Part shown: in pieces, positions 1 through 36,849 of the stretch
How the letters are laid out: each line of letters opens with the position of its first letter
How positions within the stretch are numbered: the first letter of the stretch is position 1
Made by a program: the position numbers and the translations under genes
Origin: Sphingomonadaceae bacterium
GTDB lineage: Bacteria > Pseudomonadota > Alphaproteobacteria > Sphingomonadales > Sphingomonadaceae
DNA: 36,849 nt
Assembly: GCA_013001755.1 (NCBI GenBank)
Contig: JABDLY010000125.1
Coordinates: 1 to 36,849 of the forward strand
Direction: 5' to 3'
The notes under the pieces: generated by a model
Told to the model about the DNA's origin: nothing
What the model saw: the letters and a program-made list of their open reading frames with translations, nothing else
Database searches by the model: none

Positions 1-131
1 GCCTCGCCCGCCGCGTTCCAGTGGATCGGCAGCTCGGCATCGGCGGGCAGCTGCAAACCAGCATAGAGGCTGGCCACGATAAGCGACAAGATGACGGCGA
101 CCGAAATAAGACCAAGACGATTGCGGGTCAC
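1..131 (-). CDS. SdpI/DUF1648-like membrane protein, N-terminal part (runs off the window start)
   Basis: Reverse strand GTG start at 131 reads VTRNRLGLISVAVILSLIVASLYAGLQLPADAELPIHWNAAGE; a TM segment then the 'LPIHWNAAGE' motif typical of DUF1648/SdpI. Start overlaps the upstream regulator stop (GTGA). Confidence 0.65.
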   Translation of the reverse strand, partial: MTRNRLGLISVAVILSLIVASLYAGLQLPADAELPIHWNAAGE

Positions 132-424
132 GAAGACATCTCCCCTGTTTGCGATTCGGATTTCCGGCCCAGCCCGACCCGCGACATGAAGCTCTGCAGC
201 GCCTCTTCGAGTACCGACATATTGACGCTGTAGACCACCGAAGTGCCGATCTGGTCGCTATGGACGAGACCCGCGGCCTTCAACTTGGAAAAATGTCCCG
301 ACATCGTCGCCTTCGAGACGTCGAATGCGTCGGCCAATTCGCCTGCCGTCTTGCTTCCGTCCTTGAGCAATTCGAGAATCGCCCGGCGGGTCGGATGCGA
401 AAGCGCTTCGAACACGCTGCTCAT
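128..424 (-). CDS. ArsR/SdpR-family winged-helix transcriptional repressor
   Basis: 98 aa, MSSVFEALSHPTRRAILELLKDGSKTAGELADAFDVSKATMSGHFSKLKAAGLV, classic ArsR HTH; translationally coupled to the SdpI-like gene. Confidence 0.9.
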   Translation of the reverse strand: MSSVFEALSHPTRRAILELLKDGSKTAGELADAFDVSKATMSGHFSKLKAAGLVHSDQIGTSVVYSVNMSVLEEALQSFMSRVGLGRKSESQTGEMSS

Positions 425-508
425 CTCGCTCGTCCTTATTCGTTATTTAGCTAAGTAACAAAATTTAAGCGAAAAGGCAAGGTTGCGATCGCGCGGCGCC
501 GCAGTGAG

Positions 509-970
509 TCAGTCTTGCAGCTTGTCGGCCAGTGCTGCGGCGCCCGTGCTCACATCGGCCCAGGTTACAGCAAAGCCTTCCACCCCGCCATAATAGGGGT
601 CGGCGACATCTTCGCCCTTGCGGCCTTCGAGATGCTCGAAGAACAGCGAAAGCTCGGCTCTGGCATCCGCAGGCACCATGGCGCGCAGATCCGCCAGGAC
701 CGGGCCATCGAGCGCGACGATATGGTCGAATTTCCCGAAGTCCTGCCGCGTGACCTGCCGCGCGACCTGTTCGCCGATATCGACGCCATTGTCCTTTGCG
801 ATCGCAATCGCGCGCGGATCGGGCGCTTCGCCGATATGCCATCGCCCCGTTCCGGCCGAATCGACGTCGATATCGAGTCCGCGCCTTGCGATCTCGGCGC
901 GCATCGCTCCCTCGGCGAGCGGCGACCGGCAGATATTGCCGAGGCAAACGAACAAGATGGAGGATGGCAT
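509..970 (-). CDS. Low molecular weight protein-tyrosine-phosphatase
   Basis: MPSSILFVCLGNICRSPLAEGAMR (CX5R(S) P-loop) and C-terminal DPYYGG; start moved to the internal Met of ORF 509..1042. Confidence 0.9.
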   Translation of the reverse strand: MPSSILFVCLGNICRSPLAEGAMRAEIARRGLDIDVDSAGTGRWHIGEAPDPRAIAIAKDNGVDIGEQVARQVTRQDFGKFDHIVALDGPVLADLRAMVPADARAELSLFFEHLEGRKGEDVADPYYGGVEGFAVTWADVSTGAAALADKLQD

Positions 971-1076
971 GGAGGGACCCGAATCTATTTTTGCTTTTGT
1001 CGAAAGGCTTTTGCCAAAGGCGTACGGGCTGTTACACCCCAAAAAAACGATAAGATAATGGGAGCGGGTGTGGCGT

Positions 1077-2684
1077 ATGACCGATGAGACGAAATCGACC
1101 CAGGGCCTTGCCGAAGGCGCACCCCTCGCCGGAGCAGGCGTGCCGCCCGAAGATCACAAGGCGAGCCCCTATTCCTGGTATGTGCTCAGCGTCCTCGTCC
1201 TCATCTATGTCCTGAACTTCGTCGATCGCAACATCCTCTCGATCCTCGCCGAGGACATCAAGGCCGATCTCGGGCTGCGCGACGACCAGATCGGCTTTCT
1301 CTACGGCACGGCGTTCGGCGTATTCTACGCGCTGTTCGGCATCCCGCTCGGCAAGCTCGCCGATAGCTGGCATCGCGTCCGGCTGATGACGCTCGGTCTG
1401 ACGATCTGGTCGGCATTCACGGCGGCGTCGGGCTTTGCGAAGAATTTCCTCATGCTCGGGGCCGCGCGGATCGGCGTCGGCATCGGCGAAGCGACCGCCA
1501 GCCCGAGCGCCTATTCGCTGATCTCCGACTGGTTCCCCAAGAAGATGCGCGCGACCGCACTCGCGATATATTCTTCCGGGCTTTATATCGGCGGCGGCGT
1601 CTCGCTGCTGATCGGCGGCAAGATCGTCGAATGGTGGAACGCGGCCTATCCCGGCGAAGCGCCGTTGGGCCTTGCCGGATGGCAGGCAGCGTTCATCATC
1701 GTCGGGCTGCCCGGCCTGCTCCTCGCCGTCCTCGTCTTCACCTTGCGCGAACCGCTGCGCGGACAAAGCGAAGGCATCGTCACACCGCCGCCGAAAGACC
1801 CGTTTCGCGGGTTCTTCCGCGAGCTTGTCGCAGTCATTCCGCCTTTCACGCTGATCGGCGCGGCGCAGGCCGGAGAGCGCGGCATTGCCCTGAATCTGGC
1901 AGGCGCGGCGGTCATCGGGGCGATTGTCTCCGGGATGGCAATCTTCACCCAAAATTATGTGCAATGGGGCGCGATCGGGATCGGCTATTACGCCATCTTC
2001 TCCTGGGCGACGACGCTCAAGCGCCGCGATCCGCCGGCATTCAAGCTGATCTGGGGCACGCCGGCCTTTCTCTGCACGATCCTCGGCTACGGCATGGTCG
2101 CCTTCATGTCCTATGCCGCATCCTTCTGGGCGGCGCCCTATGCGATCCGCATTCTCGAGGAAGCGCCGGGAACGGCGGGCTGGTGGATCGGTGGCCCGGG
2201 TGCTGTCGCGGGTTTCCTCGGCGTGATCCTGGGCGGCCGCATCGCCGACTGGTTGCGGCAGCGCAATCCCGCCGGGCGGCTGATCACCGTCGCCTTCGGG
2301 CTGGTTGCCGCCGCGCCGCCGCTCTTCGTGATGTTCACGACCAACGACACGACGACCTTCTATATCGCGGCGTTCCTGCAATCGTTCTTCGGCAGCTCGG
2401 CGCTCGGCGGCGCGGCGGCGACGACGCAGGATCTGGTTCTGCCGAGAATGCGCGGCACGGCGACGGCGACCTTCTTCCTCTCGACGACGCTCGTCGGGCT
2501 GGCGCTGGGGCCCTATATGGCCGGGCAGGTTTCGACGATGACCGACAGCCTGTCGACCGGCGGGCTCAGCCTGCTGATCGCCGTACCGATCGGCGTCACC
2601 CTGCTCTTCTTCGCCTATCGTTCGCTGACTCAAGCCGAAGCGACGGTCCTCGAACGCGCGCGCGAAGCCGGCGAAGTGATATAG
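1077..2684 (+). CDS. MFS transporter (spinster-like)
   Basis: MTDETKSTQ... with about 12 hydrophobic segments, 'VLNFVDRNILSILAEDIKADLGLRDDQIGFLYGTAFGVFYALFGIPLGKLAD'. Confidence 0.88.
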   Translation: MTDETKSTQGLAEGAPLAGAGVPPEDHKASPYSWYVLSVLVLIYVLNFVDRNILSILAEDIKADLGLRDDQIGFLYGTAFGVFYALFGIPLGKLADSWHRVRLMTLGLTIWSAFTAASGFAKNFLMLGAARIGVGIGEATASPSAYSLISDWFPKKMRATALAIYSSGLYIGGGVSLLIGGKIVEWWNAAYPGEAPLGLAGWQAAFIIVGLPGLLLAVLVFTLREPLRGQSEGIVTPPPKDPFRGFFRELVAVIPPFTLIGAAQAGERGIALNLAGAAVIGAIVSGMAIFTQNYVQWGAIGIGYYAIFSWATTLKRRDPPAFKLIWGTPAFLCTILGYGMVAFMSYAASFWAAPYAIRILEEAPGTAGWWIGGPGAVAGFLGVILGGRIADWLRQRNPAGRLITVAFGLVAAAPPLFVMFTTNDTTTFYIAAFLQSFFGSSALGGAAATTQDLVLPRMRGTATATFFLSTTLVGLALGPYMAGQVSTMTDSLSTGGLSLLIAVPIGVTLLFFAYRSLTQAEATVLERAREAGEVI

Positions 2685-2725
2685 GACCGCCGAACCTGAG
2701 CGTGATTATATCAAGTTGAGTGATC

Positions 2726-2816
2726 GTCATTGCGAGCGAAGCGAAGCAATCCAGGGCGGCAGGCGACAGCGGTTGCCGCTCTGGATTGCCGCGTCGCCTT
2801 CGGCTCCTCGCAATGA
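2726..2816. repeat. Intergenic palindromic repeat, GTCATTGCGAGCG family, copy 1
   Basis: gtcattgcgagcgaagcgaagcaatccag...ctggattgccgcgtcgccttcggctcctcgcaatga: imperfect inverted repeat; related copies at 23550 and 28334. Confidence 0.8.
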
Positions 2817-2839
2817 TGGTTCTCGGACAGCCGGTCGCG

Positions 2840-3379
2840 CTAGTAACCCGCCGGTTCCACCACTCCGCAGGCAATACGCTCGCCCGCCGCGCCCGAAGGC
2901 TGGCTGCGATAATCGTCGGGCAGCGCATGAATGACGACCGCCGCGCCATCCTCGTCGAGCAGCGCCGTGCGCCCGCCCGAAACGCGCGCGCCCTCGATAG
3001 TGAGCTCGATCAGCCCCTCGCCCGCTTGGCCGATCACGAGGTTGGGCATGTCGCCCATATGCTGGCCGCCCGGGCTTTCGCGACCGTGTTCGCGATCAAG
3101 CGGATTCCAATGGCCCGCCGCGCTCGAAAAATCATACGCGTCGCAATTGCCGGTTTCGTGAATATGCACCGCGTGAACGCCCGGCGTCAGCCCATAGGCG
3201 CGGATGGTGACGCCGATGCCGTCATCGTTTTCCATCAGATCGGCGTCGGCGCTCTGCGTGCCGCCGCTATCGAACAGCGCGGCGCTGGCGCGAGTGAAGT
3301 CAGCCGATGGCTGCGAAGACGGTGTGGTGGCGCATGCGGCGAGCGCTCCGGCGGCGGCTATGATCGTGAAATGGCGCAT
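2840..3379 (-). CDS. sodC: Cu/Zn superoxide dismutase, putative lipoprotein
   Basis: MRHFTIIAAAGALAACATT lipobox-like signal; HAVHIHETGNCDAYDFSSAAGHWNP...VVIHALPDDY...GERIACGVV metal-binding motifs. Confidence 0.93.
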   Translation of the reverse strand: MRHFTIIAAAGALAACATTPSSQPSADFTRASAALFDSGGTQSADADLMENDDGIGVTIRAYGLTPGVHAVHIHETGNCDAYDFSSAAGHWNPLDREHGRESPGGQHMGDMPNLVIGQAGEGLIELTIEGARVSGGRTALLDEDGAAVVIHALPDDYRSQPSGAAGERIACGVVEPAGY

Positions 3380-3458
3380 GAAAGACTTCCCCTCTGTTCC
3401 GTCTGTATATAACGGGCCAATCATCTATTCGTTGCATAATCCAGAGGAAGTTTGCCGA

Positions 3459-4736
3459 ATGCAACTTGGGAAAGACGCGAAAATCGTGGTGGTGGGGCTG
3501 GGTTATGTCGGCCTGCCGCTTGCCATCGTCCTCGCCCGCCATTTCGATGTGACGGGATTCGACGTCGATGAGGCGCGCGTTGGCGAGCTTCGCAAAGGAA
3601 ATGACCGTACGGGCGAGGTCGCCCCTGACGCGCTGCGCGAGACATCATTGGGATTGACGGCCGAAGCTTCGCAAGTGAGCGGCGCCGATTTCTATATCGT
3701 TGCCGTGCCGACGCCGGTGGACGGGGACAACAAACCCGAACTCGACGGTCTGTTGGCCGCAACCCGAACTGTGGCGTCGCTGATCGATCCGGCGAAACGG
3801 CCGATCATCGTCTATGAGTCGACCGTATATCCCGGCGTGACCGAGGATATTTGCGGGCCTGAACTCGAAAAAGCGGCCGGCCTCAAGCGCGGCGAGGATT
3901 TTTTCCTCGGCTATTCGCCCGAGCGCATCAATCCCGGCGACCGCAAACATACGATCGACAAGATCGTCAAAGTCGTCGCCGGGGAAAACGCCGAAGTGAC
4001 CGACCGGCTCGCCGAGCTCTACGGCACGATTACCGAGGCTGGCGCGTTCAAGGCCGCATCGATCAAGGCCGCCGAGGCCGCCAAGGTCATCGAAAATGCG
4101 CAGCGCGATATCAACATCGCCTTTATGAACGAAATCGCCCGCGTCTTCGCCCCGCTCGGCCTGTCGACCTGGGACGTGCTCGACGCCGCGCAGACCAAAT
4201 GGAATTTCCTGCCCTTCACGCCCGGCCTTGTCGGCGGGCACTGTATCGGCGTCGATCCCTATTATCTCGCGCATTGCGCCGAACAGCTCGGCCATGATCC
4301 ACAAGTCATCCTCGCCGGGCGCTCTATCAATGACGATATGGGAGGATGGGTCGCCGGAGAACTCCACAGCAGGCGCGGCGGCAAGCTGGGCCGCGTTCTC
4401 GTGCTCGGGTTGACCTTCAAGGAGGATGTCCCCGACCTGCGTAATTCTCGGGTCGTCGATGTGATCGCAAAATTGCACGATCTCGGACATCAGGTGGACG
4501 TCCACGATCCGCTCGCCGATCCGGGCGAAGCGAAATCGGAATATGGTCTGGACCTACTCAGCGGCGCGCCGTCGGGCGCCTATGACATCGTCTTCGCCGC
4601 CGTGCCGCACCGGCAATATCGCGATATGAGCGACGAATCGATATTGACGCTTGTCGCCCCCGGCGGGCTGGTCGCCGACCTCAAGGGGATGTGGCGCGGG
4701 CGCGATTTCGGCGATGCGGAGCGCTGGACGCTCTAG
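3459..4736 (+). CDS. tviB: Nucleotide sugar dehydrogenase (TviB/WbpO-type UDP-N-acetylhexosamine dehydrogenase)
   Basis: IVVVGLGYVGLPLAIVLARHFDVTGFDVDEARV Rossmann motif; WNFLPFTPGLVGGHCIGVDPYYLAH active-site region. Confidence 0.88.
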   Translation: MQLGKDAKIVVVGLGYVGLPLAIVLARHFDVTGFDVDEARVGELRKGNDRTGEVAPDALRETSLGLTAEASQVSGADFYIVAVPTPVDGDNKPELDGLLAATRTVASLIDPAKRPIIVYESTVYPGVTEDICGPELEKAAGLKRGEDFFLGYSPERINPGDRKHTIDKIVKVVAGENAEVTDRLAELYGTITEAGAFKAASIKAAEAAKVIENAQRDINIAFMNEIARVFAPLGLSTWDVLDAAQTKWNFLPFTPGLVGGHCIGVDPYYLAHCAEQLGHDPQVILAGRSINDDMGGWVAGELHSRRGGKLGRVLVLGLTFKEDVPDLRNSRVVDVIAKLHDLGHQVDVHDPLADPGEAKSEYGLDLLSGAPSGAYDIVFAAVPHRQYRDMSDESILTLVAPGGLVADLKGMWRGRDFGDAERWTL

Positions 4737-5458
4737 CCTTTCATCAAGGCTTCGACGCGCGCGATATCCTCGGGCACATCGACACCCGGTCCGCTCGGCT
4801 CGGTCTCGATCAGGCGGATCGGAATCCCGGCGCTCAGGAAGCGTAGCTGTTCGAGCGCTTCGGCGCGTTCTTCGGTCGGCACGGGGAGATCGGGAAAACG
4901 CAGCAATGTCTCACGGCGATAGGCGTAAACGCCGATATGCTGGCGATAGCGCGCCGATGCCGCCGCGCGCGGATGCGGTATCGCGGCGCGGCTGAAATAA
5001 AGCGCATCGCCCGCCGCATCGCAAACGACCTTTACGCGGTTCGGATTGGCGGCTTCTTCGGCGGTGATCGGATGGCAAAGGCTGGCGACTTCGATGCCGT
5101 CATCGCCCACCATCAGCGCCGCGAGGTTTTCGAGATCGCTTGATCGAACGAGCGGCTCGTCGCCCTGGACATTGATGATTACATCGGCGCGCAGATCCTG
5201 CGCCACCTCGGCCAGCCGGTCGCTACCGCTCTCATGATCCTTGCGCGTCTTGATCGCCTGCGCTCCAAAGGAGGCGGCGGCAGCGGCAATGCGATCGCTG
5301 TCGGTGGCGATGATCACCTCGTGCACGCCGCGCGCCGCGCTCGCCTTTTCCCAGACATGCTGGATCATCGGCTGTCCGGCGATCTCGGCAAGCGGCTTGC
5401 CGGGAAAGCGCGTCGACTCCCAGCGCGCCGGAATGATCGCGACCGTTTTCATCGCCAA
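4733..5458 (-). CDS. kdsB: 3-deoxy-manno-octulosonate cytidylyltransferase (CMP-Kdo synthetase)
   Basis: VAIIPARWESTRFPGKPLAEIAGQPMIQHVWEKA...INVQGDEPLV...YFSRAAIP...HIGVYAYRRETL. Confidence 0.95.
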   Translation of the reverse strand: MAMKTVAIIPARWESTRFPGKPLAEIAGQPMIQHVWEKASAARGVHEVIIATDSDRIAAAAASFGAQAIKTRKDHESGSDRLAEVAQDLRADVIINVQGDEPLVRSSDLENLAALMVGDDGIEVASLCHPITAEEAANPNRVKVVCDAAGDALYFSRAAIPHPRAAASARYRQHIGVYAYRRETLLRFPDLPVPTEERAEALEQLRFLSAGIPIRLIETEPSGPGVDVPEDIARVEALMKG

Positions 5459-5462
5459 GCCG

Positions 5463-6293
5463 CTATCGTGGCCGCGAAATGGCGTCGATAGCTTTCAGCT
5501 CGGCGAGAAGTTCGGGGAGCCATTCGAAGGGCAGCATATTGGGGCCGTCGCACGGTGCGTTGTTGGGATCGGGATGGCTTTCCATGAAAACGCCCGATAC
5601 CGCGCCCGTCGCCACCGCCGCGCGTGCCAGCGCCGGCGCATATTGGCGTTCGCCGCCGCTGCTCTCGCCCTTGGCGCCGGGCAGCTGGACCGAATGGGTT
5701 GCATCGAAGACGACCGGGCAGCTCGTCGCCTCTTTCATGATCGCGAGACCCCGCATATCGACGACGAGATTGCCATAGCCAAAGCTGGTGCCGCGCTCGC
5801 AAACGAACAACTCGGACTTCGCACCCGCCTCGTCGGCTGCCGCGCGCGCTTTTTCGGTGACCTTCGCCATGTCCCAAGGCGCCAGAAACTGGCCCTTTTT
5901 GATGTTCACGGGCGTCCCTGTCCGCGCCACGGCAGCGATAAAATCGCTCTGGCGACAGAGAAAGGCGGGCGTCTGCAGCATATCCACCGCTTGCGCCGCC
6001 GGCGCGGCCTGATCGGCCGTGTGGACATCGGTAACGACCGATATGCCGAGCGTTTCGCGAATTTCGGCAAGGATTTCGAGTCCCTTGTCCATGCCGACGC
6101 CACGAAAGCTCGACACCGAAGTCCGGTTCGCCTTGTCGAACGAGGATTTGTAGACGAACCCGATACCGGCGGCGGCGAAAATCCCGCGCAACTCTTCGGC
6201 AGTCTCCAGCGCAAAGGCGCGCGATTCGATGGCGCACGGCCCGGCAATCACGAACAGCCCGCCCTGTTGCCAGGGCAGCGCGGCGTCAGTCAT
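5463..6293 (-). CDS. kdsA: 3-deoxy-8-phosphooctulonate synthase
   Basis: [22 protein letters not shown]...[28 protein letters not shown]...[20 protein letters not shown]. Confidence 0.95.
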
Positions 6294-7269
6294 GGATCTG
6301 GATGACTCCCAGCACCTGTTTGGCGGGATCGGCGACGACGAGCGCGGTCACCTTTTCATCGTGCATCATGAGGTCGGCGTCATAGAGCGTTGCATCGGGG
6401 CCGATCGTCAGCGGAGCGGGCGTCATGATATCCTGCGCGCACAGCCCGCTGATCTCTTCGGCCCGTTCGAGTCCGCGCCGCAAATCGCCGTCGGTCGTGA
6501 TTCCCGCAAGCTTCTGCCCGGTCATCACGAGCACCAGGCCCAAGCCGCCGTCGGACATGGTCGACAACATGTCCTTGAGCGGCGTGTCGGGCGCGCATAT
6601 CGGCAGGTCGGTCTTGTGCATCGCATCGCGCACGAGCGTCTTGAGCCTCTTGCCGAGTTTGCCGCCCGGATGATAGATAGCGAAATCCGACGCCTGGAAG
6701 CCGCGCGCTTCGCACAGCGCAATCGCCAGCGCGTCGCCCATCGCCATCTGCACCAGCGTCGATGTCGTCGGCGCCAGATTGTGGAGACAGGCTTCGCGTT
6801 CGATCGAAGCGTCGAGCGTAATGTCAGCCTGGTTGGCAAGCGTCGATTGGAGGTTGCCGGTGATCGCGATTATCGGAACGCCAAGGCTGCGCAGATAGGG
6901 CACAAGGCCGAGCACTTCCTGCGTCTCGCCGCTGGCGGAAATCAGGATCGCTACATTGCTCTGCGCGATCATACCGAGATCGCCATGCGCCGCATCGGCG
7001 CTGTGGACGAACAGGCTCGGCGTACCGAGCGAAGCGAGCGTGGCGCTGATCTTGCGGGCGACCAGGCCGGACTTGCCGATACCCGATACGACGACCCGGT
7101 CGTTGTGCGACAGAATCATGTCGACCGCGCGATCAAATCTTTCGTCGATTCGTTCAGCGAGTTGCGCAACGGCCGCTGCATTTATCGCCAGCGCATGTGC
7201 CGCAACACGGCGCGGCGTCGTCGGTTGCGCCTGCGGGTCAAGCCGCGGCCGCACGTTGGATTCAGTCAT
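6286..7269 (-). CDS. kdsD: KpsF/GutQ-family arabinose-5-phosphate isomerase (SIS + CBS domains)
   Basis: [46 protein letters not shown] motif, followed by two CBS-like segments; overlaps kdsA. Confidence 0.92.
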
Positions 7270-7422
7270 CGGGCCCCTTTCGAAAGGCAGAAATGAGACA
7301 TTTTCGTCACAAAATCCAGACCGGCTGGGATTTTTCCATAATTTTTAACGCCGAAGCGTGACTTTTCCTTCGCATAACAATAACAAACGGCGAAACGGGG
7401 CGCGTAACGGGAGTGACAATTG

Positions 7423-8754
7423 ATGGCAAGCAAATTGCCGCCTGCGCATCTTGTTGAAAACCCCGCAGCTGAAAATCTAACGGAAATTCACCCGCAGCGG
7501 ACGTTGCCTGAAATTCCGGGCGACGCCCCCTATTGCTTTCGCGGCCGCAAAATCCTGATGCTACAGGGCCCGGTCGGCCCGTTTTTCAACCGGCTCGCAA
7601 AGGATCTGCGCTGGGCTGGCGCCAATGTCCACAAGGTCAATTTCAACGGTGGCGACTGGTTTTATTTTCCGCGCGATGCGACGGGCTTTACCGATGACAT
7701 CGCCGCCTTTCCGGCTTTTCTCGAGCGCATTTGCGACGAGAAGCGCATCGATACGATTATGCTGTTCGGCGATTGTCGCGATATGCACAGGATCGCGAGC
7801 AACCATGCCGAAGCGCGCGATATCGAAGTCTATGTTTTCGAAGAGGGCTATATTCGCCCCGATTATATCACGATGGAAAAACACGGCGTGAACGGTCGCA
7901 GCGCGATGCCACGCGCCGGCATTTTCTATCTCAACACTCCGGCGCCCGACCCTTTGCCGCCAGCCGAAATCGGCCAGACATTCTGGCGAACGGCCGGCTG
8001 GGCCTTCACCTATTATTTCTGGTCGATCGTCCTGTGGCCGCTCTTCGCCCGCTACCGCCATCACCGGACGCTGAGCTGGTTCGACGGGCTTCGCTGGGTC
8101 CGGGGCAGTTTTCGGAAAAGCTGGTATCAATGGAAGGAAGCGGGGGTCATCGAACGGCTGACGCGCGACGACCATCCACGCTTCTTCCTCGTACCGCTAC
8201 AGGTGCACAATGACGCCCAGGTAGGCGTCCATTCGGTGTTCGACGATATCGAAGAGTTCATACGCGATGTCACCGCGTCCTTCGCCGCCCATGCGCCCGA
8301 CGACATTCATCTCGTCATCAAACATCATCCGGTCGATCGGCCCTATACCGATTATTCGACATTGATTCGCAATTTGCGCGAGCAAACCGGGCTTGGCGAA
8401 CGGCTAATCTACGTCCACGACCCCCATCTGCCGACGTTGATCGGCAAGGCCGAGGGCATTGTCACGATCAACAGCACCACGGGCCTTTCGGCGATCCATC
8501 ACGGCAAGCCGACGCTCGCGCTCGGCAATGCGGTCTATCGGATCGACGGCCTTACGGCGACGGTTTCGCTCGACCGGTTCTGGACCAGCGCCAAGGATTT
8601 TCCTGTCCATGCCGACCTCTACAGGAACTACCGGCACCAGTTGATTCACCGAACCCAGCTCAATGGCAATTTCTACAAACGCCTGAAAATACCGGGCAGC
8701 ATGGCCGGTATAGATTGGTCACGAGGCGAATTCGCCGACAGCAAAGACGCCTGA
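7423..8754 (+). CDS. kpsS: KpsS-like capsular polysaccharide biosynthesis protein (putative Kdo transferase)
   Basis: RGRKILMLQGPVGPFFNRLAKDLRWAGANVHKVNFNGGDWFYFP...IKHHPVDRPYTDYSTLI...GIVTINSTTGLSAIHHGKPTLALGNAVY. Confidence 0.88.
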   Translation: MASKLPPAHLVENPAAENLTEIHPQRTLPEIPGDAPYCFRGRKILMLQGPVGPFFNRLAKDLRWAGANVHKVNFNGGDWFYFPRDATGFTDDIAAFPAFLERICDEKRIDTIMLFGDCRDMHRIASNHAEARDIEVYVFEEGYIRPDYITMEKHGVNGRSAMPRAGIFYLNTPAPDPLPPAEIGQTFWRTAGWAFTYYFWSIVLWPLFARYRHHRTLSWFDGLRWVRGSFRKSWYQWKEAGVIERLTRDDHPRFFLVPLQVHNDAQVGVHSVFDDIEEFIRDVTASFAAHAPDDIHLVIKHHPVDRPYTDYSTLIRNLREQTGLGERLIYVHDPHLPTLIGKAEGIVTINSTTGLSAIHHGKPTLALGNAVYRIDGLTATVSLDRFWTSAKDFPVHADLYRNYRHQLIHRTQLNGNFYKRLKIPGSMAGIDWSRGEFADSKDA

Positions 8755-8773
8755 GCCGGACTTTACCCTGCGC

Positions 8774-10459
8774 CTAGAATACCCTGACTGCCGAGGCCGC
8801 CGCCAATCCAATCTGTCCGAAGATCGTCGCGATGTCGCGGATCAGCTGGATCGTGTGACCCGGTGCCTTGGGCGGCACGAGGATGCGATCGCCAGGGCGG
8901 ATCGCCACCGAACGTCCGCGCAGCACGCTGCCGTCGGGACGGAGAACCAGCGTATCCGAACGGTTGGCAAGCCGCGTAAAGCCGCCTGCCCGTTCCACCA
9001 GATCGCCCGAATCCTGCCCCGGCGTCCATAGCATCGTCTGCGGCAGCTCAACTTCGCCAGCTATGACCACCGTCTGTGAAATATAGGGGATGATGATGAC
9101 ATCATCGGGCTCAAGCAGGACTTGATCGAGCGCAGCATCGTCAGGAAGCGAAACGAGTCCGCGCGGCTGAACCTGGCGGGCGCGTGCGATGAATGTCGCA
9201 AGCCCCGTTGCCTGTGCGGCACGCGCTTGGGCAATGGCCGGCGTCGGTGCGGGATCGGTATAGATCACGCGTTCCAGCCGGGCGAGATTCTCCTGAAGAA
9301 GAACCCGCTGCATTTCGGCGATGCTCTGGCGTTCGAGATGAATCATCGGCTCGTCGGCAAGCGGATCAAGCGGGATCCGCGCGAGCAGCGGCCCGAGAGA
9401 ATCGCCGCGATTGACGACATAGGCCGATGGCCCGGTATGCGCACCTTCGACGCGAACGACGAATGTGTCCGACGGCGCATCAGCTTCGAAGCGCACCCTG
9501 TCACCGTCGAACAGCGTCAGCGCGGCGAATTCCTCGCGCGGCAGATAGGCGTTGAACGGCACATCGTCGCGTGTGCCGAGCACCGAGACATGGGTCACTT
9601 CAGGCCGCGGCCGCGCATAGAGCAACAGTTCGCTGCCCGTTCCCGCGGCATTTTCGAACTCAAAGGTAAAGGGAGAGCGCGCATCGCCGGAAACCGACAC
9701 CACGGGGCCCTGCTGGCCGACCACGATAACGTCGCCGCCGCGCAGCTCGACGCCCGACAGATCACCATTGAGCAGAAAGTCGTACAGATCGATATTGCCG
9801 ATATTGTTGCCGTTTCTGCGGACGATAATATGGCGATAGCTGCCGCGATCGGCATCGATCCCGCCGGCGCGCTGAAGGAAGCCGATCACCGAATCCTGGC
9901 CGACACCCGAATGGCCGCCCGGATTTTCGACCGGACCGGTAACGAACACCTGGACCTGCCCGGCGCCGATCACCGTCGCGTAGATCTGCACGGTATCCTG
10001 ATAAACCCGCGATGCAGCATTGTTGACGACGGCGTTGACGTTCGACGCCCGCACGCCGCCAACATTGACCGGGCCGACATTGGGCAGCGCGATATTGCCC
10101 TCCGAATCGACAACGAGAACAGCGGTTTCATTGACCAGCCCATAGGTCGTCACCGAAACCTGATCGCCGGTGCGAACAATATAATTGGGATCGATCGTCC
10201 CGGCGCCGGTTGCGGCGGCCTGGCCGAACAATTCCGAACCGAAGGGCGGAGGCCGGCGACCCGAAATCTGATCCTGCCGTAACGTCGTCCGCACGCGCTC
10301 GCCGCCGCGCTGATCGTCCTGGAGGACCGACGAAGGCGCGCTATCGGCACCGACCGCGCTCGCACCGCTATCCTCGTCGATCTGCGCAGGAGCAGCCGAC
10401 GCCAGGAAGAGCGCCGCGAATGCGGCGAACCACGGGAAAATACGCTTTGCACCGGTCAT
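8774..10459 (-). CDS. kpsD: Polysaccharide export outer-membrane protein with SLBB domains (KpsD-like OPX)
   Basis: Signal peptide after MTGAKRIFPWFAAFAALFLASAAPAQ; YIVRTGDQVSVTTYGLVNETAVLVVDSEGNIALPNVGPVNVGG; SLBB-like GDSVIGFLQRAGGI; start overlaps the kpsE stop (ATGA). Confidence 0.85.
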   Translation of the reverse strand: MTGAKRIFPWFAAFAALFLASAAPAQIDEDSGASAVGADSAPSSVLQDDQRGGERVRTTLRQDQISGRRPPPFGSELFGQAAATGAGTIDPNYIVRTGDQVSVTTYGLVNETAVLVVDSEGNIALPNVGPVNVGGVRASNVNAVVNNAASRVYQDTVQIYATVIGAGQVQVFVTGPVENPGGHSGVGQDSVIGFLQRAGGIDADRGSYRHIIVRRNGNNIGNIDLYDFLLNGDLSGVELRGGDVIVVGQQGPVVSVSGDARSPFTFEFENAAGTGSELLLYARPRPEVTHVSVLGTRDDVPFNAYLPREEFAALTLFDGDRVRFEADAPSDTFVVRVEGAHTGPSAYVVNRGDSLGPLLARIPLDPLADEPMIHLERQSIAEMQRVLLQENLARLERVIYTDPAPTPAIAQARAAQATGLATFIARARQVQPRGLVSLPDDAALDQVLLEPDDVIIIPYISQTVVIAGEVELPQTMLWTPGQDSGDLVERAGGFTRLANRSDTLVLRPDGSVLRGRSVAIRPGDRILVPPKAPGHTIQLIRDIATIFGQIGLAAASAVRVF

Positions 10460-11598
10460 TGCACATGATCCTTGACGACAGAATAGCCGAGCATCGCAAT
10501 CGCCATCATCAACGCCGCCGCTATGGCGACCGCGATGACATTTACGAATCGGCTCCAATAATTCGATACTTCGGGCAGCCGCGGCGGCACGAACGCCACC
10601 AGATAGCGCCGCTCGTTCTCGCGCGCGGTCAGTGCCTGTTGCCGTGCCTGAATCGCCGCATAATAAGCCTGCTGGGCGAATTGATAGTCGAGCATGGCTG
10701 TCTGTGCGCTGACATCGCGTGAGGCTTCGGTAACGCCCGGCCCGCCGCGAATCTCGGCCATCGCCGCCGCGCGCTGCGTTTCGAGCGCGCGTATCCGCTC
10801 ATCGAGCGCCTGGATCTGCGGGGAGCTCGGCCGGAACTGGGCGATCGCCGCGGCGCGTTCGACCCGCGCATTGGCGAGCTGGCTCTCGATCTGGCCGACG
10901 AGTTCGATCTGCTGCTGGGCTTCGCTTTCGATGGTCGTTGCGCGATTGGCGCGCGAGGCGATCGCCTGTCGCCGCGCCTCGTTATATTCCTCGCGCCGCA
11001 TTTCGACTTCTTCATTGGCGACACGCACCGCTTCGCTTTGAACGCGACTGTTGAGCGAATTTACGACCGCTTCTGTCTCTTGCAGCACACCCTCGGCCAG
11101 CCGTAGCGATTCTTCGGGCGTATAGGCGCGAACATTCACGGTTATTACATTGGCCGACGGATCATATGCCACACTGCTCTGTTCGCGCCAGAATTCGGTC
11201 TTGCTTTCCAGCGCCGCGTTCGGCGACACGCGCGCCATCGGATCGAACGTCCAGTCGCCATAGGCCGCATCGAAACCATAGTCGGATTCGAGCCGGTCGA
11301 CGAGTTCTCCCGATTCGATAAATTCGACCACGATCAACCCATCGTTGCTGGTTCGCGAAATAGCCGGAATGCCGATACCGCCCAGCAAATCCGGCGGACG
11401 CTGTTCAAGTCCCTGGATAGTGAACATCATTTCGGTATCATATTCGGGCCGTGCGAGCAGGGCGTAGTAGATCAGCATGACCAATGTGGGCACGAGAATG
11501 CCGATCGCTATGATCCGGAATCGTTCTTCGCGGCGCTGTTTACGTGGGTCTACGCCTTCGCGATCGACTCTGACGAAATCGGCCAGCCGACTGATCAT
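10456..11598 (-). CDS. kpsE: Capsule polysaccharide export inner-membrane protein KpsE-like
   Basis: N-terminal TM VLMIYYALLARPEYDTEMMFTIQG, long coiled coil, C-terminal TM FVNVIAVAIAAALMMAIAMLGYSVVKDH; sits between OPX and ABC genes. Confidence 0.85.
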   Translation of the reverse strand: MISRLADFVRVDREGVDPRKQRREERFRIIAIGILVPTLVMLIYYALLARPEYDTEMMFTIQGLEQRPPDLLGGIGIPAISRTSNDGLIVVEFIESGELVDRLESDYGFDAAYGDWTFDPMARVSPNAALESKTEFWREQSSVAYDPSANVITVNVRAYTPEESLRLAEGVLQETEAVVNSLNSRVQSEAVRVANEEVEMRREEYNEARRQAIASRANRATTIESEAQQQIELVGQIESQLANARVERAAAIAQFRPSSPQIQALDERIRALETQRAAAMAEIRGGPGVTEASRDVSAQTAMLDYQFAQQAYYAAIQARQQALTARENERRYLVAFVPPRLPEVSNYWSRFVNVIAVAIAAALMMAIAMLGYSVVKDHVQ

Positions 11599-12254
11599 CC
11601 CGTCACCTGCTCATAATAGTCCACGGCTTCGTCGACCGATTCGAACATGGTCAATTCGCCGCGATGGACGACGCCGCCGCGGTCGCAATATTGCTTGATC
11701 TGATTGGGCATGTGAGACGTCAGCAAGATATCCGATTCAGCCCGGCGTTTTTCGAACTCGGCCTGGCATTTTTCCTGGAATTTAAAATCGCCGACGGACA
11801 GCGATTCGTCGATAATGTAGACTTGGAACCTGATAGCCATGCTCAGACCAAATGCCAATCGCGCGCGCATGCCGCTGGAATAGTTGCGGACGGGTTCGTG
11901 AATGGCATTCCCGATCTCGGCAAAGTCAGTTACAAAATCAGATACTTCCTCAATGTCTCTGTTATAGATTCGGCACACGAAACGCAGATTTTCCATACCT
12001 GTCAGCGAACTGTTGAACGAGGACGAAAACCCCAGTCGCCAGCTGATCGTCACATCCTTGCGCACTGCGCCGAATGTTGGGCGTTCGGCGCCGCAGATAA
12101 TCCGCAGCAGAGTAGATTTTCCGGCGCCGTTTACGCCGAGAATGCCATAGCTATAGCCCTTCTCGAAGACGGCGTTGATATCGTTGAGCACGGTTTTTCG
12201 GCCGCTGCGCCGCGAGCGATAAACCTTGGTGATATTTTGAAGTTCGATAGTCAT
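11595..12254 (-). CDS. kpsT: Capsule export ABC transporter ATP-binding protein KpsT
   Basis: Walker A GVNGAGKSTLL, signature YSSGMRARLAFGLSM, Walker B VYIIDESLSVGD. Confidence 0.93.
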   Translation of the reverse strand: MTIELQNITKVYRSRRSGRKTVLNDINAVFEKGYSYGILGVNGAGKSTLLRIICGAERPTFGAVRKDVTISWRLGFSSSFNSSLTGMENLRFVCRIYNRDIEEVSDFVTDFAEIGNAIHEPVRNYSSGMRARLAFGLSMAIRFQVYIIDESLSVGDFKFQEKCQAEFEKRRAESDILLTSHMPNQIKQYCDRGGVVHRGELTMFESVDEAVDYYEQVTG

Positions 12255-12256
12255 GA

Positions 12257-13114
12257 CTAGCTGACGATTTCCTCATCGCCGGTCATGATCAGGATCCGAT
12301 CGATCACCAGTCCGATTAAAAGGAACACCGTCGCAACTGCCAGCGGATAAAACGGGTCGTAGACTTGGCTCTCGAAGGTCGGAATGGCGGCGCTGCGGAA
12401 CCATTCGATCATATGGGCGATCGGGTTATAGTATATATATTCACGCGCTGCAGGAGGTAGTGATTCAAGCGTAAAGAAAATACCCGACAGCAGCCAGATC
12501 GGCCGACTCATATAACTCCAGACATTTTGCCAGATTGGCAATATGCGCGCGAGGCTCGAACTGAAGAACGCGCTCGCCAATGTGAAGTAGAAAAAAGCGA
12601 GCCCTGCCAACAGCAGTCCGCCCGGATCGCCAAAGAACATCCCCGCAGGCACGTCTATGATAAAGAAGCTGCCGATAACGAACAAGAGGAAGATGACAAA
12701 GGTCGTCGCGGCATCGAGCACCACCCTGCCAATCACGATATCGGCCGGCATGACCTGAGGATAGGTCAGCAACCCTAGATTAGCGCTGACCGCGCTTGCG
12801 CCCCTGCCGACGGCACTGCGCCAGAAGAAAAACGGCACGATGCCGGTGATGAGAAACACCGATAATGGCGCGGCGACCGGTCCAGTCCGTCCCAACAGCG
12901 AAAAAGCGATGACGAGCACGCTGAGCTCGATCAGCGGATCGATCAACGCCCAAGCATAGCCGATATTCGAATTGCCGTAGCGGGTGCGCGATTCGCGGAT
13001 GATGATCGCGTGAATGACGCGATACATCGTCTCCAGCGAGGCGCGCAGCTCGGCGAACCATCTGTCGCCGAACAGCCGGCGATCGCCCGGAATATGGTTG
13101 GGGTTTTCCGCCAT
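12257..13114 (-). CDS. kpsM: Capsule export ABC transporter permease KpsM
   Basis: MYRVIHAIIIRESRTRYGNSNIGYAWALIDPLIELSVLVIAFSLLGRTGPVAAPLSVFLITGIVPFFFWRSAVGR; adjacent to kpsT. Confidence 0.92.
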   Translation of the reverse strand: MAENPNHIPGDRRLFGDRWFAELRASLETMYRVIHAIIIRESRTRYGNSNIGYAWALIDPLIELSVLVIAFSLLGRTGPVAAPLSVFLITGIVPFFFWRSAVGRGASAVSANLGLLTYPQVMPADIVIGRVVLDAATTFVIFLLFVIGSFFIIDVPAGMFFGDPGGLLLAGLAFFYFTLASAFFSSSLARILPIWQNVWSYMSRPIWLLSGIFFTLESLPPAAREYIYYNPIAHMIEWFRSAAIPTFESQVYDPFYPLAVATVFLLIGLVIDRILIMTGDEEIVS

Positions 13115-13123
13115 TTAGCGAGC

Positions 13124-14440
13124 CTATTCGATTCCCGCAGCGCGGCCAATACAATGATAATCGAGGCCCGCGGCCCTGGCTTCCTCGATCGAATATATGT
13201 TGCGCAGGTCGACAAGCAGCGGCGTAGCGAGCGTCGCAGCCATGCGCTTGAGGTCGAGTGCGCGAAATTCATCCCATTCGGTGACGATGACGAGTGCATC
13301 GGCGCCTTTGGCGGCCTGATACGGCCCATCGACGAACTCGACATCGTCGAGCAGCGGGCGCGCCTGCTCGGTGCCCTCGGGATCATAGGCGCGGATCTTG
13401 GCGCCTTCGTCCTGCAACGCCTGAATGATCGCGATCGACGGCGCATCGCGCATGTCGTCGGTGTTGGGTTTGAAGGTCAGGCCGAGGATGGCAATGGTCT
13501 TGCCGCGAACATCGCGGTCCATCGCCCGGAAAACCTTGCGGCCCATAGCGCGTTTGCGCGCATCGTTGACGCCTACCACGGCCTCGACGATGCGCAGCGG
13601 CGCGCCCTTGTCCTCGGCCGTCTTGAGCAGCGCAAGCGTGTCCTTGGGAAAGCACGAGCCGCCATAGCCGGGGCCGGCATGGAGGAATTTGGGACCGATG
13701 CGATTGTCGAGCCCGATGCCGCGCGACACGTCCTGGACATCGGCCCCGACAATCTCGCACAGGTCGGCGATCTCGTTGATGAAGGTGATCTTCGTCGCGA
13801 GGAAGGCGTTCGCGGCATATTTGATCAGCTCGGCCGTGCGCCGGCGGGTAAACATCAGCGGTGCCTTGTTGAGATTGAGTGGCCGGTAGACCGCTTCGAG
13901 CACTGCGCGAGCGCGCTCATCCTCGACACCGACGACGACGCGATCGGGGTGTTTGAAATCGTCGATGGCAGCGCCCTCGCGGAGGAATTCCGGATTGGAC
14001 GCGACCGAAATTCCGATGTCCGGCGCGGCATCGCGCGCGATCCGTTCGACCTCGTCGCCGGTGCCGACCGGAACGGTCGATTTTGTCACGATTACGCACG
14101 GCCCGGTCAGCGCACCGGCAATTTCTTCCGCGGCGGCGTGAACATAGCTAAGATCGGCATGGCCATCGCCGCGCCGCGACGGCGTGCCGACCGCGATGAA
14201 CACGGCATCCGCTCCCGCGACGCCCTCGGCAAGATCGGTGGTGAAAGACAATCTGCCGCCCGCGACATTATGCGCCACCAGCGCATCGAGACCCGGCTCG
14301 TAAATTGGCATGACGCCGTTATGCAGCGCGTCGATCTTCGCCGCGTCCTTGTCGACGCAGACCACCTCGTGTCCGAAATCGGAAAAACAGGCCCCCGAGA
14401 CGAGCCCGACATAGCCCGTGCCGATCATCGCAATACGCAT
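13124..14440 (-). CDS. ugd: UDP-glucose 6-dehydrogenase
   Basis: MRIAMIGTGYVGLVSGACFSDFGHEVVCVDKDAAKI...FVNE-like FINEIADLCE, GPGYGGSCFPKDTLALLKTA. Confidence 0.95.
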   Translation of the reverse strand: MRIAMIGTGYVGLVSGACFSDFGHEVVCVDKDAAKIDALHNGVMPIYEPGLDALVAHNVAGGRLSFTTDLAEGVAGADAVFIAVGTPSRRGDGHADLSYVHAAAEEIAGALTGPCVIVTKSTVPVGTGDEVERIARDAAPDIGISVASNPEFLREGAAIDDFKHPDRVVVGVEDERARAVLEAVYRPLNLNKAPLMFTRRRTAELIKYAANAFLATKITFINEIADLCEIVGADVQDVSRGIGLDNRIGPKFLHAGPGYGGSCFPKDTLALLKTAEDKGAPLRIVEAVVGVNDARKRAMGRKVFRAMDRDVRGKTIAILGLTFKPNTDDMRDAPSIAIIQALQDEGAKIRAYDPEGTEQARPLLDDVEFVDGPYQAAKGADALVIVTEWDEFRALDLKRMAATLATPLLVDLRNIYSIEEARAAGLDYHCIGRAAGIE

Positions 14441-14520
14441 GAAACACCCCAAAAATGGATTCGGGCGCTGTTACAACAGGCTATTGGCAAGGGCTAGAGC
14501 GAGAAAACTCTTTTCTATTC

Positions 14521-15552
14521 TCAACGCCTTGAAGCGATGGCCGCCGCAATCACGGGAGTCCAGCCGCCTTCGCTCGAAAGCGCGGTCAGGTCGTCCGTCA
14601 TCGGGCCGGGACACGGTCCTGCGCGAAAACAGGATATATGCTGTTTTCTGGCCTGGCTCAGCAGCAGCGCCGCCTCGCCACCCAACGCGGCACCGTCGAA
14701 CAGGATAAGCGCATCGAAACATCCGAGCAGCGCCGGCCAGCGGATCGGCAGCGGAGAACCAAGCAGACGCAGTTCACCGGGCGGCGCCGCGATTTCCACC
14801 GCGCCGATCACCGCCAGAAGCGGCGGATCGCTGCGCCCTGCGATGCCATCCACGGTTTCGCGAAGATGCCGGGCGCGCATATCGTCGTCGGGCCAGCCGA
14901 TGCAGCCGATCACCGGGCCCTCATGATCGAGTCCGAATTCGGCTGCGGCAAGCGCAATATCGGCATCGCTTGGAGGATCGAACGGAGCTCCGGCCTCGCC
15001 GAGATGAGCGAACAACCGCGTCAGCCGCGCTTCATCCGGCGAAAGATTGGCGGCTTCGTTGCCGAGTTCCTGCGCGAGCGCCGGATCCTCCTCGCAAGTC
15101 GCCAAGGCGATTTCGGCGAGCGCCCGGCCCTTGGCTGCATCATCGGCCTTCGCGGCGCGGACCCAGTTCGCGGCTTGCCCGGCGCCATCCGCCGCCAGCC
15201 TCTCGAGCGCCGGATCGACGAGCCGCAGCCGATCTGCGATGCCGGTCGCCATGGTATCGGGCACGCGTTCGCGGCGTTTGGCCTTTTGCTTGAGCCGCAA
15301 ACGGCGCAAGCGGGCGGGAAGCGCGGCGATTCCCTTCATGGTCCGCGCCTCGATCAGCGCTTTTCCAAGACCGTAAGCCAGCGTGCGATGGGCATTGATG
15401 ACGCGATGTTCGAGCTGGCGCTTTTCCGCCTGGAGTGCGGCGATCTCGCGCTCTGCAGCCTCGCGCGCGACCGTCTCCATCCGCAACCGTTCGCTCAATG
15501 CCTCCGCTTCGGCGGAATCTGAACTGTCGTCGCTAATTGCGGGTTCCTTCAC
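14521..15552 (-). CDS. Hypothetical capsule-locus protein: N-terminal coiled coil and possible GT-B-like C-terminal domain
   Basis: ORF 343 aa; heptad-rich EALSERLRMETVAREAAEREIAALQAEKRQLEHRV; start overlaps the upstream GT2 stop by about 20 nt. Confidence 0.75.
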   Translation of the reverse strand: MKEPAISDDSSDSAEAEALSERLRMETVAREAAEREIAALQAEKRQLEHRVINAHRTLAYGLGKALIEARTMKGIAALPARLRRLRLKQKAKRRERVPDTMATGIADRLRLVDPALERLAADGAGQAANWVRAAKADDAAKGRALAEIALATCEEDPALAQELGNEAANLSPDEARLTRLFAHLGEAGAPFDPPSDADIALAAAEFGLDHEGPVIGCIGWPDDDMRARHLRETVDGIAGRSDPPLLAVIGAVEIAAPPGELRLLGSPLPIRWPALLGCFDALILFDGAALGGEAALLLSQARKQHISCFRAGPCPGPMTDDLTALSSEGGWTPVIAAAIASRR

Positions 15553-16867
15553 CTGAATTTAGCGTAACTTGGGTGTGTTGCGCGCTGCTGGCAAGCGCCG
15601 GCGGTTCGAGCCCGGCGTGACGAAACATCCAGTCGGAGCGATAGGCGAGCCGCTCGCCGCCGAACACCCCCCCCTCGCGCGCTTCGCTGAGCGATCCCGT
15701 GCGCCAGCGCGCGACCAGCAGGACCGCGCGATCGCGCCGCACCTCGCTCTTGCCGTGAAGCATTTCAAGCCGCGCGAACATCTCGCTATCCGCCCCGGTT
15801 TCGACCTCCTCGAACGGGCCGGCGGCGATCAGCGCTTCGCGTTGCAAGAGCATCGTGATCGGCACCATCCGGACCAGCGGAAACACACGCGGCGCGACCG
15901 GCGCGCCGCCTTCGTCGATCCGGATATGGTTGGCGATCGATATCGTGCCGCCCTTGGCCAGCGAGTCCATCTGCCGCGCGATCCGTTCGGCCGGCGACCA
16001 GTCATCGGCGTCGAGAAAGGTCACATAATCGCCCGTCGCTACATCGACGCCAGCATTGCGCGCGCCATAGGCGCCGGGCGCGCGATCGTTCGTTATCGGC
16101 CGGATACGCGGGTCGTCCGCCGCGAGCCGGGCCGCCAGGGCCGCGCCGTCGTCGGTCGACCGATCGTCGATCAAGACGATTTCAAGATCGCGCCAGCTCT
16201 GCCCGGTCAGCGAACAGACCGCCGTTTCGAGTGTGTCGGCGGCGTCATGAAATGGTACGATTACCGACACTTTAGGCCCGTCGCGCGGCAGCAAAACGCG
16301 GCGCTGAAACGCGTCGAGCGTTACCGGCTCGTCATCGAGATCGAGCGGTTCGGACAGCGCCGACCATTCGAAGATCCGGTTGATATGCTTGCGGGCGGCC
16401 AGCGCATCGCCCCGCTTGGCGGCGATATGGGCGAGAATTGCGGAGGATTCGGCGTCGACCTCCTCATCGGGACGAAGGAGGCTGCGGTCGGACAGGCGAC
16501 CGGCGGCGATCAGGCAGGCGGCGCGGGCGCAGCGGTCTTCGTCAGCAAGATATTTGAGTGCCGCCGACGGTGCATGCGGCGCCAGCGCCCTGGCCAGCAG
16601 AAGGCTTTTTTTGGAATCGAGCGGCCCTGCCTCACGCAGCGCACCGATGCGGCCAAGCGTCGTTTTTGCCAGCAGCTGGCCGAAAGCGGCGGCTTCATCA
16701 TGCGCATCGTGCTCTAGCGCGAGCGGATGGAGGCCGAGCCGCGCCAGCACATAGGGATCGTCCGCCGCTCCCCGCAGAGCAGCCGCATGCAGCGCGCGAT
16801 CCGCAGCTTTGCGCGCCGCCCATAGCCGCAACCCCGCCGATGGCGCACGCGCCAGCGAGCCCAGCAT
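15533..16867 (-). CDS. Glycosyltransferase family 2 protein with helical N-terminal extension
   Basis: PKVSVIVPFHDAADTLETAVCSLTGQSWRDLEIVLIDDRSTDDG...GARNAGVDVATGDYVTFLDADDWSPAERI. Confidence 0.9.
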   Translation of the reverse strand: MLGSLARAPSAGLRLWAARKAADRALHAAALRGAADDPYVLARLGLHPLALEHDAHDEAAAFGQLLAKTTLGRIGALREAGPLDSKKSLLLARALAPHAPSAALKYLADEDRCARAACLIAAGRLSDRSLLRPDEEVDAESSAILAHIAAKRGDALAARKHINRIFEWSALSEPLDLDDEPVTLDAFQRRVLLPRDGPKVSVIVPFHDAADTLETAVCSLTGQSWRDLEIVLIDDRSTDDGAALAARLAADDPRIRPITNDRAPGAYGARNAGVDVATGDYVTFLDADDWSPAERIARQMDSLAKGGTISIANHIRIDEGGAPVAPRVFPLVRMVPITMLLQREALIAAGPFEEVETGADSEMFARLEMLHGKSEVRRDRAVLLVARWRTGSLSEAREGGVFGGERLAYRSDWMFRHAGLEPPALASSAQHTQVTLNSGEGTRN

Positions 16868-16947
16868 CTTGTCACTCGGAAACCGCGCCAGCCTTCGCCC
16901 TCCCTGCCAATTGCGACCAGTCGCGACGCACCCTATGGATTCGCGCC

Positions 16948-18705
16948 GTGGCTGACAATTTCTTACACGCTCCGATAGCCGGTTCGCCGCAATCCGACCG
17001 GCTCAGCGCCGCTATCGCCGCTGGCCGGGCGCAGCTGCAGGGTATTGCCGTATCGCGCGAAGAGGCGGTGGAAGAATCGGACCGGCTCTATGACGAAGCC
17101 ATGCGCGGCGAATTCGGACCCTGGACGATTTCGCGCGCGATCGATCTCGCGGCGCAATGGCAAGACAGCGAAGAGCTACAGGTCAATGCCGGGCGTTTGA
17201 TCGCGCTCGGCAGCGAAGCGAGCGCGGTTCAGCTATGCTGGCGGTCGATGCTCGAGCGCTTTCCGGCCTCGGACGTCGTGCTGGCGGAATATGTAAAATC
17301 GCTTGGCAAGACGCTCGATGAGGAGAGCGCCGATGCACTCTATCGCGCCTATCGGCCGGGTCAAACCCGGCCGAGCGAGATGGAAGACGCCGGAGAAAGC
17401 CTGGCCGCGCTCGAGAAACTGCTCGAACGGGGGTTGCGCTGGCGCGAATCATACCCTCCAGTCCGTACCGCCGATTTGGGATCGATCGTCCTTGTCGGCG
17501 GGACGCTGGGCGGCGGCGGAGCGGAGCGACAGCTGGTCAATACGGCGCTCGGGGTCGCAGCGCGGCGTAGCGCGGGAACCGAGTCGATCGGTCCGGTCAG
17601 CGTCTATTGCCGCAAGCTGGACAGGCGGCGCGGGCATGATTTCTACCTTCCCCGGCTCGAGGCGGCGGCTATCCCCGTCGCCGATTATCTCCGCGCCGAA
17701 CCCTTTGGCGGCAATCGCGAAACGAGCCGTCTCGCGCCGCTGATGCCGCTGATCGACAAGCTTCCGCACCGGATGCGCGAGGGCACCGTCCAACTGACTG
17801 AATTGTTGCGGCACGAGGCGCCCGATGTCGTCCAGATCTGGCAGGACGGCGCGATTTTCGCTGCCGGGCTCGCCGCGCTGATCACCAATGTTGCGCGCAT
17901 CATACTCACCGTCCGGACGATGCCGCCAACCGCGCGCGCCGACCGGCGCAAGCCCGAACAGGCGACGCTCTATCGCGGCTTGCTGCGCGCGCCCGGCGTA
18001 TCGCTGACGGCGAACTCGCATATGGCCGCGCGGGCCTATGAGGAATGGCTCGGCCTCGATGAAGGCGCGGTTGCGGTCATCCCGAATGGCGTCGAGCCGC
18101 TGCCGGTGGACGGCGACGATACGGAGCGGGCGCGCTGGGAGGAATTCGACGCGCGCACGAAAGGCGGCTTCACGCTCGGCGGCGTCATGCGCTTCGACGA
18201 TAACAAGCGCCCGCTCGAATGGCTGGCGATTGCGGCTGCGCTGGCGGAGAAATTGCCCGAAACCCGTTTCGTGCTCGCGGGTGCCGGGCCGCTGCGATCG
18301 GCCGCCGAGGATTTCGCGCGGCGCAAGGGAATTTCGGAGCGGACGCTGTTCACCGGGCGGACGCCGCATATCGGCTTCTGGCTCGCCAAAATGGACGCAC
18401 TCGCGCTCACTTCGCGGCATGAAGGCCTGCCCAACGTTCTCATTGAGGCGCAGTTGGCCGGCGTCCCGGTCGTCACGACGCCGGCGGGCGGCGCGGCGGA
18501 GGCGGTGGCCGACCATCTCGCCAATCTGGTGCTGGCCAGTCCGCTAACGGTTGCTCATGAACAGGCCGCCGTCCATCTCGCGCGGCTGGCGCAGCGGTCC
18601 GCGAAACAGCGGGCCGACGATATCGACGCTCTCAAACTTTGGGCGACAGATCAATTCTCGATCGACCATATGATCGACAGGACGATCGAGATATTTGCCG
18701 GCTGA
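16948..18705 (+). CDS. Glycosyltransferase (GT-B, GT4-like) with N-terminal helical extension
   Basis: GSIVLVGGTLGGGGAERQLVNTALG...VAVIPNGVEPLP...FVLAGAGPLRSAAEDFARRKGISERTLFTGRTPHIGFWLAKMDALALTSRHEGLPNVLIEAQLAGVPVVTTPAGGAAE. GTG start at 16948 chosen so it does not overlap the divergent GT2 gene. Confidence 0.85.
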   Translation: MADNFLHAPIAGSPQSDRLSAAIAAGRAQLQGIAVSREEAVEESDRLYDEAMRGEFGPWTISRAIDLAAQWQDSEELQVNAGRLIALGSEASAVQLCWRSMLERFPASDVVLAEYVKSLGKTLDEESADALYRAYRPGQTRPSEMEDAGESLAALEKLLERGLRWRESYPPVRTADLGSIVLVGGTLGGGGAERQLVNTALGVAARRSAGTESIGPVSVYCRKLDRRRGHDFYLPRLEAAAIPVADYLRAEPFGGNRETSRLAPLMPLIDKLPHRMREGTVQLTELLRHEAPDVVQIWQDGAIFAAGLAALITNVARIILTVRTMPPTARADRRKPEQATLYRGLLRAPGVSLTANSHMAARAYEEWLGLDEGAVAVIPNGVEPLPVDGDDTERARWEEFDARTKGGFTLGGVMRFDDNKRPLEWLAIAAALAEKLPETRFVLAGAGPLRSAAEDFARRKGISERTLFTGRTPHIGFWLAKMDALALTSRHEGLPNVLIEAQLAGVPVVTTPAGGAAEAVADHLANLVLASPLTVAHEQAAVHLARLAQRSAKQRADDIDALKLWATDQFSIDHMIDRTIEIFAG

Positions 18706-18743
18706 AGCCGGTCACGCGATCGATTTCGTCGGAAAGTTCTGAT

Positions 18744-18942
18744 TTCACGCGGACGCGCGGAGACACGGAGAGACCGTGCCGGGTTGATAGCACCGAGCTT
18801 TCAACGCGCATATCGGATAGCGCGCGCGAAGCGCGTATTCGATTTCGGATTTCGCCAATCGGTGCAAGGATTTGCGGGAGATACCTATGCGGTGCCTATC
18901 AGCATGCCCCTCTCCGCGTTTTCGCATCTCCGCGCGAGTCCA
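18744..18942. repeat. Long imperfect inverted repeat of 'acgcggagac' type
   Basis: ttcacgcggacgcgcggagacacggagaga ... ctctccgcgttttcgcatctccgcgcgag; arms complementary with a roughly 135 nt centre. Confidence 0.55.
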
Positions 18943-18992
18943 GCTCAATCCTGCCCGCCTCGCACCGCACACCAGAGCAACCGACCGCACAT

Positions 18993-19022
18993 AAAAAAGG
19001 GGCCGGTCGTGAGACCAGCCCC
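18993..19022 (-). terminator. Rho-independent terminator of the ompA-family gene
   Basis: On the minus strand GGGGCTGGTC-TCAC-GACCGGCCCC-TTTTTT; located 27 nt past the stop. Confidence 0.85.
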
Positions 19023-19048
19023 TCTTTGTTTCAGCGTTAGCTGCTGGC

Positions 19049-20242
19049 TTACATGCCAGGACCGTAGGTGATTTCCACCCGGCGGTTCTGCTGTTCGCGC
19101 ACACCGTCGGCGGTTTCGACCAGAGGCCGGCTTTCACCGAAGGCTTCGCTAGCCATGGCACCGTCCGGAACCCCGCGTGAAGCGAGATAGGAACGGACCG
19201 AAGCGTTACGACGCTCAGACAGTCCAACGTTGTAGGTTGCCGAACCCGAACGGTCCGCGTGACCTGCGAGCATGACCGAGGTCGGGCAACGGCCCGTCTG
19301 GTACTGCGCAGCAACCGCATCGAGCACCGATGCCGCATCCGGGCGAATGTCCGACTGATCCCAGTCGAAGAACACCAGGAACGGACCCGGCTCGCACGCC
19401 GGAGGCGGCGGAGGCGGAGGCGGAGGCGGAGGCGGAGGAGGCGGCGGAGGCGGAGGCGGAGGCGGCGGAGGAGACCCGAAATTATAGGTCAGGCCAACCG
19501 ACAGCGAATGCGTCCGATGTTCCAGTTCCGCAGTGGAGCTGTAGAAAGTCTGCAGATCCACATTGGGATGGGTGAAATAGCGATACTCAAGGCTGAGATC
19601 GACATTGCGGGTGATCGGAGCGCGAGCGCCGGCAAGAATCTGCCAGGCGAAACCCGTATCCGAATCCGAAACGTAGACCGGCGCAGCCTGGGTAACCCGA
19701 AGCCCGTCGACCCGCGTGCGGGCAATACCGACACCGCCACCGACATAGCCCTGGAGACCATCGTCGGGACCGAAGTCGAACAGGCCGTTGACCATGAAGC
19801 TGAGGGTACGTGTGCTACCCTGAGCACCATTCCATTCGAACGGAATGCCCGGAGGGTTGCCTCTCGGGCCGCCCGGATTGTAATTCACGCTCTGCTGGCC
19901 GGGCGGTATAAAGCCCTGGATCGGCAACCGAGCACCCGGGACGTCAGCCTGACGAAGGCCGGTGACTTCCGCGCGCTGATATCCGACATCGGCTTCGAGC
20001 CGGAAAAGGCCGAAATCGTAACCGACATTACCGCCGACCGTCCAACCGAGATTGTGATCGACCTTGAACGTTCTGTTGAACGTCGTGCCTACCGAGTTGG
20101 TGACGTCGTACTGCGTGTCCTGGACGAACATGCCACCGCCTTCGACGCCGACATACCATGAATTATCGCGAGCCAGCGCGGGCGTCGCCGCAACGGTGAG
20201 CGCGGTGGTAGCGAGCGCCGCTTTGAGGGCGAACTTGCGCAT
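19049..20242 (-). CDS. OmpA-family outer membrane protein: beta-barrel, long poly-proline linker, C-terminal OmpA peptidoglycan-binding domain
   Basis: MRKFALKAALATTALTVAATPALA signal; barrel strands; S-P(n)-ACEPGPF; VFFDWDQSDIRPDAASVLDAVAAQY...LAGHADRSGSATYNVGLSERRNASVRSYLASRGV. Confidence 0.93.
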   Translation of the reverse strand: MRKFALKAALATTALTVAATPALARDNSWYVGVEGGGMFVQDTQYDVTNSVGTTFNRTFKVDHNLGWTVGGNVGYDFGLFRLEADVGYQRAEVTGLRQADVPGARLPIQGFIPPGQQSVNYNPGGPRGNPPGIPFEWNGAQGSTRTLSFMVNGLFDFGPDDGLQGYVGGGVGIARTRVDGLRVTQAAPVYVSDSDTGFAWQILAGARAPITRNVDLSLEYRYFTHPNVDLQTFYSSTAELEHRTHSLSVGLTYNFGSPPPPPPPPPPPPPPPPPPPPPPPPACEPGPFLVFFDWDQSDIRPDAASVLDAVAAQYQTGRCPTSVMLAGHADRSGSATYNVGLSERRNASVRSYLASRGVPDGAMASEAFGESRPLVETADGVREQQNRRVEITYGPGM

Positions 20243-20263
20243 AAACTTTCCCCTTTCTTACAA

Positions 20264-20280
20264 ATTCCTAGCGTAGGAAT
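20264..20280. promoter_or_regulatory. Perfect 7-3-7 inverted repeat in the ompA-family gene 5' leader
   Basis: ATTCCTA-GCG-TAGGAAT, 22-38 nt upstream of the ATG at 20242. Confidence 0.5.
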
Positions 20281-20495
20281 ACCAAAACCAATATCGAAAC
20301 CAATGTTTCCGTGCAAGCGGACAAATCAGCAATCTGTTGCCAAAATGCCGCAATCTGGAGAACAAATACTCTCTGGAAAGCGGCACAATGCCGATGACCT
20401 GACTAACCTATGGCGTCTAAGTCACAGCCTGACAACAGCATAGAACGCGCCGGGGCCGGAAAGTTTCCATTTTATATACAAAAGTTACAATAAGG

Positions 20496-20995
20496 TCACG
20501 GCGCGATCAGCCCATGCCCCCGGAGCGCGGCCAGGATTGCCCCGATCGCCGCGCGCACTTCGCTATCGACAACCGCTCCGCCGCTGGCATTGGAAATAGC
20601 TGGTTGCTGCTCGCCAATCACTTGTAAATCAACAATTTTTAGTAGCCCGGCGACGAGTTCGCCATCGATCCACCCGGCGGCCGTCCGGCGGGTAAACACC
20701 CCCTTGCCGACGAGCCAGACGCACATTTCTGCAACAGGTTTGACAAACCGCTAGCCGCCCCGGTCCAGATCGCCAGCCAGTCGGCTTCACCGGCCCAGTC
20801 ACCGACAGGCGCCGAACCGGTAATCCAGCATTGTCCCGCTGCGGGGTTTGCCGGCGGCGTATTGTCACCGCGCGATTCGGCCACCGGATGCAAGACGGCA
20901 TCGATCAGCGCCAGCGCCTCATTATGCCAGATTTCTTTCTGCGCGTGGCCCGTCAGGAGCTGCGGCAGGGCGAACCGGGGTGTCGTGTCGGTCAT
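20496..20995 (-). pseudogene. DUF2793 (GTA/phage tail-fibre-associated) gene, frameshifted
   Basis: Frame 1: MTDTTPRFALPQLLTGHAQKEIWHNEALALIDAVLHP...GQCWITGSAPVGDWAGEADWLAIWTGAAS; family-like text resumes in another frame as RFVKPVAEMCVWLVGKGVFTRRTAAGWIDGELV...ISNASGGAVVDSEVRAAIGAILAALRGHGLIAP. Frame break at about 20750. Confidence 0.7.
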
Positions 20996-21009
20996 GTGAA
21001 AATCTCCAG

Positions 21010-22003
21010 CTAGAGGATGACACTCGATTCGGCGGGCGGGCTCGATGCCGCCAGCGCGCCCAGCTGGGCGACGGAAACCGTAAAGCCGGTTGCGTCACCC
21101 GCGCCGTCCGCAACCTGCGCTGCTTCGGTGTAGAGATAGGCCGCCGGACCTGTTTCGGCGGTTCGCGCCGTTCCTGCATCGGGCGTGATCGTCACCGACC
21201 AGCGTTCCTCCTCCTCGCCGAGCGGGACATCGCCACCATCGGTCCACGCCCAGCCGCGCCGGCTGCGGCGCAGGCGGGCGAATTGAACGGCCGGCAAGCG
21301 TTAGCGCAGCCTCGGCCGGGATATCGTCGCCGATCCCCGTGGCGAGCAGCTCGAGTTCAGCGCCGAGCATCGCGCTTGCGGCATCGAACGGTTTGAGCGT
21401 CAATGGATCGAGCAGCACAAAACGTTCGCCCGCCACATGATTCGACATCGCCGATTCGGTCCCGCGCCGCCCACGCAACAGCCGCAACAGGCGGAATCGA
21501 TCGACGCCCAGCGCTTCGGCCGCGCCGAACTGTATGAGCTCGTCGCCCAGCAGCGCAAGATTGGCGCCCGCGACAAGCCCGTCGTCATTGCGGCCTTCGA
21601 GCCACATAGTGCCGTGGAGCAGTTCGATCTCGACCGCGTGCGCCGCATCGAACAGCGTGGATTGGCCATCGGCCAGCGTATCGACGGCGGTGCCGATGAT
21701 CGCCGGCGGCGCGGTCTGGCCGATGCTCTCAAAGCTCGCACCGCCGTCGCTGCTGAGTTCGAGCGAGGCATGCCGCCAGCCCGGCAAATGCCCCGCCGCC
21801 GCTATCAGCAGTTGCGGGGCGGCGGCAACGGTATGCGCGTCCATCCAGCTTTTCATCGCGCTCAGCTGGTCACCCATCTTCTCGATCGGAGTCTTCGGCG
21901 GTTCGGGCGCGGGCGCGGGCTCGGCCTCGCTTTCCTCATGGGCGGGTTCCTCCATCGCCGCGAAACTCGCGGCGAGCGGATCCATCTTGGTTTCGATATT
22001 CAT
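21010..22003 (-). pseudogene. GTA/phage tail 'megatron' baseplate protein, C-terminal remnant with aberrant N-terminus and frameshift
   Basis: ELIQFGAAEALGVDRFRLLRLLRGRRGTESAMSNHVAGERFVLLDPL and then, in another frame, RRSRRGWAWTDGGDVPLGEEEERWSVTI...VSVAQLGALAASSPPAESSVIL; N-terminus MNIETKMDPLAASFAAMEEPAHEE does not look like tail protein. Confidence 0.65.
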
Positions 22004-22100
22004 TATGTGCTTCTCCTTGTGGCAAAGAAAAACCCCGCGCCGGGGGGCACGGGGGCGGACTGAGAACTCTCTCCCGCGTGCGGGAGAAGAAATTGGGACT

Positions 22101-22196
22101 CACACAAAGACACCAAGGAAAGCGGCGAATGCACGTCCCAATCTTCGTGCCTTTGTGTCTACGTGCGAAATTTGTGTCTTCGTGTGAAATTTCGAC
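22101..22196. repeat. Intergenic imperfect inverted repeat ('cacaaagacacc / cctttgtgtc' type)
   Basis: cacacaaagacaccaaggaaa...cttcgtgcctttgtgtctacgtgcgaaatttgtgtcttcgtgtgaaatttc, between the GTA remnant and the DUF3297 gene. Confidence 0.55.
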
Positions 22197-22286
22197 AAAT
22201 AGATTGCGCGCTAGGCGAGGATCTAGGCCTCGCCCGTTCGAGAAGCGGGTTTGCGCACGCTATCCTTTCAAACTAAAGGCCGCTCC

Positions 22287-22562
22287 ATGACTGGAGACAC
22301 CGAAAAACCCGCCGCAGACACCCCGCCCGATCGCCTCTCGAACAATCCGACGAGCGATTATTACGAGCCCGAGCTGCTCGCGCGCGGGATCGGCATCCGC
22401 TTCAAGGGCAAGGAGCGCAGCAACGTCGAGGAATATTGCATCTCCGAAGGCTGGATCCGCGTCCAGGCCGGCCGCGCCAACGATCGCCACGGCAACCCGC
22501 TGACGATCAAGATCAACGGCGAGGTCGAGGCGTGGTATGAGGATGTTGGGCAAGGCGACTGA
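22287..22562 (+). CDS. DUF3297 family protein
   Basis: PPDRLSNNPTSDYYEPELLARGIGIRFKGKERSNVEEYCISEGWIRVQAGRANDRHGNPLTIKINGEVEAWYED. Confidence 0.85.
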   Translation: MTGDTEKPAADTPPDRLSNNPTSDYYEPELLARGIGIRFKGKERSNVEEYCISEGWIRVQAGRANDRHGNPLTIKINGEVEAWYEDVGQGD

Positions 22563-22633
22563 GCAGGCCTGCCTGCCGAATTGACAGCCGCCGCCGGGCA
22601 CGACTAGCTTCCTCGCACTGAGGGGGAACATCG

Positions 22634-22918
22634 ATGAGCATCAAAACCATTTTGACGGGCCTGTTGTGCCTTGCGATGATTGTCTGGCTCTATTTCGCAG
22701 TGACCGAAATCTCCGCATTGTCGGGCGATATTGAAGGCATGTCGGCGGCCGATCCCGACGCCGATCCGCTGATCATGCAAACCAGGATGGAGTCGGTTCG
22801 CAGCGCGCAGGACGCCCGGCAGATGACGATCGTCTATGTCGTGATCAGCTTTGTTGTGTTCGCAGCGGCACTGTTCGGCATCCGCCGGATCGGCCGGAAC
22901 AAAGACCCTGAAGGCTAA
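22634..22918 (+). CDS. Small membrane protein with two predicted TM helices, unknown function
   Basis: MSIKTILTGLLCLAMIVWLYFAVTEIS...QMTIVYVVISFVVFAAALFGIRRIGRNKDPEG; start preceded by agggggaacatcg. Confidence 0.65.
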   Translation: MSIKTILTGLLCLAMIVWLYFAVTEISALSGDIEGMSAADPDADPLIMQTRMESVRSAQDARQMTIVYVVISFVVFAAALFGIRRIGRNKDPEG

Positions 22919-23007
22919 GCCGCGCAACTCATACCGCCGAGTGCATGAATGCGCGCGATCGGCTGCATCGGGATGTTGACGAGGCTTACCTCGACCAGAT
23001 CGAAATC
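22915..23007 (-). pseudogene. HK97-type prohead protease C-terminal stub (GTA remnant)
   Basis: Reverse strand frame reads TDFDLVEVSLVNIPMQPIARIHALGGMSCAA*, matching the terminal strand motif (EVSLV..PM.P.AR) of HK97 prohead proteases, immediately after the TerS-like stop. Confidence 0.5.
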
Positions 23008-23503
23008 AGTCCTCATAGCCGAGCCTTTCGCGCATCTCGTCGAGCCTGGCTTCAAGCTCGGTGCGGGCGGCTTCATAGGCTTCGTCGAGATCTTCGTCGG
23101 TCTCGCCGGGCGCGCCCTTCACATTGTCGCGGTGGAGCGAGAGCAGGCGCAGCGCCATCGCATCATTATAGACGGTCTTCGTGCCGACCTTCTTTCCGCC
23201 ATGCCAGACATCCTCCTCGACGCCATGGAGCGCACGCTCGATCAGCGCGCGTTCGAGCCTTTCATAGCCCGAAGTCAGCGCCGCGAGCATGCCGGCGCGG
23301 AAGGTGGCGTCCTTCTTGCGATGGCAGTCGATGGTGCTCGGCGAAAAGCCGCAGACCTTGGCCGATGCGGTGATGTTGCAGGTTTCGGCAAGTGCATCGA
23401 GGAAGACCTGCTTGTCTTCCCTGCCGAAGCGGCGCGCGCGAGGCGTCTTGATCTGTGGTCTCCCGCCCCCGCCGCGCGCGAGCTCGGCTTCGCATCTGGG
23501 CAT
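23006..23503 (-). CDS. GTA/phage terminase small subunit-like protein
   Basis: GRPQIKTPRARRFGREDKQVFLDALAETCNITASAKVCGFSPSTIDCHRKKDATFRAGMLAALTSGYERLERALIERALHG; HTH-like N-terminus; start at internal Met (MPRCEAE). Confidence 0.65.
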   Translation of the reverse strand: MPRCEAELARGGGGRPQIKTPRARRFGREDKQVFLDALAETCNITASAKVCGFSPSTIDCHRKKDATFRAGMLAALTSGYERLERALIERALHGVEEDVWHGGKKVGTKTVYNDAMALRLLSLHRDNVKGAPGETDEDLDEAYEAARTELEARLDEMRERLGYED

Positions 23504-23549
23504 GGCGTGTCCTTGTTGAAACGAAGATATCGGCGCATTGCCGGTTGCC

Positions 23550-23640
23550 GTCATTGCGAGCGCAGCGACGCAATCTAGAACCGTTAGCGCTACTGCCAGC
23601 CGCTCCGGATTGCTTCGTCGCTCCGCTCCTCGCAACGACG
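23550..23640. repeat. Intergenic palindromic repeat, GTCATTGCGAGCG family, copy 2
   Basis: gtcattgcgagcgcagcgacgcaatctag...ccggattgcttcgtcgctccgctcctcgcaacgac; same approximate 91 bp length as copy 1. Confidence 0.78.
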
Positions 23641-23694
23641 GTTTCCGATCGAAATCATCGCCGCCGTCGCGAATCGGATTTTTCGACGTTCCGG

Positions 23695-23755
23695 ATATGT
23701 ACCTAAACAGCGTAACGTTGTCAAGGTATTTTTACCGGTTTGGTACATATTGACA
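23695..23755. promoter_or_regulatory. Nested inverted repeats upstream of the TPR gene
   Basis: ATATGTACC (23695-23703) / GGTACATAT (23742-23750) flanking GGTA-TTTT-TACC; plus TGTCAA / TTGACA. Confidence 0.45.
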
Positions 23756-23818
23756 GCCCGTCATTCGCGACAACCGCGAAAATTCTTGCTATAACGCCGG
23801 CGGCAAAGGGGAGGCGCT

Positions 23819-25075
23819 ATGTCGGGAAGAGGCAATTACGGCGGCCGGTTTGCGGCGCTCGCTGCGGTGTTGCTGTTCGCGGCAGCCCCTTCGCCCGCGT
23901 CGCCGGCCGTAATCGAACGGCTGACGGCGCTCTTCGAACAGGGTGCGCTCGCCGAAAGCTGGGTCGCCGGAAGGCGGGCGATCGAACGCGCCGAGGCCGA
24001 GCTTGGCGCGAGCCATCCGCAGGTTATCCGGCTGTTGCTGATCACCGGCCGCGCCGAACTGGCCGACGGCCTGCCTTTCCACGCCATCGGCCATTTCGAA
24101 CGCGCGCTCGCCGGCGCGCGCGCGGCGGGAAACGGTGATCCGCTGACGATCGAGGCGATGGCGGAACTGGGCGGAGCGTTCGATGCCATCGACCGGCTCA
24201 CCGAGGCAGAGGCGCAATACCGCCCGGCGCTCGCCGCCAGCGAACGGATCCACGGCGCCGGCCATTCCCGAACGATCGACCTCGCCGCCCGGCTCGGCGG
24301 AATATATGCGCGCCAAGGCCAATATGCCGAGGCCGAGCCGCTGCTCGTCCGTGCGCTCGAAGCACTGCAGCGCGAGCGCGGACCCGACGATCCCGCGACG
24401 CTCGAAACAATCGCCGCGCTCGCCGGTGTCTATCGCAGCCAGCGCCTCCATGCGCAGGCCGAGCCGCTGCTCGTCCGGCTGATCGAGGCGCGCGAACGCA
24501 CCGCGGGCGAAAGCGCCTATGAAACCGTGGCCGCGAACACCGCGCTCGCCCAATTGCTCGCCGAACAGCGCCGCTATGACGAGGCCGAGCCGCTGTTCCG
24601 CTCCGCGCTCGCGGTCATCGCCGCCGCGCCCGAACTCGGCGATCCGCAAAGTTCGCCCGCCGGCCAGAGCCTCGGCCTACTCTACCGCGAACAGCGGCGC
24701 TTCGCCGAAGCCGAGCCGTATCTGCGCGCCACCTATGACTATTTCGACGGGCTGCTCGGCCCGGGCTGCGCCGACACGATCAATGCCGCGCACGATCTCG
24801 CGCGGCTTCACGAATTGCAGGGCGATGCGGCAAGCGCGATCCCGCTCTACCGCACGGCCTTTACCCGCCGCGACTATAATTACGGGATCGGCCATCCCGA
24901 CACGTTGCTCAGCGGCGCCGGGCTCATGCGATCGTTGCTGCTGTCGGGCGAGGGCGGCGGCGAGGCGCTGGGCGCAGCGCGGCGGATCGCCGAAGTGATG
25001 CGCGAGCGGCGGCGGATCGGCGGCGCCGCGGCGGGGCGGCTCGCGGGCGGGACATTCCGGCAACGCTATTGTTGA
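23819..25075 (+). CDS. Tetratricopeptide repeat protein, probably exported
   Basis: N-terminal hydrophobic signal; repeated kinesin-light-chain-like TPRs (RQGQYAEAEPLLVRALEALQRERGPDDPATLETIAALAGVYRSQ...). Confidence 0.85.
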   Translation: MSGRGNYGGRFAALAAVLLFAAAPSPASPAVIERLTALFEQGALAESWVAGRRAIERAEAELGASHPQVIRLLLITGRAELADGLPFHAIGHFERALAGARAAGNGDPLTIEAMAELGGAFDAIDRLTEAEAQYRPALAASERIHGAGHSRTIDLAARLGGIYARQGQYAEAEPLLVRALEALQRERGPDDPATLETIAALAGVYRSQRLHAQAEPLLVRLIEARERTAGESAYETVAANTALAQLLAEQRRYDEAEPLFRSALAVIAAAPELGDPQSSPAGQSLGLLYREQRRFAEAEPYLRATYDYFDGLLGPGCADTINAAHDLARLHELQGDAASAIPLYRTAFTRRDYNYGIGHPDTLLSGAGLMRSLLLSGEGGGEALGAARRIAEVMRERRRIGGAAAGRLAGGTFRQRYC

Positions 25076-25350
25076 TCGGTTGCTGATCCGCGGCGAAATT
25101 TATGTTATGCGAGTCGCATCCTGTGGCGGTTAGGTCCGCCCAGGCAATTGACGGGACTCATAAGCCCCGCCCGCCTCCCCGCCACGCGCGCACGCCCGGA
25201 CGGGGAGGTTTTCGTTGGCGTTGGAAAACCGACGGAATCTTCGGTTTCCGTCAACACAGCCTGCGCTGGCATGACGAGTAGATGCGGACCAACCGCTTCG
25301 CCCGCCCCGCGTCGACTTCAGGTCAAATCGGGCAATCCCTTCCGCGCCCC

Positions 25351-25376
25351 GGAACAGCGACGCGCCTCGACGCGTT
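25351..25376 (+). promoter_or_regulatory. EcfG-type (general stress response sigma) promoter
   Basis: GGAAC (25351-25355) N17 CGTT (25373-25376), upstream of the small ORF at 25412. Confidence 0.6.
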
Positions 25377-25411
25377 ACTGATCCCGACCCTTCGCAAAAA
25401 AAGGAAAGCTT

Positions 25412-25564
25412 ATGAGCGACCCGAAACATGGCAAAAACACCGACAAGCCCGTCCCGACCGATCCCGTCGGCGATATGACGCCGGCCGACCGCCCCGGCCC
25501 CGACAGCAGCCGCCCGCAAGAACAGCGCAACCAACCGAAAACGCCGAAGGACAAATCGCACTAG
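25412..25564 (+). CDS. Small (50 aa) hydrophilic, Pro/Lys/Asp-rich disordered protein
   Basis: aaaggaaagctt RBS then ATG; MSDPKHGKNTDKPVPTDPVGDMTPADRPGPDSSRPQEQRNQPKTPKDKSH*; not in the supplied ORF track. Confidence 0.6.
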   Translation: MSDPKHGKNTDKPVPTDPVGDMTPADRPGPDSSRPQEQRNQPKTPKDKSH

Positions 25565-25580
25565 CTTCGCCAGCTACGCC

Positions 25581-25922
25581 TCACCCCTGCCCGAGCAGCG
25601 TCTGCATCCTGTCGATATAGGCGATCCAGGCTTCGCGGCCGGCCTTGCTGAGATGGCAGAGCGTCTGCGGCTTGCGGTCGACGAACTTCTTTTCGACATC
25701 GACATAGCCCGCGTCCTCGAGCTTCCTGAGATGGACCGAGAGATTGCCGTCGGTGACACCGGCATGATCCTTGATCGCGCTGAAATCGGCGCTGCCCGCG
25801 CCCGACAGATAGGCCATCACCGCGAGCCGCACCCGGCCATGGATGACATCGTCGATCGCGCGGTAATCGAAATCGCCGCCGCCATCGCCGGCTATTTCTT
25901 CGTGCCCTTTATCCCCGGTCAC
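25581..25922 (-). CDS. Winged-helix transcriptional regulator
   Basis: IHGRVRLAVMAYLSGAGSADFSAIKDHAGVTDGNLSVHLRKLEDAGYVDVEKKFVDRKPQTLCHLSKAGREAW. Confidence 0.88.
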   Translation of the reverse strand: MTGDKGHEEIAGDGGGDFDYRAIDDVIHGRVRLAVMAYLSGAGSADFSAIKDHAGVTDGNLSVHLRKLEDAGYVDVEKKFVDRKPQTLCHLSKAGREAWIAYIDRMQTLLGQG

Positions 25923-25926
25923 CGGA

Positions 25927-26547
25927 CTAATCCCCGGCCTTCTCGGCGCGCAGCTGGAGGAAGCCGGGCACGACCGAGACGAGCAGCGCGCCCGCCGCGA
26001 CGACGAGATATTGCGCCGGATCGCCGATCATCAGCACCGTGACCGCGGCAAGGGCGAGCGAGAGCACCGCGAACGGCACGAGGCGGCGCGCGGCGCCGGC
26101 GACCGCGCTGGTGTTGAGCGCGACGGCATAGGCGCCGAAGGTGATCGGCGGCATCATCGCGTAATAGGCGAAGGCGGCTTCGGTCTGCTCGATATTGCCA
26201 TAGACGAACAGCGCGATGGCGATCGTCGCGAAAACCGCGCCGGTCGTGATCCATACGGTCCGCTCGACGCGGTTGCCGATGGTCGGCGCGGCGGGCGCGC
26301 AATCGATGCCGCGGCCGAGCACCGAGGATAGCACGCCGCCCAATCCCATCAGCCCGAACCAGATCACCGCCAGCGACCAGGCGGGCCATTCGAGCAACCG
26401 GCTCGCTACCCCCCAGTGGAGCGCCGCGGCGAGCGCAACGAGACAGCCCCACATTACGAGATGCGTGCCGCCGAGCAACGGCGCCTCGCGCCCTTCTTCG
26501 GCAATGGCGCGGAGGCGGGAGAGATCGTCGGGTGCGGGAGTGTTCAT
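25927..26547 (-). CDS. Multi-TM membrane protein of unknown function, in operon with the regulator
   Basis: MNTPAPDDLSRLRAIAEEGREAPLLGGTHLVMWGCLVALAAALHWGVASRLLEW...; several hydrophobic segments. Confidence 0.8.
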   Translation of the reverse strand: MNTPAPDDLSRLRAIAEEGREAPLLGGTHLVMWGCLVALAAALHWGVASRLLEWPAWSLAVIWFGLMGLGGVLSSVLGRGIDCAPAAPTIGNRVERTVWITTGAVFATIAIALFVYGNIEQTEAAFAYYAMMPPITFGAYAVALNTSAVAGAARRLVPFAVLSLALAAVTVLMIGDPAQYLVVAAGALLVSVVPGFLQLRAEKAGD

Positions 26548-26571
26548 GATATCTGGCCTTTCTTTTCTCAG

Positions 26572-26725
26572 TTCCTCCCGTCGCGCAGCGATGGGGAGGG
26601 GGACCGCGCTTGCGCTGTGGAGGGGCATTGCGCTGGCGGTGCCTGAGACCCTCGCCCTTCGGGCTTCGGCCCCTCCACCGCCTTCGGCGGTCCCCCTCCC
26701 CAAAGCAGAGCTTCGGGGAGGAATT
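26572..26725. repeat. Palindromic intergenic element, 'cctccc...gggagg' family, copy 1
   Basis: ttcctcccgtcgcgcagcgatggggagggggaccgcg...cctccaccgccttcggcggtccccctcccc...gcttcggggaggaa. Confidence 0.7.
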
Positions 26726-26728
26726 ACG

Positions 26729-27157
26729 CTACCGGTCGCCCCGCCCGTAAATCATCGACAGGCCGACGGTCGCGCCGCTCGCGCCAACGCTCGTCTTCAC
26801 CTGATCGAAGGTCGGTTCGGCGCGGAGCGCTTCGCCGCCCACCATCGCCCAGCCGTCTTCGGGCACATAATTTTCACCCATGTCGAATTCGTCGTTTCCG
26901 TTATCGTCATGCCAGACCGACACCGCATAATCGCCCTCGGGCACATCGAAGGTGAAGCTGTGCGCACCGGCGGCCGGCGACTGGACGACCTCGCCCGCGG
27001 TCCCGTCTTGCTGCATGAACTGCGCCGCGGTCTGCACCGAAACATAGAGCGTCCCGCCCTCGTCGCTGACACCGCCGAGATTGACGGTCAGCGGCGCGGC
27101 GTGCGCGGGGATCGCGGCCAGCGCAGCGATGAGAGCGGTGGCGATGGTTTTCTTCAT
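26729..27157 (-). CDS. DUF2141 family secreted protein
   Basis: MKKTIATALIAALAAIPAHA signal; LTVNLGGVSDEGGTLYVSVQTAAQF...YAVSVWHDDNGNDEFDMGENYVPEDGWAMVGG. Confidence 0.85.
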   Translation of the reverse strand: MKKTIATALIAALAAIPAHAAPLTVNLGGVSDEGGTLYVSVQTAAQFMQQDGTAGEVVQSPAAGAHSFTFDVPEGDYAVSVWHDDNGNDEFDMGENYVPEDGWAMVGGEALRAEPTFDQVKTSVGASGATVGLSMIYGRGDR

Positions 27158-27241
27158 GATAGGTCTCCTGAACCCTGGCCCTGCCGGGATGGCCCGGCGG
27201 GTGTTTGTGTATATTGCGCGAATCGACTTCGATTTCGCATC

Positions 27242-27260
27242 TACTTTATATTTTAAAGTA
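27242..27260. promoter_or_regulatory. Perfect 7-5-7 inverted repeat, putative operator upstream of the DUF2141 gene
   Basis: TACTTTA-TATTT-TAAAGTA in an AT-rich patch 85 nt upstream of the start at 27157. Confidence 0.5.
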
Positions 27261-27282
27261 TACGATATTGTCAAGCTGCAGA

Positions 27283-27443
27283 TCCTCCCCGGTACGGGGA
27301 GGTGGCTCGCCGAAGGCGAGACGGAGGGGACGCGAGCGAAGCGAGCTCCCGCCTTATCGGCTATTGACGATGCTCGCGGCTTTGCCACATCGCGACCCCT
27401 CCACCGCGCCAGCGCGGTCCCCCTCCCCGTACCGGGGAGGAAT
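27283..27443. repeat. Palindromic intergenic element, 'cctccc...gggagg' family, copy 2
   Basis: tcctccccggtacggggaggtggctcgccgaaggcgagacggagggg...cccctccaccgcgccagcgcggtccccctccccgtaccggggagga. Confidence 0.75.
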
Positions 27444-27499
27444 TTCCGAACCGTGACAGCCCTGCCCGGCTGTTCTACCGCAGCCACCCTGTGGGGACG

Positions 27500-28318
27500 A
27501 TGCCGGAGAACATGCAAGTGGACTGGGAAGAGGCCGATTGCGATTTTTGCGGCGGCAGCGACGGTGCGCTCTATCTCGAGAGCGACGTGCCCAGCTGGTA
27601 TGACGGCCGCCCGCTCCGGCTTGTCGAATGCTCGACCTGCAAAATGGTCCGCGCCACGCCGCGTCCCGTCGCCGAGCAGCTCTACGAAGATTTCATGACC
27701 GATGCGCCGTTCGCCAAAACGGTCACCGACCGCAAGCGCGCGCGCCCCGATGTCGACGCGAAACACGCACTGATCGTCGAGCGCGCGATGGAGCACCGGC
27801 CCGAGGCGACCAGCCTTTACGATTTCGGCTGCGGCGCGGGGACCTTGCTCGAAGCCGCGCACGACAAGGGCCTGCGCGTCGGCGGCAACGATCTCAACTG
27901 GTATTCGACGCAGCAGCTCGGCGAGCGCGGCTTCGCGGTCGAGCAATGTTTCAACCATCAGGTCGATACGGCGGTGAAATACGATATCGTCACCGCACTC
28001 GATATTATCGAACACAGCTATACGCCGTTCGGCGATCTCAAAATCATGTACGAAAAACTCAAACCCGGCGGCATTCTTTACGCCAAGACGCTCTACCTCG
28101 ACTCGCCGACGCATATCGACGAGGGCGAAGCCTGGCACCTCTACGGCGCCGGCCATTTTTCCTATTTCACGACGCCGGTGCTCGTCGCAATGATCGAAGC
28201 GGCGGGCTTCGAGATCGTCAAGGTGCGCGAATATACGCTGGTGACGATCATTGCGAGGAAACCCGAGACGCGGGCGATTCGGATGGCAAAGCGCGTGCGG
28301 CGGATATTTGGGCGTTAG
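27500..28318 (+). CDS. Class I SAM-dependent methyltransferase with N-terminal Cys-rich motif
   Basis: CDFCGGSDGALYLE...VECSTCKMVRATPRP; SLYDFGCGAGTLLEAAHDKGLRVGGNDLN; DIVTALDIIEHSYTPFGDL. Confidence 0.88.
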   Translation: MPENMQVDWEEADCDFCGGSDGALYLESDVPSWYDGRPLRLVECSTCKMVRATPRPVAEQLYEDFMTDAPFAKTVTDRKRARPDVDAKHALIVERAMEHRPEATSLYDFGCGAGTLLEAAHDKGLRVGGNDLNWYSTQQLGERGFAVEQCFNHQVDTAVKYDIVTALDIIEHSYTPFGDLKIMYEKLKPGGILYAKTLYLDSPTHIDEGEAWHLYGAGHFSYFTTPVLVAMIEAAGFEIVKVREYTLVTIIARKPETRAIRMAKRVRRIFGR

Positions 28319-28333
28319 GTATACCGCCCAGCC

Positions 28334-28437
28334 GTCATTGCGAGCGTAGCGGGCCGAAGGCGACCGAAGGTCAACCAATCCAGAGCCGCAAGCAATGCGG
28401 CCAGTTGCTCTGGACCCCCGCCTTCGCGGGGATGACG
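28334..28437. repeat. Intergenic repeat, GTCATTGCGAGCG family left half with a different right half, copy 3
   Basis: gtcattgcgagcgtagcgggccgaaggcg...caatccagagc ... gctctggacccccgccttcgcggggatgac. Confidence 0.7.
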
Positions 28438-28529
28438 ATGGTGTTTGTTCCAGCAAGACATCCGGAACGACATCCCCCGTTCAGATTCGCCTCCTTACCC
28501 CTGACGCCACATGGAGAGGGAGAGGCGCT

Positions 28530-31505
28530 GTGAGGGGTGCGTTGCGGTTATTTGCCGGGTTGATCGGCCTGACGTTGTTCCTGTCCACCGCCGCCGCGCA
28601 CGCGCAGGAGGATCGCGCCGGGCCGAGGCTCCAGGCATGGGTCGACGGCATCCGCTCCGAAAACGGCAAGCGCGATGTGCGTTTCGCGGCGCTCGATATC
28701 GATGTCACGGTGCGCGGTAATATCGCCGAAACGGTGCTCACCGCGACCTTCGCCAATCCCAATCCGCAACAGCTCGAGGGCCAGTTCAGCCTCGCCATGC
28801 CGGCCGGGTCTGTCGTCAACGGCTATGCGCTCGATATCAATGGCCAGATGGTCGAGGGCGTGCTCGAAACGCGCTACCGCGCGCAGGAAGCCTATCAGCG
28901 CCGGGTGACCGCGCGGATCGATCCGGGGTTGGTCGAGGTCGATTATTCGGACCGCTTCGAAACCCGCGTCTACCCGATCCTGCCCAATGGCTCGCGGACC
29001 ATTCGTTTGCGCTTCGTCACCCCGCTCGATCCCGAGACTGGCTATGTGCTGCCGCTGCGCATGGCGACGCCGATCTCGCGCTTCAGCCTCGATATCGACG
29101 GCGATCCGGTGCGCATCGCCTTCCCGCAATCGAACATCCCGGCGGGCGTCGCCGATGCCGACGAGTTCGAAGCAGAGAATGTCCGGCTCGACCGCGATCT
29201 CGTGCTGATGCCGCAATCGCGCTCCAGCGCGATGATCGTCAGCCGCCATCCGGACAGCGGCGAAGCGTTTTTCGAAATCGAGGACGCGGTCCGCGCCGTC
29301 CGCCAGGTCGATTTTGGATCGGTGCATATTTTCTGGGATCGTTCGGTGTCGCGGATCGACGACGAACGCGAAGCCGAAGCGCGGCTCGCCGCAGAATTCG
29401 CCGGGCGGCGCGGCGCGGCCAACGTCGCTCTCACCCTGTTCGACAGCGGCGGGGCGGAGACCGAAACCGTCGCGCTGGCGAATCTGATCGAACGGCTCGG
29501 CCGCGTCCGTTACCGCGGCGGCACGAGCTATGCGGTTCTCGGCGGGGTCGATATCGCCGACCGGGCATCATGCCTGATGTTCACCGACGGGCGCGTGACG
29601 ATCGACGACCGGCGCAATTTCGCCCTGCCCTGCCCCGTTTCGACGGTAGCCAGCGGCCCCGAACGCGACCGCCCCTGGCTGCGCGATCTCGCCGAGCGTT
29701 CGGGCGGCGCGTTCGTCGAACTCGAAAGCGCGGACGGCGTAGCCGAAGCGCTCGCTTCGCTCTCGCGACCCGCGCCCGAAATCGTTTCGATCGCGGACAG
29801 CACGGGCACGCCGATCGAGATCGTCCGCCTCCCCGCCAACGACAACCGCATCCGCCTTATCGGTCCGCTGCCCGAAGACGGCGCGGTAATGCTGCGCCTG
29901 TCAGGCCGCAACTCGACGCTGCGATACCGCGAGCCGGCGGGCCAATCGCCCATCTTCGCCGGGCCCGGCGCGCTCTGGGCGAGCCACCGGATCGGTGTCA
30001 CCGCCTCCGAACGCGCGCCCGACGAGCTTGCCGCGATGGCGCGGCGCTATAATGTCGCGACGCCGCAGGCTTCGTTCATAGTGCTCGATACGCCGGCCGA
30101 TTATGTCACGTCGGATATCCCGCCGCCGACGAACTATCCCGAAGAGCTGATGGCGCAATATGCCGAATTCCGCGAAGCCGCCGATGCGGCGATGGCGCGG
30201 CGGCGCGAGGGTCGGATGGATCAGCTCGTAGCGATGTGGCGGCAGACGGTCGCCTGGTGGGAAGCCGATTATGACCGAACCCGGCAGGGCTATCGCGACG
30301 ATGCGATCCCGCCGCCGCCGATCCCGGTGACCCCGCGTCCCGACGATAGCGAGCAGCCGCCAAGCCAGTTGCCGCCCCCACCGCCGCCACCCCCGCCTCC
30401 GCCACCACCACCCGTTTCGCGGCCCGCGCCCGAGCAGGTCGAAGAAGACGCCCAGGCCGTTATCGTCACCGGATCACGCGTTTCGAACGACGGCTTCGCG
30501 AACGAAGCGGGCGGGCAGGATCGCCTGCGCGCCGGCCTGGTCGAACGCGAAGGCACCATCGACATCCGCCAATGGGACCCCGAACGCCGCTATATCGCCG
30601 CGCTCGAAGCCGCCGGAGACAATTGGCAAACCGCGCTCGATGTGCTGGTCACCGAACATGGCGACCTGCCGGTCTTCTGGTTCGATGTCGGCGAATGGCA
30701 TTGGCTCGCAGGGCGGCAAGGTGAAGCGCGGCGCGCCGTCGAGGCCGCGCTCGATTTGCCGACGCGCGACAACCAGACGCTGGCGATCGCCGCCGCGCGA
30801 TTGGGCCGCTATGGCGATCACGATCGCGCGATCTGGCTGCTCGAACGCTTGGTGGAGCGCGAGACCGACCGGCCGCAGCCGCTGCGCACATTGGCGCTGG
30901 CGCTCGTCGATCGGGCCGAAGCCACGATGGACGAGGCATCGACCCAGCCATCGGCGCGCGCCGATCTCGAACGCGCGATCGAATTGCTCGTCGAGACCGC
31001 GACCGGGATATACGACGTCGCGGCGAACGGCATCGAGACGACGGCGCTGGTCGAGGCCAATGCCGCGCTCTTCCGGCTGCGGATGCTCTACGGTTCGTCC
31101 GATGCGATCCCGCCCGCGCTACGCGCGCATCTCGACAGCGATTTCCGCGTCGTCATGGAATGGAACACGCCGCGCACCGATCTCGACCTGTGGATTACCG
31201 AACCGAGCGAGTTTCAGGTCGGCTACCCCTCGCGCCTCAGCCCGCATGGCGGCCGCCTGACCGCCGACGTCACCAATGGCTATGGCCCCGAAGAATATAT
31301 GATCCGCAGCGCGCAGGACGGCGCCTACCAGATCGAGGCCAATGTCTTCTCGGGCGACCGCGCCAACCCCAACGGCCCCTCGCGGCTGACGATGCGGGTC
31401 TACCGCAATTACGGGCGGCAATCGCAATCGAGCGAAGTCCTCGATATCGAAATGGAGAGCGGCGACCGCACGCGTCAGGAAATCGCGACGGTGACGATCG
31501 AGTAG
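28530..31505 (+). CDS. Large exported VIT/vWA-domain protein with Pro-rich linker, TonB-receptor-like motif and DUF2135-like C-terminus
   Basis: GTG start with gagagggagagg upstream; signal MRGALRLFAGLIGLTLFLSTAAAHAQ; VIT text TATFANPNPQQLEGQFSLAMPAGSVVNGYALDINGQMVEGVLETRYRAQEAYQ; DRSVS MIDAS-like; VIVTGSRVSNDGF; DLDLWITEPS...NGYGPEEYMIRSAQDGAYQIEANVF. Confidence 0.85.
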   Translation: MRGALRLFAGLIGLTLFLSTAAAHAQEDRAGPRLQAWVDGIRSENGKRDVRFAALDIDVTVRGNIAETVLTATFANPNPQQLEGQFSLAMPAGSVVNGYALDINGQMVEGVLETRYRAQEAYQRRVTARIDPGLVEVDYSDRFETRVYPILPNGSRTIRLRFVTPLDPETGYVLPLRMATPISRFSLDIDGDPVRIAFPQSNIPAGVADADEFEAENVRLDRDLVLMPQSRSSAMIVSRHPDSGEAFFEIEDAVRAVRQVDFGSVHIFWDRSVSRIDDEREAEARLAAEFAGRRGAANVALTLFDSGGAETETVALANLIERLGRVRYRGGTSYAVLGGVDIADRASCLMFTDGRVTIDDRRNFALPCPVSTVASGPERDRPWLRDLAERSGGAFVELESADGVAEALASLSRPAPEIVSIADSTGTPIEIVRLPANDNRIRLIGPLPEDGAVMLRLSGRNSTLRYREPAGQSPIFAGPGALWASHRIGVTASERAPDELAAMARRYNVATPQASFIVLDTPADYVTSDIPPPTNYPEELMAQYAEFREAADAAMARRREGRMDQLVAMWRQTVAWWEADYDRTRQGYRDDAIPPPPIPVTPRPDDSEQPPSQLPPPPPPPPPPPPPPVSRPAPEQVEEDAQAVIVTGSRVSNDGFANEAGGQDRLRAGLVEREGTIDIRQWDPERRYIAALEAAGDNWQTALDVLVTEHGDLPVFWFDVGEWHWLAGRQGEARRAVEAALDLPTRDNQTLAIAAARLGRYGDHDRAIWLLERLVERETDRPQPLRTLALALVDRAEATMDEASTQPSARADLERAIELLVETATGIYDVAANGIETTALVEANAALFRLRMLYGSSDAIPPALRAHLDSDFRVVMEWNTPRTDLDLWITEPSEFQVGYPSRLSPHGGRLTADVTNGYGPEEYMIRSAQDGAYQIEANVFSGDRANPNGPSRLTMRVYRNYGRQSQSSEVLDIEMESGDRTRQEIATVTIE

Positions 31506-31522
31506 CGGCCCCGCCCCGCACC

Positions 31523-31867
31523 TTAACGTTGCGTCTTCTTCAGCCAGCCTTCGAAAACATAATCCGGGATCGGGCGGACGAATTGGCAGCCGATGCGGAA
31601 GTCATCGACGCGCACCACCCGCGCCTCGAGCGTCTCGAGCCCCGGCAGGTTCAACCAGATCGCCTCGCCCGTGCTGAAGGTGACGCTGAGATCGAGCAGG
31701 AAGCCGGTGCTCGATATGTCGATGAGGTCGGCGCGCGATGTCCGGTAGCTGCGTTTGCGAAACTCGACGCGGACATCGAGCGGCTTGCGTTCGGCGCGCC
31801 GCTGATTGTCGGCGCCGGTCTCGTCTCGGACCAGCTCGGCGAAGCTGGTTTTGCGCATATCGCTCAT
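31523..31867 (-). CDS. PilZ domain protein
   Basis: RRAERKPLDVRVEFRKRSYRTSRADLIDISSTGFLLDLSVTFSTGEAIWLNLPGLETLEARVVRVDDFRIGCQFV; MSDMRK start makes an ATGA overlap with the upstream PilZ gene. Confidence 0.85.
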   Translation of the reverse strand: MSDMRKTSFAELVRDETGADNQRRAERKPLDVRVEFRKRSYRTSRADLIDISSTGFLLDLSVTFSTGEAIWLNLPGLETLEARVVRVDDFRIGCQFVRPIPDYVFEGWLKKTQR

Positions 31868-32208
31868 ACCCATCGCCCCTCGCCGGCCGCCGATGGCGGC
31901 GTCGACCACTGGTCCGAGCCATCGAGCATCACATCGACCTCGACAGGATCGATCGGACTTTTAAAACTCGCGCCGAAACACGCGCCCTCCTTCCAGATGA
32001 CGATCGCCGGAACGGTCCCCGCACTGTTGAGAGCGATGCCGATCCGCTGACCCTGCGCAAGCTGCGCCGAGGTCGCTCCGCCAGCGCCATGAGCGGAGAT
32101 GTTAAAAATGCGCGCGGTGCCGATCTTCCTGAGTCCGGCGAATAATTCGACCTCGGTCACCAGCGGCAGGCGCGGCGATTTTCGATTATCGGGTAACGGG
32201 TTACTCAT
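31864..32208 (-). CDS. PilZ domain protein
   Basis: NRKSPRLPLVTEVELFAGLRKIGTARIFNISAHGAGGATSAQLAQGQRIGIALNSAGTVPAIVIWKEGACFGASF. Confidence 0.83.
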   Translation of the reverse strand: MSNPLPDNRKSPRLPLVTEVELFAGLRKIGTARIFNISAHGAGGATSAQLAQGQRIGIALNSAGTVPAIVIWKEGACFGASFKSPIDPVEVDVMLDGSDQWSTPPSAAGEGRWV

Positions 32209-32386
32209 ATGACTTGCTTTGAACTCCACTGGCAGAATGAAATGCTCTGCACAAAAAGCGATAGCCCTTTTTTCTTATAAAAGAGTAACTTAACATAGAT
32301 CAAAGCCCGAGTGGTTTCCCCCCGTCCAATCGTCCGCATCGCAGTTTTCGCTTGCCTCGGGCCGCCCCCGCAATCAGGGGCATTGC

Positions 32387-33247
32387 ATGTCATCTCCCCG
32401 AAAATTCGAAGCCGCGCCCGGCGGCGCGATCGCCTATGAAGCCTTCGGCCCGACAGACGGCGAGCCGGTTATCTTCGCGCATGGCGGCGGCCAGACGAGG
32501 CATGCATGGAAGGGCGCCGGCAAGGCGCTCGGCACAAAGGGGTGGCGCGCCATCGCCTATGATCATCGCGGCCATGGCGACAGCGATTGGGCGCCCGAGG
32601 GCGATTACGCGATGGAGCGGTTCGGCGGCGACCTTGTCGCGCTGGCGGAACATCTGGCACCGGACGGCCAGCGCCCGCATGTCGTCGGCGCATCGCTTGG
32701 CGGCATCGCCGCGCTGGTCGCCGAGGGCGCGCTAAAGCCCGGCAGCTTCGCCACCGTCACGCTGGTCGATATCGTGCCGCGGATGACCGCCGGCGGCGTC
32801 GACCGGATCACCGGCTTCATGCGCACCCATTCGGCCGACGGCTTCGCCAGCCTCGAAGAAGCCGCCGATGCGATCGCCGAATATCTGCCGCACCGCCCGC
32901 GCCCCAAAAGCCTTGGCGGCCTGCGCAAGAATCTGCGCGAACGCGGCGGCCGATGGTATTGGCATTGGGACCCGGCCTTCATGACCGAACGCCGCGGCCG
33001 CCATGCCCCCGAATGGCTCGACCGGCTCGAAGCCGCGACCCGCGCGATCGCCTGCCCGCTCCACCTCGTCCGCGGCCGCTCGAGCGAGCTCGTCGACGAA
33101 GACGCCGCCGCGCGTTTCCGCGCCCTCGTCCCCGATGCAGCCTATACCGACGTCGCCGGCGCGCGGCACATGGTGGCGGGGGACCGGAACGATGTTTTTG
33201 TCGAAGCGGTCGAAGGGTTTCTCGAAACGCATCGTCAAACGGACTGA
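32387..33247 (+). CDS. Alpha/beta hydrolase
   Basis: VIFAHGGGQTRHAWKGAG...AIAYDHRGHGDSDW...HVVGASLGGIAALVAEGA; C-terminal ARHMVAGDRNDVF. Confidence 0.92.
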   Translation: MSSPRKFEAAPGGAIAYEAFGPTDGEPVIFAHGGGQTRHAWKGAGKALGTKGWRAIAYDHRGHGDSDWAPEGDYAMERFGGDLVALAEHLAPDGQRPHVVGASLGGIAALVAEGALKPGSFATVTLVDIVPRMTAGGVDRITGFMRTHSADGFASLEEAADAIAEYLPHRPRPKSLGGLRKNLRERGGRWYWHWDPAFMTERRGRHAPEWLDRLEAATRAIACPLHLVRGRSSELVDEDAAARFRALVPDAAYTDVAGARHMVAGDRNDVFVEAVEGFLETHRQTD

Positions 33248-33291
33248 ACGGCGACACGCGCGAGAACGGAAATTGCTCCTATATGGTCGAC

Positions 33292-35124
33292 CTAGACCGC
33301 ATCCCGCATCGTCTCCAGCCGCGCGATGCGCGCGTCGACCTGGGTCAGCAGCGTCGCGAATTCGGCATTTCGGCGGGCCCGGCGCATCGTTGCGCGCAGC
33401 GCTTCGGACAGCGGCGCCACAATCAGGCCGACCGCCTCACGCTCGTCCGAATTATACGAGGCTCCGTCGCTGCGCGGTCCGATCAACAGGCTGCCGACCG
33501 GCCCGAGAATATCCTCAAATTCGACCCGCAGGCCGAAGACGCTGTCGCCCTCGGTATCGGAATTGAAATCGGCCAGCACTTCTTCCTCGGTCATCTCATA
33601 GGCGCCCAACACGCGGGGCTCTTCCCCGGTCGTCTCGACCAGCGCCGCGCTGCTAGCGTTGACGCCGTTGGCGACCGCGAGCAGCACGCCGCGCGCAAGT
33701 TCGGCGGGATCGTGATCGTGTTTGAAGGGCGAAAGTTTCGACGGCAGCTTGCGCATCTTGACGAGCGCCGGCTGAAATTTCTGCTCGGTCCAGTTCAAGA
33801 TCTTCTCGCGGGTCGGCACGAACACGGCGGCAGCGACGGCGGAGCTGATGCCGGCCGCGGAGGCCGGGCCGAACGTCGCGCCAAGCCCCTTTGTCAGCGC
33901 CGTCGTCATCCCTGCCCAGATCGCGCCGACGACCAGCGTGATCAGCGCATATCCGGCCGAGCGGCTGAAGGCGCCATCGGCGTCGTTCAGCCGGATACCG
34001 AGCAAGGCCATTCCCATGCCGATCGCGATCGCCAGCGCGCCGACCGAACGTAGCGCCGCCGCGAGAAACAGGATGCCGACTTCGGCGGGCGATGCGCCGG
34101 CGGAGAAGCCGAACGGGCTCACCAGCGGCGAATTGACCAGCGTTTCGGAAATGATGATCGCGGGCAATCCGAAGACGAAGCCGGCGGCGACCCATTTGAG
34201 CTTCTGCTTGTCGGTCCCGGGTTCCATCCGGCGGAAGCGGAACAGCACGGCGAAGGCGCTGAGCAGGATCAGCACCGCAAGCACCGCGCTGGTCGCGAGG
34301 AAGGGCAGCGTATCGGTCGCGAAGCCCGCGATAATCAGCACACCCGCCAGCGGCGCGATCCACTTGAACCAGCCGGTCCAGCGCGGCTCGTACACCCCGT
34401 CGGGAAAGGCGGGCAGCGCCATCGCGATAGGGATGAAGGCCAGCGTGTAGGTGAGGATATTGCCGACGTCCGCCGCCGTGCTCGGCGCGGTCAGGAACCA
34501 TCCGATAAAGGCGTAGGGCCCCGGCCCCATCAGCACGAGGCCGGTGAGCCCATAGGCCATCAGGATCGCGACCGGATCGCGATTCAGCCGCCGCATCAGC
34601 AGCGCCGATACGATAAGGCAGCCGAACCCCGCGAGAAGCTCGATAAAGGGCAAAACATATTGCTGGAGAAAGCCGCTGAACGACGGTTGGACGAGCAGCC
34701 GGCTGGCTTCGGAGCGTTCGAGCGCGACGACCTGCGCGCCTCCGGCACCGTCGTCGAAGCCGATTTCGACCGTCTCGCCGATCGGGCCGGTGATCATCGC
34801 CGCGACCTCGCGCACATCCTGATCGGGGGTCAACGCGACGCCGTCGATGCTCGTCAACCAGGTTCGGTCGGGAATTTCCGCCACCGCCGCGACATTGGGC
34901 GTGCTGGTTACCGTAACGCCGCGCTCGCCTTCCGTGTCGACATCATTCTGCGCGCTCAGGCCGATCTCGGCGAAAGGCGCCTGGACATAGCGATAGGTCG
35001 AGAAGTTCTGCAGGACGCCGCCGATGAGCGCGGCGGCGGCGAAGAGGAAAAGCGCGCCCCAGACCAGCAGCACGATCGGACGCAGGAACCCGGGCGGCGC
35101 GCGCAGCGCCTCCGGAGCGTTCAT
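33292..35124 (-). CDS. Multi-TM sensor-like protein with PDZ-like periplasmic segment and GAF-like C-terminus, no kinase domain
   Basis: N-terminal TM, periplasmic RTWLTSIDGVALTPDQDVREVAAMITGPIGETVEIGFDDG, about 8 or more TMs, then TREKILNWTEQKFQPALVKMRKLPSKLSPFKHDHDPAELARGVLLAVANGVNASSAAL. Confidence 0.75.
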   Translation of the reverse strand: MNAPEALRAPPGFLRPIVLLVWGALFLFAAAALIGGVLQNFSTYRYVQAPFAEIGLSAQNDVDTEGERGVTVTSTPNVAAVAEIPDRTWLTSIDGVALTPDQDVREVAAMITGPIGETVEIGFDDGAGGAQVVALERSEASRLLVQPSFSGFLQQYVLPFIELLAGFGCLIVSALLMRRLNRDPVAILMAYGLTGLVLMGPGPYAFIGWFLTAPSTAADVGNILTYTLAFIPIAMALPAFPDGVYEPRWTGWFKWIAPLAGVLIIAGFATDTLPFLATSAVLAVLILLSAFAVLFRFRRMEPGTDKQKLKWVAAGFVFGLPAIIISETLVNSPLVSPFGFSAGASPAEVGILFLAAALRSVGALAIAIGMGMALLGIRLNDADGAFSRSAGYALITLVVGAIWAGMTTALTKGLGATFGPASAAGISSAVAAAVFVPTREKILNWTEQKFQPALVKMRKLPSKLSPFKHDHDPAELARGVLLAVANGVNASSAALVETTGEEPRVLGAYEMTEEEVLADFNSDTEGDSVFGLRVEFEDILGPVGSLLIGPRSDGASYNSDEREAVGLIVAPLSEALRATMRRARRNAEFATLLTQVDARIARLETMRDAV

Positions 35125-35528
35125 ACGCTGTATTCCCGGGTGCTATAGGGCCTCGCATCGGCAGGACCGAGCAGTCGGCACGAGAAAATGCGAAATGTCA
35201 TGTCTGGCTCCCCCTTTTCAGGGTTTACGCGCCGCGAGAGTCAAAGCAAGCGAATGATTGAGCGTCGCACAGAAAAGGCAATTATGCTTTTGCGACGCGG
35301 CGGAAGCGCTTTTCGAACACCATCGGCAGAACGGCTGAACCCGTCCGGCGCACGGCCGGGCCGGACTGCGCCTAATATATGTCAACTTCTTGAAAAAATG
35401 TGCCTTCCCGGGGAACCCGGAAGGCCTTCACGCATTGATTTCATATAGGCCGGAAGCATTCCCGAACCGCCTTGATGCAATCCGGCCGCTCTCGCATCGA
35501 GGCACGGAAAATACGAGAGGTACATGTG

Positions 35529-35897
35529 ATGATGTTGGACGACAAAGTGAAGAACAGCGACCTGATCGGCAGCGACCGGGTCGAAGGCACGGCGGTCTAT
35601 GGCGCCAATGGCGACAAGATCGGCAACGTCGAACGCGTGCTGATCGAAAAGGTCGGCGGCCAGGCCCGCGACGTCGAAATCTCGGTCGGCGGATTTCTCG
35701 GCATGGGCAGCGAATTGCACAGCCTACCCTGGGAGAAGTTCGATTACGATACCGAGCTTGGCGGTTACAAGCTCGACGTGACCGAGGACCAGTTGAAAAA
35801 CGCGCCAACCTATTCGCAAAGCGAGCGCGACAAGGCCTATGACCGCGATTATCAGGCGAATGTCTATGAATATTGGACGGTCACGCCCTATTGGTAG
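35529..35897 (+). CDS. PRC-barrel domain protein
   Basis: MMLDDKVKNSDLIGSDRVEGTAVYGANGDKIGNVERVLIEKVGGQARDVEISVGGFLGMGSELHSLPWEKFDYDTELGGYKLDVTEDQLKNAP. Confidence 0.9.
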   Translation: MMLDDKVKNSDLIGSDRVEGTAVYGANGDKIGNVERVLIEKVGGQARDVEISVGGFLGMGSELHSLPWEKFDYDTELGGYKLDVTEDQLKNAPTYSQSERDKAYDRDYQANVYEYWTVTPYW

Positions 35898-35952
35898 GGT
35901 CACAACCTGACGCCGTCCCGGCCCCCGGGCGGCGAGCGGAGCGATCCGCCGG

Positions 35953-35984
35953 AGCCTCTCCGCCAGCGCGCGAGGAGGCTTTTT
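35953..35984 (+). terminator. Rho-independent terminator after the PRC-barrel gene
   Basis: AGCCTC...GAGGCT followed by TTTTT, 56 nt after the stop. Confidence 0.65.
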
Positions 35985-36066
35985 CGTTGTCACATACGGG
36001 GTCGCAACACTCCACACGATCTTTTATAAAACATGTTAATTTTCATATATTTACATGAATATTTAG

Positions 36067-36091
36067 GGAACTATCGCAGCGTTCCGCCGTT
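36067..36091 (+). promoter_or_regulatory. EcfG-type (general stress response sigma) promoter
   Basis: GGAAC (36067-36071) N16 CGTT (36088-36091), 48 nt upstream of the small ORF at 36139. Confidence 0.65.
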
Positions 36092-36138
36092 TGATTATAC
36101 GCCGTCGCCGAAGACGGTGTTTAACAAAGGAGGGCGTT

Positions 36139-36255
36139 ATGCCCGACAAGAAAAACCAGCGTCAGAAGCAACCGCAGGATCGCCAGCAGGAGCAAGGCGA
36201 GAGCGGCCGGAACAAGCAGCCCGACCGCGAACGCAACACGCCTGCCAAGGAATAA
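36139..36255 (+). CDS. Small (38 aa) Gln/Lys/Arg-rich disordered protein
   Basis: aaaggagggcgtt RBS then MPDKKNQRQKQPQDRQQEQGESGRNKQPDRERNTPAKE*; flanked by EcfG-like promoter and strong terminator; absent from the ORF track in this frame. Confidence 0.65.
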   Translation: MPDKKNQRQKQPQDRQQEQGESGRNKQPDRERNTPAKE

Positions 36256-36280
36256 TTCCCGGTTCTTTCCTGCAGAGCGA

Positions 36281-36307
36281 GCCCGGCCTCTTTCGGGGCC
36301 GGGCTTT
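36281..36307 (+). terminator. Rho-independent terminator
   Basis: GCCCGGCC-TCTTTCGG-GGCCGGGC-TTTT directly after the 38 aa ORF. Confidence 0.85.
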
Positions 36308-36322
36308 TGCCGTCACCGCCTC

Positions 36323-36796
36323 CTATTCCTTTTTGGGCAGTGATTTTTCGAAGATTCGGACGACGACGAAGATCACCAGCCCGAGCGCCGCCGCCATCAC
36401 CGCGATCGCATAATAGCCCGCGCCGCAGGCGACGCCGATCGCGCCCGACATCCACATGCCCGCCCCCGTCGTCAGGCCCGAGACATCGCCCTTGCGGATG
36501 ATGATCGTGCCGGCGGCGAGAAAGGCGACGCCCGCCGTCACCGCCTCGATGATGCGGATCGGATCGGAGCGTATCCCTTCGCCCGCCGCCGAAAAGGCAA
36601 GGCTCATCTCGACCGTGATGACGGTGAACAAGGCCGCGGCAAGGCCCGTCAGCATATAGGTGCGCAGCCCGGCGGGCCGCTCCTTTCGTTCGCGCTCTAT
36701 GCCGATCACTCCGCAGAGCAGGCAGGCGATGCCGAGCCGTACGGCGACTTCGCCGAGACCGAGCGTGCTTTCGATATTGCCGGGCAACCAATCCAT
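36323..36796 (-). CDS. MgtC/SapB family membrane protein
   Basis: VRLGIACLLCGVIGIERERKERPAGLRTYMLTGLAAALFTVI...FLAAGTIIIRKGDVSGLTTGAGMWMSGAIGVACGAGYY. Confidence 0.93.
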   Translation of the reverse strand: MDWLPGNIESTLGLGEVAVRLGIACLLCGVIGIERERKERPAGLRTYMLTGLAAALFTVITVEMSLAFSAAGEGIRSDPIRIIEAVTAGVAFLAAGTIIIRKGDVSGLTTGAGMWMSGAIGVACGAGYYAIAVMAAALGLVIFVVVRIFEKSLPKKE

Positions 36797-36849
36797 AGTG
36801 TCAGTCCGTTCTCGCCTGTGCTTGCATGACCAACGATCCCAGCAACCAA

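Follow-up and report, generated by a model that had tools for sequence, protein, structure and literature searches.

Gene transfer agents (GTAs) are tamed viruses that ferry bacterial DNA from cell to cell, and why they persist despite the lysis of their producers is an open question, for which models invoke non-producing cheater lineages. The closest intact systems to the locus described here are the RcGTA-like head-tail clusters of three Sphingomonadales relatives (G003, G004 and G005), which are colinear, have full-length main genes, and follow the order terS, terL, portal, protease, capsid, tail genes, megatron, DUF2793. In the case of G003 the terS end was located separately, and the first ~80 TerL residues lie outside the fetched stretch. 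Many pseudogenised or lost alphaproteobacterial GTAs have already been published (PMC10883770), and these are likewise cases of GTA decay, but the passages that deal with them do not describe deletion anatomy.

The window, by which we mean the whole 36,849-nucleotide stretch analysed, is a contig of a 2.49-Mb draft genome (244 contigs, 90.5% complete; G000, hereafter the source genome), whose group is Parasphingopyxis or close kin (Sphingomonadales). On the minus strand, between 20.5 and 23.7 kb, it carries what is very probably (about 0.93, judging from sequence comparisons) a collapsed RcGTA-like head-tail cluster that still occupies its native locus and was reduced by two deletions. Read from 23.7 to 20.5 kb, the order is a promoter-like element, TerS, a protease stub, a capsid N-terminus joined to megatron, and DUF2793 (Table 1). 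The original prediction had named four fragments in this order and on this strand, namely an intact-looking TerS-like gene, a stub of the HK97 protease C-terminus, a chimeric ORF ending as a GTA megatron, and DUF2793. All four were borne out by PHROG, NCBIfam and Pfam profiles and by tblastn with congener proteins, with matches well beyond chance and to sphingomonad GTA proteins. As it also proposed, the 5′ and 3′ ends of the cluster are kept and the middle is gone: the pieces are colinear with the full congener clusters and share their locus, but only TerS, the protease tail, capsid residues 1-62, the megatron C-terminus and DUF2793 are left, while TerL, portal, capsid body, adaptors, tail genes and most of the megatron are lost. 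The remnant thus lacks the conserved head-tail set of a functional RcGTA-like GTA. Without TerL, portal and capsid, particle production would be expected to be impossible, and we infer that the remnant has lost its function.

Table 1. Features of the collapsed GTA locus and its surroundings (window coordinates unless another contig is named)
Feature	Position	Strand	Basis or remark
OmpA-like gene, syntenic 3′ boundary of GTA locus	19049..20242	-	also beside the G011 and G025 remnants
DUF2793 second half, residues 86-170	20502..20756	-	past frameshift at ~20756; tblastn
DUF2793 first half, G005 residues 6-85	20756..20995	-	PF10983, E 4e-16
Megatron C-terminus, G005 residues 642-733	21013..21288	-	other frame, past small deletion
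Megatron fragment, G005 residues 443-629	21266..21823	-	in frame with capsid N-terminus
Capsid-megatron junction	21819..21824	-	6-bp GCCGCC common to both alignments; deletion scar 2
Major capsid protein N-terminus, ~62 residues	21818..22003	-	tblastn, G005 capsid residues 1-66, E 1e-13
Intrinsic-terminator-like hairpin and T run	22033..22054	-	just ahead of capsid start
DUF3297 gene, intact	22287..22562	+	PF11730, E 4e-38; antisense in GTA cluster
Small membrane-protein ORF, 94 aa	22634..22918	+	between protease stub and DUF3297
HK97-type prohead protease C-terminal stub, 23 residues (205-227 of 229)	22939..23007	-	tblastn with G005 protease, E 6e-8
TerS (terminase small subunit)	23006..23503	-	open frame, 165 aa incl. 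stop; PHROG 4044, E 8e-21
Dispersed palindromic repeat, ~100 bp	23549..23643	.	between promoter and terS
Putative GTA promoter upstream of TerS	23695..23750	-	alignment of six genomes
DUF6456 GafA/GafZ-type gene	L073 (G000:C57:919-1308); L071 (G009)

The full clusters and the remnant share their borders, an OmpA-like gene and a glycosyltransferase on one side and the TerS promoter on the other, so that the congeners hold a complete cluster between the same neighbours; the flanks, as well as an internal DUF3297 gene, are common to G001, G003, G004 and G005. (The OmpA-like protein of the window has a run of ~30 prolines between its beta-barrel and its OmpA domain.) The pieces could in principle descend from an ordinary prophage, or from a phage tail module, that decayed and had no connection with a GTA, as PHROG families match and TerS has weak phage relatives, at about 34% identity or less. 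This origin has a negligible probability and is largely refuted by synteny, since locus and order equal those of the full congener GTA clusters; moreover, the megatron-DUF2793 order is GTA-specific, the window has no tRNA gene, and no integrase was noticed in it. A phage origin of TerS itself was also considered and rejected, the phage comparison yielding these distant matches and no others.

A search of the source genome for a second cluster found none. In this 90.5%-complete assembly there is no further megatron match outside the 21.0-21.9 kb remnant, the sole trace of capsid is a 66-residue match at the remnant, and a GTA_TIM search was empty. The portal search, itself run without a positive control, was also empty; the G005 portal protein does find the portals of the congener loci. 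As the assembly is a draft, its missing tenth might still conceal a GTA copy.

The original prediction ascribed the collapse to internal deletion, which agrees with the junctions, except that two deletions have to be distinguished and not one. The first scar lies where the protease stub, a stretch conserved in relatives, abuts the terS stop codon. Compared with G005, about 4.3 kb are missing from terS to the protease end, but the ancestral span was smaller than this, because G005 holds an inserted Xre/MbcA-RES toxin-antitoxin pair between terL and portal (L024 3782-4896). Deletion 1 would have run from just past terS to the last protease codons, removing TerL, portal and most of the protease.

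The second scar is inside the chimeric ORF (22003-21098, minus strand). Its N-terminal ~62 residues, MNIETKMDPLAASFAAMEE, are capsid according to the tblastn alignment, a point that goes beyond the earlier reading, as does the position of DUF3297 between the deletions. The remainder matches residues 982-1198 of NCBIfam GTA_megatron (E 5e-22) and Pfam Rcc01698_C (E 3e-24). The match continues in another frame (21297-21013; GTA_megatron residues 1211-1296, E 6e-12). In all, the last ~290 megatron residues are retained, and the frame within them is shifted by a lesser deletion, which removes 62 bp by comparison with G005. A scan of the wider genome set's contigs with the chimera found a single relative, namely the N-terminal part of the capsid in Parasphingopyxis lamellibrachiae DSM 26725. 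About 9 kb are missing relative to G005, from capsid codon ~62 to megatron codon 443, and deletion 2 would have taken the capsid body, adaptors, tail tube, tape measure and hub. Since the join sits in a 6-bp repeat, this deletion was probably a short-homology, RecA-independent event. The DUF2793 gene that closes the cluster is almost whole (residues 6-170 of 171) and has one frameshift. In addition to the two large deletions, therefore, the remnant carries disabling frameshifts in megatron and DUF2793; small indels and the dispersed palindromic repeat would have come after the deletions.

The DUF3297 gene between the two scars occupies the same antisense position, between protease and capsid, in the intact relatives. 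It was found in 113 of the 121 family genomes sampled, nearly always as a single copy, with coordinates far from megatron outside the genus, and it is kept in 10/10 genus genomes, including G009, where the OmpA-like gene is some 450 bp away. We infer that the GTA cluster took in DUF3297, a host gene with a useful role, and that deletions hitting this gene would be selected against, leaving GTA loss to proceed on each side; two deletions would then have been needed for the collapse because this gene lay between them. The Caulobacter GTA is similar in having an antisense gene, CCNA_02873, which is bleomycin-resistance-like and of a different family, and whose number adjoins that of the capsid gene, CCNA_02872 (PMC9632790). 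With the Caulobacter position taken from this gene numbering, the likeness suggests a recurrent slot for antisense host-type genes. The small membrane-protein ORF on the protease side of DUF3297 has no homologue in the relatives' GTA loci fetched.

The terminator-like hairpin ahead of the capsid is conserved in eight genus genomes (the source genome, G001 and G003-G008). As a lead, it is a possible internal attenuation or anti-termination point; Caulobacter GafYZ acts by anti-termination, at a position other than the capsid leader (PMC11150451). We also asked whether the stretch ahead of the capsid (22061-22215) and an insert in the G008 TerL gene are copies of one repeat; this was rejected, and 22061-22215 occurs only once in the source genome.

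Among the nine assessable genus genomes, only G003, G004 and G005 have complete-looking clusters. In G007, within a 263-kb contig, an in-frame fusion joins capsid residues 1-395 to the megatron (residue 123 onward) across a shared 11-bp AAGCTGCTGCG; two stop codons follow downstream, and terS, terL, portal and protease are still present. In G006 the capsid reading frame passes, at residue ~347, into that of a tail gene from further downstream; this fusion lies at a contig end. The single-contig genome G009 has kept only the last 15 protease residues, DUF3297 and a 46-residue tail of DUF2793. The TerL of G001 extends no further than its ATPase part and ends about 42 bp short of the portal match (L023 16830-17600), and this cut-off TerL suggests that the GTA of the cultured P. 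lamellibrachiae type strain is non-functional. In G008, TerL is broken by a ~240-bp inverted-repeat-like insert (L031 7127-7368). Elsewhere, that genome (G008:C24; L063 9453-10346) encodes a second HK97-type capsid with 42% identity, which probably belongs to an unrelated prophage. Outside the genus, G011 and G025 hold only the megatron C-terminus and an open DUF2793, and 19 of the 61 genomes surveyed, some of them incomplete assemblies, have no megatron match. The collapses at this one locus in several related species are independent as judged from their differing breakpoints, the sole basis for telling nested from independent loss, as the rpoB tree leaves the source genome unresolved.

These cases also bear on whether the remnant is a product of faulty binning or assembly, in which distant parts of a fragmented draft were brought together. 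Such an artefact is very improbable: a single 36.8-kb contig spans the junctions and has homologous flanks to either side of them, the frameshifts are internal to the remnant, there is no stray capsid or portal elsewhere in the source genome, and analogous collapses occur in the single contig of G009 and the long contig of G007. We considered selection for in-frame fusions and rejected it, because codon periodicity puts the 6-10-base words shared by capsid and megatron in phase 50-70% of the time, and an in-frame fusion therefore needs no selection.

The pieces of the collapsed cluster have diverged no more than intact relatives have among themselves. The megatron remnant has a protein identity of 0.62 and a pN/pS of 0.45 against G005, and the intact G005-G003 pair has 0.61 and 0.43. 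As these values match, most of the divergence predates the collapse, which is, by this measure, recent relative to the genus. Likewise, because the divergence between remnant and relative equals that between intact copies, the open terS frame is no evidence of present selection. TerS is 64% identical to that of G008, whose copy precedes the GTA TerL, with a pN/pS of 0.41.

The promoter-like element ahead of terS pairs TTGACA with TACATA over a 17-nt spacer, and a TACC-N5-GGTA dyad precedes them. The element occurs once per genome in the source genome, G003, G004 and G005, is more conserved than terS (80-86% identity between relatives and the source genome; 84-86% for the intact G005 and G004), and is linked to terS across the genus, while the divergent neighbour gene differs between species. 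The palindromic repeat in the terS leader belongs to a dispersed family with 73 matches over both strands, at ~40 places in the source genome, and has a strong predicted hairpin (z = −4.6); in the six-genome alignment it is not in the relatives' terS leaders. Elsewhere in the source genome there is a gene with the DUF6456 domain (PF20057) that marks the GafA/GafZ regulators, GafA homologues being annotated as DUF6456 proteins (PMC9638019). This predicted activator gene is intact, is found in 10/10 genus genomes, and adjoins a divergent HTH-repressor-like gene even where the GTA has collapsed or been erased.

One reading of these survivals is that the remnant has been kept for a function, for example as a decoy or regulator: the GTA promoter and the DUF6456 protein would still drive synthesis of TerS and possibly of the capsid-megatron fusion. 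This reading would accommodate the open TerS frame and its pN/pS, the promoter's likeness to that of G005 and G004, the intact DUF6456 gene and the in-frame capsid-tail fusions of three genomes. We nevertheless regard it as improbable: the chimera runs into a frameshift, the hairpin repeat sits in the terS leader, in-frame fusion is expected from word phasing, and the broken pieces have the pN/pS of intact relatives, so that recency alone explains the open TerS. In the recently collapsed cluster that we favour, the conserved GTA promoter may still direct transcription of terS, and TerS, if so expressed, would probably be without its target machinery.

What is new relative to the published losses is the breakpoints, the retention of an embedded host gene, and the parallel collapses within one genus. 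The parts that outlast the structural genes are DUF3297 and the DUF6456 activator, in all genomes, and the terS promoter in the source genome. We think it unlikely, though worth stating, that two things hold together: that the sparing of DUF3297 by every decay imposed separate, two-sided deletions, and that a different role for the activator and the TerS promoter keeps both in place after the structural genes are gone. If true, that role could be, for example, the action of TerS or the DUF6456 protein on host DNA. At a single syntenic locus, the GTAs of this genus span every stage between complete and almost wholly erased, and their breakpoints are independent; they offer a natural series in which to measure how fast, in what order and at what selective cost GTAs are lost.
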